Origin: Akkermansia sp.
Lineage (GTDB): Bacteria; Verrucomicrobiota; Verrucomicrobiia; Verrucomicrobiales; Akkermansiaceae
DNA: 64,000 nucleotides
Direction of reading: 5' to 3'
NCBI GenBank assembly: GCA_017398355.1
Contig: JAFQGD010000020.1
Span: forward strand, 1 to 64,000
This document shows positions 1 to 64,000 of this stretch, piece by piece. How positions within the stretch are numbered: the stretch's first letter is position 1; each line of letters opens with the position of its first letter. Made by a program: the position numbers and the translations under genes. Below the pieces are notes generated by a model. The model was not told where the DNA came from and did no database searches. It was given only the letters and a program-made list of their open reading frames with translations.

Positions 1-432
1 CAGCGGGAGCCGGAGCGGGTTCTACAGCGGGAGCCGGAGCGGGTTCTACAGCGGGAGCCGGAGCGGGTTCTACAGCGGGAGCCGGGGCGGGTTCAGCAGC
101 AGGAGCCGGAGCGGGTTCCACAGCGGGAGCCGGAGCGGGTTCAGCAGCAGGAGCCGGAGCGGGTTCCACAGCGGGAGCCGGAGCGGGTTCGGCAGCAGGA
201 GCCGGAGCGGGTTCCACAGCGGGAGCCGGAGCGGGTTCAGCAGCAGGAGCCGGGGCGGGCTCAGCAGCAGGAGCCGGGGCGGGTTCTACAGCAGGAGCCG
301 GGGCGGGTTCCACAGCGGGAGCCGGGGCGGGTTCTACAGCAGGAGCCGGGGCGGGTTCCACAGCGGGAGCCGGGGCGGGTTCCACAGCGGGAGCCGGGGC
401 GGGCTCAGCAGCGGGAGCCGGGGTGGGTTCCA
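1..432. repeat. 24-bp tandem repeat, 18 units, inside secG
   Basis: Eighteen head-to-tail 24-bp units begin at positions 1, 25, 49 and so on to 409. They are near-identical (type cagcgggagccggagcgggt plus ttcn) and differ mainly at one codon, read on the minus strand as GTA, GTG, GCT or GCC. Because 24 is a multiple of 3, every unit adds 8 residues and keeps the secG frame open. The array continues past the left edge. Such arrays commonly change length by slippage or recombination. Confidence 0.95.
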
Positions 433-835
433 CAGCAGGAGCCACGATGGCCGGAGCTGGTTGCTGTTCCAAACTTTCCAAGTTCTCAATAGCCGGCGCG
501 GGAGCGGTTGCTTCAGGGGCAGGTGTCTGTTCCTGAGGGGTAGCCGCGGGGGCGGGAGCTGCAGTATTGAGCTGGGATTTCTTATTCTGGAACTGTGCAT
601 TCATGAGCACGGCCAGAATAAAGGAGAGAAGCATGAAAGCTGTGCCGAAGAACACAGTACCCTTTTTGAGCACATCAGTGGTTTGGGCACCAAATGCCTG
701 ATCTGTCATTTGAGCACCGAAAGCGGCACCGAGACCTTCCTGCTTGGGACGCTGCATGAGAACGACGAGCAAAAGCAAGGCGCAGTCAATCAGCAGCAGG
801 GCAAATACGATGTAGATAGATGCGTTGAGGAGCAT
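1..835 (-). CDS. secG: Preprotein translocase subunit SecG with long Pro-Ala-Glu repeat tail (partial)
   Basis: Small inner-membrane subunit of the SecYEG protein channel. The first 80 residues look like ordinary SecG: a membrane helix at about 4-26, the family's MQRPKQEGLG segment just after it, a Gly/Ala-rich loop and a second helix at about 60-80. SecG usually ends there at 75-110 residues. This one continues with an Ala/Pro/Gln/Glu linker and then 8-residue repeats (PAPAVEPA or PAPAAEPA) from about residue 132 to the window edge without a stop, so at least 278 residues. With two helices and both ends outside, the tail should be periplasmic, but that topology is inferred. The ATG at 835 sits 6 nt after a clear -10 box. 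SecG identity is firm; the role of the tail is unknown. Confidence 0.9.
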   Translation of the reverse strand, partial: MLLNASIYIVFALLLIDCALLLLVVLMQRPKQEGLGAAFGAQMTDQAFGAQTTDVLKKGTVFFGTAFMLLSFILAVLMNAQFQNKKSQLNTAAPAPAATPQEQTPAPEATAPAPAIENLESLEQQPAPAIVAPAVEPTPAPAAEPAPAPAVEPAPAPAVEPAPAPAVEPAPAPAVEPAPAPAVEPAPAPAAEPAPAPAAEPAPAPAVEPAPAPAAEPAPAPAVEPAPAPAAEPAPAPAVEPAPAPAAEPAPAPAVEPAPAPAVEPAPAPAVEPAPAPA

Positions 836-841
836 GATTGT

Positions 842-870
842 ATTTTAGCTTAAATATGTTGGTTTGTAAA
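842..870 (-). promoter_or_regulatory. secG promoter, leaderless start
   Basis: Minus strand: TTTACA (865-870), 17-bp spacer, TAAAAT (842-847). Only ACAATC separates the -10 box from the secG ATG, so transcription should begin at or next to the start codon. Confidence 0.75.
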
Positions 871-882
871 GAAAAGGATTTA

Positions 883-1221
883 TCAGGAGATGATTTCGTT
901 GTGTTCGTTGCAAACAATGCGCGTAGGGACGATGGGCTTATCATCCAATGCGAAACTCATGATGACGACTCTCTCACCCGCTTTAATCAGGTGCGCCGCG
1001 CCACCATTGATAATGATCTGCCCGGTTCCGGGTGGGCCTACAAGTACATAAGTTTCAAAGCGGTTGCCGGTGGTGACAGAAGCAACAAGAACCTTTTCAC
1101 CCGGCCACAGAGCGGCAGCCTCCACCAAATCGGCAGGTATTTCTATGCTGCCCTCATACTCCACATCCCCACGAGTTACCATGGCTCTGTGTATTTTTGA
1201 TTTGAGTTGTGAAACAAGCAT
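883..1221 (-). CDS. panD: Aspartate 1-decarboxylase precursor
   Basis: Makes beta-alanine from L-aspartate for pantothenate and coenzyme A synthesis in the cytoplasm. The 112-residue protein has the family's normal length and the opening LKSKIHRA. The EGS self-cleavage site near residues 23-25 is where Ser becomes the pyruvoyl cofactor. NGGAAHLIKAGE and the VVIMSFA strand match the conserved core. It lies 48 nt upstream of secG on the same strand and about 100 nt downstream of nth. No other pantothenate gene is in the window. Confidence 0.95.
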   Translation of the reverse strand: MLVSQLKSKIHRAMVTRGDVEYEGSIEIPADLVEAAALWPGEKVLVASVTTGNRFETYVLVGPPGTGQIIINGGAAHLIKAGERVVIMSFALDDKPIVPTRIVCNEHNEIIS

Positions 1222-1319
1222 GACGTATCAGGAACGGGCAGTTATGAAACTACTTTTCACTCAAAAGGTCAAGCATAATCATCTAAAAATGTGCCATGAG
1301 TAGCGCCTTTCGGCTCGCA

Positions 1320-1946
1320 TCAGAGCTGTGCCAACTTGCTGCACACCGGGCAGGTCGGGGAGCAGCCGCGTGCCGGGCAATACTGGCGCCCCCACAATAC
1401 CATTTGTAGGTGAAGTGTGCCCCAGGTTTCTTTTGGGAAAAGTTGTTTCAAATCGGCTTCGACTTTTTGGACATTGTTACCATTGCTCAATTTCCAACGG
1501 CGGGACAGTCGATAGATGTGTGTATCAACGGGAAATGCAGCATGCCCAAATGCTTGGGTCATGACAACGCTTGCCGTCTTATGCCCTACACCCGGCAAGG
1601 CTTCCAATTCTTCAAATGTGGAAGGAACTTGCCCGGCGTGCCTCTCGAGGAGGAGGCGAGATGTTTCGACAAGCCTCTGAGCTTTGGTGTCGGAAAGTCC
1701 ACACGGCGCGATAATCCGGCGGATGTCTTTCCAAGGCGTTGCCGCCATCGTTTTAGCATCCGGTGCCATGGCGAATAGTGCAGGTGTGACCTCATTGACG
1801 CGTGCGTCTGTGCAGCGAGCGGAGAGCATGACTGCTACCAGTAGAGTGAAAGCATCGCTGTGGTGTAGCGGAACTTCCGGGGTAGGCATGTACTCTTGGA
1901 GTACTTGCTGCACAGCAGCTGCGCGTAGCTTGCGGTTAAGCGCCAT
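1320..1946 (-). CDS. nth: Endonuclease III (DNA glycosylase/AP lyase)
   Basis: Base-excision repair enzyme for oxidised pyrimidines. It shows the helix-hairpin-helix LEALPGVGHKTASVV, in which the Lys is the catalytic nucleophile, and the VDTHIYRLSRR segment carrying the catalytic Asp. The C-terminal iron-sulfur cysteines are spaced C-x4-C-x3-C-x2-C, unlike the C-x6-C-x2-C-x5-C of E. coli Nth. From memory, chlamydial Nth has a similarly rearranged end, so this is probably a lineage variant and not damage. Length (208 aa) is normal. The small lipoprotein gene ends 13 nt upstream on the same strand. Confidence 0.93.
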   Translation of the reverse strand: MALNRKLRAAAVQQVLQEYMPTPEVPLHHSDAFTLLVAVMLSARCTDARVNEVTPALFAMAPDAKTMAATPWKDIRRIIAPCGLSDTKAQRLVETSRLLLERHAGQVPSTFEELEALPGVGHKTASVVMTQAFGHAAFPVDTHIYRLSRRWKLSNGNNVQKVEADLKQLFPKETWGTLHLQMVLWGRQYCPARGCSPTCPVCSKLAQL

Positions 1947-1959
1947 GGCTCACGTGTGG

Positions 1960-2157
1960 TCAGCGGCGGGTATTGCTCAACGGCCCCAGTACGGCATCAC
2001 CTTCCTGGCGTGTTGTGCCATTCCAAGGCTTGACAATATCTGTGCTGCCCTTGGGCTGTACGACGACGCGTCCACTATCCGGTACCGGGGGCAGGGCACG
2101 TTGGCAAGAGGTGCAAAGAGTGGTAAGCAGGATGGCAGATATGAATGTGTATTTCAT
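1960..2157 (-). CDS. Small putative lipoprotein
   Basis: A 65-residue protein starting MKYTFISAILLTTLCTSCQR: a short basic N-terminus, a hydrophobic stretch and a Cys near residue 18, as in a lipoprotein signal peptide, although the residue at -3 is atypical. The mature part is short, Pro/Val-rich and unlike any family I know. A start 23 codons further upstream is possible but would put non-signal sequence before the hydrophobic segment. It is encoded just upstream of nth on the same strand. Confidence 0.55.
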   Translation of the reverse strand: MKYTFISAILLTTLCTSCQRALPPVPDSGRVVVQPKGSTDIVKPWNGTTRQEGDAVLGPLSNTRR

Positions 2158-2216
2158 TTTGTTGGGGGTGATTATGTTGTAATAGACGAAGGGGGGGGAT
2201 TTGATTTGAGACAGAG

Positions 2217-2249
2217 CCGCCGCCAACCGGAAAACCGGGTAGGCGGCGG
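2217..2249 (-). terminator. Strong GC hairpin, probable terminator
   Basis: CCGCCGCC at 2217-2224 pairs with GGCGGCGG at 2242-2249, with further pairing of ACCGG/CCGGGT inside. It lies about 30 nt downstream of the coiled-coil gene ending at 2280. There is no clean T-run after it on the minus strand, so efficiency is uncertain. Confidence 0.55.
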
Positions 2250-2279
2250 AGAGAGTTGTTAATAGGGTGGATACCCGCT

Positions 2280-3152
2280 TTAGGAACCGAGCGGTTTCTG
2301 GCGGAACACCTTGTCGCCCACTTCAAGCTGTATGCCTGCGGGAAGTTGGTCTACATCGTATTCGGCAATCACCTGACCACCGCCACTGACGCTTACTACG
2401 CGCAGGCTGATAACGGGCTCGCTGCCGCGCTTCACGAGCATGGGCATGGTGCCACCGGCTACAATACCACTATCCTTGCCGGCATTGAATACCACAAACT
2501 TCCAGCGGGGATCTACGGCCTGAATGGTGTACTCGTCGGAGTTCTTGGTGTATTCGCGGAAGAACTGGTTGTTGATTGCGGTGAGGCGATCAAGTTCTGC
2601 CTGCTCCTTGGCTACCTTTTCGGTGGCACTCTGGCGCACGACTCCTTTTTCTTCAAGATCCTGTGCGAGGGCCTTCTCGCGCTTCTTTTCTTCCTCTACC
2701 ACGCTGGCGAGCTTCTCTACTGCGGATGCCAAGTCAATATCGGAGCCAAGAGCCGGCATGGAGCGGAGCATAGCCAGTACGGCCTCACGCTCTTTTTGTA
2801 CTTCTTCCATGCGAGTCTGTGCTTCCTTAATCTTTTCTTCCCATTCTGCGAGTGCTTCTTTGTTCTCTTCCAGCTTGCGCTCAGCAGTATCGCGCTCTTC
2901 TACGGCGCGTTGCATCATGACGAAGGCATCCTTCTGTGTTTTGAGAGAGTCTGCACGTTCCTTGGAAATAGTGGCAACTTCAACTTCCAAGTCTTTGTTG
3001 GTTTGGCGCAGACCACTGGGTTCAGTATCCGAAGAACCACCGCTGGCACCAATAGCCAAGTTCATTGTGGTTGCTTGGTCTGAGCAGAGGGTATACCCAA
3101 AGATACCCAAGCCAATGATGAGAATGATGGATGTGAGAGGAACAATTTTCAT
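2280..3152 (-). CDS. Membrane-anchored coiled-coil protein, paralogue A
   Basis: 290 residues of unknown function. One N-terminal hydrophobic helix (about 5-24) probably anchors it facing the periplasm. It is followed by a long Glu/Lys/Ala-rich coiled coil (about 50-200) and a C-terminal beta-rich domain of about 80 residues containing DPRWKFVVFNAGKDSGIVAG. That domain closely resembles the C-termini of the neighbouring gene (3180-4007, DPEWGYVIVNAGIDKGI) and of 32560-33318 (DAEWNVLMI). The architecture recalls MreC-like scaffolds, but I see no diagnostic MreC motif. The gene is 27 nt downstream of its paralogue and probably cotranscribed with it. Confidence 0.75.
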   Translation of the reverse strand: MKIVPLTSIILIIGLGIFGYTLCSDQATTMNLAIGASGGSSDTEPSGLRQTNKDLEVEVATISKERADSLKTQKDAFVMMQRAVEERDTAERKLEENKEALAEWEEKIKEAQTRMEEVQKEREAVLAMLRSMPALGSDIDLASAVEKLASVVEEEKKREKALAQDLEEKGVVRQSATEKVAKEQAELDRLTAINNQFFREYTKNSDEYTIQAVDPRWKFVVFNAGKDSGIVAGGTMPMLVKRGSEPVISLRVVSVSGGGQVIAEYDVDQLPAGIQLEVGDKVFRQKPLGS

Positions 3153-3179
3153 GTGAGGCTGTGTGGTGTAAGAGTGTCT

Positions 3180-4007
3180 TTACTTGTCGTTGCGGACGGA
3201 TACAATCGTGTCGCCGGCCTGTACGCGCTCGCCGGGAAGCAGGGTGTTGAATACGACATCGCCACTGGAACGATTGGTTTCAACCAAGGTCATATTGAGT
3301 TCGCAAATCTTCTTGTCGCCACGCATGACGGCCAAACGGGAACCGATGACGATGCCCTTGTCGATGCCGGCATTCACAATGACGTAGCCCCACTCGGGAT
3401 CGCACTTGACAACGGAACACTTGAGGTCGGGGGGAGAGAGGCGAGCCTGACGATCCTGCTGCAGCTTCTTGGCTTTGGCAATCTCGCTGTTGAGGTGTTC
3501 ACTCTGCTTGCCGAGAGCGGTGATAGTTGCTTCTTCCTGAGCTACTTTGCGTTCCAATTCAATGTTGGCTTCCATGAGCTGAGCCACGTGGCTGGCAACC
3601 TCTTCGGGATCTGTCGCGCTTTCTTCCAAGCCTACGGAGTTGGAGATGCCAAGCAGCGTGTTATTCAATTCCTCGCGCAGGCGCTTGAAGTCGCCTTCAA
3701 TGGCATCGTAGCGTGCGGAAAGCTGAGAGACTTCTTCCTGCACTGCCTGAGCTTTGTTTTCAAACTCTGTTTTTTCCGTGTCAGCCTTGCCCTTGCGCTC
3801 ATTGAGCCATTCAGTGCGCATCTCAGAGTATGCCTTGATGGTTTTGTCCAGAGCGATATTCTTGTTCTTGTTTACTGCGTCCTGATATTGGGTCTGAATG
3901 GCAGCCACTTCGCCGCCGGGAGCAGTAAGAGCTTCAAGATTCTTATGGAAGATGAAAGCCGCAGTCCCGAAAAGCACAACCGAGCCGATGATGATGTATT
4001 TCCACAT
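3180..4007 (-). CDS. Membrane-anchored coiled-coil protein, paralogue B
   Basis: 275 residues starting MWKYIIIGSVVLFG. One N-terminal membrane helix (about 3-20) is followed by a coiled coil (about 40-190) and a C-terminal beta domain with DPEWGYVIVNAGIDKGIV, shared with the downstream paralogue at 2280-3152. The start at 4007 was chosen because it puts the hydrophobic helix at the N-terminus; an in-frame start 49 codons upstream would add Lys/Cys-rich residues not typical of coding sequence and would run up to the pnp terminator. A TATAAA box lies upstream near 4046. Function unknown. Confidence 0.78.
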   Translation of the reverse strand: MWKYIIIGSVVLFGTAAFIFHKNLEALTAPGGEVAAIQTQYQDAVNKNKNIALDKTIKAYSEMRTEWLNERKGKADTEKTEFENKAQAVQEEVSQLSARYDAIEGDFKRLREELNNTLLGISNSVGLEESATDPEEVASHVAQLMEANIELERKVAQEEATITALGKQSEHLNSEIAKAKKLQQDRQARLSPPDLKCSVVKCDPEWGYVIVNAGIDKGIVIGSRLAVMRGDKKICELNMTLVETNRSSGDVVFNTLLPGERVQAGDTIVSVRNDK

Positions 4008-4131
4008 GGTGTAAGTAAATTTGCAACTGTTCGCTATCTCTTTTATACCAGAACACGTCCCTTTGCAATCAAAAAAGTGTGTAGATGTGCATTTTTTCTC
4101 TTTTTTTTGGAAAGGATGCAGGAAAATGGGC

Positions 4132-4174
4132 AAAAAAGAGCCGCTCCGCCCCAAAATGGTGGGGGGAGCGGGCT
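4132..4174 (-). terminator. Rho-independent terminator of pnp
   Basis: Read on the minus strand, a GC-rich hairpin (arms 4161-4174 and 4139-4152, one bulge) with an ACCATTTT loop is followed by CTTTTTTG (4131-4138). It lies 40 nt past the pnp stop. Confidence 0.8.
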
Positions 4175-4213
4175 GGTTTTTAGGGTAAATCCTGACTCTC
4201 TGGTACGCGTGTG

Positions 4214-6361
4214 TTAAGCTTGCTCAGCTGCAGCGGCTTCTGCGGCCTTGCGGTCGCGGGCTGCGGCGCGCATTGACATCTTCACACGGCCTTTATCATC
4301 AATGCCTATGCACTTGGCTGTGACGATATCGCCAACCTTGACCACATCCTCTGTTTTCTGGGTGCGACCTTCGGCTAATTCGGAGATGTGGATGAGACCA
4401 TCTTTGCCGGGCAGCACTTCCATGAATGCACCGAACTCCTTGGTGGAGACAATCTTGCCTTCGTAGGTTTCACCGACTTCGATTTCTTTGAACATGCGGT
4501 CAATAAGGTAGAGTGCGCGTTCTACGCCCTCCTGTCGGCTGCCATAGATGCGTACGGTGCCGTCTTCCTCGATGTTGATGTCCGTGCCGGTTTCAGCCTG
4601 CAAGGCTTTGATGTTCTTGCCGCCGGGGCCAATCAGTTCACCGATGCGATCCTGCGGGATGGAGGTGGATTCAATACGGGGTGCATTGGGGCTCATTGCT
4701 TGCGGTGCGGGGATGCAGGCATTCATGGTGTCGAGCACTTCCAAACGCCCCTTGCGAGCCAGGTGAATGGCTTCTTCCAAGATGTAGAGCGGGATGCCGG
4801 GCAGCTTGAGGTCGAGCTGGTAGCCGGTCACGCCTTCACAGGAGCCACAGAGCTTGAAGTCCATGTCGCCGTAGAAGTCTTCGGAGCCGATGATGTCCAA
4901 CAGAGTCTTGTAGCGTTTGGGCTCGCGGTCCTCATCGTTTTCAAACTCTGTTACCAGACCAACGGAGATGCCGGAAACGGGACGCTTCAGGGGAACACCT
5001 GCTGCCAGCAGGGACATGGTGCCGGCGCAGACGGAAGCCATGGAGGTAGAACCGTTGGATTCCATGATTTCGGAGGAAACGCGGATGGCGTAGGGGAAGT
5101 CGTCCTCGCTGGGGATGACGGGAGCGATGGAACGCTCTGCAAGAGCCCCGTGCCCGATCTCGCGGCGGTTTTGGCCACCAAAACGGCCAGTTTCACCCAC
5201 GGTGAAGGGGGGGAAGTTGTAGTGCAGGATGAAGCGTTTTTCGTCCACTGAGCCAGTGTAGTTGTCCAGGTACTGCTTCTCTTCCACGGGAGCGAGGGTG
5301 GCCAAGCAAAGGGACTTGGTTTCTCCGCGAGCGAAGATAGCAGAGCCGTGTACCACGGGGGGCAGCACGTTTACTTCTGCCTGCAGGGGGCGCAGCTGCT
5401 TGATGCCACGGCCATCGGCGCGTTTGTCGTGCTCCATGATGGAGATGCGGAAAGCCTTCTTCTGAATGTACTCGAACACCTGTTCTACGTCGAAATCCGT
5501 GGCTTCGGGGTAAGCGGCCTTGATGGCGGCTTCCACTTCATCGCGCAGAGCGCCTACTTGCTTCTGGCGCTGAATCTTGTTGGGGGCGTAAATGGCTTCT
5601 TCGATGCGATCGCCGGCAATCTGATAGCCAATCTCAAGCAGCTCGGGCTTGGCAAGCGTCAGCTCGTATTCGCGCTTGGGCTTGCCGCAAATGCCACGCA
5701 GTTCTTCCTGTGCTGCGCATATCTTGGCCACGTTCTCCTGTGCATAGCGCAGGGCGGCGATGAAGTCTTCTTCAGGCAGTTCATCGGCAGAGCCTTCAAT
5801 CATGATAACCTGATCCTTGGAACCGGCATACACCAAGTCTAAATCAGATTCAGCACGCTGGCTGTTGGTGGGGTTGATGACGAATTCGCCATTGATGCGG
5901 CCCACGCGTACGGCACCTACGGGCTCAGCAAAGGGAAGGTCAGAAATGACACATGCTGCAGATGCACCGTTGATGCTCAAAATGTCAGGCTCGTTCTCTC
6001 CATCTGCTGCCAGAAGCAGGGAAATCACCTGTGTGTCGTAAAAGTAACCCTTGGGGAACATGGGGCGCAGGGGACGATCCGTCATGCGGCATGTCAGAAT
6101 CTCCTTCTCGGTGGGGCGCCCTTCGCGCTTGAAATAGCCGCCCGGGAACATGCCCGCAGCAGCAGCCTTCTCCTTGTATTCTACAGAGAGGGGGAAGAAG
6201 GTCTGCCCCTCCTTAATCTTGGTTGCGCTGACGACTGTGACCAATACCACGGTGTCGCCGCAGCGTACTGTTACAGCACCATCGGCCAGCAGAGCCAGCT
6301 TTCCGGTTTCGATGGTGATGGGGTTGGCGCCAACGGCGCACGATACGGAATGAATACTCAT
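4214..6361 (-). CDS. pnp: Polyribonucleotide nucleotidyltransferase (PNPase)
   Basis: Phosphorolytic 3'-5' exoribonuclease of mRNA decay; a trimer that can join a degradosome. The 715-residue protein has the full domain set: RNase PH 1 (about 10-140, including the FFPLSVEYKEK and RPMFPKGY motifs), a helical linker, RNase PH 2 (about 310-460, with GDMDFKLCGS and the metal-binding Asp), a KH domain with IGPGGKNIK, and a C-terminal S1 domain (EFGAFMEVLPGKDGLIHISE). The start MSIHSVSC at 6361 was preferred to one 12 codons upstream, which would add an Arg/Lys-rich stretch. Single-gene unit with its own terminator. Confidence 0.97.
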   Translation of the reverse strand: MSIHSVSCAVGANPITIETGKLALLADGAVTVRCGDTVVLVTVVSATKIKEGQTFFPLSVEYKEKAAAAGMFPGGYFKREGRPTEKEILTCRMTDRPLRPMFPKGYFYDTQVISLLLAADGENEPDILSINGASAACVISDLPFAEPVGAVRVGRINGEFVINPTNSQRAESDLDLVYAGSKDQVIMIEGSADELPEEDFIAALRYAQENVAKICAAQEELRGICGKPKREYELTLAKPELLEIGYQIAGDRIEEAIYAPNKIQRQKQVGALRDEVEAAIKAAYPEATDFDVEQVFEYIQKKAFRISIMEHDKRADGRGIKQLRPLQAEVNVLPPVVHGSAIFARGETKSLCLATLAPVEEKQYLDNYTGSVDEKRFILHYNFPPFTVGETGRFGGQNRREIGHGALAERSIAPVIPSEDDFPYAIRVSSEIMESNGSTSMASVCAGTMSLLAAGVPLKRPVSGISVGLVTEFENDEDREPKRYKTLLDIIGSEDFYGDMDFKLCGSCEGVTGYQLDLKLPGIPLYILEEAIHLARKGRLEVLDTMNACIPAPQAMSPNAPRIESTSIPQDRIGELIGPGGKNIKALQAETGTDINIEEDGTVRIYGSRQEGVERALYLIDRMFKEIEVGETYEGKIVSTKEFGAFMEVLPGKDGLIHISELAEGRTQKTEDVVKVGDIVTAKCIGIDDKGRVKMSMRAAARDRKAAEAAAAEQA

Positions 6362-6646
6362 TTTTATTGTCTTTCTTTGTCTTCTTGTCGCCGGCACCTA
6401 TCTGCACCGCCGGAGACCGATGCCGGCCAAATCTCCATTGGTTGGGCGCTGCAAGGCGCCCGAAAATCGGCTGAGCTCAAGCGAGTGAATGTCGCAAGGC
6501 TACACGCTTTCGCGCATATTTTACACATAAGCAGGGCACATAGCAAGCTAATATTTTTGAAAAGTGTGCATTGAAGTATTGAAAATGAATCATTACAAGG
6601 AGCGGACGATAAAAGATTGTGGTAGAAAATCGACATCACGCCAGAC
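6362..6646. other. Divergent intergenic region pnp / DUF805 pair
   Basis: About 285 bp without a convincing gene before the plus-strand promoter at 6647. The pnp side holds short GC-rich inverted repeats (GCCGGC copies near 6390-6435, GGCGC/GCGCC near 6447-6460). The pnp leader here may carry control elements, as PNPase leaders do elsewhere, but no specific structure can be assigned by eye. Confidence 0.5.
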
Positions 6647-6675
6647 TTGACACATAGGGCGTGAAAGTGCATAAT
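6647..6675 (+). promoter_or_regulatory. Promoter of the GYF_2-DUF805 pair
   Basis: TTGACA (6647-6652), 17 bp, CATAAT (6670-6675). The ATG at 6686 is 10 nt past the -10 box, giving a predicted 5' leader of about 4 nt. Confidence 0.75.
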
Positions 6676-6685
6676 TTGCGACGGG

Positions 6686-7594
6686 ATGAAGGAATACTAC
6701 TATCTGGATGTGAAGCGCAAGGTGCAGGGCCCGCATACCCTGGAAGCTCTAGCCGGGATGTTGCGAGCAGGCACGCTTACCACAGCCACAGAAGTGGCTG
6801 CGCCCGGGGATGCTCGCTGGGTGGCCCTAGGTAGTCTGGTATCGGCAGAGCAAGTGGCATCTGCACAATTGCCTCCTGTTCCGGGGGTGGACGGTGCGCC
6901 CGGGAAATGTCCTAGCTGTGCGGCGGAGTTGAAAACGGAGGATGGGGCCTTGCCCGTGCGGTGTCCGCAGTGTGGGCGCGTGTTGCGTTCTGCTAGGGGG
7001 GGCTTTTGGGGAAATTTGGTGTTGCCTTTCCGGCAGTATGCCAAGTTTAGTGGGCGTGCTACGCGCGCGGAATACTGGATAGCTACCGTGTTTATCACGT
7101 TCGTGATGTACGCTGTATTTATAAGTGGGGTGGTGCTGGTATTAGTTGGTTCTCTTGCGCCGGAGCGCAACGAGACTTTAATGTTGGGCGGAGCTATAGC
7201 TATGGCGGTAGGAATGGTCATGTTCGTGTTGTCTATTTTGCCTCTCACGGCTTTGCAGGTAAGGCGGTTGCATGATGTTGGATTTTCCGGATGGTGGGTA
7301 GGTGTATACCTTCTGTCTGAGCTGGTTTACCTAGGTGTGTTTTACATTTTTTGCCGGGATTCATGGCAGGTGCTCAATGAGAGCATTGAGCAGAGCTTGA
7401 TGAACGGAGATATGACATGGATGCAAACGTTCCAGATGGCAATGCAAGCTCCCGCCAGCCCGGCAATGACGGCACTGTCTCTATTCAACATGATGGCGCA
7501 AATGCTTTGTCTCTTGCTTTTTATTGTGAGCTTTTTTGATAGCCAGCGTGGCCCCAATAAGTATGGCCCCTCGCGTAAATACCCTATGGGTTAA
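6686..7594 (+). CDS. GYF_2 / zinc-ribbon / DUF805 membrane protein, copy 1
   Basis: 302 residues in three parts. An N-terminal GYF_2-type (DUF4339) domain (about 3-50) starts EYYYLDVKRKVQGPHTLEAL. A zinc ribbon (about 74-98) has CPSC and CPQC pairs. A DUF805 membrane domain (about 105-300) has four hydrophobic helices, the entry motif YAKFSGRATRAEYW and the signature RRLHDVGFSGWW. The C-terminus, SQRGPNKYGPSRKYP, is shared with copy 2. GYF-type domains bind Pro-rich peptides in other proteins; whether this one does is inference. Nine nt separate it from its tandem duplicate. Substrate and role unknown. Confidence 0.85.
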   Translation: MKEYYYLDVKRKVQGPHTLEALAGMLRAGTLTTATEVAAPGDARWVALGSLVSAEQVASAQLPPVPGVDGAPGKCPSCAAELKTEDGALPVRCPQCGRVLRSARGGFWGNLVLPFRQYAKFSGRATRAEYWIATVFITFVMYAVFISGVVLVLVGSLAPERNETLMLGGAIAMAVGMVMFVLSILPLTALQVRRLHDVGFSGWWVGVYLLSELVYLGVFYIFCRDSWQVLNESIEQSLMNGDMTWMQTFQMAMQAPASPAMTALSLFNMMAQMLCLLLFIVSFFDSQRGPNKYGPSRKYPMG

Positions 7595-7603
7595 ATACTT
7601 ACC

Positions 7604-8452
7604 ATGATGAATTACTATTACCTCACTCCGGATAAGAAAACATGTGGCCCACTCCCTTTGAAAGGGATGTGTGAGATGGCAGAGCAGGGGCAGCTTTCTC
7701 CCTCTGTGCTGGTAGCTAAAGATGGCGATGCCGCTTGGCGTCCCTTGTTGCAGGTTGCTGCTGCGAATGGGATTGAAATCACACTGGCGGGTGCCCCCGG
7801 CACTTGCCCGACATGCGGGGTACAATTGAGCTTGCAACCGGATGCTACATTGCCCTTTTGCTGTCCCCACTGCGGGCGTGCATTCCGCCCCGTTGAGGGA
7901 AAGGAGAACAATCTTTGGTATAATTTCACGCTAGCGCTGAAGCAATATGCTAAATTTAGCGGGCGAGCCACGCGCATGGAATACTGGAGTTTTGTACTCT
8001 TTTCTACAATTGTATCGTTTATACCCATTACTTTGCTGATGCTGGTAGCACTTGTTTTTCTTATTGCCGGGGGAGAGGGTGATGAGGGGACTTCCATAGG
8101 TGCAGTGTTGATGTTGTTGGTTCAGTTCGTGAACTTTGTCTTGTCGATGTTCTTCTTGGTGCCCACTTATGCGGTGCTGTGCCGGCGCTTGCATGATGTG
8201 GGGTGGTCCGGCAAGTGGCTTTTAGTCATGCTTGGCTCGGCGGTGGTAGCGGTGCTTTGTCTTATGGCGGGAGCCTTACTAGCCCGTGTGGGAGGGGACG
8301 CAGATCCCGCCAAGATGATTATATTTGGCTTTGCCGGCTTTTTCTACCTTGTGATATGTGGTGTAAGTGTTCTTCTTTTTGTACTCAGTTTGTTCGATAG
8401 TCAGCGTGGCCCGAACAAGTATGGACCTTCCCGTAAGTACCCCTTGGGCTAA
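7604..8452 (+). CDS. GYF_2 / zinc-ribbon / DUF805 membrane protein, copy 2
   Basis: 282-residue tandem paralogue of the preceding gene, in the same order: GYF_2 (YYYLTPDKKTCGPLPLKGM), zinc ribbon (CPTC and CPHC) and DUF805 (YAKFSGRATRMEYW, RRLHDVGWSGKW), ending with almost the same SQRGPNKYGPSRKYPLG. The two differ mostly in the membrane helices and linkers, as expected for an old duplication. Two adjacent ATGs (7604, 7607) could start it. The miaA ATG follows 3 nt after its stop, so these genes are translated from one message. Confidence 0.85.
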   Translation: MMNYYYLTPDKKTCGPLPLKGMCEMAEQGQLSPSVLVAKDGDAAWRPLLQVAAANGIEITLAGAPGTCPTCGVQLSLQPDATLPFCCPHCGRAFRPVEGKENNLWYNFTLALKQYAKFSGRATRMEYWSFVLFSTIVSFIPITLLMLVALVFLIAGGEGDEGTSIGAVLMLLVQFVNFVLSMFFLVPTYAVLCRRLHDVGWSGKWLLVMLGSAVVAVLCLMAGALLARVGGDADPAKMIIFGFAGFFYLVICGVSVLLFVLSLFDSQRGPNKYGPSRKYPLG

Positions 8453-8455
8453 GGT

Positions 8456-9382
8456 ATGTCTGTCTTTACCAAGCCTCTTTTTATTCTGGGCCCGACCGGA
8501 TGCGGTAAGAGCTCCGTGGCCGTGGCATTGGCAGAGCAGCTGGGAAATGCCGAGATAGTGAGCGCGGATGCCTACCAGGTATACCGTGAGCTGCCTATCC
8601 TGACGGCAGCCCCCCCTGCGGTTGATAGGATGCGTGTGCCCCACCACTTGGTGGCTTGCATGGGGGTGCGGGAGAGTAATGATGCCGCCACGCATGCTCG
8701 CAAAGCGCAAGCGTGTATTGAGCAGATTTTGCAGCGGGGCAATGTGCCGATTGTGACAGGTGGCTCCGGTCTTTATGTCAAGTTCATCTCTCACGGTATT
8801 TCCCCGGCGCCCCCATCGGATGAGGCTCTTCGGGCGGAGCTTACGGCACTTCCTTTGGTTGAGGCGGTGCGCCGCTTGCAGGAAGCTGACCCTGAGGGCG
8901 CTGCTGCTACGGATTTGCAAAACCCGCGTTACGTGGTGCGTAACTTGGAAATTGTGTTGCTGGGGGGTAAACCGCTCTCTTATTGGAAAAATAACTGGGT
9001 GCCGGAGCGTTCGGCCGGCCCGGGTTTTTGCTTGGTGCGGGATACTGAGGATTTGGATGCCCGCATTGCACGTCGCTCATCCTCTATGGTAGAGATGGGG
9101 GTGTTGCAAGAGGTAGAGAAACTGCTGGCTGATACGGAGGGGGGGAGCGCTCTTTCGCATACTGCGGCACGTACTTTGGGGCTGGTGCAAGTGCAGCGAT
9201 ACTTGGCCGGGGCTTGCAGCTTGCCTGATATGGTTGCGGAGCTTGCTCTCACAACGCGCCAATATGCTAAGCGCCAGCGCACTTGGCTGCGCCGTGAAAA
9301 ATGGTTGTCTCCTGTGGCTGTGGCTCCCGGTGATTCCTGCTCAACGGTGTGCGAACGATTATTGACTGCCTGGCGTACATAG
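8456..9382 (+). CDS. miaA: tRNA dimethylallyltransferase
   Basis: Transfers the dimethylallyl group to A37 of tRNAs reading U-starting codons. The N-terminal P-loop GPTGCGKS (about 12-19), the SADAYQVYREL motif with the catalytic Asp (about 35-45) and GGSGLYVK (about 100-107) are all present, and ARTLGLVQV with TTRQYAKRQRTW marks the C-terminal family region. Length (308 aa) is normal. It is the third gene of the operon starting at 6686 and converges on the OppF-like gene 51 nt away; no convincing terminator is visible in that gap. Confidence 0.95.
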   Translation: MSVFTKPLFILGPTGCGKSSVAVALAEQLGNAEIVSADAYQVYRELPILTAAPPAVDRMRVPHHLVACMGVRESNDAATHARKAQACIEQILQRGNVPIVTGGSGLYVKFISHGISPAPPSDEALRAELTALPLVEAVRRLQEADPEGAAATDLQNPRYVVRNLEIVLLGGKPLSYWKNNWVPERSAGPGFCLVRDTEDLDARIARRSSSMVEMGVLQEVEKLLADTEGGSALSHTAARTLGLVQVQRYLAGACSLPDMVAELALTTRQYAKRQRTWLRREKWLSPVAVAPGDSCSTVCERLLTAWRT

Positions 9383-9433
9383 GTGCTGCTCGCTTCCGAG
9401 TGCGGGAGTTTTTGTGCCGGCTCCTAAGGTGTG

Positions 9434-10213
9434 TTAAAGCTTGGGGATGGCCTCTAGTAGCGTTTGGGTATATTCTGCCTGCGGGCGGTGAAAAACATCA
9501 TCTGCTGTGCCGTATTCTACAATTTTGCCGCGGCGCATGACTGCTATGTCATCTGCCATGTAGTGAACCACAGATAAATCGTGCGAGATGAAAATCATAG
9601 TGAGTCCCATGTCGCGCGTGAGCTCGCAGAGAAGGTTGAGAATCTGGCTCTGGATAGAGACATCCAAGGCGGAGACCGGCTCATCTGCCAGCAGAAGGGC
9701 GGGACCGGGGGCAATGGCGCGTGCAATGGCAATGCGCTGGCGCTGACCACCGGAAAATTCATGCGGGTATTTATACATGTGCTCGGGGCTGAGCCCCACG
9801 CGTTGCATCAGCTCGGCTACGGCTTGCTCGCGTTCGGCCCGGGGCAAGGGAGCGCGGCGGGTCAATGCCTCCAGCAGAGTGGAAAAGATGCTGAAACGCG
9901 GGTTGAGAGAGGCGTACGGGTCTTGAAAGACCATTTGAAAATCCAGCCTGCGGCGGCGCACTTGCGCGGGGGTAAGTTTTGTCAGGTTTTCACCATTGAG
10001 GGTGATGCTACCGGTAGTGAGCGGCTGCAGCTGCATGATGGCGCGGGTGAGGGTGGATTTGCCGCAGCCGGATTCGCCTACTAATCCGAGGATACGGCCT
10101 TTTTCTACACTCAGGCTCACGCCGTCTACTGCGCGTACAATTTCACCCGTGGTGCCCCAAGTGTTGCGCACGGGGAAGTAGACACAGGCATTGTCAATTT
10201 CCAGATAGGCCAT
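9434..10213 (-). CDS. Oligopeptide/dipeptide ABC transporter ATPase, OppF/DppF type
   Basis: 259-residue cytoplasmic ABC ATPase. Walker A GESGCGKST, Q-loop MVFQDPYASLNPR, signature FSGGQRQRIAIARA, Walker B ALLLADEPVSALD and the H-loop FISHDLSVVHYMAD are intact; the Q-loop sequence is characteristic of the OppD/OppF group. The ATG at 10213 overlaps the rsmE stop by one base (TGATG), which fixes the start; a longer reading frame upstream only mirrors rsmE. OppF-type ATPases normally work with OppD and two permeases, none of which is nearby, so its partners must be elsewhere. Confidence 0.88.
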   Translation of the reverse strand: MAYLEIDNACVYFPVRNTWGTTGEIVRAVDGVSLSVEKGRILGLVGESGCGKSTLTRAIMQLQPLTTGSITLNGENLTKLTPAQVRRRRLDFQMVFQDPYASLNPRFSIFSTLLEALTRRAPLPRAEREQAVAELMQRVGLSPEHMYKYPHEFSGGQRQRIAIARAIAPGPALLLADEPVSALDVSIQSQILNLLCELTRDMGLTMIFISHDLSVVHYMADDIAVMRRGKIVEYGTADDVFHRPQAEYTQTLLEAIPKL

Positions 10214-10950
10214 CAGCAGTCGAGAGCGTAGCGAGCGGCAGCCACAGCCATGAATACGGCTGTCTCTACACGCAAGATAATGGGGCCCAGAGAGGTGGGA
10301 ATGTAGCCGGCTTTTTCTGCTTCTGCGTATTCGGCGGGGGAGAAGTCTCCCTCCGGGCCGATGAGGATGGTAGCGGCATTTTCTCCTGCGCTGCGGGCTT
10401 CCTCCAGCACGGTGCGGATGGGCCTGGCATGCCCTACAATAGCGCATTGCAGCCGTAGCCCTGTCCAATCTTGGCGCCGGAGGAAGTCTGCGTAGCTTTG
10501 GGGCGTTTCTACCACGGGCAGGGTATTTACGCCACATTGTTTGCAGGCCTCCAGCACAGTGCGCTGCCACTTAGCTGTTTTGGCTGCCGCTTCTTTGGCA
10601 TCCAGCCGCACGATGGTACGTTCGCTGATGAGCGGCACGATGCGGGAGACTCCCAGCTCCACGGCCTTTTGCACAATCAAATCCATGTTGCTGCCTTTGG
10701 GTATGGCCAAGGCAAGCGTGATGCTTGCCACCGGGGGCATGGCCGCTAAGATTTCCTCCACTTCCAGCTGCAAATGGCTACCGCGTGCTCCACACACCTT
10801 GGCAATGGCGGCGTGGCCGGCTCCATCAAAAACTTCGCAGCGGTCTCCTTCTTTGAGGCGCATCACGCGTGTGGCGTGGTGCGCTTCTTCTCCTTCCACC
10901 AGAAGGAGACCATCGGAAAAATCAGCATAGGGTAGGTAGCAGCGGTGCAT
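10213..10950 (-). CDS. rsmE: 16S rRNA m3U1498 methyltransferase
   Basis: Methylates U1498 of 16S rRNA in the 30S subunit using SAM. The 245-residue protein has the N-terminal PUA-like part (EEAHHATRVMRLKEGD) and the SPOUT knot motifs LIGPEGDFSPAE and LGPIILRVETA near the C-terminus. It is encoded 59 nt after dnaJ and translationally coupled to the downstream ABC ATPase. A heat-shock gene next to rsmE is common in bacteria. Confidence 0.95.
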   Translation of the reverse strand: MHRCYLPYADFSDGLLLVEGEEAHHATRVMRLKEGDRCEVFDGAGHAAIAKVCGARGSHLQLEVEEILAAMPPVASITLALAIPKGSNMDLIVQKAVELGVSRIVPLISERTIVRLDAKEAAAKTAKWQRTVLEACKQCGVNTLPVVETPQSYADFLRRQDWTGLRLQCAIVGHARPIRTVLEEARSAGENAATILIGPEGDFSPAEYAEAEKAGYIPTSLGPIILRVETAVFMAVAAARYALDC

Positions 10951-11009
10951 GGCGGGAGAGTGATATGGTTTTTCCTTTTGTTTGAGGGAAGTTACCTGAA
11001 AGGACGGCG

Positions 11010-12152
11010 TTATTTCATGTATTTGGCTGCTTTTTTGCGGAAGGCCGTTGCTTCGGGTTGGTTGCTGTCTTTGAGGGTGGCAGTGAATGCTTCCAGCGCT
11101 TTCTTTTGGGACGAGCTCAAATCAGAAGGTGTTTCGACCTGGATTTCGACCATGAGGTCGCCGCAGGAGCTGCTCTTGAGAGAGGGCATGCCCTTGCCGC
11201 GCACGCGGAAAATGGTGCCACCGGTGGTGCCGGCAGGTAGCTTGAGCTTAGCGGCTCCATCCAGCGTGGGGACAGAAAGGACTCCGCCCTGCGCTGCTTC
11301 TGCAAAGGTCACCGGCATGGAGCAGTGCAAATCGATGCCATCGCGGGTGAAAATCTCATGCGGCTGCACCTCCAAGAAAACGTAGAGATCACCGGTTTCG
11401 CCCCCGTGCAAGCCTGCATCGCCATTGCCACTGGAGCGCAATTTGGTGCCGGTATCCACACCCGCAGGTATGTGCAGGGTAATCTTCACATCTTTGTGTA
11501 CGCGCCCTTCGCCGCGGCATTTGGAGCAGGGGTTGGAGATGGTTTGGCCGGCGCCACGGCAGCTGGGGCATGTGCTTTGCTGCACAAAGAAACCACTCTG
11601 GCGTGTCACGACACCTGTGCCGTGGCATGTGGGGCATTGCTTGAAACCAGCGGTGCCGTCCTTGGAGCCGGTGGCTTTGCATGCTTCACAGGGAACAAGA
11701 CGCTCAATTTCCAGTGTCTTGTCGCAACCGTGTGCTGCTTCTTCCAAGGTGATGTCCAAATCATAGCGCAGGTCGGATCCGGGCTGGCGCGGGTCTGCTT
11801 TGCGGCGGGCTCCGCCTCCAAATCCGCCAAAACCTCCCATGCCACCAAACATTTGGGCAAAGATATCCATAGGGTCGGTGAAACCACTGAAGCCACCGCC
11901 ACCACCGCCGGCGCTGCCCATCCCGCCGTTCTTGAAGGCATCGTGCCCCATGCGGTCGTATGCAGCGCGTTTGTCGGCATTGCTGAGCACCTCGTAGGCT
12001 TCGCCCACCTCTTTGAATTTTTCTTCTGCTTCTTTGTTATCCGGGTTGCGGTCCGGATGGTATTTCATGGCCAATTTGCGGTAGGCCTTCTTGATGGTGG
12101 TGTCATCCGCATCGCGAGCGACACCGAGCACCTCGTAGTAATCCCTGGACAT
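11010..12152 (-). CDS. dnaJ: Chaperone DnaJ (type I Hsp40)
   Basis: Co-chaperone that stimulates DnaK ATPase and delivers unfolded protein. 380 residues: J domain (about 4-70, with HPD in [10 protein letters not shown]), Gly/Phe-rich linker with an [13 protein letters not shown] run, a zinc region with four CxxC pairs (CEAC, CPTC, CPSC, CSKC, each followed by a Gly motif), and C-terminal substrate-binding domains. It starts 14 nt after grpE ends, so grpE-dnaJ is one unit; dnaK is not in the window. Confidence 0.97.
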
Positions 12153-12166
12153 GGTGATGATGAAAA

Positions 12167-12739
12167 TTATTTACCTTCTTCAATGGGGGCGGCCGTTACA
12201 ACATTGGCGGGGCGCAGCAGGCGGCCTTTCAGGTTGTAGCCTTTGCGCAGTATGCGCAGAATGGTTCCTTCAGGTTGGTCGGAGGGCTCGCTCTGGATGG
12301 CTTCGTGAATGTTGTGGTCGAACATTTGGCCGGGTTCGGTGGGGATGTATTCCACACCTTGGCCGGTCAGGAAATCGGCGAGTTGTTTTTGTACCATGCT
12401 CATGCCGATATAAATCATGCTGCTTGTATCCTTGCTGGCCATTTGCATGCCCATTTCAAAGTTGTCAACAACGGGCAGCAGCTCTTCCAACAGGCCGCGG
12501 GTCGCATAGCGGGTGAATTCCTCGCGGTCTTTCACGCAGCGCTTGCGGTAGTTGTCATACTCTGCTGCTGTGCGCAGGGCCAGTTCGCGCCATTTGGTCA
12601 GTTCATCTACAGCGGCAGTGGCTTCCTCTGCCTGAGATTCATCTACAGCTTCTGCGTATTCTTGCGCGGGCTGCTCGGCTTGCTCGCAATCGCAGGGGTC
12701 GCAGCTCTCGGCATTCTTTTTTGTTTCTTCTTCGCTCAT
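12167..12739 (-). CDS. grpE: Nucleotide exchange factor GrpE
   Basis: Exchanges ADP for ATP on DnaK. 190 residues: an acidic, unstructured N-terminus with several Cys, a long helix starting near [13 protein letters not shown], and the C-terminal beta domain with [10 protein letters not shown] and [16 protein letters not shown], all typical. The start at 12739 (MSEEETKK) lies 6 nt after a perfect-looking -10 box; the frame extends 17 codons upstream, but that DNA is promoter. Confidence 0.95.
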
Positions 12740-12745
12740 GCGTGC

Positions 12746-12774
12746 ATGATAGCGCACGCGCGTGCCTCTGTCAA
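12746..12774 (-). promoter_or_regulatory. grpE-dnaJ promoter with a palindrome in the spacer
   Basis: Minus strand: TTGACA (12769-12774), 17 bp, TATCAT (12746-12751), then 6 nt to the grpE ATG. The spacer holds the perfect 12-bp palindrome GCACGCGCGTGC (12754-12765), well placed for a repressor that blocks RNA polymerase. No CIRCE element is visible. A second inverted repeat, GGAGGA-7 nt-TCCTCC, lies upstream near 12795-12813. Confidence 0.7.
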
Positions 12775-12883
12775 CGACCGGCTGTGCCATGATGGAGGAA
12801 TTGTACTCCTCCGCATCTTGTGTACTCTCTCAGCTTCTTGGAGATGAAAATGACATTTCTATGCAAAAAAAAGAGAAATTCGC

Positions 12884-12912
12884 TTGACAAGTCTGCCTTG
12901 CGGGCGTATACT
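12884..12912 (+). promoter_or_regulatory. tRNA-Gln promoter
   Basis: TTGACA (12884-12889), 17 bp, TATACT (12907-12912): nearly consensus sigma-70 boxes 19 nt upstream of the tRNA. Confidence 0.85.
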
Positions 12913-12931
12913 TCCGCCGTTCCAAGAACAC

Positions 12932-13003
12932 AGGGCTATGGTGTAATTGGCAACACATCGGTTTCTGGCACCGCTATTCGGGGTTCGAGTCCCTGTAGCC
13001 CTA
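12932..13003 (+). tRNA. tRNA-Gln (anticodon CTG)
   Basis: Cloverleaf: acceptor AGGGCTA/TAGCCCT, D stem GTGT/ACAC, anticodon loop TTCTGGC (anticodon CUG), T loop TTCGAGT. No CCA is encoded. It has its own strong promoter and terminator. Confidence 0.93.
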
Positions 13004-13008
13004 CTGAG

Positions 13009-13038
13009 AAAGGCGCACAAGTAATTGTGCGCCTTTTC
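13009..13038 (+). terminator. Terminator of tRNA-Gln
   Basis: Perfect 12-bp stem AAAGGCGCACAA/TTGTGCGCCTTT with a GTAA loop, ending in TTTTCT. Confidence 0.92.
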
Positions 13039-13061
13039 TGTGTTCACATGCTTACTTTGAC

Positions 13062-13090
13062 TTGATGATGAGCAGGCAGAGTGCTATCAT
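13062..13090 (+). promoter_or_regulatory. Probable promoter of the sulfhydrylase gene
   Basis: TTGATG (13062-13067), 17 bp, TATCAT (13085-13090). The ATG at 13105 is 14 nt further on, so the leader would be about 7 nt. No riboswitch fits in the remaining space. Confidence 0.55.
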
Positions 13091-13104
13091 GCCGCCAGCA
13101 AGTT

Positions 13105-14382
13105 ATGAAAACAGACACCATTTGCGTACAAAGCGGCTGGAATCCCAAAAAAGGTGAGCCCAGGGTCCTTCCTATCTACCAATCTACTACGTTCCGCTAT
13201 GAAACGAGCGACCAAATGGCGCGTCTGTTTGATTTGGAGGAAGCCGGTTTCTTCTACACCCGGCTGCAAAATCCCACCAATGAGTGCGTGGCTAAGAAGA
13301 TAGCGGAGTTGGAGGGCGGTGTGGCTGCTATCCTTACCTCCTCCGGCCAAGCCGCTTCTTTCTACTCTATTTTCAATATATGTGAGGCCGGGGATCATTT
13401 TGTGTCTACTTCTGCCATTTATGGTGGTACTTTCAACCTCTTTGCCGTCACCTTCAAGAAGCTGGGGATTGAGGTTACCTTTGTGGATCAGGATGCCCCC
13501 GAGGAGGAGATTCAGAAGGCTTTCCGTCCCAACACTAAGTGCCTGTTCTCCGAGACGATTTCCAACCCCTCTTTGCAGGTGCTGGATATTAAGAAAATGG
13601 CAGATATCGCCCACAAGAATGGAGTGCCTTTGATTGTGGATAATACTTTTGCCACCCCCATCAATTGCCGTCCCTTTGAGCACGGGGCAGATATTGTGAT
13701 GCATTCCACCACCAAGTACATGGATGGCCATGCCACACAGGTGGGTGGTGTGATTGTGGATAGCGGCAAGTTCGACTGGGCCGCCCATGCCGATAAGTTC
13801 CCCGGGCTGACCACGCCGGATGATTCCTACCACGGCTTGGTGTACACAGATGCTTTTGGTGCCGGTGCCTATATCACCAAGTGCACGGTGCAGCTCATGC
13901 GTGATTTGGGCTCCATCCCCTCGCCCTTCAATGCTTTCTTGCTCAATCTTGGCTTAGAGACGCTGCATCTGCGTGTGCTCCGCCATTGCGAGAACGCCCA
14001 GCGTGTGGCCGAGTTTTTGGAAAACCACCCCGAGGTGGCGTGGATTAACTACGCAGGATTGCCCTCCAACCAATACTATGAGTTGGCTCAGCGCCAGTTC
14101 ACCAAGGGCCTCACCTGCGGTGTGGTGACCTTCGGTATCAAGGGGGGGCGCGAGCGTGCTATCAAGTTTATGGATAGCCTGAAGCTCACCGCCATTGTCA
14201 CCCACGTAGCAGATGCCCGCACTTGTGTGCTGCACCCCGCCAGCCACACTCACCGCCAGCTTACGGATGAGCAGCTCATCGAAGCCGGGGTGAAGCCCGA
14301 CCTCATCCGCTTTTCCGTGGGTATTGAAGATGCTGAGGATATCATTGATGACCTCAAGCAGGCATTCGCCGCCATCCAATAA
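13105..14382 (+). CDS. metY: O-acetylhomoserine sulfhydrylase (MetY-type PLP enzyme)
   Basis: PLP enzyme of the Cys/Met metabolism family, probably making homocysteine from O-acetylhomoserine and sulfide in methionine synthesis. 425 residues, the length of MetY; MetB and MetC are about 380-400. Conserved parts include SSGQAA (phosphate-binding turn), DNTFATP (cofactor Asp) and HSTTKYMDGH with the Schiff-base Lys (about residue 208). The C-terminal HPASHTHRQLT and RFSVGIED fit MetY or methionine gamma-lyase; the neighbourhood does not decide, but length and the long insertion around YHGLVYTDAFG favour MetY. The ATG at 13105 (MKTDTICVQSG) was chosen over a GTG 8 codons upstream. Confidence 0.88.
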   Translation: MKTDTICVQSGWNPKKGEPRVLPIYQSTTFRYETSDQMARLFDLEEAGFFYTRLQNPTNECVAKKIAELEGGVAAILTSSGQAASFYSIFNICEAGDHFVSTSAIYGGTFNLFAVTFKKLGIEVTFVDQDAPEEEIQKAFRPNTKCLFSETISNPSLQVLDIKKMADIAHKNGVPLIVDNTFATPINCRPFEHGADIVMHSTTKYMDGHATQVGGVIVDSGKFDWAAHADKFPGLTTPDDSYHGLVYTDAFGAGAYITKCTVQLMRDLGSIPSPFNAFLLNLGLETLHLRVLRHCENAQRVAEFLENHPEVAWINYAGLPSNQYYELAQRQFTKGLTCGVVTFGIKGGRERAIKFMDSLKLTAIVTHVADARTCVLHPASHTHRQLTDEQLIEAGVKPDLIRFSVGIEDAEDIIDDLKQAFAAIQ

Positions 14383-14407
14383 AGCCCAAGCAATTAGCTC
14401 ATTTATA

Positions 14408-14437
14408 GCCCCCGTTGTTCACCGAAACAACGGGGGC
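14408..14437. terminator. Bidirectional hairpin between converging genes
   Basis: Perfect 12-bp stem GCCCCCGTTGTT/AACAACGGGGGC with a 6-nt loop, between metY and the minus-strand gene ending at 14466. No strong T-run follows on either strand, but the placement suits a shared terminator. Confidence 0.7.
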
Positions 14438-14465
14438 ATCTCTTGATATTGAGAAATCGGTGTGT

Positions 14466-15416
14466 TTACAGGGCACACACGCTGCATGCCCCCCAGAGCA
14501 GCAGCAGGATGAAGAAAAGGGTGCTCAGAATGCCGTTACTGACGCTCCGAAATTTGTTTTTCCAAGGAAACGGGGAAGGGGCTGTGGTATCGGTGAAGAG
14601 TCGGCGTACCCATGTGGGTTCCGCTTGTGCCGCGATTATGGTATAGGTGGAATCTCCGCGTTTTTGGAGGTAGAGGGGGAGCAGAAGCCCCAGCGGTATC
14701 AACCACGGTACGGCGCATAGTCCAAAGCAAAGCATGAGCTTTGCCCCAAAGGCTGTGGCGCGGAAAATAGCCTGGCGTGCAAAGATGAAGAATAGTCCCG
14801 GTATAAGAAGGGCCCCCAGTAAACAGTAGACAAAGAGCTCCGGCGAGGGATCCATCCCTATAATCAACAGCGGACTTCCCACCAGCAGGAAGAATAGGAA
14901 GATATCCTTGGGGAAAAAAACGATGGGACACGCCAGAATTACCACCAGTGCCGGGATGTATAATGCCTCTCCGAGGTGTAGTAAATCCGTTTCCTCCAAA
15001 TAGAGACAGGTAAAAATAAGGCTGTAGGCGATGGAATAGAGGCCATTGAGGTAGGTGTAGCGCCGGAGTTTTTGGGTGAGTTGGGAGATGTGGTCGCGTA
15101 TGTGTGCCTCGGTGGCATCCTGTGGCCGGGTATGCAGCAGGGATTCCTCCAGATGCCGGGCTTTCTTGTAGATTTTGCGGGTGTCGTTCCAGATGAGTAG
15201 GCACAAGATGCTGACGGCAGCTGCGGACAGCATGATGAGCACTTTTGTGGCATCCCCCCCGGGTAAAATGACGCTCCACCCCAGGGAGACCATCATCCAT
15301 TGGCTGAGGCGTGGCCAGAGACTGTGCACCGATGCATCGTATGCAAGCAATTCGTCCACGCCCGAACGAGTATGGCTGAGAGGGGAATCTGTATACGTGG
15401 CAGCACGCTCAGTCAT
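14466..15416 (-). CDS. Polytopic membrane protein, unknown
   Basis: 316 residues starting MTERAATYTDS. There are about seven or eight hydrophobic segments from residue 40 on, a soluble basic/helical stretch near 85-125 (IWNDTRKIYKKARHLEE) and a last helix at the extreme C-terminus. No recognisable motif. The start overlaps the end of der by 8 nt (ATGACTGA), which fixes it and shows translational coupling. Last gene of the minus-strand run that begins near 21173. Confidence 0.75.
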   Translation of the reverse strand: MTERAATYTDSPLSHTRSGVDELLAYDASVHSLWPRLSQWMMVSLGWSVILPGGDATKVLIMLSAAAVSILCLLIWNDTRKIYKKARHLEESLLHTRPQDATEAHIRDHISQLTQKLRRYTYLNGLYSIAYSLIFTCLYLEETDLLHLGEALYIPALVVILACPIVFFPKDIFLFFLLVGSPLLIIGMDPSPELFVYCLLGALLIPGLFFIFARQAIFRATAFGAKLMLCFGLCAVPWLIPLGLLLPLYLQKRGDSTYTIIAAQAEPTWVRRLFTDTTAPSPFPWKNKFRSVSNGILSTLFFILLLLWGACSVCAL

Positions 15417-16821
15417 TTCGCACGCGAGAGCGGGGAGAAAGGACGATGGGGATACCGGCAGCACCTTTGATGCGGCTGCGGATGGTGTTGCGCAGGTATT
15501 GGGCGTAGCTATCGGCCAGCAGGCGCTTGTCGTTCACAAAAAGAACGTAGGTAGGCACCGGGATGGTGGTGTATTTTTCGTTCACGGCGGTGGTGGCGTA
15601 GAAGAGCTTGAGACGCTTGCGCAGCACGCGGTGTTGGCCGGGTGGGTTCATCTCCATGGCGCGCTGCAAAAGGCGGTTGAGTTCGCCGGTGCCGGGCATG
15701 TTGAGGGCATCGCGCTTGACGCGGTCGATGGATTTGAAGATATCCTGCATGCCGCGCCCCTCCTTGGCAGAGACGATGGCGATGGGGGCGTAGTCCAAGA
15801 AGAAGAGGTTTTCCTTAATGTGCTCCTTGACGGCATCTTTGCGAGCCGAGAGGGGGGCATCGGGGAAGTAGAGGTCGAACTTGTTGACGATGATGATGCA
15901 GGGCTTGCTTTCCTTGGCAATGATGGAGCCGATGCGCCGGTCTTGCTGGGTGACACCGGCGGAAATATCGATGACGAGCAGGCAGATATCGGAGCGGCGG
16001 ATGGCGCGCTCGCTGCGCATGGCGGAGAAAACCTCTACTGAGGTGTCGCGGCGGGAGCGGGGGCGCATGCCGGCGGTGTCGATGAGCATGTAGTTCTGCT
16101 CGCCTCGGGTGTAGGGAATGTCGATGGCATCGCGCGTGGTGCCGGCGATGTTGGATACGATGGTGCGCTCATCTTCCAAAATGGCATTGACCAAGGAGGA
16201 TTTGCCTGCGTTGGGGCGACCAACGATGGCTACTTTGATGGGAGAATTCGGGGTGACTTCCTCGGGCTCATCCTCATCTTCCGGGGTGGTGGCGGTTTCT
16301 GCTTCCATGGGGGAAGCACCTAGGGATTTGAGGTGGCGGTCGAGCTTGGCGGCCAGCGCTTCGAATCCGCGGCCATGGGCGGCAGATGTGAAGACGTATT
16401 CGTCAAATCCGAGCTCGGAGAACTCCCCGAGGTTGAGCTCTTGTTTATCCGTATCCGCCTTGTTGAGCACGAGGATGACGGGTGTTTTGCTCTTGTGCAG
16501 CTGGGCGGCGATGTTGCGATCAATGGGGGTGAGGTGGTCTCGACAATCGCACACGAACATGATGAGATCTGCCGCGTTGAGGGCAATATCGGCCTCGCGG
16601 GTCACAGCAGAGGCAAAACCATCATCCAGCGTGGAGCCAATACCGCCGGTGTCAACCACATCTGCCTGGTAATGGGTGATGCGCACAGGGGCGGTGAGTC
16701 GGTCGCGTGTGACACCGGGCTGATCGTGTACGATGGCAATGCGCCGTGCCACCATGCGGTTGAAGATGGCGGATTTGCCCACGTTGGGGCGCCCGAGAAT
16801 AGCGATGGTGGGGGTAGACAT
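15409..16821 (-). CDS. der: Ribosome-biogenesis GTPase Der (EngA)
   Basis: Double-GTPase needed for 50S assembly. 470 residues with two Era-like G domains: G1 GRPNVGKS (about 10-17) and GRPNAGKS (about 206-213), G3 DTGG and DTAG, G4 NKAD and NKFD, then the C-terminal KH-like domain (LKLFYATTAV, YVLFVNDKRLL). The acidic linker between the G domains (about 180-200) is typical. It is fourth of five upstream-to-downstream partners that are otherwise unknown envelope proteins. Confidence 0.97.
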   Translation of the reverse strand: MSTPTIAILGRPNVGKSAIFNRMVARRIAIVHDQPGVTRDRLTAPVRITHYQADVVDTGGIGSTLDDGFASAVTREADIALNAADLIMFVCDCRDHLTPIDRNIAAQLHKSKTPVILVLNKADTDKQELNLGEFSELGFDEYVFTSAAHGRGFEALAAKLDRHLKSLGASPMEAETATTPEDEDEPEEVTPNSPIKVAIVGRPNAGKSSLVNAILEDERTIVSNIAGTTRDAIDIPYTRGEQNYMLIDTAGMRPRSRRDTSVEVFSAMRSERAIRRSDICLLVIDISAGVTQQDRRIGSIIAKESKPCIIIVNKFDLYFPDAPLSARKDAVKEHIKENLFFLDYAPIAIVSAKEGRGMQDIFKSIDRVKRDALNMPGTGELNRLLQRAMEMNPPGQHRVLRKRLKLFYATTAVNEKYTTIPVPTYVLFVNDKRLLADSYAQYLRNTIRSRIKGAAGIPIVLSPRSRVRND

Positions 16822-16844
16822 GTGGGGAAAGATGGAATAGATGG

Positions 16845-17687
16845 TTAGCGGGAGGGACGGTCAGTGGCGCTGTGGTATTGGTCATCTCCCTTCTTGGATT
16901 TGACATAGGGTACAAGCCCGATGGTGCGGATGCCTTTGCCGGTGCTGATGAGGTCTACCGGCCCACCGCTGCGGCGGAATAATTTGTACTGGCTGCGACC
17001 ACCCTTGGTGTTCATGATGGAATAGGTGAAATACTCCGGGGTGGATTGGCAGAGAACATGCAGATTCTGGGCGTTGTCCAGCACGATGCGGGGCTCCATA
17101 AAGTTGAGGAATTGTGCTAAATAACAAGCCCCGATGGGAACTTGTGAATCTGCGTTGATGACTTGGCCAAACAGAGAGTCTTTGCCTCCGACGTTGAGAA
17201 TTTTAACACTCATTTGCAGGCGCTGACCGCGTGCCTGTGTCTTGAAGGTTTTGATACTGCCCCCTGAAGCCAAGGTGAAGGTGGCGCGGTTAGAACTATA
17301 GGTGGTGCGCATATCCGGCATGCGCACTGTGGCTACCACTTTGTAGGTGCCGCTGCGGTTGAGATTATAAAATGGCTTGATATCCAATTGATAGCTGCGG
17401 GTGGCGCCGGGGGAGAGCGTTAAGTCCGGGTAACGCGGAGTAGCTTTGGGGGTGAGGGAGTTTCCGACCTCGCGGCTGGAGATGTTGAAATTGAGCCAGC
17501 TGCGCCCGGGGGTATTGGTGAGTTTGATGGTTTGGTCCGTGTGGTTGACAAGGGTGATTTTGAGTGCAACACTTTCCCCCAGCAAGAAATCTCTTCTTAC
17601 AGGGTCGAGCCGAACATCTACTTGAGCCAAGGCCTGCCCGGCAAGGAGTACGAGCAGGAGGGTGAGAAGTGTGGTTATGTGCTTCAT
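16845..17687 (-). CDS. Secreted protein with Ig-like beta domain, unknown
   Basis: 280 residues with a clear signal peptide (MKHITTLLTLLLVLLAGQALA, cleavage about 21/22), so periplasmic or exported. The mature N-terminus (VDVRLDPVRRDFLLGESVALKITLVNHTD, split here by reading) looks like an immunoglobulin-like or BsuPI-type fold that protects against extension of edge strands. The second half (KILNVGGKDSLFGQVINAD) is also beta-rich. No catalytic motif seen. Six nt downstream of the pseudokinase-FGE gene and 23 nt before der. Confidence 0.75.
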   Translation of the reverse strand: MKHITTLLTLLLVLLAGQALAQVDVRLDPVRRDFLLGESVALKITLVNHTDQTIKLTNTPGRSWLNFNISSREVGNSLTPKATPRYPDLTLSPGATRSYQLDIKPFYNLNRSGTYKVVATVRMPDMRTTYSSNRATFTLASGGSIKTFKTQARGQRLQMSVKILNVGGKDSLFGQVINADSQVPIGACYLAQFLNFMEPRIVLDNAQNLHVLCQSTPEYFTYSIMNTKGGRSQYKLFRRSGGPVDLISTGKGIRTIGLVPYVKSKKGDDQYHSATDRPSR

Positions 17688-17693
17688 GTTGGT

Positions 17694-19097
17694 TTAAGGA
17701 GCGGGTGGTGTTGGTAAAGCGATGCGGAAACCGCGCGATGCGTTTTTTGCGGTGGGGTCTTTTTCTTTGATGATTTTTTTGGAATCGGCTGCCAGCACTA
17801 GGTGGCATGTGGATAGTGCCACATTAGCAGCTTGTGTGTCACTTGTCCATTCCTGAATGCGTGATGAGCCGATTTTCTCTTGTACTGTACTTATTTCTCC
17901 AAGACTGGGGAGGCTTCCCCGGCAGTAGTTGGCATAGGCCAAAGCACACCAGTAGGAGACACCACAGACCGGGGAATCTTCCGTAAGTTGGCGTCCTTGC
18001 CAGGTAGATTTATTTGCTGCAGCATGGAGTTGTTCCTGCCATTGGTCCGGGGTGAAATTGAGCGAGGTGTCGGGTAAACCGCGGTTAATGCGTGCCAATT
18101 CTGATGTTGGTGCGGAGGCATAGTGTGCCAAGAAACGCTGGTACTGGATGATGCTTACCGGTGATTTTGATATCCATGATGAAGGATGGCCGTTTTCCGG
18201 GGTGCAGAGGATGTGTTCTCCTACAATGGGGGAAAGCGCCTTTGGCTCCGTGGGCGCGAGAATGCCCCCTATGGCACCACACAGTATCATGAAAAGAAGC
18301 GTTTGCACAAGTAAGTGAAACCGGTGCTTCCTTTCTCGCTTTTTTTTCAATTGGGTGCGTTGCAACCGGCCGACTGTTGCCTTTTCTGCAACGGCGGGCG
18401 TGGTCGTGGCCAGTACAGGAGATAATTGCTCCTCAATCATCAAGGCTGTTGCGCTTACGGCCGTCCAATCCAAGTGTTCCCCGTCATAGCCGTCTCTCAC
18501 CCACTGCATGAGGGTGGCGATACGCGTTTGCCCGGCTACGTTGCTGGGCAGCAGGGGCGCCAAGGCTTCTGCCAGTTTTTGCATGAGCTCTGCTTGCGTG
18601 ATGTGGCGCTCTTCATTATCGTAGATGGGAGAGAGAAAGCGCACGCTGTTGTTCTTTCCTTGTGTCAGAAAGATGTCTGTCCGGCTGAGTGAGCCTGCTT
18701 GCAGCTTGGCTTTTGTGCAGGCAATGTAGAGCTGTGAGACCGCATCTAAAATCGTACAAACTTGTATGGGGGTGAGCTGTGCTCCTTGGCGATAGAGAGT
18801 CTCCAGATTTAAACCACCGGGCTTTTCTTGGGTGATGTACCATGTACCATCGGATATCATGGATTCAAACACCTGGGCCACTCCCGGCAGCTTTGCATTC
18901 ACCCTTGCTCTGGCTGTTTTGAGAAATTGGCTGATGGTGGCTTGGTCTGCATCGGGGCGCAGCACCTCGATGAGCACTTGTCTGTCTACACGTTCCTGCT
19001 GGGCTGAGTATATTTCGCTGTGCTCACGTTTTCCTAAGAAGTGTGTGAGGGTGTATGCCCCCAAGCTTAGGGGCAGCTCTGGAAATATTTGATTCAC
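17694..19097 (-). CDS. Pseudokinase - membrane helix - FGE-sulfatase-like protein
   Basis: 467 residues. Residues about 14-225 follow the Ser/Thr kinase fold (LGAYTLTHFLGKREHSEIYSA, the glycine loop region) but lack the catalytic residues: the ATP Lys region reads RQVLIEVL, the HRD loop reads SLSRTDIFL and the DFG position reads FLSP. One membrane helix lies at about 260-281 after a basic KKKRERKHR segment. The periplasmic part (about 300-467) resembles a formylglycine-generating-enzyme-like domain (CGVSYWCALAYANYCRG, then EWTSD, then SRGFRIAL). This domain often serves as a non-catalytic binding module. The GTG start overlaps the upstream TPR gene by 4 nt (GTGA). Probably a signal-transmitting scaffold without kinase activity; function inferred. 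Confidence 0.75.
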   Translation of the reverse strand: MNQIFPELPLSLGAYTLTHFLGKREHSEIYSAQQERVDRQVLIEVLRPDADQATISQFLKTARARVNAKLPGVAQVFESMISDGTWYITQEKPGGLNLETLYRQGAQLTPIQVCTILDAVSQLYIACTKAKLQAGSLSRTDIFLTQGKNNSVRFLSPIYDNEERHITQAELMQKLAEALAPLLPSNVAGQTRIATLMQWVRDGYDGEHLDWTAVSATALMIEEQLSPVLATTTPAVAEKATVGRLQRTQLKKKRERKHRFHLLVQTLLFMILCGAIGGILAPTEPKALSPIVGEHILCTPENGHPSSWISKSPVSIIQYQRFLAHYASAPTSELARINRGLPDTSLNFTPDQWQEQLHAAANKSTWQGRQLTEDSPVCGVSYWCALAYANYCRGSLPSLGEISTVQEKIGSSRIQEWTSDTQAANVALSTCHLVLAADSKKIIKEKDPTAKNASRGFRIALPTPPAP

Positions 19098-20404
19098 TGC
19101 TCCGGGGTATCGATTTCTTCCAAAAATTCAGAGAAGGGGGTAGCTTCTTCCGGGACAAGCCCATCGTCCGGGAAGAGGTCACCTTCCGGCAGTAAGCTGT
19201 TGGAGGGGGATGTGGCCTTTTTGCGGCTATTGAGGCGCTGCTCCTGCAAAATGAGGGCAGATGGTGTGCTGATGCAATCCAGCGGTTCACCTTTGTAGTA
19301 TAATTTTGCAGTGAAACCGTAGTATTTAAGTTCTCCGTATGCATCTATTTCCTCTGTTGTGGGCGGGGCTACTGCGTAGCTGACGACTAGGTTTTCTTCC
19401 CAATCTGCCCATGTCGGCTTTTCGTTTTGCCACGCCAGTTTGGGTGAATTGCGGGAAAATTCAATTTTGCGCCCATTCACCAAATCAAAAAATTGGATGG
19501 TGATGTATATGTCATCCGGTCGAATTTCTTCACCGGGTGCCAGCAGGATAGGAAGGAGGAGATCCACGTTTTCGCCCGTGTCGGCACTGTATGTGTGGCG
19601 CGCTTGGTGCGGTCCGAAGGAGAGCTTACCGCGCATGGCAGAGGGCTGCTCAAAACCATAGGTGAGTCGGCGTGAGGCGCGTTGGAAATATTTGCCGGCC
19701 TTTTCTCGCATGTGAAAAACTTTGGTATAGTATTCACGCGCTTTTGCCGGATTGAGCAATTTATCGTACGCGAGCCCGTAGTAGTATAAGAGGGCAGGGT
19801 GTTCCGGGGTAAGGATGAGGGCTTGCTCCAAGCTGAGGATACACAAGCGCATATCTCCGGCGGTGAGAGCTGCTACTCCTTGGCGGATGAGTCTGTCGGC
19901 TTCTTCTGATTTGGCTTCATCTCCACTTTGTACCCGGGTCTCGGTTGGCGCCGCCTGCTGTTCCTGTTGCTCAAGATTTTCCTCTGTCTTAGGCTGCGTG
20001 GCGGCATCTTCTGCCAGCGGACTACCGGTTTCTTGCGCTACAATGGTGGCTACATCCCGCGGGCGCAAGGGGGGCGGTGCATCTTGTGCCGTGGTGGTTT
20101 CCGGTACCGGGCTGTTTTTTGCTGCTCCTATCCCAGCGGAGCCTTTGTTGGGGAGCGCTTCTGCCAATTCCTGTGCTTCCAGTAACGCTAGCTCTGTGCG
20201 TGCGGCCTCCATGGCCAAATGATAGGAGTTTTCCAGCTTCCTCACAACGCCGACTCCCAGTATGCACAGCTCTATGGCTACTATGGCCAGTAGCGACAAT
20301 ATGCACGCTTTGTACGAGGTGGCAGTGCGTAACATGCTCACTATGCACCGTATTAGGGTGTTGAGTACATTACGAATTTTGTGCAGAAGTAGTTTCATAT
20401 TCAA
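19094..20404 (-). CDS. TPR-containing membrane protein, unknown
   Basis: 436 residues. A membrane helix lies near 33-55 (ACILSLLAIVAIELCILGVGV), followed by a low-complexity Ala/Pro/Glu/Thr linker (about 75-165), two or three TPR-like repeats (about 170-245, with LEQALILTPEHPALLYYYGLAY) and a beta-rich C-terminal domain (about 260-400) of no known family. It overlaps the preceding gene by about 35 nt if started at 20404; an internal Met (20335) would avoid the overlap but sits just before the helix. Coupled to the pseudokinase gene by GTGA. Confidence 0.72.
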   Translation of the reverse strand: MNMKLLLHKIRNVLNTLIRCIVSMLRTATSYKACILSLLAIVAIELCILGVGVVRKLENSYHLAMEAARTELALLEAQELAEALPNKGSAGIGAAKNSPVPETTTAQDAPPPLRPRDVATIVAQETGSPLAEDAATQPKTEENLEQQEQQAAPTETRVQSGDEAKSEEADRLIRQGVAALTAGDMRLCILSLEQALILTPEHPALLYYYGLAYDKLLNPAKAREYYTKVFHMREKAGKYFQRASRRLTYGFEQPSAMRGKLSFGPHQARHTYSADTGENVDLLLPILLAPGEEIRPDDIYITIQFFDLVNGRKIEFSRNSPKLAWQNEKPTWADWEENLVVSYAVAPPTTEEIDAYGELKYYGFTAKLYYKGEPLDCISTPSALILQEQRLNSRKKATSPSNSLLPEGDLFPDDGLVPEEATPFSEFLEEIDTPEQ

Positions 20405-21173
20405 TGATGTCGCCCTTGTACTGGCTCAGTATTGCTTGCATGAGTGCCTCTGCCGGCTCCCCCTTTTCTTTGTTGAATCCCCCGTAGGTCATGCCATCGA
20501 AGCGTACTCGTTTTCCTCCTACTGTCAAGTATGCTATCCCTTTGAATCCGGTACCCCATTGCCTCAGGTCTATACATTCAATATCGCGGATATCAAAGCT
20601 TCGGCCTGCTGCTGTAACGGTGGTGCCCCGCAAGCTAAGCTCGCGTTTGTGGGTGCGCAGCGCCAAACCCAGCAATATGATTCCTGTGATGGTGAATGCT
20701 ACCCCGGCATACCATTGCTCGCGGATGGCCCCTTCATCATGTGGGTGGTCTCCCGGTTTGAGGGGGTAGTGCATGCGCTTGCTGTAGGCTGCCCAGCAAT
20801 CGCTCCAGCTTCGGCTCATCGTCGCGTGGTCTCGCGCCTCGGGCGGACAACTGCGAGCTGCTTCACAATGCGCGGGCAGGGGGTAGCGGCTGTCTTTCTC
20901 GCCCATGGCGAATGTTTGCCCATTTTCTTCTGTGGTAGGAATGAGTGCTTGCTCGCCCAGCATCGTTTCCCACCCGGCAGCAGTATGCTGCGCTGCTGTG
21001 CTGCCAAGTTGGGCAAAAGCACGGTAGCTGCATATAGCTTCGTTTTGCTTGGCATAGCCTATGTGCCCATCGTAGAAAAAGTACACGGCAAAGCCCAGCA
21101 ATGCCGCGATGACAATGCCGAATCTCACAAATGTATCCAAAGTGGCTTTGCAGACGATATCCTTCTGGCTCAT
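20370..21173 (-). CDS. Membrane protein with two helices, unknown
   Basis: 267 residues starting MSQKDIVCKATLDTF. There are helices near 13-31 and 150-168, with a His/Cys-containing loop between them (CSYRAFAQLG ... HCEAARSCPPEARDH) that should be periplasmic. After helix 2 comes a PH-like cytoplasmic segment (RELSLRGTTVTAAGRSFDIRD ... ECIDLRQWG). Alternative start 6 codons upstream at 21191. First gene of the run 21173-14466. No family recognised. Confidence 0.65.
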   Translation of the reverse strand: MSQKDIVCKATLDTFVRFGIVIAALLGFAVYFFYDGHIGYAKQNEAICSYRAFAQLGSTAAQHTAAGWETMLGEQALIPTTEENGQTFAMGEKDSRYPLPAHCEAARSCPPEARDHATMSRSWSDCWAAYSKRMHYPLKPGDHPHDEGAIREQWYAGVAFTITGIILLGLALRTHKRELSLRGTTVTAAGRSFDIRDIECIDLRQWGTGFKGIAYLTVGGKRVRFDGMTYGGFNKEKGEPAEALMQAILSQYKGDIIEYETTSAQNS

Positions 21174-21285
21174 GTGCACACATTCTATCATACTGTTCTT
21201 GCTATTGACAGTCAAAAATGCGTGATGACCGAAGAGCTGCGCCGCTCTGTGTCGGACCACACCATGGGTGAGACGGAATAAAGAC

Positions 21286-21313
21286 TTGCCAATCATGGTG
21301 AATATGCTATGCT
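21286..21313 (+). promoter_or_regulatory. Promoter of the deacetylase gene
   Basis: TTGCCA (21286-21291), 16 bp, TATGCT (21308-21313). The ATG at 21322 lies 8 nt after the -10 box and would be leaderless. This favours 21322 over the ATG at 21316, which would fall before the transcription start. Confidence 0.6.
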
Positions 21314-21321
21314 GAATGCGG

Positions 21322-22608
21322 ATGATACGATACATGTACCTGTTGCTTCTGTTGCTGGGGGGGATGGCCTCCGGGCAGATATTCGACCCGGAGCCGCTGG
21401 ATCCGAATCCGGAGCGCCCCATCCGCCGTGCTGTTCGCTTTCGTGTCATTGACTCTAAGAAAACGGCACCTTCACGCCCGGTTGCCCCTCGGAATGTGGA
21501 GAATAGCCAAGAGACCGGCGCGCCCAGACAAGATGGTACAGTGCCGCGCCAATATACCCGAGTGGCTGTGTTGGGATACCATAATTTTAGTGAAACAGAA
21601 CCGGTGACTAATATGTTGATGCGTACATCGGAGTTCCGCAAGCAGATGGAGCATATCCGGCGCTCGGGAGTCAAAGTCATCAGTATGCAGGAGTTTTTGG
21701 AGTGGCGATTTGGTGCCCGCGATTTGCCCCCCAAGTGCGTGCTCATCACGTTGGATGATGGGTGGGTGAGCGTCTATAAGGAGGCATACCCCATTCTCAA
21801 AGAATACAATTATCCCTTTACTGTCTTTTTGTACACAGATTTCCTTTCCGGGGCGGGGTTGAGTATGTCTCCGGCCATGATTCGTGAGATGCAGAAAAAC
21901 GGTGCTACTGTTGGTAGCCATTCAGTGAATCACTATTATCCCAGTACTTGGGAGGAAGTTGCCAAAAAAAGTGAGCAAGCCTATACAACTTTGATTGACC
22001 AGGAATTAGGGCAGTCTCGCCAAAAACTTGACCGCATGTTTGGCAATGTGAAAACATACTGCTACCCCGGTGGCTATGTGACTCAACCCATGCTGGATCG
22101 CATCATGAGCTACGGCTATGTTGCCGCCTTTACGGTGGTGCCCGGCAAGGTGACCTGCGAGGAGAATCCCTTTAAGATTCACCGCTACATGATTTTTGGT
22201 AACGACCCCTCAATCTTTAAGAATGCCATGGATTTTCGCGTTGCTGAGGTGGGTAAGGTGGTATCTACCGGTTCTACCCCCGGCACGCTTCCCAGCAAGA
22301 CACCTATTCCTCCTTTCCCGGTGCTGCCCAAACCCGGTAGTGCCGTCTCGTGCGAGGTCCCTGAAATTTCTGCTGAACTCAGCGGTGTTCCCGGGATTAA
22401 CCTTGCATCCGTACACATGAAGGTCAGTGGATTTGGCCGCGTGCCTGCGAAAATGGATAAAGCAACTCGTACCATTAGTTGGACTCCGCCCTGCCGAATC
22501 TATATGCCCAATTTATCCGTGCACCTTACTTGGTCTAGCAGCGATGGTACCAGCCACAAGGCTGAGTGGTCGTTTGTCGTGAATCAAGAGGTGCCGGCTC
22601 AACAATGA
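21322..22608 (+). CDS. Secreted polysaccharide deacetylase
   Basis: 428 residues with a signal peptide (MIRYMYLLLLLLGGMASG). After a Pro/Arg-rich linker comes a NodB-type domain (about 85-290): YHNF entry, the metal-site motif TLDDGW, the GSHSVNH zinc-ligand motif, and YCYPGGY. These enzymes remove acetyl groups from peptidoglycan or other polysaccharides. The C-terminal part (about 335-425, with CEVPEISAEL and CRIYMPNLSVHLTW) is beta-rich and may bind substrate. The next gene starts within its stop codon (ATGA), so the two are coupled. Confidence 0.88.
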   Translation: MIRYMYLLLLLLGGMASGQIFDPEPLDPNPERPIRRAVRFRVIDSKKTAPSRPVAPRNVENSQETGAPRQDGTVPRQYTRVAVLGYHNFSETEPVTNMLMRTSEFRKQMEHIRRSGVKVISMQEFLEWRFGARDLPPKCVLITLDDGWVSVYKEAYPILKEYNYPFTVFLYTDFLSGAGLSMSPAMIREMQKNGATVGSHSVNHYYPSTWEEVAKKSEQAYTTLIDQELGQSRQKLDRMFGNVKTYCYPGGYVTQPMLDRIMSYGYVAAFTVVPGKVTCEENPFKIHRYMIFGNDPSIFKNAMDFRVAEVGKVVSTGSTPGTLPSKTPIPPFPVLPKPGSAVSCEVPEISAELSGVPGINLASVHMKVSGFGRVPAKMDKATRTISWTPPCRIYMPNLSVHLTWSSSDGTSHKAEWSFVVNQEVPAQQ

Positions 22609-23459
22609 TTAAAATAGAAATCATGGAACCCGAAGATAAGAATACGCCTGCTCCGGCAGAGACCGCGGTGAAAAAAACACGCGCCCGCAAAACTGCCAAG
22701 CCGGTTGCAGAGAAAACCGGTGCTCCCGCCCGCAAACCGCGTGCCCGCAAAGCCGCCAAGCCAGAGAATGCTGATGTGGCAGCTCCTGTAGCCGCCCCTG
22801 CGCCTGTGGTCGGCGAGAGTGCTGCTCCTACCGAGGCGAAGCCTACCGATAAGAAAACCAAGATCCGCCGCGTCAAGACCAAACAGGAACCGGCAAATGA
22901 GCCCGTCGCTGTACCTGCTAAGGAGACAGCAGCCCCGATGCCGGCTAAAGAAACACCGGCTCCTGCCAAGGAAGCTCCGGCCGAGCATACCGCCCCGCAG
23001 CCCAAAAAAGAAATCCCGACACCTGCTCCCAAGGTTGAGGAGTTCATCCCCACTCCTCAGCAACCGCGAGAGCGTGAACTCGAGCCTGCTCCCGGCTTTG
23101 CCGTGCCGGAAACAGTGGGCGGCAATGAAGGTGGTGGAAATGGGGGGAAACGCCGCCGCCGCCGCAATCGCAATCGCCGCGGTGGTGAAGGCCAGACCCA
23201 AGCCCAGCAGCCGGCCCAGCCCAAGGTGGACCCGGAGGAGTTGGTGCGCCGTGCATGGAAGATTTTCTTGGGTGAGGTAACGGAAGAAGGCTTGGCTCTC
23301 ATGGATGACCGTACCGCTGCCGAGGCCTCTCGCCGCGCTTTCCGCGTAGCAGAGCTTTTCCTGCTGGAGGCCTCTCGCCATAAGCCTGCCAATACCACCC
23401 CTGACCAAGACGAATCCTCTGCGGAGGATATACCTGCTCCCGAAACCGCAGGAGAGTAA
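22605..23459 (+). CDS. Basic Ala/Pro/Lys-rich protein, unknown
   Basis: 284 residues. The first two thirds are low-complexity Ala/Pro/Lys/Glu with repeated ARKPRARKAAKP-like and PAKETPAPAKE-like stretches, then a Gly/Asn patch and a cluster of Arg/Asn (KRRRRRNRNRRGG, about 183-195) that could bind nucleic acid. The C-terminal 70 residues look helical (DPEELVRRAWKIFLGEV ... EASRRAFRVAELFLLEASR). The start at 22605 overlaps the deacetylase stop; an ATG at 22623 is an alternative. Similar tails occur on Rho and ribosomal S5 in this lineage (see rpsE). Function unknown. Confidence 0.7.
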   Translation: MIKIEIMEPEDKNTPAPAETAVKKTRARKTAKPVAEKTGAPARKPRARKAAKPENADVAAPVAAPAPVVGESAAPTEAKPTDKKTKIRRVKTKQEPANEPVAVPAKETAAPMPAKETPAPAKEAPAEHTAPQPKKEIPTPAPKVEEFIPTPQQPRERELEPAPGFAVPETVGGNEGGGNGGKRRRRRNRNRRGGEGQTQAQQPAQPKVDPEELVRRAWKIFLGEVTEEGLALMDDRTAAEASRRAFRVAELFLLEASRHKPANTTPDQDESSAEDIPAPETAGE

Positions 23460-23481
23460 ACATACGTTTTCTCATGGATCC

Positions 23482-23515
23482 AAAGGCCCGTCGGACAAAG
23501 CACCGACGGGCTTTT
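23482..23515 (+). terminator. Terminator after the basic protein
   Basis: Stem GCCCGTCGG (23486-23494) with CCGACGGGC (23503-23511), followed by TTTT. The minus strand also has an A/T flank, so it may serve both directions. Confidence 0.85.
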
Positions 23516-23517
23516 GC

Positions 23518-23906
23518 TGTTGAAGGTATTTGGCGAAGAGAGAAGGGGCGGGGACGGTGTATACGGAAGCGGAGGGGATATCATTTGCGGCGAGCCGGAA
23601 GGTGTTGCTTGGCGTTTGTTCTGCGTTTGAGTTGTCTGTTGGTGCATTCCATGATGTTGGATGTCCTGAGTCGCCGCTGCTCTCGGGTGGGCGCTGCATT
23701 GGATGACATAAGTGGCAGAGACTCTGTCTCCTCTACAAATCACATTCATCACCTTGGCGACTTTGCGGGTAGAGACACTAGCTCGCTCAATGCGCGAGCC
23801 TCTTGACTAATCTATCATATAGAATTTAAGTTGCCATATAAGAATTGCATCCATACAAAAAATCGAATATCGGAAGTGCTTTATGATGACGCATCACACC
23901 ATCATG
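23518..23906. other. Intergenic region with no convincing gene
   Basis: About 390 bp between convergent units. Frames on the minus strand (23472-23752) read through parts of it but need a frameshift and run into the terminator, so I do not call a gene. A small hairpin, GCTCGC-7 nt-GCGAGC, lies at about 23780-23798, flanked by AGAG/CTCT. The AT-rich stretch at 23800-23870 follows the stop of the cytochrome gene. Confidence 0.5.
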
Positions 23907-24437
23907 CTAATAATGGCAGGAGCTGCAATTGGTGGGGATGGATTCTTTCCGGTGACAATCCAAACAGGAGTTCATGCTGTGGGGGAGCTGGGCATCCGGG
24001 GTGGGATGGCAGCGGGCGCAATCGAGGCCGGCACGGGTGTGTTGGCCGTGGTGAAAGTGAACATGTGCCGGCAGCGGGGCAGAGCGCACCCAATGGAGGG
24101 GCTCACCTGTGTAGGCGGGGGAATGCGGGTTGGCCGCTGCGTGGAGGGGGGCTAAGCGTGCATCGGCAGATAGCACGTGCTGGTGGCATTGCAGGCATGT
24201 GCTATCCGTGGGCATGCCTGCTCTTGGGGCGGTTTCTGCCCCTTGGTGGCACGCCACACAAGGGATGGCAGTTTTATCTGCTGCTGTGTGGCTGTTGTGG
24301 GTGAAAGGGAGTGGCTGAGTGGGAAGGTGGGGGCGTTCCCGGTAGCCGTAATAGTACACTCCCCCCAGTAGCACTAGGGGGAGTGAGAGAAAGAGCGCAA
24401 TGGTTGCTGCGCGGCTTTTTGTTGCCGTTTCAGGCAT
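23907..24437 (-). CDS. Membrane-anchored pentaheme c-type cytochrome
   Basis: 176 residues. One N-terminal helix (about 11-31) anchors a periplasmic domain with five CxxCH heme sites at residues 60-64, 81-85, 140-144, 158-162 and 171-175, the last ending one residue before the stop. There are several extra His that could be second axial ligands (THNSH, HVHFHH). This resembles the c3/c7-like multiheme electron-transfer family. The gene overlaps the upstream thioredoxin-fold gene by one base and closes a three-gene operon. Its redox partner is not visible here. Confidence 0.9.
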   Translation of the reverse strand: MPETATKSRAATIALFLSLPLVLLGGVYYYGYRERPHLPTQPLPFTHNSHTAADKTAIPCVACHQGAETAPRAGMPTDSTCLQCHQHVLSADARLAPLHAAANPHSPAYTGEPLHWVRSAPLPAHVHFHHGQHTRAGLDCARCHPTPDAQLPHSMNSCLDCHRKESIPTNCSSCHY

Positions 24438-25702
24438 TATTTTTGCTTGATAATCGAAATGCGCCCGTATGAATCACGATTCTGGTTCATATTGAACGTG
24501 ATAAGTAAGCGCGGATTTTTGAGCGGGGCATCCACTTTCAAATCATAGGTATTTTTGTTGTTCTTGATGCCAGTGGAGCCGTCGTGGCGATCTTCTGCCA
24601 CTTTGGTATCGCCGTCGTACAACTCTACGGCTTTAACATAGAGGGCATGGGGGCCTTTCTTGTAGTGGAACACCACGGTGTAGGTGCCGGGACCATCGAT
24701 GGGAAGTCTCCCCTCCAATTCTACGGGTGTTTGGTCCGCCGGTAATACACCGGGTTGCCAGCCATCTTCATAGGTTAGGGTGGCGGCCCATTCTCGCTCT
24801 GCAATGGCAGCGGAGCGCCCCAGAACGGTATCTTTGCCGTATGATTCGAGTTTGCGGGCGTATTCTCTCATGCGCTTAGATGCTTCGGGACCACCGACGC
24901 GGCGCAGGGTACCAATGGCGCATGCGCAGAACACCTGCTTCTGATCGTCCGTGTAAGCGGGGTCAGCCAGCATAGTGTCCAATTCTTTCAGCACTTCAGC
25001 GGGGTCTTCTTTGATTTTCTTTTCAACAAATCCCCACGGGTTGAATGTGACTTGACGAACCACGCCGCTTTCATCGTTGGGGTCGGCTGCGCGCAGCTGC
25101 TTTTCGTAGTTATCCGGGCGGTTGATGTCCTTCAAATTACAAGCTTTGGCAATGAGGCGCGCTTTGTCTACCCCCTTGGCTTCTGCAGCTTGGCGCATGA
25201 GCTCATCCTGTTCGCGCTTAGCTGCCATGCGTTCTTTGATAAGCTTGGCTACCTTGGCAGGTTTTGCCTTGGTCATATAGGTGCCGCAGATGGTAGAGTA
25301 GTGGCGCCCGTTGCGATCAAAGAGAAGAAGTGCAGGGTAATTGTCTGCATTGGGTATTTTGAGGCCTTCCCACTGAGCGTTAAATGCTTTGCGAGCATCG
25401 TCATCAAGCGCTTGCGGCAGGGCATAGGGGATGCGGACTGCCTGCCCGGCAGCTTTGGCAACTTCTTTGTTTTTGTACAGCTTGAGGGCAACTTTTTTGC
25501 CGTAAGTATCCCAGCCGTCGGCATAAGCAAAGAGGATATAGCCATCATCGGTAACTTTGGCTTTGGCTTCCTCCATGCTAATGACTTTGACGGTAGGATT
25601 ATCTGCTGCGGCTTTCGCCTTTTTGGCCTCATTAGCCGTGTATCCTTTGTACAGGGCGCATGCTGCGACGAGAAGGGCTGCAACTATCAGTACTTTTTTC
25701 AT
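24437..25702 (-). CDS. Envelope thioredoxin-fold protein without CxxC
   Basis: 421 residues. The N-terminus has a hydrophobic segment with a possible lipobox VAAC (12-15). Residues about 38-165 follow a thioredoxin-like pattern (ILFAYADGWDTYGKK, then YPALLLFDRNGRH), but where the CxxC should be the sequence is GWDT, so redox activity is unlikely. A helical middle section is followed by a beta-rich C-terminal domain (about 315-420, with GPGTYTVVFHYKKG and PLKNPRLLITFNMN). It lies 34 nt downstream of the transglutaminase-like gene and overlaps the cytochrome gene. Role unknown, probably structural or binding in that operon. Confidence 0.75.
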   Translation of the reverse strand: MKKVLIVAALLVAACALYKGYTANEAKKAKAAADNPTVKVISMEEAKAKVTDDGYILFAYADGWDTYGKKVALKLYKNKEVAKAAGQAVRIPYALPQALDDDARKAFNAQWEGLKIPNADNYPALLLFDRNGRHYSTICGTYMTKAKPAKVAKLIKERMAAKREQDELMRQAAEAKGVDKARLIAKACNLKDINRPDNYEKQLRAADPNDESGVVRQVTFNPWGFVEKKIKEDPAEVLKELDTMLADPAYTDDQKQVFCACAIGTLRRVGGPEASKRMREYARKLESYGKDTVLGRSAAIAEREWAATLTYEDGWQPGVLPADQTPVELEGRLPIDGPGTYTVVFHYKKGPHALYVKAVELYDGDTKVAEDRHDGSTGIKNNKNTYDLKVDAPLKNPRLLITFNMNQNRDSYGRISIIKQK

Positions 25703-25736
25703 TTTCTTGTTGAGTAAAGGTTACACAGGTTATGGC

Positions 25737-28193
25737 TTACGCGGCTTGTTCGCCATACACGTAGATAGCGTTGAGGTGGAAGAAATCCGGGCCTCCGGTA
25801 CGCACGATTCGTACATACTTGGCTCGGGGTTTTTTATCTCCCAGGTCCACTTGGATGACGCGTTGCTTGCAGGGGCCGAGTTCTGCCACATCCTGCCAGT
25901 CATCGTCCTTGCCGGTTTCGGATACCTGCACTTTCATGTTGTGGAGGCGTTGGGTGTTGCCGGAGGTGGCGATGATGACTACACCGGTGACAAATGCTTG
26001 CTTAGGCAGCAGGACGGATACCCAGGGGTTTTCTTCCTTTTTGGTGTGGAAATGACCACCTACCGGTTCCAACAGCCCCCAGTGCCCACAGGCTGTTTCG
26101 TGGGAGGAGGAACTGGTGCGCACCAAGCCTCCTTGTGACATGAGTTTGCCGGGGTAGGGCTTGTGCGGTGGCATTTTGGCCTCCGGTGCGGTAAACTTGG
26201 GGGAAAGTAATTTGCCCAGAGATTGGAAAGTTGTTATGTCTTCCATTTGTTCAGCTGCCGTAATAGCCGGGGCCAGAATCTTATCGCGGTCTTCAGCAGC
26301 CAAACCTTCACCTTTACTGATGCCGCTTACCGTGGCTGCCATGAACTGCTTCTTGATATCATCGGATTGCTTCTCAGCGAGCTTGTTGCCCCAGCTGAGA
26401 ACGATGGGGGGGTAAACCGCTTTGGAAGCAACAGCACCCAGTACATCTGCATAGAAAGCGCAGAGAGCAGCGGGCTCTTTGTTGATTTGGGGTAATAGTT
26501 TTTTCTGCTCGTCGCACATTTTTTCGACATCCCAGCGGGCCGGTCCCATATCTTTGACCTTTTCCCAGAATGCTACACACTCTGTGCGCAGGGCGGCTTC
26601 GTCCATGGCCTTAGCCATGGGGGTGTACGCATACTGCTGGAGAATATCTGCCGCGATTTCAGGCCAATCAGCAGCCATCGCAGAACAGAGGTCGCGGTTG
26701 AATTTCCTCCAAGCTTCGGTATCTGTGGGTGCTTTTGCCTCCAAATAGCGTGCATATTCGCGCCATGCCGGGTAGTTGAGCGGCTGGGCTTTCACTGCGT
26801 TGTCATAGCATTCGCGGGCTTTGGTATCATCACTCTTGGCGTAGATGCCAGCCAGTGCGCGGTATGCATTGGACAGACGCGTGTTTTCTGCTTCTTCATC
26901 AGAGAAAAGCTTGGTGGCCAAGTGCAGGGTGGTGTATCGGTAGTTGCCAACCCATGGGTTCCAGTGTAAACCGCGTTTCCAGTCTACGGAGTAGGAGGGA
27001 ACCCACTTGTCGCCTACGAGTACGACATAGGCGCAGTGGCCGGGCTCACCCATTGTCATCGCGGGTACACCGTTGGCCAAGGCAGAGAATGCGCCAAAGT
27101 GGGAGAGGCTACCGCATACGCCACCCACCTCGTAGGTGAACTTGGCGCGGTTGCGGCCGTAGTGATCATCAAAGGGCTGGTTGTAACCGGGGCCATGGAT
27201 GCTCTGCCCATACAGGTTGTATAGCTTGTAGCCACAGCGCCAGCAACAGCCGGTAAATTGCTCGGCCGGCAGGTGCACGTTGTCCAAGCTCCATTGCAGG
27301 CTTTCTACGCTGCCGAAGTTGTTGTCACCCTTGCAGCCCACCACCATGCGGCGCTGCCAGAAGGGCAGGGTATCAAACACTTTGTTGAGACGGCCGGCTC
27401 GCCAGTTTTTCAGGTAGTAGCCCACGCGATCCAAGGCTTCATTGTGCTGCCAGCCGTACTTTGCGAACTCGAGGGCGGCAGCGGTGGCGATGTCGCGTTC
27501 CATCTGGTTGTAGATGATATCCGGTTGCTTAGCGACAATGTCTGCCAGAATGGCCAGTGCGGTTCCAACTCTTTGCGTGTCGCCCGTCCATACAAATTGC
27601 TCTGCCCAATCCAAATTGTTACCAATTTGTTCCATCAACTTGCCGGCTCCCGGCGCGCTGATGCCCTCCAGGATGGAGTGGGCTTGCATCGCTTCGGCTT
27701 CCAGTTTCTCCAGCTCTGCTTTTTTGTTTTTGAGCTGTACACCCAAGCGAGATTCCGGATTTAAACCGCCGGGATTATCTTTTTCAATCTCAGCAATTTC
27801 GCCTTTGAATCGTTCAATTTTCTTGGCTAGTTCATCCTCACTTTTCTTCAATATTTCTTCGGAACCAATTTCGTATTGCGCCAGCATCCACTGGGCCAAT
27901 AAGAGACGATTTTGGGGTTGAAGGAGGAAGTTTTTGACCGCTTCCGGAGAAGTGCTGCTCAGGCCTTTTAAAATGTCTTGTTCAACCTTGGTTTGCACGG
28001 AATCAGGCTCCGCCCAGTCCATGCCTTTGAGGTTGTTACCAATGTGTGAGCCCGGAACCGGGCGACCTGCTCCCATGCATTCCTGTGCTTTTTGACACAG
28101 GTTTTCGAGGAGCCCCGGATCATATAAATACAGACCACCTGCTGCTATTGCCAACAGTAGGGAGCCATTCAGAATAATGTTGCCTATTTTCAT
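25737..28193 (-). CDS. Large exported transglutaminase-like / discoidin-domain protein
   Basis: 818 residues. An N-terminal helix (about 5-24) is a signal or anchor. A helical and coiled-coil part (about 65-260) is followed by a core at about 285-410 that looks transglutaminase-like, with a Cys-His-Asp order: GGVCGSLSHF (Cys360), GEPGHCAYVV (His386) and SYSVDW (Asp404). A TPR-like section (about 425-480) and a helical part come next. The end (about 695-815) is an F5/8 type C (discoidin) beta-sandwich (NPWVSVLLPKQAFVTGVVI, RAKYVRIVRTGG), which in other proteins binds sugars. Cross-linking, protease or peptidoglycan-related activity is possible; the substrate is unknown. First gene of the operon with the thioredoxin-fold and cytochrome genes. 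Confidence 0.78.
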   Translation of the reverse strand: MKIGNIILNGSLLLAIAAGGLYLYDPGLLENLCQKAQECMGAGRPVPGSHIGNNLKGMDWAEPDSVQTKVEQDILKGLSSTSPEAVKNFLLQPQNRLLLAQWMLAQYEIGSEEILKKSEDELAKKIERFKGEIAEIEKDNPGGLNPESRLGVQLKNKKAELEKLEAEAMQAHSILEGISAPGAGKLMEQIGNNLDWAEQFVWTGDTQRVGTALAILADIVAKQPDIIYNQMERDIATAAALEFAKYGWQHNEALDRVGYYLKNWRAGRLNKVFDTLPFWQRRMVVGCKGDNNFGSVESLQWSLDNVHLPAEQFTGCCWRCGYKLYNLYGQSIHGPGYNQPFDDHYGRNRAKFTYEVGGVCGSLSHFGAFSALANGVPAMTMGEPGHCAYVVLVGDKWVPSYSVDWKRGLHWNPWVGNYRYTTLHLATKLFSDEEAENTRLSNAYRALAGIYAKSDDTKARECYDNAVKAQPLNYPAWREYARYLEAKAPTDTEAWRKFNRDLCSAMAADWPEIAADILQQYAYTPMAKAMDEAALRTECVAFWEKVKDMGPARWDVEKMCDEQKKLLPQINKEPAALCAFYADVLGAVASKAVYPPIVLSWGNKLAEKQSDDIKKQFMAATVSGISKGEGLAAEDRDKILAPAITAAEQMEDITTFQSLGKLLSPKFTAPEAKMPPHKPYPGKLMSQGGLVRTSSSSHETACGHWGLLEPVGGHFHTKKEENPWVSVLLPKQAFVTGVVIIATSGNTQRLHNMKVQVSETGKDDDWQDVAELGPCKQRVIQVDLGDKKPRAKYVRIVRTGGPDFFHLNAIYVYGEQAA

Positions 28194-28210
28194 AAGAAAT
28201 GGATTGTCTA

Positions 28211-28239
28211 ATTCTATTTTTTGGCTCTTGAATGGTCAA
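28211..28239 (-). promoter_or_regulatory. Promoter of the transglutaminase-like operon
   Basis: Minus strand: TTGACC (28234-28239), 17 bp, TAGAAT (28211-28216). The ATG at 28193 gives a leader of about 12 nt. Confidence 0.7.
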
Positions 28240-28273
28240 GCCCAAAGTGTAGTTTTTTGATGTTTGATAATGC

Positions 28274-28310
28274 AAAACGCGCAACAACAGGGGGAATCCT
28301 GTGTTGCGCG
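28274..28310 (-). terminator. Terminator of tRNA-Cys
   Basis: Stem formed by CGCGCAACAACAGG (28278-28291) and CCTGTGTTGCGCG (28298-28310), one bulge, followed on the minus strand by TTTT (28277-28274). Confidence 0.8.
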
Positions 28311-28333
28311 CTTTGGTGTCTGTTCTTAGAGAG

Positions 28334-28407
28334 AGGCGGGAGTGGGATTTGAACCCACGAATGTCGGTTTTGCAAACCGATGCCTTAGGCCACTTGGCTA
28401 TCCCGCC
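28334..28407 (-). tRNA. tRNA-Cys (anticodon GCA)
   Basis: Acceptor GGCGGGA/TCCCGCC, anticodon stem TCGGT/ACCGA with loop TTGCAAA (anticodon GCA), T arm GTGGG-TTCAAAT-CCCAC. No encoded CCA. Confidence 0.95.
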
Positions 28408-28426
28408 GATGCGTGGTTGCGGGCGC

Positions 28427-28455
28427 AGTTTAGCAAAGCTGCGCCATTAGGTCAA
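28427..28455 (-). promoter_or_regulatory. tRNA-Cys promoter
   Basis: Minus strand: TTGACC (28450-28455), 17 bp, TAAACT (28427-28432), 19 nt before the mature 5' end. Confidence 0.75.
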
Positions 28456-28463
28456 GAGAAAAG

Positions 28464-29771
28464 ATGAAAGCAGACGCAAAAAGATGGAAAAAAGCAGGGA
28501 AAAAGGTGATTTTTTCTTTCTGTTTGTTATCGAACGAGCAGGGGGGGGCGAAGGGTCTTGATGACATGATGCCGGAAGAAGAACAGAAGAAAAATAGGGG
28601 GTGGTGGAGATGGGTAGAATGGGGGTGGATGTATATGGGGACCTTGGCTGCAATGGGGTTGCTTGTGGGGGTATTGGGTATGGGGGTGTACCATTTGATG
28701 GAGGGGAAACGGGAGGAACTGCTGGGCTACCGATGTTTTTCCGGTATGTACAATAGCGCGCGGGCAGAGGAGCCGCTGGGGCTGGGGGAGATGCCCGCAG
28801 CAGTGGCAGATGTATTGGGGGCTCATTTGCGCTTTGAGTATGATGATGCCGGGCATTTGCAGAGATTGGTACATTTAGATCGGGATGGGAAGCTGAGTAC
28901 AATGCCCGGGAGCAAAGTGGCGGAGCAGAGATTGGAGTACGATGACGCGGGGCGCATTGTGAGCAAACGCAATTTTGATGCACATGGGAAGGCTGCTCCG
29001 GATGCTTCGGGGGTGGCTGAACGGCGCTATACATACAATCCGCAAGGCCTATTGGTGGAAACACGGTTATATGATGCCGCCGGCAACAATGTTGCCCCAC
29101 GCATGCCGGGATTTGCGCGCGAACGTATTAGCTACGATGAGCAGAAACGCCCGGTGCGGATTGAATATTTGGATGGGCAGGGGAATCCTATGGTAAATGC
29201 GCGGGGGGAGAGTAGGGTGGAGTTTGTTTATAATGACGCGCATGGGGAGGTCGTTCGTACGAATTATGTGAATGATTTGCCACGGGAGAACCGTGCCGGA
29301 GTAGCCATTGAGAAGAAAAGCACTGTGCATGGGGGCGCAACACAGCGCACTGTTTGGTATAATGCAGACTCCAAACCTGTGGAGAATCCCCAAGTGGGCG
29401 CGTTGGCAGTGCAGCGGGATGTGATTCAGAATGGGCGCTATGAGCGCTACCGCCGGTGTGGAGAAAACGGGGTGATGCGGGGGCGCGGGCGTGTGTGTGC
29501 GGAGCACTTGGTGCGCACAACGATGGGTGGGTTGCCGGAGTGGGAGTGCTACAATGCTGATGATGGTATGCCCTGTATGAATGATGCTGTGGGCTATGCG
29601 GAGCGCGTATGTGAGTATTCTCCCGACGGGCGGCTGGAGCGAGAGTTGTTCTGGGATGCGCAGGGTAACCCTACTTTTTGCTATGAGCAGCGCCATAGTC
29701 GTGAGGGGGACAGCCGCCATGTGTTGCGGCTCAATACGGATGGTTCAACTGAGCTGCGCCGTGTGCATTAG
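28464..29771 (+). CDS. Membrane-anchored YD/Rhs-like repeat protein
   Basis: 435 residues from the first ATG. One membrane helix lies at about 57-78 (MYMGTLAAMGLLVGVLGMGVY), then come irregular repeats of about 22-30 residues of the Rhs/YD type: FEYDDAGHLQRLVHLDRDGK, LEYDDAGRIVSKRNFDAHGK, YTYNPQGLLVETRLYDAAGN, ISYDEQKRPVRIEYLDGQGN, and again near the end CEYSPDGRLERELFWDAQGN. Unlike real Rhs toxins it is short, has no core protease motif and no toxin tail. An internal Met pair (28566/28569) is an alternative start that removes a basic N-terminus. Its stop overlaps the rnz stop by 4 nt on the opposite strand. Function unknown. Confidence 0.72.
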   Translation: MKADAKRWKKAGKKVIFSFCLLSNEQGGAKGLDDMMPEEEQKKNRGWWRWVEWGWMYMGTLAAMGLLVGVLGMGVYHLMEGKREELLGYRCFSGMYNSARAEEPLGLGEMPAAVADVLGAHLRFEYDDAGHLQRLVHLDRDGKLSTMPGSKVAEQRLEYDDAGRIVSKRNFDAHGKAAPDASGVAERRYTYNPQGLLVETRLYDAAGNNVAPRMPGFARERISYDEQKRPVRIEYLDGQGNPMVNARGESRVEFVYNDAHGEVVRTNYVNDLPRENRAGVAIEKKSTVHGGATQRTVWYNADSKPVENPQVGALAVQRDVIQNGRYERYRRCGENGVMRGRGRVCAEHLVRTTMGGLPEWECYNADDGMPCMNDAVGYAERVCEYSPDGRLERELFWDAQGNPTFCYEQRHSREGDSRHVLRLNTDGSTELRRVH

Positions 29772-30694
29772 GCTTGCGGAGCGTCATCATCAAAGACTAA
29801 GGATTTGCTCCAGCCATCGCGCGGTGTATGTGTGTTGGGGAAAATGGCGCGCGCTTTATCCCGGAATGCTTTGGGATTGGGCAGGGAGGGGCTGTAGTGT
29901 GTGAGCCAAAGTTCGCGCACGCCCCCGGCATCGGCCGCCATGCGGGCGGCTTCGGAAAAGAGCATGTGTTTGTTTTCCTTAGCTTTGGGTAGCATTTCAT
30001 CCTCACCGTACATACCTTCGCAAATAAATAGGTCGGAATGCGCAGCTGCGGCCACGATGGCCGATGTGGGGCGTGAATCCGTGCAGTAGGTGAGTTTAAG
30101 TCCACGACGCGGCGGCCCCAGCACCATTTCCGGGGTGTAGGTGCGCGGACCGTCTTCTATAGTTTCTCCTTTTTGAAGGCGGCTCCAATATGCCAGAGGT
30201 ATGTTTTGTTCCTTGGCGCGAGCCGCATCGAACTTGCCTGCGCGTGGTAGGGTGAAGCTGTAGCCATAACAGGGTACCCCATGGTATACGGAAAATGCAT
30301 GGATATCACAATCCAGAAAGAACATGGTTTCTTCCTCTGTCTCAAGCTCGCTGACGCGTATCTCAAACGGGAGGTTGGGGGCAATGGTGCGTAGGGCGTT
30401 TACGGCGCGTTCCGTCCCCCTCGGGCCGATGATGGATAAATCTTCTGTGCGCCCCATGTTGCCCATAGTCAGGAGGAGGCCGGGCAGGCCGCTGATGTGG
30501 TCTGCATGTAGGTGGGTGATGAGGATTTTATCAATCGGTTTCAGGCTGAGACCTGCACGCTGGGCTGCAATCTGAGTGCCTTCTCCGCAATCTATCAACA
30601 CGGCGTGCCCGCTGTAGCGCACCATGAGTGAGGTGAGCCACCTATTCATCAGCGGTTGGGTGCCGCCGGTTCCCAGCAAGCAGATATCCAGCAC
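29768..30694 (-). CDS. rnz: Ribonuclease Z
   Basis: Metallo-beta-lactamase-fold endonuclease that trims tRNA 3' ends; none of the tRNAs here encodes CCA, so 3' processing by RNase Z fits. 308 residues with the zinc motif THLHADH (about 60-66), the early LGTGG, YCTDSRP, the ECEG-type turn CEGMYG, and the final LTHYSP histidine motif. It starts with GTG at 30694 (VLDICLLGTGG). It converges with the YD-repeat gene, overlapping by 4 nt. Confidence 0.94.
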   Translation of the reverse strand: MLDICLLGTGGTQPLMNRWLTSLMVRYSGHAVLIDCGEGTQIAAQRAGLSLKPIDKILITHLHADHISGLPGLLLTMGNMGRTEDLSIIGPRGTERAVNALRTIAPNLPFEIRVSELETEEETMFFLDCDIHAFSVYHGVPCYGYSFTLPRAGKFDAARAKEQNIPLAYWSRLQKGETIEDGPRTYTPEMVLGPPRRGLKLTYCTDSRPTSAIVAAAAHSDLFICEGMYGEDEMLPKAKENKHMLFSEAARMAADAGGVRELWLTHYSPSLPNPKAFRDKARAIFPNTHTPRDGWSKSLVFDDDAPQA

Positions 30695-30796
30695 GCCGAG
30701 AGTGTCTCACAGTAGACCCCGATTTGTCAAGACGCAATTTGTAGCACTCCGTGTGTGGTGGGGATTTTGTTTATGAGTATCTTTTCCTGTTTTTTC

Positions 30797-30825
30797 TTGC
30801 AATGGGGCGGAGAAAAGGCTAGTGT
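30797..30825 (+). promoter_or_regulatory. Promoter of RmlD-like gene, leaderless start
   Basis: TTGCAA (30797-30802), 17 bp, TAGTGT (30820-30825), then 7 nt to the ATG at 30833. Confidence 0.6.
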
Positions 30826-30832
30826 GGGTGGC

Positions 30833-31729
30833 ATGAAGATGCTGGTATTCGGGGGGAGTGGGCGCACCGGGCAGGTGCTGGTGCGTGTGGCGCAGCAGGA
30901 AGGGTGGCAGGTGGGTGCCCCTACGCATGCTGAGTGTGATTTGGCAGATGCCCGGGCGGTGTCGGATAGGGTGCTGGCAAGTGATGCGGAGTTGGTGGTG
31001 AATGCAGCTGCTATAAGCGGTTTGGAGGCGTGTTTGGATGACCCTTTGCAGGCTCATTTGGTGAATGCTGTGGCTCCTGCTGCTATGGCGCTGGCTTGCC
31101 GGCACACAGGTGCTAAGTTTATTCATTTGTCAACGGATTATGTGCTGGATGGCCGCCGCGCCGGCAAGAAAAATGAGGCCATGAAATGCAAGCCCGTGAG
31201 TGTGTATGGTGAGAGCAAGCGGGAAGGGGAATTGCAGGTGCTCGAGGCTCTCCCGGAAGCTCTTATTGCCCGCGTATCATGGATATGTGGCAACCCCAGA
31301 AAGCCAGCATTTGTGGAGCAAATGCTGGCGCGAGCCTTAGCTGGGCAAGCTTTGGCTGCCATTGCGGATAAAGAATCCATGCCCACGGATGCGGAGGATA
31401 TTGCCCGTGCGGTGTTGGCTCTGTCCACCGGCGCGGAGCATGGGGTGGTACATGTGTGTGCCGGTGGCTCGCCGGTGAGTTGGCATGAATGCGCTGCACT
31501 GGCGTTGCAAATGGCTGTTGAGGCCGGGTATCTGCCAGTTGTGCCTCAGGTCGCCATGCAAAAACGGGGGGATGTATCCTTCTTTCGTGAGGAGAGACCC
31601 CGCTATACCGCCATGGATAATGGCAAATTGCTTGCGCTGGGAATCCCCATGCCGGATGCCGTGGAGACGATTAGGCGCGTCACTCTACGCTACTTGGAGG
31701 CTCGCTCAGCGGCAGCGCCTCTTACTTGA
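30833..31729 (+). CDS. RmlD-family NAD(P)-dependent sugar-nucleotide reductase
   Basis: 298-residue short-chain dehydrogenase of the extended type. It has the cofactor loop GGSGRTGQ, NAAAISGLEACLDDP (conserved in RmlD-like proteins), STDYVLDG, and the catalytic YxxxK in SVYGESKREGE. This fits dTDP-4-dehydrorhamnose reductase or a relative. No rmlA, rmlB or rmlC lies nearby, so the exact substrate cannot be named. The start at 30833 is supported by the promoter spacing. Converges with pgsA, overlapping by 8 nt. Confidence 0.82.
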   Translation: MKMLVFGGSGRTGQVLVRVAQQEGWQVGAPTHAECDLADARAVSDRVLASDAELVVNAAAISGLEACLDDPLQAHLVNAVAPAAMALACRHTGAKFIHLSTDYVLDGRRAGKKNEAMKCKPVSVYGESKREGELQVLEALPEALIARVSWICGNPRKPAFVEQMLARALAGQALAAIADKESMPTDAEDIARAVLALSTGAEHGVVHVCAGGSPVSWHECAALALQMAVEAGYLPVVPQVAMQKRGDVSFFREERPRYTAMDNGKLLALGIPMPDAVETIRRVTLRYLEARSAAAPLT

Positions 31730-32363
31730 GGAGAAAATGCCGCCCTTGGATGCAGTAGTTCATGCCGCTCCACAGAGTGAGAATGACGCTACCCCACATA
31801 AGCGTCTCCCGAAAATACGCAGCAATAGTGCCCACGGAGAGGCTGTGCAGAGGCTCAAAAAGATTGGGCCCATAGGCGAGGTACACGAGGCAGGCGATGC
31901 AGTATGCCAGCTGGATGCCGGTTTTCCATTTGCCACACCAATCTGCCGCGATGACAAAGTTTTGAGTGGCTGCTACTTGGCGCAGCCCGGTAACCAGAAA
32001 TTCGCGGAAAAGGATGACGATTGTTACCCAGAAAGGACACATCCCCACATAGGTAAGGTAGACAAAGGCCGAACAAACAAGAATCTTATCTGCCAGCGGG
32101 TCAATAAGTTTGCCGAAATTGGTGACTAAATTGAGCTTACGTGCCAAATACCCGTCCAAAAAATCACTGATGGCACCCACAACAAAGGCCCACAAAGCAA
32201 TACACCCGGCGATGGAAATGGGAATGAAGTAGCCTTGGGTTGGGAGAGAATCGATGCTGCTTTCTCCATGAATGGGGGTAATATCACCGATTGCCAGAAC
32301 AATAGTGAAAACCAGAACGAGCAGAATGCGCACCAGTGTAATGGAATTGGGCAGGTTCAACAT
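31722..32363 (-). CDS. pgsA: CDP-diacylglycerol-glycerol-3-phosphate 3-phosphatidyltransferase
   Basis: Inner-membrane enzyme making phosphatidylglycerophosphate. 213 residues, several membrane helices, N-terminal LNLPNSITLVRI and the CDP-alcohol phosphotransferase signature D-x3-DG-x2-AR-x8-G-x3-D-x3-D at about 66-94 (SDFLDGYLARK, then GKLIDPLADK), with all Asp intact. A loop with a polar insertion (about 30-45) follows helix 1. Phosphatidylglycerol made via this enzyme is also the donor for Lgt, encoded further on. Confidence 0.93.
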   Translation of the reverse strand: MLNLPNSITLVRILLVLVFTIVLAIGDITPIHGESSIDSLPTQGYFIPISIAGCIALWAFVVGAISDFLDGYLARKLNLVTNFGKLIDPLADKILVCSAFVYLTYVGMCPFWVTIVILFREFLVTGLRQVAATQNFVIAADWCGKWKTGIQLAYCIACLVYLAYGPNLFEPLHSLSVGTIAAYFRETLMWGSVILTLWSGMNYCIQGRHFLLK

Positions 32364-32378
32364 GGTATTGCTACATTA

Positions 32379-32408
32379 TTTATAGCACCCCGGAGCGGCC
32401 TTTTGCAA
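32379..32408 (-). promoter_or_regulatory. pgsA promoter
   Basis: Minus strand: TTGCAA (32403-32408), 18 bp, TATAAA (32379-32384), 15 nt before the ATG. Confidence 0.6.
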
Positions 32409-32524
32409 GCGAAAAGACCGCTTTAATGCCACGCCGGGTGGAAAAAATAGCCTGTTGTCACAGAAAATGGTAGGATGTAGCATGACATCTGCCCCGGATG
32501 AATCATTTGTGACAGATTCTTGAC

Positions 32525-32552
32525 TTGAAAGCGCGCAATCTTTTGCTATACT
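32525..32552 (+). promoter_or_regulatory. Promoter of paralogue C - metF operon, leaderless start
   Basis: TTGAAA (32525-32530), 16 bp, TATACT (32547-32552). The ATG at 32560 is 7 nt past the -10 box, which is the usual transcription start distance. Confidence 0.72.
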
Positions 32553-32559
32553 GCATGCC

Positions 32560-33318
32560 ATGAATGGATTTCGCATTACCCTTTTAGTATTGCTTTGTTT
32601 GGCAGTATCCCTCATGTTTTATGCCGTGATGGTGGTGGTGCCGGGATGGCAGAATCAGTATGGCGAGTACCAAGCATCGCAGAAACTGGCAGAGTATCAG
32701 CGAAATAATGATTACCACCGCTTGCGTATGGAACAATTTGGCCCCGAGGCTGAGACCCCGGAGGTGGCGCAGGCTCGCGCTGCGGCAGAGGAAAGCGCCC
32801 GCAAGGGTGAACAAGCTCTCAACGAGGCAGAAGAAAGCAGCGTGATTGCTGCAGCAAAACGCAAGGAAGAAGCGGCCATGGCTAAGCAGGTAGAGACAGA
32901 TGCCACAGCTCCTAAACCTTTGGGCTTGGTGGCGGCATTCGATGCAGAGTGGAATGTGCTGATGATAAAGCCGGTGAGTGATACACCCCTGCACCCGGGC
33001 TATGTGGTAGCGGTACGCCGCGATGGCCGCGTTATATGCGAAGCCGTGATTGATAATTTGGACAGCGAATCCGGCCAGTACAGTGCCACCCTCAAAGTGG
33101 CGGATTTGGGCAAGGTGATTTCCTCTGTTTCTTCTGATGCCACTTTGCAACCCGCTGTGGGAGATGAAATTATTGAGTCCCCATTCCCCAGTAGTGCAGA
33201 TTTGCGGGGCGGTGCGGCAGTGCCTGCCGCGCCGTTGCCCTCCGTCCTGCCGGCAGAGGCTACAAATTCTGATAGCGGATTGCCAGTGATTGATGCGACC
33301 CTTACCCCCATGCCCTGA
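32560..33318 (+). CDS. Membrane-anchored coiled-coil protein, paralogue C
   Basis: 252 residues. N-terminal helix (about 5-27, LLVLLCLAVSLMFYAVMVVV), Ala/Glu/Arg-rich coiled coil (about 35-120), then a beta domain (about 125-215) starting AAFDAEWNVLMIKPVSDTPL with VVAVRRDGRVICEAVI. The domain parallels the C-termini of the two genes at 2280-4007, and a Pro/Ala-rich tail ends the protein. It is likely periplasmic with one anchor. The stop overlaps metF by one base (TGATG), although no functional link to folate is evident. Confidence 0.75.
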   Translation: MNGFRITLLVLLCLAVSLMFYAVMVVVPGWQNQYGEYQASQKLAEYQRNNDYHRLRMEQFGPEAETPEVAQARAAAEESARKGEQALNEAEESSVIAAAKRKEEAAMAKQVETDATAPKPLGLVAAFDAEWNVLMIKPVSDTPLHPGYVVAVRRDGRVICEAVIDNLDSESGQYSATLKVADLGKVISSVSSDATLQPAVGDEIIESPFPSSADLRGGAAVPAAPLPSVLPAEATNSDSGLPVIDATLTPMP

Positions 33319-34256
33319 TGTCCCGCTCTCAGAAAGCATTGTTTGGCCATGTGCCAAGTTTTTCATTTGAATTCTTTCCGCCCAAGACTCCGGAAGGAGC
33401 CTCGGCTCTGTACGATACAGTCATGAAACTGCGGGCATTTCGCCCAAGCTTTGTGAGTGTGACGTATGGTGCAGGTGGGAGCTCTCGTGAGTTGACTCGC
33501 TCCGTGGTGCAGGATATTCAGGAAAGCGGGATTCCTACGGTGCCACATCTCACCTGTGTGGGGCACACGGAAGCAGAGCTTGCGGAGATATTGGAGGGTT
33601 ATGTGCATGCCGGGGCTCGCGCTGTGCTGGCATTGCGCGGGGATCCTCCCCGCAACCGCGCCTATGACCCCGCGCGGGATGCTTTCCGCCATGCATCGGA
33701 CTTGGTGCGTTTCATCCGCTCATGGGAGGAGAAGCGCAAGCTGCCGTTCCGTCTCACGATTGGTGTGGCCGGATTCCCGGAGGGACACCCCGATACCCGC
33801 AACCGTATCCGCGAGATGGATTATCTGAAAGCCAAGTTGGACGAAGGGGCAGATTACATATGCACACAGCTTTTCTTTGATAACCACGCCTTTTTTGATT
33901 ATCGTGACCGCTGCCGTCTACTGGGGATAGATGTACCCATCATTGCGGGTATCATGCCGGTCACCTCGATTTCGAGCATGAACCGCATGGCCGAGCTTTC
34001 TGCCGGCACGAATTTCCCCGCCCGCTTGCTCAAAGCCATGCTCCGAGCCGGGGGCGATAAGGCAAGTATTGAGCGTATCGGTATCAACTATGCCAGTAAC
34101 CAATGCGGGGAGCTACTGGATGCAGATGTAGATGGTATCCATTTCTACACGCTTAATCGCTCCCGCGCAACATTGGAGATTTATCGCAATCTCGGTATCA
34201 ACAATTATTTTGATGTGGATCGTATCCACATGCTCAGCAATCTCTACAAATCCTGA
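33318..34256 (+). CDS. metF: 5,10-methylenetetrahydrofolate reductase
   Basis: FAD enzyme reducing methylene-THF to methyl-THF for methionine synthesis. 312 residues with SFEFFPPKT (containing the catalytic Glu), SVTYGAGGSSR, the ALRGDPP flavin motif and the YICTQLFFDN signature. Length and motifs match bacterial MetF, without the regulatory C-terminal domain of eukaryotic enzymes. It complements the homocysteine-forming sulfhydrylase at 13105. Confidence 0.96.
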   Translation: MSRSQKALFGHVPSFSFEFFPPKTPEGASALYDTVMKLRAFRPSFVSVTYGAGGSSRELTRSVVQDIQESGIPTVPHLTCVGHTEAELAEILEGYVHAGARAVLALRGDPPRNRAYDPARDAFRHASDLVRFIRSWEEKRKLPFRLTIGVAGFPEGHPDTRNRIREMDYLKAKLDEGADYICTQLFFDNHAFFDYRDRCRLLGIDVPIIAGIMPVTSISSMNRMAELSAGTNFPARLLKAMLRAGGDKASIERIGINYASNQCGELLDADVDGIHFYTLNRSRATLEIYRNLGINNYFDVDRIHMLSNLYKS

Positions 34257-34259
34257 CCT

Positions 34260-35123
34260 ATGGACACAAATTACAAGAACAGCGAGGATACAGCCCCGCT
34301 TTCCCCGGAGGAAATCAAGGCTATTGGTGAAATTGAAATCGGCCCGTCTAAGCACGAGATATTCCTCAACAATCATTACAAGAAACTTATCGTAGGTGGC
34401 TTGGCCTTGGTGGCTGTAGCCAGCGCTGCCATTTGCTACGCAACCTATGTAGAACAGCGAGACATGGATGCCGGAGCTGCTACCGTGAGTGCCATGAAGC
34501 TGACCGCCCCCGGCAACGCTGCTACGCCGGATGCTTACGATGCTGCCCAGCTTGCTACGGTGGTGGGAGATTATGCGCCCACTCCTTCTGCTCCCACGGC
34601 TGAGTTGATGGAAGGCCTCTCTCTGCTGACGGCAGAGGGGGATAAGCAGCAGGCCGGCATTGCCCGCTTGGAGCAGATGGCTGCCAGCTCCGCCAATGAT
34701 CTTATCTGCGCCCGTGCCCGTGCTGCTCTGGCTGCTCACTTTATGCGCACCGGAGATAGTGCAAAATCCGCAACAGAGTGGAAGAATATCACCAACCTGC
34801 CTCAGAATCCGTATACGGCACTAGCTTATCTTTGCTTGGGGGATTTGGCAAAGCAGGGCGGGGATGTGGAAGGTGCCCGCAATTATTACAAGCAAATTTC
34901 TACGGCTTGCCCAGCCAGTCCGTTGGCACGCCAGGGGGCTGCAGAGCTGCGCCTGATGCTCCTGGAGGTGGATGCGCCCAAGGTGGAGACGCCCGCCCCG
35001 AAGCAGGAGACACCTGCGCCCAATCCGTTCGCTTCTCCCTTTGGTATGCCCTCTGCCGCTCCGGCGACCGGTGGTGATTTTTCCTTCCCCTCCACTTCTA
35101 CGCTGCCCGGTACCGGGAATTGA
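34260..35123 (+). CDS. TPR-like single-helix membrane protein
   Basis: 287 residues. A soluble acidic N-terminus (about 40 residues) precedes one membrane helix (about 43-62, IVGGLALVAVASAAICYATYV), an Ala-rich helical section with TPR-like repeats (about 110-240, LAYLCLGDLAKQGGDVEGAR) and a Pro-rich tail. The layout resembles YfgM-type periplasmic TPR proteins linked to the Sec machinery, but sequence support for that is weak. Three nt separate it from metF and from the next gene, so it is in the same operon. Confidence 0.72.
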   Translation: MDTNYKNSEDTAPLSPEEIKAIGEIEIGPSKHEIFLNNHYKKLIVGGLALVAVASAAICYATYVEQRDMDAGAATVSAMKLTAPGNAATPDAYDAAQLATVVGDYAPTPSAPTAELMEGLSLLTAEGDKQQAGIARLEQMAASSANDLICARARAALAAHFMRTGDSAKSATEWKNITNLPQNPYTALAYLCLGDLAKQGGDVEGARNYYKQISTACPASPLARQGAAELRLMLLEVDAPKVETPAPKQETPAPNPFASPFGMPSAAPATGGDFSFPSTSTLPGTGN

Positions 35124-35126
35124 CCT

Positions 35127-35954
35127 ATGGCGATGCATCAGGACCATTTCTCCATGCTCTCTGAGCTGGAGCGTTTGGCTGCAATGGCTCTGGATCCGGT
35201 AAGGGTGCATGAGCTGGGGGGCGACCAGTGGCCTGTTGCAATGTTGGCTGCGGCTTTGATTGCCGGTGGCGATGAGAGCCGCCGCACCGAGTTGATGACA
35301 GCTTACGGCGTGTTTGTGCAGAAGAATGCACCTGCTGCACGCGCGGCGAGCTTGGTACAACTCTCTCGCTTTGTGAGTGCCAATAAGGGGAACGGCTGGC
35401 GGGGATTTCTGCCTTGTGCTGTGGCCGACCCCGATGCGAATTTGCGCCGCAAAGCCACGGTTTACCTTTGTACACTAGCGACCCCGGGTGAGTTGGAGCG
35501 CTTCACCGGCGTGGCAGAAGTTGTGCGCCGCTTGGCTGCAGATGAAACAACTCCCACGACAGCTTTGGATGCTTTGTTGAGCTTGGGAGATATGCGTTTC
35601 TTGCCACTTTTAGAGTCATTGTACACCCTGCCGGAGACGCAATTAGCCACTTGGCTCGGGGAGTTGGAGGTGGTGCCCAACCATCTCTCATGCAATTGGT
35701 TGTTGGGCGCGCTAGAAAAACATACGTCCCTGGCTTCCGGTATTGCTTCTGCTTTGCAGCGCACGGCACCAAAGGCAAGCGTCATAATAGATTTGACGCT
35801 GCCCGTCCCCTCGTGGTCCTTCAAATCTGCGGCACCGCAGCCACTGCACGGCTGGACTCCGCAAGAGTATTTTGCGCGCTTGTTACCCCGCTTGCAGCCG
35901 CATTTGAGTGCAGAGCAGGTGCAAGCCGTCAAGGAAGCTTTCGCAGGTGCGTAA
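35127..35954 (+). CDS. Helical repeat protein, unknown
   Basis: 275 residues, no signal peptide or membrane helix, Ala/Leu-rich. Regular helix pairs (RAASLVQLSRFVSANKG, LRRKATVYLCTLATPGELE, TTALDALLSLGDMRFLPLL) suggest HEAT-like repeats, and a C-terminal stretch has WTPQEYFARLLPRL. No catalytic motif. Last gene of the operon from 32560; its stop codon lies in the stem of the terminator. Confidence 0.68.
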   Translation: MAMHQDHFSMLSELERLAAMALDPVRVHELGGDQWPVAMLAAALIAGGDESRRTELMTAYGVFVQKNAPAARAASLVQLSRFVSANKGNGWRGFLPCAVADPDANLRRKATVYLCTLATPGELERFTGVAEVVRRLAADETTPTTALDALLSLGDMRFLPLLESLYTLPETQLATWLGELEVVPNHLSCNWLLGALEKHTSLASGIASALQRTAPKASVIIDLTLPVPSWSFKSAAPQPLHGWTPQEYFARLLPRLQPHLSAEQVQAVKEAFAGA

Positions 35955-35976
35955 TTGTATTACGCGCCTGCTTTTT
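35943..35976 (+). terminator. Terminator containing both converging stop codons
   Basis: 13-bp stem GCAGGTGCGTAAT/ATTACGCGCCTGC with one G-U-type mismatch, 3-nt loop and TTTTT. The plus-strand stop (35952-35954) and minus-strand stop (35960-35962) lie in opposite arms. Confidence 0.9.
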
Positions 35977-36892
35977 CAAGGATGGGAAGAAGTTTTTCCC
36001 ACACGTGATCGACGGTGATTTTATCAATAGTATCCGGTGATACCAAGTTGATGGAGCGGGGGCCAGTGAGTGCGCCCTGCTTGGTGCGGTTGTCGTAGAT
36101 GGCAATGGTGGGCATGCCGGACAAAGAAGCTATGTGCGAAGGTCCGGTGTCATTTCCTACAGAAGCAATGGCAAGGCGAGCTAAGTCCGGGATGTCCAGT
36201 AGAGATGTTTTGTTTATCATATTGACGGCTAAGGGAGATGCTTCTGCAATAGCTTTGATTTCTTCCTCTTCCGTTTTGGTGCCAATGAGCACAACGGAAA
36301 TGTTGCGCTTTGCCAAGCGGGCCGCAAGCTCCGAAAAATAACCTACCGGCCACCGCTTGTGCGGATGATTGGGGGAACAACCGGGGATGAATAACACAAA
36401 GCGCTCCGGTAGCTCATGGAAATACTTGTTTTCCCCGTGCAGGAAAGATAAGTCAGTTATTTTGCCACATGGTTTTGCAGGAATTTTCGTGCATTTACCA
36501 AAGCTGAGCGGGTGCTTTTTTTCGATGTGGTACTCGGTGACGTTTTTCATGCCCGTGTGCCAGATAAAGGACTTGCGGGAGAGAAGACGCATGGCGTAGA
36601 AATACCGATACTTTGTGCGCGAAACGATTTGGAAATCATATACTTTATCGAAATCGCCCGCTCTTACTTCTTTCGCAAGCCGAAGTGTGTATGGTATGTT
36701 CAGCAGCGATTCTCGATTGTCAATGATATAGTGGGAGAACATGTTCATCTGCTTTGCGATGGAGACGAACGGAGCTCCCGTCATTAAGGTGAATTCTGCG
36801 TTAGGATGCGCGGCTTTAATGTTTTGCATGGAACCGATGGCAAGTACGAAATCGCCCAAAGCTCCAAGTTTGATGATGAGAATCTTTTCCAT
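35960..36892 (-). CDS. Glycosyltransferase family 9 (LPS heptosyltransferase-like)
   Basis: 310 residues. Opens KILIIKLGALGDFVLAIGSM, the typical acceptor-side motif of heptosyltransferases, and carries VLFIPGCSPNHPHKRWP and VGNDTGPSHIASLSG, the ADP-heptose-binding end of the GT9 family. It should add heptose to the LPS inner core at the cytoplasmic side of the inner membrane. Last gene of the ADP-heptose operon, which fits; whether it acts as WaaC, WaaF or WaaQ cannot be told. Confidence 0.88.
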   Translation of the reverse strand: MEKILIIKLGALGDFVLAIGSMQNIKAAHPNAEFTLMTGAPFVSIAKQMNMFSHYIIDNRESLLNIPYTLRLAKEVRAGDFDKVYDFQIVSRTKYRYFYAMRLLSRKSFIWHTGMKNVTEYHIEKKHPLSFGKCTKIPAKPCGKITDLSFLHGENKYFHELPERFVLFIPGCSPNHPHKRWPVGYFSELAARLAKRNISVVLIGTKTEEEEIKAIAEASPLAVNMINKTSLLDIPDLARLAIASVGNDTGPSHIASLSGMPTIAIYDNRTKQGALTGPRSINLVSPDTIDKITVDHVWEKLLPILEKAGA

Positions 36893-36915
36893 GTACTTAA
36901 TATCTTGTCAATTTA

Positions 36916-37422
36916 TTATAAAAGAGGAATGAGTTCGCTTGGTGATTTTACCACGGCATCGGCTGCTGATTCTTCTGCGCTGTCGGACAGCAGATAATTG
37001 CGGCCAACTCCTGCATGAATGCCGGCCTGTACATCTCTCTCTTTGTCTCCCAAGGAGAGGGAAGCTGCCATGTTGATACCCCAACGGTCGGCCGCCTGAA
37101 GAAAAAGTCCGGGGGCCGGTTTGCGGTTGATTTCATCGTGAAGTAGAGGACAGTGCAGGGATCCGGCTATGCGGATTCCGTGTGCCTCAAACTGACCGCT
37201 CAAAAACTGCATAAAGGCAGCGTAGTCCTGCTCTGTATAGTAGCCTCTTTCTATACCGGATTGGTTGGTGATAATAATGATGAGGTAGCCAGCACTCTGC
37301 GCGGCCCGGCAAAGCTCTACAATGCCGGGAATCCACTCGAAATCCTGCGGGCGGTATACGTAGTGTTTATCTACGTTGATGGTACCGTCGCGGTCTAAAA
37401 AAAGTGCGCGCTTATCAGGCAT
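36916..37422 (-). CDS. gmhB: D-glycero-D-manno-heptose 1,7-bisphosphate phosphatase
   Basis: Removes the C7 phosphate in ADP-heptose synthesis. 168-residue HAD protein with the nucleophile motif LFLDRDGTIN, ITNQSG, the Lys motif RKPAPG and LGDKERDVQAG. The usual zinc loop is degenerate: CPLLHDEINRKP has one Cys and one His where E. coli GmhB has Cys-x-His and Cys-x-Cys, so zinc is probably not bound. Overlaps gmhA by 8 nt. Context makes the assignment firm. Confidence 0.88.
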   Translation of the reverse strand: MPDKRALFLDRDGTINVDKHYVYRPQDFEWIPGIVELCRAAQSAGYLIIIITNQSGIERGYYTEQDYAAFMQFLSGQFEAHGIRIAGSLHCPLLHDEINRKPAPGLFLQAADRWGINMAASLSLGDKERDVQAGIHAGVGRNYLLSDSAEESAADAVVKSPSELIPLL

Positions 37423-37984
37423 ACATGGCTCGTTCTGTTATTTCACAGATGAGGTGGCCACTTGTAATGTGCATTTCTTGAATATGGTTGGTCACCCCTG
37501 CGGGTACGGCTAAGCAGATATCTGCTTGTTCTTTCATGAGGCCTCCTCCTTGGCCGGTGAATGCAACGGTTGTGATGCCCATGTTGCGGGCTTGTTGAAA
37601 TGCAAGCAGCACATTGCGGCTGTTGCCGCTAGTGGATAGCCCGATGAGAACATCCCCCGCTTGGCCTATGCCTTCTACTTGGCGGCGGAATACGTCATCA
37701 TATCCGTAATCGTTGCCTATGGCGGTTAGGATGGAGGTATCTACTGTAAGAGCAACGGAGGCCAAGGCTTTGCGTTCCATCTTATAGCGGCCCACAAACT
37801 CGGCTGCAAGGTGTTGAGAATCAGCAGCAGAGCCTCCATTGCCACAGAACATGACCTTTCGCCCTGCTTTCAGGGCAGTTGTACAGGCCTCTGCAATGGC
37901 AAGAATGGTTGCAGCTTGCTCGGACAGCGCATTCATGCTGTCTGCCACACTTTTAAGTTCTGCTGTAATCCAATCGGCGTTCAT
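37415..37984 (-). CDS. gmhA: Phosphoheptose isomerase
   Basis: Isomerises sedoheptulose 7-phosphate to D-glycero-D-manno-heptose 7-phosphate, the first step to ADP-heptose. 189 residues, SIS fold, with FCGNGGSAADSQHLAAEFVGR and LSTSGNSRNV, the family hallmarks, and the C-terminal EMHITSGHLICE. Sits between hldE (5 nt away) and gmhB. Confidence 0.95.
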   Translation of the reverse strand: MNADWITAELKSVADSMNALSEQAATILAIAEACTTALKAGRKVMFCGNGGSAADSQHLAAEFVGRYKMERKALASVALTVDTSILTAIGNDYGYDDVFRRQVEGIGQAGDVLIGLSTSGNSRNVLLAFQQARNMGITTVAFTGQGGGLMKEQADICLAVPAGVTNHIQEMHITSGHLICEITERAMYA

Positions 37985-37989
37985 GTGTG

Positions 37990-39462
37990 TTATTTATTGA
38001 TTTTTTCGACAATAGATGTGGTGGAGAAGCCCTCTACGCGGGGGAGTTCTACTGCTTTGCCACCATAGGAAACTACAAGTTGCCCCTCCGGCCAGCGTTC
38101 CAGCGGGTAGCCTTCTTTGGCGATGACATCCGGGCGCAGCCGTTCGATGAGAGGAAGGGCTGTATCTTCCTCGAAGATGACAACGTGGTCTACTGCCTTG
38201 AGCGCTACGACCATGGCTGAGCGGGCTTCCTGATTGTTGACCGGGCGGGTAGGACCTTTGAGGCGGCGTACGGATTCATCGCTGTTCAGCCCTACGAAGA
38301 GAACATCACACAAATCGCGAGCTCGCTCGAAGGAGCTGAGATGCCCCGGGTGCAGAATATCGAAGCAACCATTGGTAAAGCCTACAATCATTCCCTGGGC
38401 GCGCAACTTGGCGGTAAGTTCAGCTGCTTCATCTACGGTGAGGATGTCTGCGTGTTCCTGGTGCTCAAGCTTCATTTTCAATTCATTCGGGGTGACACAT
38501 GCTGTGCCGAACTTGCCCACCACGATACCGGATGCCGCATTGGCTATACGCATGGCCAGCTTCATGGGAGCCCCCGCGGCCAAGGATGCCCCCAATGCTG
38601 CCAAGGAGGTATCACCTGCGCCGGAAACATCATACACTTCTTTGGCTTCTGTGGGTATCCATTCGTAGCTTTCGCGTTCATTGCCGGGGATGTAGATCAT
38701 ACCGTGCTCGCTGAGCGTGACCAGCAAATTGCCTACCCCGTATCGGCGGCAGACGGCGCGACCGGCAGCCACCGCAGCTTCGGCAAATCCATCTGCGGTG
38801 GGATCAAAGCTTTGGCCTGTTACCCCTTCAAATTCCTTGCGGTTGGGTTTTACAAGTGTAGCACCGCGGTAGATAGTGTAATCAGTTGTTTTCGGGTCTA
38901 CGATCACCGGTACCCCGGCTTTGCGGCTCAGTTCTATGATGGCCGGTGTAAAGCGCTCATCAAACAGACCTTTGCCGTAGTCAGAAAGCAGCACCATATC
39001 AATGCCGGCCATGTGGCTTTCGATGCGGCTGAGTAACTGCTGTAATTCCGCATCCGGCAGATTCAGCTTTTCTTCGCAGTCTACACGCAGCATGTGCTGG
39101 CTACCGGAGACATAGCGCGTTTTAACGGAGGTGGGGTAGCCCGGCAGGGAGAGGAGCATACCGCAGTCTGCCCCTTGCTTTTCCATGTGGTTGCGCAGGA
39201 AATCGCCATCAGCATCTTGCCCAATCACGCCGGCAAAACTGGTTTTGCACCCCATGCTCCGCAGGTTTGCCACCACATTGCCGGCACCGCCCGGCATGCT
39301 GTTTTCTTTTTGCTTGAGAAGCACCGGCACCGGAGCCTCCGGTGATAGACGGCTTGCTTTCCCGTATACAAAGGTGTCCAATATCATATCGCCTACGCAG
39401 AGCATGTGCAGCTGAGAGAATTTCTCAACATAGGAGGCAAGATTTTTGATGTTGTCAGACAT
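37990..39462 (-). CDS. hldE: Bifunctional heptose 7-phosphate kinase / heptose 1-phosphate adenylyltransferase
   Basis: 490 residues. The N-terminal ribokinase-type kinase (about 15-320) has MPGGAGNVVANLRSMG and DVSGAGDTSLAALGA, the catalytic Asp motif. The C-terminal nucleotidyltransferase (about 345-490) has GFTNGCFDILHPGHLSSF with the HxGH motif. With gmhA and gmhB it completes the path to ADP-D-glycero-beta-D-manno-heptose; the HldD epimerase is not in the window. The start at 39462 (MSDNIKNL) was chosen over one 16 codons upstream with an unusual Pro-rich N-terminus. Confidence 0.95.
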   Translation of the reverse strand: MSDNIKNLASYVEKFSQLHMLCVGDMILDTFVYGKASRLSPEAPVPVLLKQKENSMPGGAGNVVANLRSMGCKTSFAGVIGQDADGDFLRNHMEKQGADCGMLLSLPGYPTSVKTRYVSGSQHMLRVDCEEKLNLPDAELQQLLSRIESHMAGIDMVLLSDYGKGLFDERFTPAIIELSRKAGVPVIVDPKTTDYTIYRGATLVKPNRKEFEGVTGQSFDPTADGFAEAAVAAGRAVCRRYGVGNLLVTLSEHGMIYIPGNERESYEWIPTEAKEVYDVSGAGDTSLAALGASLAAGAPMKLAMRIANAASGIVVGKFGTACVTPNELKMKLEHQEHADILTVDEAAELTAKLRAQGMIVGFTNGCFDILHPGHLSSFERARDLCDVLFVGLNSDESVRRLKGPTRPVNNQEARSAMVVALKAVDHVVIFEEDTALPLIERLRPDVIAKEGYPLERWPEGQLVVSYGGKAVELPRVEGFSTTSIVEKINK

Positions 39463-39485
39463 AGGAATGAATGGGGGCTTGTAGG

Positions 39486-40484
39486 TTATTCTTGACTGTG
39501 GGCGTTCCAATTGCAGTCAACTTGTGGGTAAGGATTGATATCATCATTGGCGATGATGCGTTCCATGCGGCGGCGTTGGAGTTTATCCAAGATGGAATAC
39601 ATGATGCGACGTAGGCGAATGCCTATGCTCCGGGGGCCTTGCTGTGGCTCGTTTTTCCAAGGGGATTGTAGCCAGATGCGTCGGTATAGCTCGTGATCCC
39701 ATCGGTAGCAATAGTCGGTGATTTTTGGGCGGCAGGCAAAGTGCCGGATGCTGGGTTTGAGACACGTGCGCAAGGCATCCAAAAAGGAAATACAGCCCCA
39801 GTATCGGTAGCGTTTGAAGAGCTTGCGTGGTTGCAATTCATTCCAATTCCACCGGGGGTGAAGCGCACGAACTCTGCCGTACATGACGGTGTTGAGACCA
39901 TCCTGATCAAAGTAGATAAACTTCTTTCGGTTGGCGTCCAAACAGCTTATGAGTTGTTGCTGGATATTTTCCTTGCGCATTTGCGCGAGATTTAACAGCA
40001 TGACCCCGGAGTTGAAATAGGTGGGGTGTTCGTACACTGCCGCAGCTAAATCTTCCCCCAGCTGCAAGGTAAGAAGTGGGGTGACATCTTCGCTGAACAA
40101 GACGTCAATATCCGTGTACAAAACCATATCACAGTTCGGCATAAGCTCCGGCAATAGAAGACGCCCGCATGCCGCTTTGGGGAATTGTTTGGAAAAGGGC
40201 ATGTCATCCAACTTGCCCTCCAAACTGATGAATTTTAGGGATGCTCCCCACGTTTGGCATAACGCCTGCATCCGGTCGATATCTGCCTGTTCTAGCCCGG
40301 CATCTAGGATGACGATATTTAATCCGGCCGGTTTTGCTACGGTGCTAAGCAAAGAATAAAGGGCAATACCAAGCATGAGTCCGCCTCTCCCATCGGAAGA
40401 AAAGACAACAGGATGCCGCTCCACTTCGTTGTCGAGTGTGGAGTAAAAATCTTGGACAGGCATGTATGCTTTGCTCGGGTGCAT
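39486..40484 (-). CDS. Glycosyltransferase family 8
   Basis: 332 residues. GT8 hallmarks: VFSSDGRGGLMLGIALYSLL at the start, the metal-binding DxD in VLYTDIDVLFSED, and YFNSGVMLLNLAQMRK followed by FDQDGLNTV. GT8 enzymes use UDP-sugars and include LPS galactosyl- and glucosyltransferases; the ADP-heptose context suggests LPS core or capsule assembly. The ATG at 40484 was preferred to an in-frame TTG at 40490. The C-terminal 60 residues are basic and may contact the membrane. Confidence 0.85.
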   Translation of the reverse strand: MHPSKAYMPVQDFYSTLDNEVERHPVVFSSDGRGGLMLGIALYSLLSTVAKPAGLNIVILDAGLEQADIDRMQALCQTWGASLKFISLEGKLDDMPFSKQFPKAACGRLLLPELMPNCDMVLYTDIDVLFSEDVTPLLTLQLGEDLAAAVYEHPTYFNSGVMLLNLAQMRKENIQQQLISCLDANRKKFIYFDQDGLNTVMYGRVRALHPRWNWNELQPRKLFKRYRYWGCISFLDALRTCLKPSIRHFACRPKITDYCYRWDHELYRRIWLQSPWKNEPQQGPRSIGIRLRRIMYSILDKLQRRRMERIIANDDINPYPQVDCNWNAHSQE

Positions 40485-40493
40485 AAGCAAAGA

Positions 40494-41297
40494 TTAGCGG
40501 AATTTAAGAAGGGATTTCATTCGCTGTCTCATGCGCAGTTTGGCGCAGGCCATCGTCCAGACACAGAGCCGATGGTAGATATACTGTTTCCACGTCTGTT
40601 CCTTTTTCTGCTTGGCAAAAGCTGCAACACGGGAGTTCACTTCCGCATCGATTGTTGATTTTTCGTTCATCGGGTCGGAAGACTTAACCAGACTGGGGTA
40701 AATACCGCAGCATGGGATGTTGCCTGTTACTAAAGTGACCCAACCCCACTGCGCATCGTAGCCTAACCAGTAGCGCTGAAATCCTTTCAGTACCTCTATT
40801 GCTCCCTTGCGGGTATAAATGTTGCCAACCGCCACCCACGGGAGTTTTTTCGGGAATACAAGCTTCCATGGACAGTCCTTTTGTTGGGTATGCAGCGGGT
40901 ATATTTTCCCATCTCCTGTCCAAAGTTTTAAGGCCTCCCAGCCGGATGTGTGTTCAATGAGCCACGAAATGCCTTCGTCAAATTGGGGGTGTAACTGCAA
41001 ATCATCCTCCATGATAACGCCGTATTCCGCGCCGGAATCCACAAAGGTTTGCAATGCTTTTAGGTGACTCATGATGCAGGCGTGCTCATTTGGAGAGAGT
41101 TCTACGGCGAATTCTGCTAGCCTGCGTTGTTTGTCATAGGCTGATAGGGTGGTTATATCAAGTTCCTTACCGGCAATGGCTTCTATGCGTTCGAGCTTGA
41201 TGCCGAATTGAGCGGCTTGCTTTTCTGCCTCTATCTTCCGATCCGTGGCATGTTGCAGGTTAATGTAGTAGTAGCGGATGTCGGGGGGGGTATTCAT
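40494..41297 (-). CDS. Glycosyltransferase family 25 (LPS biosynthesis)
   Basis: 267 residues. GT25 features: RYYYINLQHATDRKIEAE near the start, then IEAIAG, SPNEHACIMSHLKALQ and the acidic VIMEDDLQLHPQF. Such enzymes are usually LPS galactosyltransferases such as LgtB or Lob1 type. First gene of the heptose operon. The start at 41297 follows a short purine-rich TTGAGAG; an ATG at 41315 falls before the predicted transcription start. Confidence 0.85.
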   Translation of the reverse strand: MNTPPDIRYYYINLQHATDRKIEAEKQAAQFGIKLERIEAIAGKELDITTLSAYDKQRRLAEFAVELSPNEHACIMSHLKALQTFVDSGAEYGVIMEDDLQLHPQFDEGISWLIEHTSGWEALKLWTGDGKIYPLHTQQKDCPWKLVFPKKLPWVAVGNIYTRKGAIEVLKGFQRYWLGYDAQWGWVTLVTGNIPCCGIYPSLVKSSDPMNEKSTIDAEVNSRVAAFAKQKKEQTWKQYIYHRLCVWTMACAKLRMRQRMKSLLKFR

Positions 41298-41318
41298 GCT
41301 CTCAACTATTTCCATACA

Positions 41319-41346
41319 ATGCTATCACCCAAGCATGAATTGTCAA
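41319..41346 (-). promoter_or_regulatory. Promoter of the LPS heptose operon
   Basis: Minus strand: TTGACA (41341-41346), 16 bp, TAGCAT (41319-41324), followed after a leader of about 14 nt by the ATG at 41297. Confidence 0.72.
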
Positions 41347-41410
41347 GAAGTAACTTGCCGTAATTTTCAAAATTGTACGGTAAATCATAGGTCTGCCATT
41401 TCCCGGGAAA

Positions 41411-41436
41411 CAAAACAGCCGCTCTCCTGAGCGGCT
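41411..41436 (-). terminator. Terminator after tRNA-Val
   Basis: Perfect 8-bp stem AGCCGCTC/GAGCGGCT with a 4-nt loop, followed on the minus strand by GTTTTG. Confidence 0.85.
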
Positions 41437-41447
41437 TCTGAAAAAAG

Positions 41448-41520
41448 TACGGGGGATAGGACTCGAACCTACGACCTCCACCATGTCAAGGTGTTGCTCT
41501 ACCAACTGAGCTACCTCCGC
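41448..41520 (-). tRNA. tRNA-Val (anticodon GAC)
   Basis: D arm AGCTCAGTTGGTAGAGC, anticodon loop TTGACAT (GAC), T loop TTCGAGT. The acceptor GCGGAGG/CCCCCGT has one A-C mismatch. No CCA. Eight nt downstream of tRNA-Tyr, same transcript. Confidence 0.9.
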
Positions 41521-41528
41521 ATGTGAAC

Positions 41529-41611
41529 TGGGCAGGGATGGATTCGAACCATCGAAATCGTACGATAGCAGATTTACAGTCTGCCCCCTTTGACCGCTCG
41601 GGAACCTACCC
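41529..41611 (-). tRNA. tRNA-Tyr (anticodon GTA)
   Basis: 83-nt class II tRNA with a long variable arm. Acceptor GGGTAGG/CCTGCCC, anticodon stem-loop GCAGA-CTGTAAA-TCTGC (GTA), T arm GATGG-TTCGAAT-CCATC. Confidence 0.94.
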
Positions 41612-41650
41612 ATTCTTTGCCGGCTTCCTTATCGGAAAGCGTGCAGCGAC

Positions 41651-41679
41651 AATTTACACGATTTTGATGCGTAATGCAA
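41651..41679 (-). promoter_or_regulatory. Promoter of tRNA-Tyr-Val
   Basis: Minus strand: TTGCAT (41674-41679), 17 bp, TAAATT (41651-41656), 39 nt before tRNA-Tyr. Confidence 0.75.
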
Positions 41680-41696
41680 GCTTTTTTTTGAGAAAA

Positions 41697-42707
41697 TTAT
41701 TTTTTTTGTGTTTTTAGATGTCGGATGGCCGGAATAAGGAAGGCGATACCGAGGGCGACAACGGCAAATGAGAGGTACTGACCACGGGTGATGCCGTGCC
41801 AGGTATCAGCATCCGGCTCACGGAAGCATTCCGTAGAGATGCGTGCGGCTGCGTACATGAAGCAGAAGAGGGCAGAGAAGATGCCTGCCGGAGCATTTTT
41901 CCAGCCTAATCGCAAGGCTATCAGCACGATGAAGATGATGAGCCCTTCTCCCAATGCTTCAAATAGCTGGGATGGGTAGCGTGGGTTGAGGAATTGCCCC
42001 AGGGTTTCACGGAATGTGTCGTTTTCCCGGTTGAGCCGCATGAATAAATCAAAGTAGCTTTCAGTCGGGGCTCCGCTTGCGTCGCATCGGACGAATGTTT
42101 CGATGGGTGCGCCCATGGTGTGGTCTAAAGCGACTTTTGCTTGGATTTGGGTGGCTGCGGGCAAAGAGAAGTACTCTTGGGGGAACTTCATGGCGATGCT
42201 ATTGGTGGCCGAAGCGATGCGTCCATAGAGCTCACCGTTGATGAAATTGGCCACTCGGCCAAAGAAGATGCCGATGGTGCAGACGATGGCGAGCCCATCT
42301 GTCACAGCGGGTAAGCTCAGCTTGTTTCTGCGGCAATACCACAGCGCAACGAGTAGCACGGCAATGATGCCACCGTGGGAAGCCATGCCTCCTTCCCACA
42401 CGCGCAGGACCCAGAGTGGGTCATTGCAAAATCCGCTCCATCCGTGCTCCGGGAGCCAGTAAAAGAAAAATTCTCCCAAACGGCCACCCATGAGTACACC
42501 AAAAATACACACCGTGGTGATAAAATCTCCCAATTTTGCGGGCTCTATGGTATATAATCGGCGTTTGGAAAGCCACAACAGAACGAAGTACCCTAATATG
42601 AAGCCACCCACGTATGCCAATCCGTACCATCGAATAGCGAGTGGTGTGCCGGGGATATCCATCAGGACGGGGTCGATATGGTGAATGTAGGTAGCAAGTG
42701 TGTTCAT
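41697..42707 (-). CDS. lgt: Prolipoprotein diacylglyceryl transferase
   Basis: Inner-membrane enzyme that attaches diacylglycerol to the lipobox Cys of prolipoproteins. 336 residues, about seven membrane helices. Family motifs: PLAIRWYGLAYVGGF, EGGMASHGGIIAV and the signature GRVANFINGELYGR (about 154-167) with the catalytic Arg region. A longer periplasmic loop (about 170-240) than in E. coli accounts for the extra length. Partner enzyme lspA is encoded near the other end of the window. Confidence 0.95.
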   Translation of the reverse strand: MNTLATYIHHIDPVLMDIPGTPLAIRWYGLAYVGGFILGYFVLLWLSKRRLYTIEPAKLGDFITTVCIFGVLMGGRLGEFFFYWLPEHGWSGFCNDPLWVLRVWEGGMASHGGIIAVLLVALWYCRRNKLSLPAVTDGLAIVCTIGIFFGRVANFINGELYGRIASATNSIAMKFPQEYFSLPAATQIQAKVALDHTMGAPIETFVRCDASGAPTESYFDLFMRLNRENDTFRETLGQFLNPRYPSQLFEALGEGLIIFIVLIALRLGWKNAPAGIFSALFCFMYAAARISTECFREPDADTWHGITRGQYLSFAVVALGIAFLIPAIRHLKTQKK

Positions 42708-42854
42708 ATCCTCTTCGCTGTATATACCACATGTGCCTTGCGGGGAACAAGGTGAATGACAGAATTTTTCTTAAAAGAACAGTGCTGCGATGATGCAGTA
42801 CAGATGAAAATGGTAGATTCTTTCAAAAAAAAGCGTGTTTACGCAAGATTCTTC

Positions 42855-42883
42855 TCGCCAAGCGGGACTGAATTGTGTATAAG
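42855..42883 (+). promoter_or_regulatory. Probable pilus operon promoter
   Basis: TCGCCA (42855-42860), 17 bp, TATAAG (42878-42883), 26 nt before the first pilus gene. The -35 box is poor. Confidence 0.45.
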
Positions 42884-42909
42884 TATACCACAAATCTGAC
42901 GTTTCTATC

Positions 42910-43860
42910 ATGAAAAACTTCTTCCTGTCTTTAGTTGTTGCCGCATTGTTTGGTATGCCGTTTGCCACAGCTCGCGATGCCACTTCGGTGCAAGTGTCGG
43001 TGAAACATCAGCCCGGTAAGCCGGTTGCCGCACAGAAGGTTGCTCTTCACAGTGCTCAGAATATGAATGTGGAAGGAATTATGGAATCCCACAAAACGGG
43101 TGGATGGCATGTGGTGAATATCCCGCTGACTGTAGAAGGGTATTGTAAGAAAAAGGACTCCAATGGTTCCCCTCTGCCTGTTCATTATATCCCTTCTCTG
43201 ACGGTGAAGGTGTACTTGCTCTTTAAATGCCAGGACGAAAAGGCTAAGGATCCTGCGGCTCTTCTGCTTAGCAAGGAGTTGAATTACGTTAATATCCCCG
43301 TAGTGAAAGAAGGCAAGAAGTCCGGTGTTCGTGAGAACGAAATCTACGCCGGGGTGTTTATTTCCCCCGCGGATGCTTGGAAAATCAATGAAAAAGCCAA
43401 GGCTGAGCTTTCCGGTGCATTGGTTGCGTATGCTGTAGAAGCCACGTTCAATGGTGCCAATTGCATGAATTCCGACAAGGCTAAGTTCCCGCAGGCCTAC
43501 GTGGTGGACAAGAAACTGGAACGCGAATGGAATCTTGATGGTAAGTGGTGGGGTCGCACATCCAATGATCGCGGTGCCTCGTTGCGCTCTGTCATGGAGA
43601 CTCCCTTTGCCTACTCTTTTGCGGCCTTTTATCCGGAATCTGCCCCGCTTGTAGCGGATACGACCCCGGGTGCAGCCTCGACTACACCCACCTCTACGGA
43701 CTCTGCATCTGCTACGAGCACGGAAACTCCCTCCGAGACGGCGGACAGTGCCACTCCTGCGGAAGATAGCACAGGTGCGGATGCCGATGCTGATGATAGC
43801 GGGGCATCTAAGAAGCGTTCTAAAGGTAAGCGCCGTAGCCGTCGCGGTTCCTCTCTCTGA
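42910..43860 (+). CDS. Pilus-associated exported protein (Amuc_1102-like)
   Basis: 316 residues with a signal peptide (MKNFFLSLVVAALFGMPFATA). The mature body (about 22-250) is beta-rich, and the C-terminus is low-complexity Thr/Ser/Ala/Asp ending in a basic KKRSKGKRRSRRG tail. Position directly before the pilM-like gene and the overall layout match Amuc_1102, which in A. muciniphila is an exported Ig-fold protein of the pilus locus. The link rests on order and size more than on a motif I can point to. Confidence 0.7.
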   Translation: MKNFFLSLVVAALFGMPFATARDATSVQVSVKHQPGKPVAAQKVALHSAQNMNVEGIMESHKTGGWHVVNIPLTVEGYCKKKDSNGSPLPVHYIPSLTVKVYLLFKCQDEKAKDPAALLLSKELNYVNIPVVKEGKKSGVRENEIYAGVFISPADAWKINEKAKAELSGALVAYAVEATFNGANCMNSDKAKFPQAYVVDKKLEREWNLDGKWWGRTSNDRGASLRSVMETPFAYSFAAFYPESAPLVADTTPGAASTTPTSTDSASATSTETPSETADSATPAEDSTGADADADDSGASKKRSKGKRRSRRGSSL

Positions 43861-43884
43861 TTTTTAACTTATTACTGATTAGCC

Positions 43885-45765
43885 ATGGCTGAATATAAGA
43901 CAACTGTCGCTCTGGAAATTGGCGCGCAAAGCGTCACCATGGGCGTGTTTACCCCGGCAGGGAAGGGGTTTGCTCTTTCCCGCTATGCTCGCAGGGAGAT
44001 ATTGCTCGACCCTGTCGAAGAGGGGATGAGAATGGACTATGTGAGCAGCGCTATCGGAGAGCTCGTAAGCGAGCTCAAGGTAAAAGGTAGCGATGTTCGC
44101 AATGTTGTATCCGGACAGCAAGTGTTTATGCGCTTTATCAAGCTGCCTGCGTTGGATATGGATGATATCTCCGAGCAGGTGGGGTACGAAGCTCAGCAGC
44201 ACATTCCTTTCCCCTTGGAAGACATCATTTACTCCTACCAAGAACTGCCGGATCGCGGTGAAGGTGAGCGAGAGGTTCTCTTGGTGGCTATTAAGAAAGA
44301 TGTATTGGATAACCTCAATGGCCAGGTGGAGAGCAACAGTCTCCGCACGCGCAGTGTGGACTGCTCCATTACCTCACTCTACAATGCATTCCGAGTGAGC
44401 TATCCCGAGGAGACGGAGCCTGTCATGCTGCTTGATATCGGTGCAAAGACAACGGATATCATCTTTGCGGAAGACGGCCGCTTCTTCACGCGTTCGGTTA
44501 CCGCCGCCGGTTCCTTTGTGACAAACACCATTTCTCGTGAGTTTGGACTGAGCTTCCGCGAGGCTGAGCGCCTGAAGCTGGAGCAGGGAGTTGTCTCGAT
44601 GGGGAATGGACACACGGACTCCATGCCGGAGCAGCAAGCAGCCTTGGCTACCGCTATTCGCAATGCTATGGGGCGTTTGGGCTCGGAAGTACACCGCACC
44701 ATCAACCACTACCGCGCCCAGTATAAGGGCAATCCCCCTGCCAAAGCATATATTTGCGGTGGCGGTGCACGTTTGCCGTATGCGCTGGAGTTCCTGCAGA
44801 ACTCGCTCAACATTCCTGTTGAGTACATGAACCCGCTCAATGCTTTCTCCATTGGTAACAAGGTAGACCAAGAGGCATTGGAACAGGATTACCTTTGCTT
44901 GGGTGCTGTAGCCGGCGCTGCTGTAGCCGGCGCTAAAGTGGCTGAGTTTGATATAGACTTGGTGCCCACGAGTGTTGGCAAGGATCGCGCAGAACTGCAG
45001 ATGATTCCCAAGGTAGTGGCGGCCGGTATCATTGCTCTTGCCGGCGCCGGTTTTTATGCTTACACGGCCGATAAGGCCGCTTCTGAGGCAGAGGCTGCCT
45101 ACAAACAGGTGTCCCGCGCAGAGCAGGAGGTCGATTCCATTAACAGTAGCATCGAGACGGCTCAGTCACGCTTTGACCGCACCATGAAAAAGGTGAATGA
45201 GTTCTCCAAGCTTTATGCCATGCGCTATGCTTATGCAGATGTTCTCAAGCAGCTCTCGGAGCGCAGCGCGTCCGTCAAGTTCTGGTTTACTGAGTTTGCC
45301 CCGCTCATCAACTATGATGTATCCTCTACCTCTTTGGTCGGTGCCACAGATGCCAAGGGTACACGCCTGATTGATATGAACAAGAGCCGCAGCGGTAGCC
45401 CCGATTCTTCTATCAACCGCGCTCCTGAGGCAATCGACCAGAAGAAACGTGGCAAGGATCCTATGGTAACGGCTATCTATGTGAGCGGCTATACAACCAA
45501 GAAACCCGGGGATGAGCGCAGTACGGAACAACGCCAAGTCCTCTACAATTTGGTTGATAATAACTTTGATGAACGCAGTGCGGATTCCCTCTTCTCCTAT
45601 CAGAATGCAGAGGTGAACCGCGACCGCAACAACTACTTCAGCTTTATCGGAGCCAAAGAATCCAAGGGCAAAATGCAAATCCCGGATTACGTGGAGAAGT
45701 TTATGATGGTTATGCCGCTTAAAACACCCATTGCTATCCCCGAACTTAGCGTTGAAAAGAAGTAA
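43885..45765 (+). CDS. PilM-PilN-like fusion, type IV pilus assembly
   Basis: 626 residues. The first 350 are PilM: an actin-like ATPase (TTVALEIGAQSVTMGVF; VEEGMRMDYVSSAI; DIGAKTTDIIF; ICGGGARLPYALEFLQ). PilM normally ends here and works with a separate PilN. This protein continues with a PilN-like part: FDIDLVPTSVG before one membrane helix (about 375-394), then a coiled coil (about 398-440) and a periplasmic alpha/beta domain. So PilM and PilN appear fused. Corresponds to Amuc_1101 by position. 25 nt before the Amuc_1100-like gene. Confidence 0.85.
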   Translation: MAEYKTTVALEIGAQSVTMGVFTPAGKGFALSRYARREILLDPVEEGMRMDYVSSAIGELVSELKVKGSDVRNVVSGQQVFMRFIKLPALDMDDISEQVGYEAQQHIPFPLEDIIYSYQELPDRGEGEREVLLVAIKKDVLDNLNGQVESNSLRTRSVDCSITSLYNAFRVSYPEETEPVMLLDIGAKTTDIIFAEDGRFFTRSVTAAGSFVTNTISREFGLSFREAERLKLEQGVVSMGNGHTDSMPEQQAALATAIRNAMGRLGSEVHRTINHYRAQYKGNPPAKAYICGGGARLPYALEFLQNSLNIPVEYMNPLNAFSIGNKVDQEALEQDYLCLGAVAGAAVAGAKVAEFDIDLVPTSVGKDRAELQMIPKVVAAGIIALAGAGFYAYTADKAASEAEAAYKQVSRAEQEVDSINSSIETAQSRFDRTMKKVNEFSKLYAMRYAYADVLKQLSERSASVKFWFTEFAPLINYDVSSTSLVGATDAKGTRLIDMNKSRSGSPDSSINRAPEAIDQKKRGKDPMVTAIYVSGYTTKKPGDERSTEQRQVLYNLVDNNFDERSADSLFSYQNAEVNRDRNNYFSFIGAKESKGKMQIPDYVEKFMMVMPLKTPIAIPELSVEKK

Positions 45766-45790
45766 AACACCTAATCTCTCTTAATCTCTC

Positions 45791-46738
45791 ATGAATATAC
45801 TTGAAAATAAGCGAGTGGTATTGCTCTCGGCTGTGTTCGCTTTGGGTTTTGCCGGGCTGACGTATCTGGGGTACGAACGCTCCACTCAGTTCTCTAAGAC
45901 CCAAGCTGAGCTTGATAAAATTGGCGTCAAGTTCCAAGATTACAACGAGGCTCAGCTTCCTCCTACTGCCGCCAATCGTAAGGCTATCGTAGCAGCTAGC
46001 AAAGATGTTGACAAAATCAGTGCCGACATGCAGGCTGAGATGGATAAGTACGCAGCCTATTGCTTTGGTGATGGGAAGGTGCTCTCCTCAGTTGATTTCA
46101 TGAATCAAGTTCGCGCTGCCATTGCTGAGGTGCAAAATGAAGCCAATGCAAAAGGCTGCACGATTTCTGCGCCGGCCATGGATTTGGGTATGGCTTCTTT
46201 CAAGAACACAGCTGCTAAGGAAGCTGAGGTCCCCTACCGCAGCTTCCAGCTCAAAGCTGTGCGCCGCGTTGCCGAAACGATTATAAACTGCGGGGCTCCC
46301 ACTTTGGATAAAATCTATTGCGCAGAACTTCCCGAAGAGGCGCTGGATGCACGCAAGGGTAAGAATGCTGCCTATTTCCCATTGAGCTTCCAAGTGGCGT
46401 TCAATGCCAAACGCGGAGCTGATACCGATGGCCAGACGGACGAGAAACTCAGCGTCCTTCCTCGCGTCATGAATGCTCTTACCACGGATAAAGATTTCTT
46501 CCTTATCGTGACGGGAGTTTCCGTGCAATCCGACGCATCTTTGCCGGCCAGAGATGCCTACCAGGAACCTGCTGCCCCAGTGGCGCAGGGTGACAACTTA
46601 GGGGAGGGGGAAGAGGCTAAGCCTGCTACTCCTGCCGAGCGTGTCATTGCTGTGCGCAAGACGGGCGCTGCAGATGAGACTGTTCGAGTTCACCTCAACG
46701 TACAGGTGCTCTATTTCAATCCCACCAAAGGTAAGTAA
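45791..46738 (+). CDS. Amuc_1100-like pilus alignment (PilO-type) protein
   Basis: 315 residues; Amuc_1100 has about 317. Short cytoplasmic N-terminus, one helix (about 9-28), coiled coil (about 33-85) and a periplasmic alpha/beta part, then a Pro/Ala/Glu linker and a final beta strand (VRVHLNVQVLYFNPTKG) like the VSLNLVHFNQ end I recall for Amuc_1100. FQLKAVRRVAETIINCG also parallels FELKAINSLVNKLAECG there. Shares the PilO-like layout and lies between pilMN and the secretin. In A. muciniphila this protein signals through host TLR2; whether this relative does is unknown. Confidence 0.85.
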   Translation: MNILENKRVVLLSAVFALGFAGLTYLGYERSTQFSKTQAELDKIGVKFQDYNEAQLPPTAANRKAIVAASKDVDKISADMQAEMDKYAAYCFGDGKVLSSVDFMNQVRAAIAEVQNEANAKGCTISAPAMDLGMASFKNTAAKEAEVPYRSFQLKAVRRVAETIINCGAPTLDKIYCAELPEEALDARKGKNAAYFPLSFQVAFNAKRGADTDGQTDEKLSVLPRVMNALTTDKDFFLIVTGVSVQSDASLPARDAYQEPAAPVAQGDNLGEGEEAKPATPAERVIAVRKTGAADETVRVHLNVQVLYFNPTKGK

Positions 46739-46762
46739 ATTTCAAACAAAGACTATCTGAGT

Positions 46763-47902
46763 ATGGCAGAACAATCTAATCCCGGAAGAAACGCTCTCAT
46801 TATCGGTATCCTGCTGGGCCTTGCAACCGGCGGCCTCGGTGTTTACACCATGGTTAGCAGTAAGACTTCTGTTCCTGTGACGAATCTTGACGCCGCAGGT
46901 ACCGCTGCTGATTCTCTCACCGCAGCGGCTAATAAAGCCAAGGATGACAAAGAGCGCAGCCGCAAAATTGTTGATATTGCACCTGAGGGCGCAGTAGTGA
47001 ACAATAAACCCCGCTTCACACCCATCTTCTTCTCTCCTGAGTTGTGGCAGGTGTCCATCGACAGCAAGAAGATGACGACTGTCATAGACATTTATGACCC
47101 GAAGGCGGAGAGCCTTCATAACGGCGTGCCTAATTCCTGGTTCATCTCCAACAATATCTCTGATGCACTTGGCCGCGCTGATGGCTTGGCCATTGATAGC
47201 GATGGTGATGGTTTCACCAACATGGAGGAATTCGGTGCAAAAACATCCCCCTCTGATCCCAACAGCTTGCCCCCCCTTATCGAAGCCGGTAAGCCCAACC
47301 ACAAGTTGGAGGTTGTGGCCACCCGCACAGACAAAGCGGTTATCGAGGTGGAGGGTATGCTTGCTTACGATGCGAACCCCACTGAAACAAGCATCACCAT
47401 TCACGCAGACCGCTCCGGCACCAACCGCTTGGGCAAAAAATTCAAGGTGAAGCCCGGCGATTCTTTCGACCTGAGTGGTAAAATGGATGGCGCATCCAAG
47501 CGCTTTACAGTTGTCGGATTCGAGAAGATGACCTATTCTGATTCCGTCGGCAATAAATCGGAAGAAAGCGCACTGCGCGTTCGCGATAATGTGACGCTTA
47601 CCGGAGAAAAAGAATTTGTCATTCGCGCAGGCTTTACACGTTTGCGTCCCGGTGCCAAGAATAGTGATATCGGCACTCCCAATGTGAAAGGCCGGGATAT
47701 TAACGATTCCTCGGCCACACTTCGTGTGACGGCCGGTCCCAAGGCAGGCAAGACATTTGACGTGATGCTCAACGACACATTCCAGGTACCGGGCAACGAA
47801 AAGATTTCCTGCAAGCTCGAATCAATCGATGCTCAGGGTACCGTAAATGTGCGTCCGGAAGGAGCCGAAAGCCCAATTCTGGTGCCAAAAGCCGCAAAAT
47901 AA
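46763..47902 (+). CDS. Amuc_1099-like pilus locus protein (PilP-like position)
   Basis: 379 residues. One N-terminal helix (about 10-31) then a periplasmic region. A calcium-type loop AIDSDGDGFTNMEEFG (about 143-158) resembles thrombospondin type-3 or dockerin-like loops, followed by ASPSDPNS-like Asp/Pro residues. Several small beta domains (about 165-375) repeat a pattern around GKKFKVKPGDSFDL and GKTFDVMLNDTFQVPG. It takes the place of PilP between PilO and the secretin. Corresponds to Amuc_1099 by order. Confidence 0.8.
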   Translation: MAEQSNPGRNALIIGILLGLATGGLGVYTMVSSKTSVPVTNLDAAGTAADSLTAAANKAKDDKERSRKIVDIAPEGAVVNNKPRFTPIFFSPELWQVSIDSKKMTTVIDIYDPKAESLHNGVPNSWFISNNISDALGRADGLAIDSDGDGFTNMEEFGAKTSPSDPNSLPPLIEAGKPNHKLEVVATRTDKAVIEVEGMLAYDANPTETSITIHADRSGTNRLGKKFKVKPGDSFDLSGKMDGASKRFTVVGFEKMTYSDSVGNKSEESALRVRDNVTLTGEKEFVIRAGFTRLRPGAKNSDIGTPNVKGRDINDSSATLRVTAGPKAGKTFDVMLNDTFQVPGNEKISCKLESIDAQGTVNVRPEGAESPILVPKAAK

Positions 47903-47954
47903 CCTCAATTTACCACCAAACTCTAAAAAAAAAGCAATTTTTTAAATTGTAGAC

Positions 47955-47983
47955 TTTACATTCACGCAGTTTTCTGACATAAA
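47955..47983 (+). promoter_or_regulatory. Possible internal promoter before the secretin gene
   Basis: TTTACA (47955-47960), 17 bp, CATAAA (47978-47983), 12 nt before the ATG at 47996, in a 93-nt gap that is the largest in the operon. Confidence 0.5.
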
Positions 47984-47995
47984 TTAGACATTACC

Positions 47996-50755
47996 ATGAA
48001 CCACGCACCTCTCATTCACTCAAAGCGCACGATGATGCTCATGGCAGTTGCTCTCTCCTGCCCCTTTGCGCAGGCTGCAACAGCCGGTTATTTGAGCACC
48101 TCGACAGCAGCAGGAACCAGCGAAGTCGGCCCGACTGCCGTGTATGCTGGGCAGCTCTCAACTCAGGATGGTATCAATGCTCGCGAAGCAGCTCGCCGTA
48201 AGGCTATGACCTTGGAAGCCCAGCAGCTTCTGCAGGAAGGTCGCCTTGCCTATGCTGATGGCAAGTACACAGAAGCTCTCGAGAAGTATAAGGCCGCTTG
48301 GGATCGCATCCCCAAGGCTCCCGCTACCGAGAAATTCCAGGACTTTATCATCAAGAGCATTGGTGATGCTTCCATTGCTGTTGCCATCGAATACTCCAAG
48401 GTTGGCCGTTATGATGATGCTGAGCAGCTTCTCCTCGAAGTGCTTAGCCGTGATCCCAACAACCGTCGTGCCCGCAAGGAGCTCTCCGTTCTTCGTGACC
48501 CGGTTCGCAACAACCCCGCTCTCACCCCCGAGCACGTCAAGAACGTGGAAGAAGTGAATCGTCTCCTTACTCTTGCCTACGGCTACTATGATCTTGGCAA
48601 GTTTGATGAGGCATATGCTGAGTTCAACCGTGTCATTCAGATTGACCCCTACAACTCTGCCGCCCGCCGTGGTCAGGAAGCTGTCAGCAAGCGCCGCTCT
48701 TCCTACTATAACACAGCCCGCGATTCTTTCCGCGCGAAGGCTCTGGCAGAAGTTGATGCCCTTTGGGAAGAAGCAATGCCCCAAGAGCTTCCTGACATTG
48801 AGCTTGGTGGAGGCGAAGTGACTACCCCCTATTCCGAGCAGCAGATTCGCAACGATGAGAACCTGAGCAAGATGCAGATTTCCTCCATTAACTTCGAGGA
48901 TACTCCTGTGGAAGATGCTCTTGATTTCCTGCGCGGTGAAGCTCGCAAGAACGGTATTCAGATCAACTTCATGTTTGAGGCTGCTAAGAAAGCAGCTCCG
49001 GCTCCTGTAGCATCTTCCGGTGATGATGAAGATGGTGAAGAGGGAGAGACCGCAGCTCCGCAGCCTGTTGTAGCAGAAATCCCTGAGGCCATTATTCCTA
49101 AGTTGGTGGTGCAGAACGTATCTGCCAAGGAATTGCTGCAGATGATTTGCTCCCAGGCCGGTTGCCAGTACCGTGTGGATGACAATGCCATTGTGGTGTA
49201 CCAGACCGGTGGTGGTGTAGAGAAGATGTTCAAGCGCAAGTGGAAGGTTTCCCGTGAAATCTTTGACTCCGGCGCCGGCGAAGACGAAGGTGGCGACGAA
49301 GAGGAAGATGCATTCGCCGATGGTGGCGCACCCGCTCCCAGCAAGCGTATCGACGCTAAGGCAGCTCTTACCCGTTTGGGTGTCAGCTTCCCCAAGGGTG
49401 CTACTGCTCAGTACTCCTCCAGCCTGAACCTCCTCACTGTAGAAAACACGGCTGATAACCTCGACATCGTGGAAGAAGTGGTGAATGACTATCGCCGCCA
49501 GCTCCCGCAGATGGTGAAGGTGAGTGCCAAGTTCATCGAAGTGGCCCAGACCAACGAGGAAGAACTCAGCTTCGACTGGGTGGTTAATCCTTTCTCCGTG
49601 GCCAACGATGGTTCTACATACTTGGGTGGCGTGAATGGTTCCAACTCCAACCCGAACCGCACCTATCAGGACTTCGTGACGAGCGGGGGCTCTGCCTACG
49701 CCAACAACTTCAACGGCAATGGCGCATGGCCTGTTTCCCCCGGCAATACGCTTTCTTCCTCCAGAGATACGATTGCCAACGGCCTCATGACCGGCGGCCT
49801 TCGCTCCGGTACAGGTGCTCTTTCCGGCAACAGCATGGATTCCTTGGTATCCTCCGGTTCTGCCGCTGCCAACACCAGCACCTCCCCCGCTCCCGGTATC
49901 CTTTCCCTCTCCGGTATCTACGATTCCGGTTCCTTCCAGATGATTATGCGCGGCCTTTCCCAGAAGAAGGGTGTAGACGTGATGTCTGCTCCCAGCTTGG
50001 TGGCACGCCCCGGTCAGTTGGAATACACTCCGGATCCTGATCCCTTGGCAAGTGACCAGAAGGGTGATGACGATTGCGCCAAGATTGAAGTGATTCGCCG
50101 CTTCATTTACCCGACCGCTTACGATGCCCCTGAGATTGGCTCCTCCAACAACAACAACAACAACGGAGATGATGATGACTGGAATACCAGCAGCATGCCC
50201 ATCGCATCTCCCGCCAACCCCTCCGAATGGGGTGTGGAAGAAGTCGGTATCGTCATGCGCTTCCGCGTGGACCCCGAACTTGAAAATAGCGATATCATCA
50301 AGTTCAACCACTTCGAAATCAAGGTTGTCAACTTTGAAGGCTTCGTGAACTACGGTTCGCCCATTACGGCAGGTGTCACCAACAAGACGCAGATTGAGCA
50401 CATCACTCTTACTGAGAACCGCATTGATATGCCCATCTTCAGCCGCCGTTATGTCAACTCCAACCCCTGCATCTATGATGGCCACACCATCGCCATCGGC
50501 GGTATGATTGAAGATACCGTGCAGAAGGTGGAAGACAAGGTGCCCGTATTCGGTGACCTTCCCCTCATCGGCCGCTTCTTCCGCAGCAATGCCGAATCCC
50601 ACGTTCGCAAGAACCTGATGGTATTCGTAACGGCTGAGAAGATCGACCCGACCGGTAAGCCTACACGCTTGCGTGACCGCGGTACCGGTGATAACCCCAC
50701 GGCTGGCACCTCAACCCCCAGCCTCTTCCCCGACGACGGTTTGGCAAATCCCTAA
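47996..50755 (+). CDS. Type IV pilus secretin (PilQ-type, Amuc_1098-like)
   Basis: Outer-membrane channel for the pilus. 919 residues: signal peptide (about 1-27), TPR region (about 60-240, TLEAQQLLQEGRLAYADGKY, LTLAYGYYDLGKFDEAYAEF), N-domains (about 295-530, FEDTPVEDALDFLRGEA and LTVENTADNLDIVEEVV), a Gly/Ser/Asn-rich insertion (about 545-640), then the secretin domain with the motif VPVFGDLPLIGRFFRS near 860. Asn and Asp runs occur at about 718-728. TPRs in place of AMIN domains are a feature of the Amuc_1098 group. A strong terminator follows. Confidence 0.93.
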   Translation: MNHAPLIHSKRTMMLMAVALSCPFAQAATAGYLSTSTAAGTSEVGPTAVYAGQLSTQDGINAREAARRKAMTLEAQQLLQEGRLAYADGKYTEALEKYKAAWDRIPKAPATEKFQDFIIKSIGDASIAVAIEYSKVGRYDDAEQLLLEVLSRDPNNRRARKELSVLRDPVRNNPALTPEHVKNVEEVNRLLTLAYGYYDLGKFDEAYAEFNRVIQIDPYNSAARRGQEAVSKRRSSYYNTARDSFRAKALAEVDALWEEAMPQELPDIELGGGEVTTPYSEQQIRNDENLSKMQISSINFEDTPVEDALDFLRGEARKNGIQINFMFEAAKKAAPAPVASSGDDEDGEEGETAAPQPVVAEIPEAIIPKLVVQNVSAKELLQMICSQAGCQYRVDDNAIVVYQTGGGVEKMFKRKWKVSREIFDSGAGEDEGGDEEEDAFADGGAPAPSKRIDAKAALTRLGVSFPKGATAQYSSSLNLLTVENTADNLDIVEEVVNDYRRQLPQMVKVSAKFIEVAQTNEEELSFDWVVNPFSVANDGSTYLGGVNGSNSNPNRTYQDFVTSGGSAYANNFNGNGAWPVSPGNTLSSSRDTIANGLMTGGLRSGTGALSGNSMDSLVSSGSAAANTSTSPAPGILSLSGIYDSGSFQMIMRGLSQKKGVDVMSAPSLVARPGQLEYTPDPDPLASDQKGDDDCAKIEVIRRFIYPTAYDAPEIGSSNNNNNNGDDDDWNTSSMPIASPANPSEWGVEEVGIVMRFRVDPELENSDIIKFNHFEIKVVNFEGFVNYGSPITAGVTNKTQIEHITLTENRIDMPIFSRRYVNSNPCIYDGHTIAIGGMIEDTVQKVEDKVPVFGDLPLIGRFFRSNAESHVRKNLMVFVTAEKIDPTGKPTRLRDRGTGDNPTAGTSTPSLFPDDGLANP

Positions 50756-50783
50756 TCGCGTCAGAGGTTCAATGGTAACTTTG

Positions 50784-50816
50784 ACCCGCCCCATGCTCTT
50801 GCGTGGGGCGGGTTTT
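50784..50816 (+). terminator. Terminator of the pilus operon
   Basis: ACCCGCCCCATGC/GCGTGGGGCGGGT stem, TCTT loop, then TTTT. Confidence 0.9.
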
Positions 50817-50868
50817 ACCGTCTGGAACAAGAAAAAATGAAAAAAATGCAAAAAATGAAAAATTTGTC

Positions 50869-50897
50869 TTGCCAAGAGGGGTGAGCTGTGATAAATT
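50869..50897 (+). promoter_or_regulatory. tRNA-Glu promoter
   Basis: TTGCCA (50869-50874), 17 bp, TAAATT (50892-50897), 28 nt before the tRNA. Confidence 0.78.
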
Positions 50898-50925
50898 GCG
50901 CCTGCGCTGCTAGAGCAGAGTGAAT

Positions 50926-50998
50926 GTCTGGATCGTCTAGAGGCCTAGGACTCGCGCCTTTCACGCGCGCAACACGGGTTCGAATCCCGTTCCAGATG
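50926..50998 (+). tRNA. tRNA-Glu (anticodon TTC)
   Basis: Acceptor GTCTGGA/TCCAGAT, loop CTTTCAC (anticodon TTC), T arm ACGGG-TTCGAAT-CCCGT, discriminator G. No CCA. Confidence 0.94.
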
Positions 50999-51007
50999 TG
51001 AATACGA

Positions 51008-51035
51008 AGACCTCTCCCGCTGGGAGAGGTCTTTT
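51008..51035 (+). terminator. Terminator of tRNA-Glu
   Basis: Perfect 11-bp stem AGACCTCTCCC/GGGAGAGGTCT, 3-nt loop, then TTT. Confidence 0.88.
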
Positions 51036-51045
51036 GCTATCCTAT

Positions 51046-52458
51046 ATGAATCTCCTCATGATGCCGTCTGCAACAACGCTTTCTGCACCCTCCAGCACCC
51101 CCAAAAAGTGGGTTGATTGGAAGGAATTGCGGGGTTTGTTGGCACTGATGCTTCCTCTATATGTCGCCAATCTTATGCACATAGGCATGGGAGTCATCGA
51201 TACAATCATTGCAGGAGTGGCCGGACCGGTGGAATTGGCCGCTGTGGCGTTGGGAACATCCGTCACAGCCCCTATTATGGTTGCGGTGGGGGCAGTGCTT
51301 ACCATTGTGGGGCCCATGGTATCCCGCATGCGTGGGGCAGGGGCCGAGAACAAAATCGGGTTATTGCTCAACAATGCCAAGGCTCTGGCTTGCGTGCTTA
51401 TGGTGGTAGAAGCGTTGGCACTCTACGCCGGTAGCCTAATTTTTCATTGGGTCACTCCGGATCCCGTATTGGCAGAAAAAGCAGCTTTGTATGTATGGTT
51501 TATGATATTGGGAGTACCTGCCAGCGTTTTATTGAGGGCTCTGCAAGGTAATTTTGAAGGCTATGGGCAAACCCGACCTGCCATGGTGCTGGCTTTTGCC
51601 GGGCTTGCGTTGAATGTACCGCTCAACTACGTATTTGTATTGGGGTATTTTGGTGCACCTGCATTGGGAGGAGCCGGGTGTGGTCTTGCTACGGCCATTA
51701 TTCATTGGATTATTGTATTAGGCTTAGCGCTGTTGATGTTTGCATCCCGCCAGCACCGCCTGCATGCCCTACAAATGTTTGCCAATCGGTGCCCGGATTT
51801 CAGCCTTTGTGGGCGTATTTTCCGGCTGGGGTTGCCACTAGGTATTGCATCACTTTGTGAATTGGGCTTTTTCTGCGTGGTGATGCTTATCATCGCGCCG
51901 TTGGGCGAACTGATGGTGAGCGCACAACAAGTGGCTATCAACGTATCCGGCGTTATCTTTATGTTGCCGCTTAGCTTGGGCGTTGCCGCATCTATACGCG
52001 CTGCATATCATGTGGGCGGAAAACGAAAACAGGCATTTGATGCCATGGTGCGCACGGTATGTGTGCTCACCTTCTTCTTGGTGTTGGCGGTGATGGCTCT
52101 CAGCATCATTTTCCGCAGGGATATCGTTTCCCTCTATACTGATTCAGCCTGCGTTGTCGATTTGGCACAGCATTTGATATTGCTTTGTGCTTTTTACCAA
52201 CTGCCGGATGCCATACAAGCCCTTTTTTCCGGTTTATTGCGTGGTTGTCATGATACTCGCGTGATAACTTTGATTAACTTATCATGCTACTGGCTGGTTG
52301 GGTTCCCCTTGGCTTACCTTCTTGTGCGAACAGACTGGATTGTACCGGCCATGGGACCGGCCGGAGCTTGGGTGAGCTTCATTGTGGCGCTTTCTTTGGC
52401 TGCCATTCTCTTTTTATGTCGCTTCTTGCGGACTCGCCGCAAGTCATTCCCTCATTGA
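51046..52458 (+). CDS. MATE-family efflux transporter, copy 1
   Basis: About 470 residues and twelve membrane helices in two homologous halves. MATE features: LPLYVANLMHIGMGVIDTII in helix 1, GPMVSRMRGAGA, LGLPLGIASLCELGFF at the start of the second half, and YQLPDAIQALFSGLLRGCHD in the C-terminal half. These are Na+ or H+ antiporters of cationic drugs or metabolites (NorM group). The start at 51046 was chosen because the tRNA-Glu terminator lies just upstream; a GTG at 50998 would begin inside the tRNA. Ten nt before its duplicate. Confidence 0.9.
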   Translation: MNLLMMPSATTLSAPSSTPKKWVDWKELRGLLALMLPLYVANLMHIGMGVIDTIIAGVAGPVELAAVALGTSVTAPIMVAVGAVLTIVGPMVSRMRGAGAENKIGLLLNNAKALACVLMVVEALALYAGSLIFHWVTPDPVLAEKAALYVWFMILGVPASVLLRALQGNFEGYGQTRPAMVLAFAGLALNVPLNYVFVLGYFGAPALGGAGCGLATAIIHWIIVLGLALLMFASRQHRLHALQMFANRCPDFSLCGRIFRLGLPLGIASLCELGFFCVVMLIIAPLGELMVSAQQVAINVSGVIFMLPLSLGVAASIRAAYHVGGKRKQAFDAMVRTVCVLTFFLVLAVMALSIIFRRDIVSLYTDSACVVDLAQHLILLCAFYQLPDAIQALFSGLLRGCHDTRVITLINLSCYWLVGFPLAYLLVRTDWIVPAMGPAGAWVSFIVALSLAAILFLCRFLRTRRKSFPH

Positions 52459-52467
52459 TACGCTACC

Positions 52468-53844
52468 ATGAAAGAATCTGCTTGGAAAATACTATTTCGT
52501 CCCGATGAATGGGTGAAGCTCATTTGCCTCACCCTTCCTCTTTATATTGCAAATCTGACTCGTATAGGTATGGCGGTGACAGATACCATTGTGGCGGGCA
52601 AAGCCGGCCTCACAGATTTGGCAGCGGTGTCGTTGGCTGTGGCAGTTATCGCTCCTATCATGATGTCTGTGGGTGCCATCGTTACCATTGTGAGCCCTAT
52701 GGTGGCACGTCTGCGTGGCGCGAAGAAAGAGAACCGGGTAGGCGTGTTGCTCAACAATGCTAAGAGCCTTTCCATACGGCTTATGTTGGTGGAATTGGTG
52801 TTGCTTTTGCTTGCCGGTGTTATTTTTGGTTTAGTATCGGAAGATGCAGAGATGGTAAGCATAGCTCGCATGTACCTCTACCTCGTCATATTAAATGTAC
52901 CCGCCAGTATTTTACAGCGTGTGGTCTTGGGATGTTTTGAGGGATATCGTCGTACATGGCCCGGCATGGTAGTATTTGTAACGGCACTTCTTCTTAATAT
53001 CCCACTCAACTATCTGTTTGTGATGGGGTGGGGGCCAATGCCGGCTATGGGTGGGGCAGGGTGTGGCCTTGCTACAACCTGTATTCATTGGTTCATCTTT
53101 CTCTCATTGTTGGGTATCTTGTATGCTTTGCCGGAACACCGCCACCATGCACGCTGTTTCATTTGCCTTCGCCGTATACATCTGGCCACGATGCGCCAAA
53201 TCTTCCGCTTGGGGTGCCCGCTGGGAATCGCTACCCTTTGCGAAATGGGCTTCTTCTGTGTAGTGATGCTTATCATCGCTCCTTTGGGTAAAGCTGCCAT
53301 CGGCGCCCAACAAATAGCCATGAATATCTCACGGTTGTTGTTCACGCTTCCTCTCAGTTTGGGGGTGGCTGTCTCCATCCGCGCTGCTTATTTTGTGGGG
53401 GCGGCCCGCAAAGCGCGCTTCGATGCTCTCATTCTCACCTCATCCAGCATGACGCTGATTGCCGTGGGGCTGCTCGTGCTGATTACTCTCTTTGGGCGCA
53501 TCAGCATTGTCGGGCTGTATACGGATTCTCCGATTGTTGCAGAGACTGCTGCTATGTTGCTCATCCTTTGCGCTCTCTACCAGCTTCCCGATGCCGCGCA
53601 AGCAATTGCTGCCGGTTTTCTGCGTGGCTGCCATGATACGCGCGTCATCACATGGGTTAATATCTCTTGCTATTGGTTGGTCGGTTTGCCCTTGGCGTGG
53701 ATTTTGATTCGCACAGATTGGGTTTCTGCCGGAATGGGGGCTGCAGGTGCCTGGGTGAGTTTTATCATTACACTGACTTTGGCTGCTATTTTGCTCTCGT
53801 GGCGCTGCCTTCGCACCCGAAAAATGCTCTTTCATGCCCATTAA
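52468..53844 (+). CDS. MATE-family efflux transporter, copy 2
   Basis: 458-residue tandem paralogue of copy 1. The same landmarks recur: LPLYIANLTRIGMAVTDTIV, SPMVARLRGAKK, LGCPLGIATLCEMGFFCVVM, and YQLPDAAQAIAAGFLRGCHDTRVIT. Conservation between copies is highest in the pore helices and lower at the ends, so each may have its own substrate range. The gap to copy 1 is 9 nt, so the two are cotranscribed. The ribosomal protein promoter follows 45 nt after the stop. Confidence 0.9.
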   Translation: MKESAWKILFRPDEWVKLICLTLPLYIANLTRIGMAVTDTIVAGKAGLTDLAAVSLAVAVIAPIMMSVGAIVTIVSPMVARLRGAKKENRVGVLLNNAKSLSIRLMLVELVLLLLAGVIFGLVSEDAEMVSIARMYLYLVILNVPASILQRVVLGCFEGYRRTWPGMVVFVTALLLNIPLNYLFVMGWGPMPAMGGAGCGLATTCIHWFIFLSLLGILYALPEHRHHARCFICLRRIHLATMRQIFRLGCPLGIATLCEMGFFCVVMLIIAPLGKAAIGAQQIAMNISRLLFTLPLSLGVAVSIRAAYFVGAARKARFDALILTSSSMTLIAVGLLVLITLFGRISIVGLYTDSPIVAETAAMLLILCALYQLPDAAQAIAAGFLRGCHDTRVITWVNISCYWLVGLPLAWILIRTDWVSAGMGAAGAWVSFIITLTLAAILLSWRCLRTRKMLFHAH

Positions 53845-53888
53845 TTGACTTTTTGGATAAGAAATTTACGTTAAAGGCGAAATTGTGC

Positions 53889-53917
53889 TTGACGTTGGGG
53901 GGCTGACAGTGTAAATT
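53889..53917 (+). promoter_or_regulatory. Promoter of the rplX-secY operon
   Basis: TTGACG (53889-53894), 17 bp, TAAATT (53912-53917). Confidence 0.75.
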
Positions 53918-53975
53918 ATGCGCCCCGCACTACAGGTGTAGTGTGGCTCGAACTCGTAAACAAGTAACACACACG

Positions 53976-54200
53976 ATGAAGACCCACGTGAAGAAAGGTG
54001 ATAATGTAGAAGTTATCGCTGGCAAGAACAAGGGCAAGCGTGGTGTCGTTCTTTCTCTGAACGCCAAGAAGCAGACTGTGATTGTTGAAGGTGCTCGCAC
54101 CATCAAGAAGGCTACCAAGCCCTCCGAGTCTGACCCCGAAGGCGGTATCAAGGAGATTGACGGCCCCATCCACATCTCCAATGTGAAGAAAGTGAGCTAA
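53976..54200 (+). CDS. rplX: 50S ribosomal protein L24
   Basis: KOW-domain protein that starts 50S assembly. From the ATG at 53976 it has 74 residues: [20 protein letters not shown] (KOW motif), then [20 protein letters not shown] and HISNVKKVS. Many bacterial L24 proteins continue about 30 residues further; this one ends right after the HISN strand. A GTG at 53943 in frame would add [11 protein letters not shown]. First gene of the operon, with no rplN before it. Confidence 0.9.
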
Positions 54201-54275
54201 GGGTATCCCCCTGAAACTCCGCGCTTAAGCCATCAATCATCATTATATTAACAACAGAGCTGACCCGCTAAAATT

Positions 54276-54848
54276 ATGAGCACACCATCATTGCTTACAT
54301 ACTATAAGGAGAAGGTCGTTCCGGCCCTCCAGGCGAAGCATCAGTACACCAATGTGCACCAGATTCCCCGTCTTGAAAAGATTGTGGTGACTACGTGCAT
54401 GGGCAAGCACCCCGACCGCAAGCAGGCTGTTGAGGATGCTGTGGCTGAAATCGCCAAAATCACCGGCCAGAAGCCGTCTATGACTTACGCCCGCAAGAGC
54501 GTAGCTAACTTCAAACTCCGCGAGGGTGAAGTCCTCGGCGCCCGTGTGACGCTGCGTTCCACCCGCATGTGGGAGTTCTTGGATCGTTTCATCAACATTA
54601 CCGCCCCCAATATCCGTGACTTCCGTGGTCTGCCCACCAAGTCTTTCGACGGACGCGGTAACTACGCCATCGGTATCCCTGACCAGTCTATTTTCCCCGA
54701 AATTGAGCTGGATCAGATTAAGCGCAATATCGGTTTCGACATCATCTTTGTGACATCTGCTCCCACGGATGAAGAAGGTCGTGACCTGCTTGCCGAACTG
54801 GGAATTCCCTTCCGCAAGCCCAACAAGAAGACTGAAGAAAACGCCTAA
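54276..54848 (+). CDS. rplE: 50S ribosomal protein L5
   Basis: Binds 5S rRNA in the central protuberance. 190 residues with HQIPRLEKIVVTTCMGKHPD, the ITGQKPSMTYARKSVANFKLR-type loop and FDIIFVTSAPTDEEG near the end. Normal length. rpsN (S14) normally follows but is missing; the next gene begins 14 nt later with S8. Confidence 0.96.
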   Translation: MSTPSLLTYYKEKVVPALQAKHQYTNVHQIPRLEKIVVTTCMGKHPDRKQAVEDAVAEIAKITGQKPSMTYARKSVANFKLREGEVLGARVTLRSTRMWEFLDRFINITAPNIRDFRGLPTKSFDGRGNYAIGIPDQSIFPEIELDQIKRNIGFDIIFVTSAPTDEEGRDLLAELGIPFRKPNKKTEENA

Positions 54849-54862
54849 CACCATTTACGACC

Positions 54863-55264
54863 ATGGCAGTATTAAGTGATCCTATCGCAGATTTCCTTAC
54901 CCGCGTCAAGAACGCCGGTAATGCCCGCAACGAGGCATGCTCTGCACCCTATTCCAATATCAAGGCTGAAGTTGCCCGCATCCTCCAGGAGGAAGGCTAC
55001 ATCTGGTCTTTCGAGGTGAAGGGCGAAGGCAAGGACAAGGCTATCTATGTGAAGACCAAGTTCACGCCCGCCGGCAAGCCCGTTATCACGGACGTCAAGC
55101 GCTGCTCCAAACCGGGCCGTCGCCAGTACGTGCATTCCGAAGAGATTCCGACCGTTATGAATGGTTTGGGTATCTCCATTGTGTCCACCTCCTCCGGTAT
55201 GATGACGGGCGCCAAGGCTCGCAAGCTCAAGATCGGTGGCGAGCTCGTCGCGCTCGTTTGGTAA
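54863..55264 (+). CDS. rpsH: 30S ribosomal protein S8
   Basis: Central-domain 16S rRNA binder. 133 residues with DPIADFLTRVKNAG at the start and the C-terminal VSTSSGMMTGAKARKLKIGG. In E. coli S8 is the translational repressor of this operon; whether that holds here is not shown. Confidence 0.96.
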   Translation: MAVLSDPIADFLTRVKNAGNARNEACSAPYSNIKAEVARILQEEGYIWSFEVKGEGKDKAIYVKTKFTPAGKPVITDVKRCSKPGRRQYVHSEEIPTVMNGLGISIVSTSSGMMTGAKARKLKIGGELVALVW

Positions 55265-55293
55265 GTATCAACCCCTAACCTTATTAGAACAAT

Positions 55294-55833
55294 ATGTCTC
55301 GAGTAGGTAAGAAAACTATCGCTATTCCCGCCGGCGTGACCGTCACCATCAATGGTGGCAATGTGACCGTCAAGGGTGGCAAGGGTGAGCTTAGCTGGAC
55401 GATGCCCGAGGGCATCACCGCAGTTGTGGACGGCGCCGTGCTCACCGTGAGCCGCGCTGATGAATCCCGCAAGCTTCGTGCTCTGCATGGCACCAATCGC
55501 TCCCTCCTTGCCAACATGGTAGAGGGTGTTTCCAAAGGCTTCACCAAGGAGCTGGAGATTGTGGGTGTAGGTTTCAAGGCTGCCGTTAAGGGCAAGGCTT
55601 TGGACCTGGCACTGGGCAAGTCCCACCCCATTCTTCACCCCATTCCTGCCGGTGTGACCGTTACGGTGACCGACAACACCAAGGTGAAGGTGGAAGGTAT
55701 CGACAAGCAGATTGTTGGTCAGTTTGCCGCAGAGGTTCGTGGCTACTATCCGCCTGAGCCCTACAAGGGTAAGGGTATTCACTACGTTGGTGAATACATC
55801 CGCCGCAAGGAAGGCAAGAGCGTTGGCAAGTAA
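55294..55833 (+). CDS. rplF: 50S ribosomal protein L6
   Basis: 179 residues, two similar domains. Conserved parts include SRVGKKTIAIPAGVTVT, LELVGVGFKA-type motif (LEIVGVGFKAAVKG), and the final PYKGKGIHYVGEYIRRKEGK. Near the factor-binding site of the 50S. Confidence 0.97.
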   Translation: MSRVGKKTIAIPAGVTVTINGGNVTVKGGKGELSWTMPEGITAVVDGAVLTVSRADESRKLRALHGTNRSLLANMVEGVSKGFTKELEIVGVGFKAAVKGKALDLALGKSHPILHPIPAGVTVTVTDNTKVKVEGIDKQIVGQFAAEVRGYYPPEPYKGKGIHYVGEYIRRKEGKSVGK

Positions 55834-55868
55834 TCATCTCATCAAACCCTTAGAAAGTTTACAAGAAT

Positions 55869-56219
55869 ATGAGCACTATCAATCGCAAAGCCATCCGCAG
55901 CCGTATTCATGCGCGTATCCGCAAGAAGCTCTCCGGTACGCCTGAACGCCCTCGTCTGGCCGTTAATTTCTCCAATCAGCATGTGTATGCACAGATCATC
56001 GATGACACCAAGGGTGTTACTCTTTGCTCTGCTTGCACAAAGAACGTGGACATGAAGAAAGCAAACATGGAATCCGCCGCCAAGGTGGGTACTCTGGTTG
56101 CTGAACGTGCCCTGGCCGCCGGTATCACTGAGGTCGTGTTCGACCGTGGTGGTTTCCTCTATCACGGGAAGGTCAAGTCTTTGGCTGATGCCGCCCGCGA
56201 AGCCGGTCTGAAATTCTAA
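55869..56219 (+). CDS. rplR: 50S ribosomal protein L18
   Basis: 5S rRNA-binding protein, 116 residues. [20 protein letters not shown] near the start, HVYAQIIDD and the C-terminal [20 protein letters not shown] are the family's conserved parts. Confidence 0.97.
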
Positions 56220-56238
56220 AGAAGAAAGGTCATAATCA

Positions 56239-56877
56239 ATGAACACAGAAGAAACGAAGGCTCCGGCCGCAGAGACAACGCAGGCTCCTGCCGCTGCACC
56301 GCAGCGCGCTCCTCGCGCTCCTCGTCGTGATGGTGGTCGTGGTTCCCGCGGTCCTCGTCGCGAAGGTGGTCGCCGCAGCGAAGCTCCCGTTGAGGAAGGT
56401 CCTCAGCTGATGGAGAAAGTGGTGTACGTGAATCGTTGCGCCAAGGTGGTCAAGGGTGGTCGCCGCTTCTCCTTCTCCGCTCTCATCGTGGTGGGCGACC
56501 AGAAGGGCAAGGTTGGCTACGGTTTCGGCAAGGCCAACGAAGTATCCGATGCCATTCGCAAGGGTACGGATGCCGCTAAGCGCGCCATGAAGAACGTGGT
56601 GGTGGTCAATGAAACCATCCCCCACGAGACATATAGCGAGTTCGGTGGCGCCAAGATTGTACTTAAGCCCGCAACCCCCGGTACCGGTCTTGTCGCCGGT
56701 GCAAAGGTTCGCTCCGTGCTTGAGGCTGCCGGCGTCAACAACGTCATCGCCAAGTCCCTTGGTTCCGCCAATGCCGCTAACGTGGTGAAGGCTACCATGC
56801 AGGCTATGCTCTCCATGCGCACGGCCGATCAGGTCCTCTCCGCTCGCGGTAAGAAGAAGAAGGACGCTTCCGTCTGA
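56239..56877 (+). CDS. rpsE: 30S ribosomal protein S5 with basic N-terminal extension
   Basis: 212 residues; E. coli S5 has 167. The added N-terminus (about 1-50) is Ala/Pro/Glu and then Arg/Gly-rich ([20 protein letters not shown]). The S5 core starts at [20 protein letters not shown] and has [21 protein letters not shown] and [18 protein letters not shown]. Good ribosome binding site (AGAAAGG). S5 affects decoding accuracy at the mRNA entry side; the extension should reach the solvent side, which is inference. Confidence 0.96.
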
Positions 56878-56907
56878 GATTAACCCTTAAAACATAGATT
56901 AAATATC

Positions 56908-57369
56908 ATGTTGACACTTCACACACTTCAGCCCAATCCCGGCGCCAAGCATCGCAAGAAGCGCCTCGGGTGCGGTGAAAGCTCCGGTCTGGGTAAGACT
57001 TGCGGCAAGGGCAACAAGGGCCAGAAGGCTCGCTCCGGCGGCTCCATTCGCCCCGGTTTCGAAGGTGGTCAGATGCCCCTTCATCGCCGTCTGCCCAAGA
57101 AGGGCTTCAACAACGCCCGCTTCCAGTCCAACATCGCTATCATCAACCTGTGCCAGCTTGAGGCTTTCTTTGAAGCCGGCGCAACGGTTACCGAGAACGA
57201 GCTGCGCGCAGCCGGTCTCGTCAAAGGTAGCTGCGATGCCGTTAAGCTTCTGGGCAACGGCACGCTGACCAAGGCACTCAACGTGACGGTAGACTTCGCC
57301 AGCAAGAGCGTTGCTGAGAAGATTGCTGCTGTTGGCGGCACCCTTACGGTGCTGAGCGCCAATGCCTGA
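56908..57369 (+). CDS. rplO: 50S ribosomal protein L15
   Basis: 153 residues. [40 protein letters not shown] and [12 protein letters not shown] are the conserved Gly/Arg-rich start, then the globular end. rpmD (L30), which often lies between S5 and L15, is absent. Confidence 0.96.
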
Positions 57370-57418
57370 TGACTGATAGCCGCAAGGGCTAAACAGTTAC
57401 ATCAGTAAAAAATCTCGA

Positions 57419-57458
57419 ACACAGAGCCGGGTGGTGCAGTGCCACCCGGCACCTGTGT
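57419..57458 (+). promoter_or_regulatory. Long hairpin in the rplO-secY spacer
   Basis: ACACAG/CTGTGT and GCCGGGTGG/CCACCCGGC nest around a 7-nt loop (about 15 pairs, small internal loop). No T-run follows, so it is more likely an RNA stability or processing element or weak attenuator than a terminator. The whole 236-nt spacer to secY is otherwise without a gene. Confidence 0.55.
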
Positions 57459-57605
57459 GAGAAAAGGGAAGGGGCAAAAAGTCCCTGCGAGCCCCTCCAC
57501 CCCGCGCCTGCTGCGAGCCGAGCAAAAGCACAAGATGCCCCGTGCTCATCGGTCCCGGGCGCACAAGATAACACTGCATACCATTTTCACCCAACAACAG
57601 GTAAC

Positions 57606-59084
57606 ATGATATCCGCATTTGCCAATAGTATGAAGGTGCCGGAACTCCGGAGCCGCATCCTTTTCACACTCGCCATGATTGTCATCGTACGATTGGGCGT
57701 GCATCTGCCCCTTCCCGGTGTAGATGTCCAAGCGCTCTCCGACTACATGGCCAAAGCCAGCCAAGACAGCGATAGCCCCTTGGCAGCACTCGGTGCCATC
57801 CTCACCATTTTCTCCGGTGGCGGTTTGCAACAGTGCGGTATATTTGCATTGGGTATCATGCCATACATTTCCGCCTCCATTATGACCCAGTTGATGGGGG
57901 CTGTGATTCCCTCTTGGCAGAAGATGCTGCGTGAGGAAGGAGGCCGCCAAAAGATGACGCGCTACACGCGCCTTATCGCCATCATCATTGCCATTGTCCA
58001 GGGCTACTTGCTTACGCAGTCTCTGCGCAATCCGGAAATGATAGGTCTTTCCGGTCTGCATGATTTGGTAATGAACCCCGGCTGGGTGTTCACCCTTTCC
58101 ACCATCTTCATCATCGTGACGGGTACCATGTTCCTCATGTGGATTGGTGATCAGATTACCGAGCGCGGTGTGGGTAATGGTGTGTCCCTCATCATCTCCG
58201 TCAACATCATTCACGCTCTCCCCGGTGCATTCTCCATTGCTTGGAAAACCTGTGTGATGGATGGCACAGAAATCAACCCCTTGGGTTCCTTGGGCATGGT
58301 GGCACTCATTGCCTTCATGGTGCTCGTAGTGGCTTTGGTGGTAACCGTGACGCAAGCTCAGCGCCGTATTCCCGTGCAGTATGCTAAGCGTGTGATTGGC
58401 CGAGGCAAGATTGCACAGGGTGGTACTCAATACCTGCCGCTTAAGTTGAACTATTCCGGCGTGATGCCCGTCATTTTTGCAACGGCCATCCTCGCATTGC
58501 CCCAATTGCTCGTGGCTCAGATTTTCTCGGCCGACAGCATGGTGCATTCCGTGGTGGCAGCCTGTCTTTCCGTGAATGACATTTGGTACTATGTCATCTC
58601 TGCTGCGATGATTTACTTCTTCTCCTACTTCTGGGTGGCAACGATGTTCCAGCCCCAGCAGATTTCTGAGGATTTGAAGCGCACAGGTGGCTATATTCCC
58701 GGTGTGCGCCCCGGTCCTCCCACAGCTGCTTTCTTGGATCAGACCATGTCCCGCCTTACCTTTGCCGGTTCGCTGTTCCTGACACTCATATACTTCCTTC
58801 CCTGTTTGCTTTCCGTATGGGGCACGCTCCCCATGGTGGTGACGCAGTTCTTCGGTGGTACATCTCTGCTCATTCTCGTAGGTGTGCTGCTTGATATGAT
58901 GCGCCAGGTGGAAGCAACACTGCTGCAGAAGAATTATGATGGCTTCATGAAGAAAGGGCGCATCCGCGGCAAGTATGGCCACTTGCAGGGTACCGGTGCC
59001 GCTGCTGAAGGCAAGGGCTTGGTCATTCTCTGGATTATCATTGCCATCTTTGTGCTGACAGGTGCCATCATCATGGCCAGCTAA
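57606..59084 (+). CDS. secY: Preprotein translocase subunit SecY
   Basis: Core channel of the Sec translocon. 492 residues, ten membrane helices. RSRILFTLAMIVIVRLGVHL at helix 1, LGIMPYISASIMTQLM (plug and pore region), QITERGVGNGVSLIISVN and the cytoplasmic QAQRRIPVQYAKR are all conserved. A longer extension after the last loop (MKKGRIRGKYGHLQGTG) and a final hydrophobic helix are seen. The partner subunit secG is at the other end of the window. Confidence 0.97.
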   Translation: MISAFANSMKVPELRSRILFTLAMIVIVRLGVHLPLPGVDVQALSDYMAKASQDSDSPLAALGAILTIFSGGGLQQCGIFALGIMPYISASIMTQLMGAVIPSWQKMLREEGGRQKMTRYTRLIAIIIAIVQGYLLTQSLRNPEMIGLSGLHDLVMNPGWVFTLSTIFIIVTGTMFLMWIGDQITERGVGNGVSLIISVNIIHALPGAFSIAWKTCVMDGTEINPLGSLGMVALIAFMVLVVALVVTVTQAQRRIPVQYAKRVIGRGKIAQGGTQYLPLKLNYSGVMPVIFATAILALPQLLVAQIFSADSMVHSVVAACLSVNDIWYYVISAAMIYFFSYFWVATMFQPQQISEDLKRTGGYIPGVRPGPPTAAFLDQTMSRLTFAGSLFLTLIYFLPCLLSVWGTLPMVVTQFFGGTSLLILVGVLLDMMRQVEATLLQKNYDGFMKKGRIRGKYGHLQGTGAAAEGKGLVILWIIIAIFVLTGAIIMAS

Positions 59085-59106
59085 GTAAGGCTTACAATCG
59101 TATTTC

Positions 59107-59148
59107 AGCAACCGCGCCGGTGATGCCGCAGCGCGGTTGCTCTGTCTT
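59107..59148 (+). terminator. Terminator of the rplX-secY operon
   Basis: Perfect 11-bp stem AGCAACCGCGC/GCGCGGTTGCT, 13-nt loop, then CTGTCTTT. It may also serve the converging DUF2752 gene. Confidence 0.8.
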
Positions 59149-59504
59149 TAGAGTGGTCGCAAAACGTCCAACGCCTCAAGGGGGATATTGCGCAATACCG
59201 TATATAGGAGGCTCACACCTATACCCCACCATAGCACGCGGTGGTGAAGCCTGCTATTGCTGATGCAACATAGCGCTGCCAGCCATGCAAACGCTGGCAG
59301 TACAAGAAGATTGGAGCGCAGGGATAGTAGCCACTCCCCATGCAGCATGGCGCGCAGCGCTCGCGTTGTGCCACACCCGGGGCACAGAATGCCTGTATAA
59401 CGGTGAATATGGCATTCCGGTAGCCCTTGTGCCGTCTCCGGCAAAAGAGAGAGGGCTACGCATACGCACAGCCCCCCGCATACCAGTAGAATGAGAGTTT
59501 TCAT
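59148..59504 (-). CDS. DUF2752 membrane protein
   Basis: 118 residues with three hydrophobic segments. The family signature CPGCGTTRALRAMLHGEW (about 42-59) is intact. Role unknown for the family. Twenty nt downstream of the DUF4190-like gene. Confidence 0.85.
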   Translation of the reverse strand: MKTLILLVCGGLCVCVALSLLPETAQGLPECHIHRYTGILCPGCGTTRALRAMLHGEWLLSLRSNLLVLPAFAWLAALCCISNSRLHHRVLWWGIGVSLLYTVLRNIPLEALDVLRPL

Positions 59505-59523
59505 TCAAGATGCCCGCAGGCAC

Positions 59524-59799
59524 TTAATAGGAAAGTGTCTCCAAGAAGGTTGGATCTACTATGTATAACACGAGGTTGGCCAGAATACCGAGTGCTCCAA
59601 TAATCAGCCCAATCAGGGACATAATCCAGCCGCTTGTGTTGGGTTTGTATTTGGTCAGACCAATGATGCCCAAGATGACACCGGCCGGGGCGCAGCAAAG
59701 CACGCCCATTACCAAGGCCCATATGGCCAAGGCATTTGATTCTTGGGGTTGAGAGACTTGGGGAAGGCTTGTTTGGGTGGGGATATCAGGTTCGGACAT
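59524..59799 (-). CDS. DUF4190-like small membrane protein
   Basis: 91 residues. A Pro/Gln/Ser-rich cytosolic start, then two helices with the family pattern: AIWALVMGVLCCAPAGVILG and a second helix after KYKPNTSGWIMSL. A short conserved C-terminus ends FLETLSY. Function unknown. Confidence 0.8.
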   Translation of the reverse strand: MSEPDIPTQTSLPQVSQPQESNALAIWALVMGVLCCAPAGVILGIIGLTKYKPNTSGWIMSLIGLIIGALGILANLVLYIVDPTFLETLSY

Positions 59800-59832
59800 A
59801 TTTAGTGTGATGGGGTGAATCTGTGCATATAG

Positions 59833-59861
59833 ATACTACCAAACGCCCATTTGTTTGTCTA
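59833..59861 (-). promoter_or_regulatory. Promoter of the DUF4190-DUF2752 pair
   Basis: Minus strand: TAGACA (59856-59861), 17 bp, TAGTAT (59833-59838). Confidence 0.55.
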
Positions 59862-59906
59862 GTGTTATTTGCCGGGAAAATTATGAATAAAAGCGGACGA
59901 TTGCAC

Positions 59907-59935
59907 TTGCCATGTCGCAATGCGTGTGATAGAAT
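59907..59935 (+). promoter_or_regulatory. Promoter of the secreted protein gene at 59969
   Basis: TTGCCA (59907-59912), 17 bp, TAGAAT (59930-59935), leader about 26 nt. Confidence 0.72.
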
Positions 59936-59968
59936 GCGCCACCTTAAAACTAACAGTACAAATTCAAG

Positions 59969-60994
59969 ATGAATTTATTCTCTAAATCATTCATGGTCAC
60001 GGTAATGGCCATAGCTTCCATGGTGCAGGCCCTGGAGTTGTCTGACTTGCGCTTGCCTCTCACCCGTACGGAGGCAGACAGCTTTACGAAAGACTACGAC
60101 TACGAGATTCTTTCTGATTATTCCGTGCGCCGTACGTGGCGTACGAATGGCCGCAAGATAGCCATTGATTTTGATAGTAAGACCAACGAAGCCATTTGCA
60201 TTACAGTCTCTTATGTAGAGCCTGTCCCCCGTAAGGAAGGCTATGCGGATGCGAAAGTGTTGGCCGGGGATAAAGTGGAAAGCCCCAAGTGGAAACAAGT
60301 GAAAGATGCGGCAGCTACAAAATTCGGCATGAAGAATGCGGAAGCGCTGCAACTGAACGATGGTACCTACCTTTTCCGCGAGGTTACGGACGATAAGAAG
60401 AAACGCTTTACGCGCCTTTCCCTCTTTGCCAAGATGCCGAAGGAAGACCGCAGCTCCTTGGCCGTGTTGGATGCCACCGGTGGTAAAACAGCTCTGGGGT
60501 CTTCTACGGTGGGTACAGCTGTGAAAGATTTGTATGCGGACGAGGCTGAGCGCCGTGGTGCAGCTTCCGGTGCCGTAGCGGCGGTGGAACCCTCCACCCC
60601 TGCTGATACAGCAGATGATACTAACTATGGCCCGCGTGTAACAGCGCTGGGCAGCACTCCCGGGGCTCGCGCGGCTTTGCGCCGTCAGCAAGAAGCAGAA
60701 GCGGCAGAGTCCGCTACCCCAGCGGCAGAGGCTCCCGTTCCTGCGGCTTCCCAGCCGAAGGCGGAAAAGAAGCCCGCCAAGGCTATGAAGGAGCGCACAT
60801 TGATAGAGGCTTTTGGCTTGGATAATCCCGGCCCGGTGCAGTATGGCGTGATTGGCGGCATTGTGCTTCTGCTCATCATCATCATTGTGAGCCGTGTCAA
60901 TGCGGCCAAGCGCAAGGCAGCCCAAAAGGCCAAGTTCGCGGCTGTATTGCTCAATAATCACAATACTGGGGCACCCAAGCTTAAGCGCAAATAA
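59969..60994 (+). CDS. Exported protein with C-terminal membrane anchor, unknown
   Basis: 341 residues. Signal peptide (MNLFSKSFMVTVMAIASMVQA), an alpha/beta domain (about 22-190, RLPLTRTEADSFTKDYDYEI), an Ala/Pro/Thr/Glu-rich linker (about 195-275), a C-terminal helix (about 291-310, GVIGGIVLLLIIIIVSRV) and a basic cytoplasmic tail of about 30 residues. This would be a type I membrane topology, rare in bacteria outside sorting-signal proteins, and the tail is much longer than in those. No enzyme motif seen. Confidence 0.72.
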   Translation: MNLFSKSFMVTVMAIASMVQALELSDLRLPLTRTEADSFTKDYDYEILSDYSVRRTWRTNGRKIAIDFDSKTNEAICITVSYVEPVPRKEGYADAKVLAGDKVESPKWKQVKDAAATKFGMKNAEALQLNDGTYLFREVTDDKKKRFTRLSLFAKMPKEDRSSLAVLDATGGKTALGSSTVGTAVKDLYADEAERRGAASGAVAAVEPSTPADTADDTNYGPRVTALGSTPGARAALRRQQEAEAAESATPAAEAPVPAASQPKAEKKPAKAMKERTLIEAFGLDNPGPVQYGVIGGIVLLLIIIIVSRVNAAKRKAAQKAKFAAVLLNNHNTGAPKLKRK

Positions 60995-61027
60995 TACACA
61001 AGCCTTAGCTTCATTTGATTTTTCCGG

Positions 61028-61064
61028 AACGGGAAGTTGCGATAAAAGCCTCTTCCCGTTCTTT
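61028..61064 (+). terminator. Probable terminator after the secreted protein gene
   Basis: AACGGGAAG (61028-61036) pairs with CTTCCCGTT (61052-61060), 15-nt loop, then CTTTG. Confidence 0.6.
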
Positions 61065-61074
61065 GTGTTTACAG

Positions 61075-61105
61075 AAAAGCCACCCGGCATATAGCCGGGT
61101 GGCTT
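61075..61105 (-). terminator. hpf terminator
   Basis: Perfect 12-bp stem AAGCCACCCGGC/GCCGGGTGGCTT, 5-nt loop, with TTTT on the minus-strand 3' side. Confidence 0.88.
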
Positions 61106-61138
61106 CCTGAAATTGAGTGGCAGGAGAGCAGCGCTACA

Positions 61139-61744
61139 TCATGCCTTGAGTTCGTTGCCCAATTCAATGATGGAGTACTCACCCGGGCGAATGCGGTATA
61201 CAATTTGCAGCACGTTGCGGCGGGCATTGCGGTACAGGACAAAGGGCTTGCCGGAGATTTCTAGCTCCATGATAGCATCTTCTTTGTACATGGTCTTGAG
61301 GTCGTACCCCTCGCGCGATATGCGCACCGGCTTGGGATCCTCGGGGGCATCAATATCCACATCAAAGTCGAGCACGTCTTCCTCGTACACCTTTTCATCC
61401 AGCTTGCGGATACTCTTGGAACGGTGCGGGCGGAAGTGTTTCATGAGGCGCGTCTTATGCTTTCTCATGCGGCGCATAATCTTCGTGACGGTCTCATCAA
61501 TGGCGGCGTACAAATCAGCGGCCACAGTAGAAGCCTGGATAGTGATGTGATCGGCACAGAACAGCACAATTTCGGCCATTTGGCGGTCCTTCTGCACATC
61601 TACTACAACGCGAGCTTCTACAATGCGGGGGTAATCAATATGAATACCTTGAATCTTCTTGGTTGCGAAATCGCGGATGGCATCTGTGACCTCAATATGG
61701 CGGCCCGTAACAATAATGTTTGTTTCAACATTCGATGTCTGCAT
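61139..61744 (-). CDS. hpf: Long-form ribosome hibernation promoting factor
   Basis: 201 residues. The N-terminal HPF/RaiA domain (about 8-105) shows NIIVTGRHIEVTDAIRDFA and the DLYAAIDETVTKIMRRMRKH helix, which binds the 30S decoding site. The C-terminal domain (about 140-200, with VRISREGYDLKTMYKEDAI and FVLYRNARRN) is the dimerising part that joins two 70S ribosomes into 100S particles in long-form HPF. A good ribosome binding site (AAAGAGGT) lies 7 nt before the ATG. Confidence 0.95.
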   Translation of the reverse strand: MQTSNVETNIIVTGRHIEVTDAIRDFATKKIQGIHIDYPRIVEARVVVDVQKDRQMAEIVLFCADHITIQASTVAADLYAAIDETVTKIMRRMRKHKTRLMKHFRPHRSKSIRKLDEKVYEEDVLDFDVDIDAPEDPKPVRISREGYDLKTMYKEDAIMELEISGKPFVLYRNARRNVLQIVYRIRPGEYSIIELGNELKA

Positions 61745-61810
61745 GGTGTGTACCTCTTTCTATTTTTTGGTTCAGTAAAGCAGTGGTGAATACACCTTTC
61801 TGCAATACTC

Positions 61811-61839
61811 ATCATATCCGCACATGCGAGATTTTGCAA
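61811..61839 (-). promoter_or_regulatory. hpf promoter
   Basis: Minus strand: TTGCAA (61834-61839), 17 bp, TATGAT (61811-61816), leader about 60 nt. Confidence 0.65.
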
Positions 61840-61891
61840 CAAAAAAATACTCTAATAGTGGGATTTTTCCATGCAGAGGGTCGTGTGGCAA

Positions 61892-62488
61892 TTAGCGCAC
61901 CTGCAGGTAGACGATGACCCCCTCGTAACGGGGGTCAGTTGATGATGTCTTGATAATAAGACGGTTGAAAGCCTTTTTGGTGGTGGTTACAGGGGTTACG
62001 GTTACAAGGAATTCCCGTTGATTTTTCCCTTTGGCCGGGGTAAAAGAAAAATCTTCTCCGGAGATAGCAGCCTCCGTCACATCCTGTACCGGGGAACCTT
62101 TGGGGAGGTTGATACGCAACACTTGGGGGGTAGGTTCCGCCCCGCGCTGCCATACCAAGCTGCGGGCACTTAAAACGATGGCTTGAGGCACTTCAAAACG
62201 CATGGTCAAACGCGTTTTCTTGCCGTCTGCAGTCGTGACATCCAGCTGCTTATCAACCGATTGGTCAAATTTGGAAGTATCCACCTGCACTGTGAGCTTG
62301 GTGCCGGAGAACGAGGAGGTGGTACAGTCGCAGAGCGATTTGACTTTAGTGATAGCCGCCCCCTTGCTTTCAAAGACTACCGTAGTAGTATTCTGGCCGT
62401 AATCCAGCTTGATGTGTTGCAAAGGTTTGTTGAAGCCTGCAAGTGTAGGCAGTGATACCGCCAAAAGTAAACAAAGGGGACGAAACAT
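61892..62488 (-). CDS. DUF1573-like exported protein
   Basis: 198 residues with a signal peptide (MFRPLCLLLAVSLPTLAG). The first half has the shape of DUF1573 domains: strands ending in VKSLCDCTTSSFSG, where the family usually has a CGC turn, then VQVDTSKFDQ and a strand-rich second domain (about 105-198). Probably periplasmic binding or scaffold protein. 23 nt downstream of lspA, same strand. Confidence 0.72.
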   Translation of the reverse strand: MFRPLCLLLAVSLPTLAGFNKPLQHIKLDYGQNTTTVVFESKGAAITKVKSLCDCTTSSFSGTKLTVQVDTSKFDQSVDKQLDVTTADGKKTRLTMRFEVPQAIVLSARSLVWQRGAEPTPQVLRINLPKGSPVQDVTEAAISGEDFSFTPAKGKNQREFLVTVTPVTTTKKAFNRLIIKTSSTDPRYEGVIVYLQVR

Positions 62489-62511
62489 GAGTGGGGGAGC
62501 GTGGTGGTGGG

Positions 62512-63123
62512 TTAGCGCGCAGCTTCTTCTTTCTTAGCTTCTTGGGGTTGCGGCAGGAAGCTGGCAATCAGGAACAGGCCTGCTGCAATGCATACGCATG
62601 AATCTGCCACATTGAATGCCGGCCAATGGTAGCCCATGGGGAAGGTTTCTGTGGGGATGAAGGGGAAGGAGCAATCCAAGAAATCCACCACATAGCCGTT
62701 GAGCAGGTTTTGCATAAAGGAGAGCTTTTCTGCACCGGGCAGAAAGAAGCCTTGGGTGAGGCGGTCTGTCATGTTGCCGAGAACACCTGCCATGATGAAG
62801 GCCCAAGCAACTTTGAGCATCTTGGTGCAGAAAAAGTTGTGGCGGTAGCCCACCAAGAGCAGAACAAGCGCAACCACCTGCACCCCCAAGAAGAGAATGG
62901 GTGCCCACGCGGTGCCGTTGCCCATGCCAAATGCCACGCCGGTATTATGCAGACGCACGATATCAAAGTTCATGAACGCACTCTCCGTGATAATGGGGGT
63001 GCGGTCTAAGTAGTATGGCGTGGGTAGCTCGTAGTTGAACACAATGTACCATTTGCTGGCTTGGTCGAGCAGGTAAAGGCAGATGATGAGCAGGATGAGG
63101 TAGAGGGTTGTTCGTTGTTTCAT
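62512..63123 (-). CDS. lspA: Lipoprotein signal peptidase (signal peptidase II)
   Basis: Cleaves signal peptides of prolipoproteins after Lgt action. 203 residues, four helices, catalytic motifs GNMTDRL and FNVADS with both Asp. The loop between helix 1 and 2 (about 30-60) and the one before VDFLDCSFPFIP are longer than in E. coli. A Lys/Glu-rich tail ends the protein. Downstream of ileS, a classic pairing. Confidence 0.95.
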   Translation of the reverse strand: MKQRTTLYLILLIICLYLLDQASKWYIVFNYELPTPYYLDRTPIITESAFMNFDIVRLHNTGVAFGMGNGTAWAPILFLGVQVVALVLLLVGYRHNFFCTKMLKVAWAFIMAGVLGNMTDRLTQGFFLPGAEKLSFMQNLLNGYVVDFLDCSFPFIPTETFPMGYHWPAFNVADSCVCIAAGLFLIASFLPQPQEAKKEEAAR

Positions 63124-63138
63124 GGCTTTTGCATGGGA

Positions 63139-63169
63139 GCCCCGCCGCGCGTAGGACGCGGGGCGGGGC
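63139..63169 (-). promoter_or_regulatory. GC-rich hairpin between ileS and lspA
   Basis: GCCCCGCC (63139-63146) pairs with GGCGGGGC (63162-63169), with further CGCGT/ACGCG pairing inside (one mismatch). It sits 16 nt before the lspA start and has no T-run, so it could hinder or tune lspA translation. Confidence 0.5.
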
Positions 63170-63204
63170 CGATTGTGAATATATACTGTTTGCTGGGTGC
63201 AGGG

Positions 63205-64000
63205 TTAGCCCATGACTGCAGCGCAGCGGGCACAGAGGCATTCTTCATTCGCCGCAGGTTCGTAGCGGCGGCAGCGCGGGCACATGACGTGGGCCGTCTT
63301 TTCTGCTGTAGCGGCCAGCTCAGCTCCGGTTTGCAGGTGCAAATCAGAGATGATGAAGAATTCCTTGGCAAATTCCGTATCGGCCAGCAATGCTGCTACG
63401 GTGGCGTCCTCCTCTGCCGGGATGGTGAGTGAGACAACAGCTTCGTTGTTCTTGTTGAATGCCTTGGCCTTAATTTGCGCTTCGATGGCAACCTGAATGA
63501 CACTCTTGATTTGCTGCAAACGAGCAAAGGGTGCCGTGAGCCCGGCATCAAACTCTGCGCAGGGTTCGGGGAAGTCTTGCTCGTGTACGGAGCCGCTGTT
63601 GCCGGCGTGTTCCCACGCTTCATCACAGGTGTACACCAAGATGGGGGCCAGCAGCTTCACCAGCGTATCAAAAATGCGGGAGATGGCAAACTGCTTGCTC
63701 AAGCGGTGCGGGGATGTTGCTGCATCGCAGTACAAGCTGTCCTTGGTCATGTCAATGTAAAGGGCAGACAAATCATTGGTGCAGAATTGGTTGATAGCCA
63801 TGAATACCTTGCGGAATTCGTAGCCTTCGTAGGCGGCGCGCACCTCGCGGATGAGGGTGTTGGTGCGCTCCAAAATCCACATATCCGTGGGGGCAAGCTC
63901 TGCCGGGCGTCTGCCGTCATACCCCTTCAGGTTGGCCAGCAGAATGCGCAGCGTGTTGCGCAGTCGGCGGTAGGGATCCGTAATTTGCTTGAACAAATCC
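63205..64000 (-). CDS. ileS: Isoleucyl-tRNA synthetase, C-terminal part (partial)
   Basis: The C-terminal 265 residues; the gene continues past the right edge. The anticodon-binding region (DPYRRLRNTLRILLANLKGY, then FAISRIFDTLVKLLAPILVYT, TCDEAWEH) is typical of IleRS, and the zinc-type end has CPRC and CARC pairs (about 20 and 5 residues from the end). The frame is open to base 64000, so no start is present. Upstream catalytic domain not seen. Confidence 0.93.
   Translation of the reverse strand, partial: DLFKQITDPYRRLRNTLRILLANLKGYDGRRPAELAPTDMWILERTNTLIREVRAAYEGYEFRKVFMAINQFCTNDLSALYIDMTKDSLYCDAATSPHRLSKQFAISRIFDTLVKLLAPILVYTCDEAWEHAGNSGSVHEQDFPEPCAEFDAGLTAPFARLQQIKSVIQVAIEAQIKAKAFNKNNEAVVSLTIPAEEDATVAALLADTEFAKEFFIISDLHLQTGAELAATAEKTAHVMCPRCRRYEPAANEECLCARCAAVMG

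Follow-up and report, generated by a model that had tools for sequence, protein, structure and literature searches.

In Alternative Complex III (ACIII), electrons pass from quinol to the clusters of ActB, then to the hemes of ActA and on to a c-type acceptor, and the complex of Rhodothermus marinus carries a lineage-specific periplasmic extra subunit, ActH (PMC5928083). ACIII genes were also reported in the genomes covered by a study of freshwater Verrucomicrobia. Here, we analysed a window from Akkermansia sp., that is, the whole stretch of 64,000 nucleotides, taken from a source genome of 2.26 Mb, in which a gene for a pentaheme protein follows two other genes. Akkermansia is a genus known for life on mucin. 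One actABCDEF cluster is the usual gene organisation of ACIII and not a defining property of the ActA protein. The transglutaminase-like superfamily (PF01841), with which the first of the two other proteins is compared below, includes peptide N-glycanases.

Three closely spaced genes in the window

The genes were designated P1, P2 and P3 and are listed here with a candidate promoter.

28211 to 28239, minus strand: candidate sigma-70-type operon promoter, TTGACC-N17-TAGAAT (weak; from a consensus scan)
25737 to 28193, minus strand: P1 gene, 818 aa (open reading frame, AlphaFold2 model, alignment of a family of 34, Foldseek/VIA)
24437 to 25702, minus strand: P2 gene, 421 aa (open reading frame, AlphaFold2 model, family alignment)
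23907 to 24437, minus strand: P3 gene (actA), 176 aa (phmmer, invariant heme ligands, exact co-occurrence with ActB and ActC)

P1 and P2 are separated by 34 bp and P2 and P3 overlap by 1 nt (TAATG), in agreement with the three overlapping or close genes described in an earlier sequence-only reading. The nearest relative is a goat-gut isolate, Akkermansia sp. RGIG3082 from goat rectum (the sole relative from the contig scan), and dN/dS against it was 0.07 for P1, 0.07 for P2 and 0.12 for P3. All three are real, correctly placed genes under purifying selection. That reading had also put them under one promoter, a claim that rests on a single TTGACC-N17-TAGAAT site (28239-28211) and was not confirmed, as the scan for promoters and terminators gave no more sites than expected from shuffled sequence. 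A tRNA-Cys gene (28333-28407, minus) immediately precedes P1 in the same orientation, and on the plus strand (21316-22608) there is a 430-aa exported open reading frame that appears polysaccharide deacetylase-like, as judged by eye only.

P3 is the ActA subunit of ACIII

When P3 was compared with the PDB by phmmer, the A subunits of four ACIII structures were matched at 4e-19 to 6e-17 (6btm_A, 4e-19; 6f0k_A, 6e-19; also 8k9e_A and 6lod_A), and the matches after these, cytochrome c7 and others, were at 0.008 or above. P3 contains five CxxCH motifs, as had been counted from the letters, and all five are invariant in 18 aligned ActA sequences, as are His47, His50, His130 and His133 (18/18). The N-terminus of P3 is a hydrophobic (membrane) segment, and a stretch of about 46-58 residues found between hemes IV and V of the other ActA proteins of the genus is absent. 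ActA proteins of the window's type form a single clade in the tree, with support of 100/99.

The distribution of the partner families was then compared in a genus sample of 37 genomes of Akkermansia or very near. ActA, the NrfD family (including ActC) and the Fer4_11 family (including ActB) are present in the identical 14 genomes (G000, which is the genome of the window, G002, G004, G006, G013, G015, G017, G022, G024, G028, G029, G030, G033 and G036), and all three are absent from the other 23. Taken together, the structural matches, the invariant heme ligands and this exact co-occurrence identify P3 as ActA, the ACIII subunit that carries five hemes.

Two other identities were rejected. As a QrcA (menaquinone reductase) subunit, P3 matched NCBIfam QrcA at 3e-11 with only 43 bits against a cut-off of 180, and the match of ActB and ActC to ACIII structures also excludes it. 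That P3 is a stand-alone cytochrome, recruited for electron transfer outside the cell, is ruled out by the exact co-occurrence of ActA with ActB and ActC.

Scattered ACIII genes and terminal oxidases

The genes for the partners of P3 lie on other contigs of the window's genome. ActB (703 aa; L121:3033-5144, contig C2) matches 6f0k_B at 2e-84, and ActC (L103:8956-10314, contig C42) matches ACIII C subunits only (6f0k_C, 1.7e-56). With actA on contig C15, the ACIII genes are split over three contigs, and no single actABCDEF cluster is present in this genome. In the genus members examined, actA or actA-actB lies apart from actC onward; in A. muciniphila-like genomes, actA adjoins actB, and actC and its followers are elsewhere. 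In most relatives within the order, actA is within about 5 kb of actC. G030 (L122) has P1-P2-ActA-ActB in one row, plausibly an earlier state, and in G015 ActD is fused to ActC.

A gene for a monoheme cytochrome c with a multi-TM region was observed right after actC in the window's genome (L103:10311-11345), and the contig ends soon after it. In G015, an 813-aa multi-TM protein is encoded downstream of actCDEF-like genes (L106:3345-5786); it has CcoO/CcoP-like c-heme stretches and no COX1 match and is possibly a degenerate cbb3-like fusion.

COX1-type heme-copper oxidase was found in none of the 37 genus genomes, though 14 of them carry ACIII, and it was present in all of the order relatives searched (22/22). 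A bd oxidase was detected in 20 of the 24 genus genomes tested, and the search for NrfA returned weak multiheme matches only.

P1-P2-ActA is an old operon in part of the genus

P1, P2 and ActA are adjacent in 7/8 genomes of the sub-clade that has the window's type of ActA, and in the goat relative. The spacing between P2 and ActA in these trios ranges from -4 to +28 nt, with the two genes touching or overlapping in 6/8, and the trio is conserved even between deeply diverged genomes (45-57% identity). In the more distant genomes, the 8-19 kb examined around the trio contained no gene from the window's flanks, so the trio has been kept against a rearranged background. The check proposed in the sequence-only reading, whether the three-gene order holds across Verrucomicrobiota, had a mixed outcome: the order is kept in this sub-clade and the goat relative, but phylum-wide only P1-P2 is kept. 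P1-P2-ActA is thus a genuine old operon in part of the genus Akkermansia. Its tight spacing over such divergence with changed flanks goes beyond passive neighbourhood and may reflect some functional coupling in this lineage.

The three genes could instead be chance neighbours that share no transcription, as the promoter and terminator signals are no better than chance and the act genes are scattered in the genus anyway. However, this is highly improbable given that the order survives in seven divergent genomes and the goat relative with other neighbours around it, and that P2 and ActA touch or overlap in most trios.

P1-P2 is a two-gene module independent of ACIII

A P2 homologue is the next gene on the same strand for 102 of 112 strong P1 homologues, with a gap of 20-241 nt; of the ten without P2 next, three are split matches in which the second half is then followed by P2. 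The P1-P2 pair occurs in 34/37 genus genomes, which comprise all 23 ACIII-less genomes and 11/14 ACIII-bearing ones, and also in G041, a member of the order. In G046, of the same order, one protein of 1438 aa (L119:1798-6114) holds both in a single chain, in which a P2-like part (thioredoxin, beta-sandwich) precedes a P1-like part (core, F5/8 domain), and because the two are fused in this way, P1 and P2 are read as a working pair. Across the phylum, the P1 profile matched in 63 of the 288 genomes sampled, some in the F5/8 part only. ActA and the P1-P2 pair are at different loci in G029. In a contig of that genome (L126, C82), the translation at the low end reads CLLYTSPSP, which is sequencing-adapter-like, and this contig end is unreliable.

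These results show that P1-P2 is a module independent of ACIII, and the pair is a clear, previously undescribed family. Our search of the literature on Akkermansia and transglutaminase-like proteins returned none, and no described function of P1-P2 was found among the papers covered. An anchored electron-transfer or surface-modifying complex of all three proteins, which had been one idea of the sequence-only reading, is unlikely because P1-P2 persists where ACIII has been lost, in all 23 such genomes of the genus sample. The other idea, in which the operon had simply recruited the heme protein, came close: ActA is joined to a P1-P2 module that stands on its own.

The ActA-linked copies of P1 do not form a single clade (AU p 7e-5); in the tree, they are intermingled with P1 copies of genomes that lack ACIII. 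This is most simply explained if P1-P2 was joined to ActA once, long ago, and ACIII was afterwards lost several times while P1-P2 was retained on each occasion; separate joins are a possible alternative.

We also considered whether P1-P2 serves ACIII as an accessory or assembly factor specific to this lineage, with P1 and P2 docking on ActA and the operon keeping their stoichiometry. A touching or overlapping trio that was kept while its flanks changed would fit such a factor, as would the N-terminal export or anchor segment in each of P1, P2 and P3, and the helical ActH of R. marinus offers a precedent (PMC5928083). We consider it unlikely, however, since P1-P2 occurs in all genomes of the genus sample that lack ACIII and is missing from three that carry it, the ActA-linked P1s form no clade of their own, and the two parts are at separate loci in G029.

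P1 combines a candidate Cys-His enzyme core with a lectin-like domain

The AlphaFold2 model of P1 (pLDDT 88.6) has, in order, an N-terminal anchor, a helical region, a transglutaminase-like core, TPR-like helices and a C-terminal F5/8-type domain.

26961 to 27446, minus strand: P1 residues 250-411, putative transglutaminase-like core (invariant Cys/His/Trp, hhalign, weak distant Transglut_core)
27114 to 27116, minus strand: Cys360 codon
27036 to 27038, minus strand: His386 codon
25740 to 26156, minus strand: P1 residues 680-818, F5/8 type C / F-lectin / CBM32-like domain (VIA, Pfam)

A Cys-His-Asp triad of Cys360, His386 and Asp404 had been proposed. Two of its members stood, as Cys360 and His386 are invariant in the family (34/34) and, together with Trp397, in 62/62 homologues across the phylum. 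The third did not, as position 404 is Asp in only 3/34 members and Ser in 28/34, and no acid takes its place in the P1 family. The usual Asp position of transglutaminases, which we take to be four residues after the invariant Trp (W-x-x-x-D), is Tyr401 in P1, and among the 62 homologues it is occupied by Tyr (45), Asn (7), Phe (6), Leu (3) or Ala (1).

Pfam Transglut_core (PF01841) gave no match in the window's P1 up to an E-value of 1 and was absent from the 25 families most often matched in the 34 members; it appeared weakly, under the cut-off, in the distant members L137 (9e-4) and L132 (0.013). By hhalign, the P1 core aligned with transglutaminase-like proteins of related genomes (Prob 50%, pairwise E 1.6e-4), with its Cys on the catalytic Cys. 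Transglutaminases were not listed in the structure search with whole P1, where the lists were filled by the lectin domain and helical repeats, and the matches to BIRC6 in that search were discarded as repeat matches. We call the core transglutaminase-like with a Cys-His dyad, and a candidate enzyme, because the Cys and His are conserved, the Asp is not, and the Transglut_core and hhalign matches are weak.

At the C-terminus, the sugar-binding-type domain that had been read from the letters was confirmed: residues 680-818 gave VIA Z 16.8 to fucolectin 3cqo (136 residues, rmsd 2.0) and Z 15.4 to the lectin domain of lectinolysin, and Pfam F5_F8_type_C matched at 1e-5, just under the cut-off.

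P2 is a thioredoxin fold that lacks CxxC

P2 (AlphaFold2 pLDDT 89.5) consists of an export segment, a thioredoxin fold, a helical linker and a C-terminal beta-sandwich, with a candidate lipobox VAAC at residues 12-15. A search of Pfam and NCBIfam with P2 returned nothing informative.

25223 to 25591, minus strand: P2 residues 38-160, DsbH/DsbD-C-like thioredoxin fold that lacks CxxC (VIA, profile search)
24443 to 24772, minus strand: P2 residues 311-420, beta-sandwich (VIA, hmmsearch)

Residues 38-160 gave VIA Z 10.2 to DsbH (2ju5, 117 residues) and Z 8.3 to DsbD-C (1vrs_D), and weak profile matches to 2ju5 (1.9e-4) and DsbD (0.004). CxxC was found in none of 33 family members, so that the earlier call of a thioredoxin fold without this motif was right. 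The beta-sandwich (residues 311-420) is homologous to the C-terminal domain of an A. muciniphila beta-N-acetylhexosaminidase, with VIA Z 14.6 and 26% identity to 8pxu and an hmmsearch match of 4.4e-13 to 8pxt/8pxu; in the search with P2 itself, this region also matches a GH89/NAGLU-type protein of about 850 aa in G004.

P1 could also be a pseudoenzyme that has lost its acid and whose core only binds peptide or glycan, in which case P1-P2 would be a structural or adhesive surface pair. The residues at the Asp position, the loss of the redox motif from P2 and the glycan-binding-type domains in both proteins are consistent with this. On the other hand, Cys360 and His386 are invariant over the whole phylum, which is not obviously needed for binding alone, and papain-like folds include enzymes that are active with a Cys-His dyad or a Cys-His-Asn site. 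We regard a pseudoenzyme as a somewhat doubtful but real possibility; it concerns the mechanism of P1 and is compatible with what is proposed below for ActA.

A model for the locus

The most probable explanation is that one old operon holds two functionally separate things, the P1-P2 envelope module and the ActA of ACIII, and is not a new electron-transfer machine. We infer the topology of P1-P2, the catalysis by P1, the role of P2 and the reason for the coupling to ActA as follows. P1 would be a membrane-anchored protein resembling the transglutaminase superfamily, in which a Cys360/His386 dyad is combined with a lectin-like domain at the C-terminus. P2, exported or lipidated and presumably redox-inactive, would be its dedicated partner, most likely holding or positioning P1, and would carry a beta-sandwich of the type that Akkermansia attaches to a glycosidase. 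The pair may sit on the periplasmic or outer-membrane side and bind glycan or glycoprotein, and P1 may cleave or transfer an amide or ester bond via Cys360, with no redox chemistry; as the carrier of the pair's only invariant reactive residues, P1 would be the catalytic partner and P2 the structural one. ActA would take electrons from ActB within ACIII, with the genes of its partner subunits at other loci of this genome. What the operon link probably provides is co-expression rather than the assembly of one machine; the P2 stop and the ActA start touch or overlap in 6/8 trios.

A more far-reaching version would make P1-P2 a two-component envelope enzyme, a lectin-tethered Cys-His transferase or hydrolase with a redox-dead thioredoxin, that in the ActA-linked lineage now helps to assemble or stabilise a slimmed-down ACIII operating with no heme-copper oxidase; we think this quite improbable.

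The preferred explanation, one operon with two separate functions, recasts what was an unknown combination as two statements that can be tested, one on the ACIII of Akkermansia and one on the P1-P2 module. Many Akkermansia species have an ACIII whose genes are scattered and lack a heme-copper oxidase to go with it, which raises the question of its electron acceptor. The module, in turn, is phylum-wide and multi-copy; in a genus that lives on mucin, it brings an invariant Cys-His site together with a thioredoxin that is redox-dead and with domains of glycan-binding type.

Comparison with known systems

P1 resembles members of the transglutaminase-like superfamily (PF01841) in that its invariant Cys lies at the beginning of a helix and is followed by a strand that carries an invariant His, and by a Trp that is likewise invariant. 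In contrast to that superfamily, it lacks a conserved Asp, gives no family match over the Pfam cut-off, and its putative core shares the chain with TPR-like helices and an F5/8 domain. The fold of P1 residues 680-818 is common to F-lectins and CBM32 (3cqo, 3lek and 2v72; Z 12.9-16.8), at 18-20% identity. P2 shares its thioredoxin fold with the C-terminal domains of DsbH and DsbD (2ju5, 1vrs_D), but both active-site cysteines are missing across the P2 family, and P2 adds C-terminal helical and beta-sandwich parts. Unlike the A. muciniphila beta-N-acetylhexosaminidase (8pxt/8pxu), P2 has no glycosidase domain. P3 has the five CxxCH hemes, extra invariant His residues and N-terminal hydrophobic anchor of the ActA of ACIII (6btm_A, 6f0k_A; PMC5928083), and differs from known ActA in that it has 176 aa and its gene lies outside an actABCDEF cluster, behind P1-P2.
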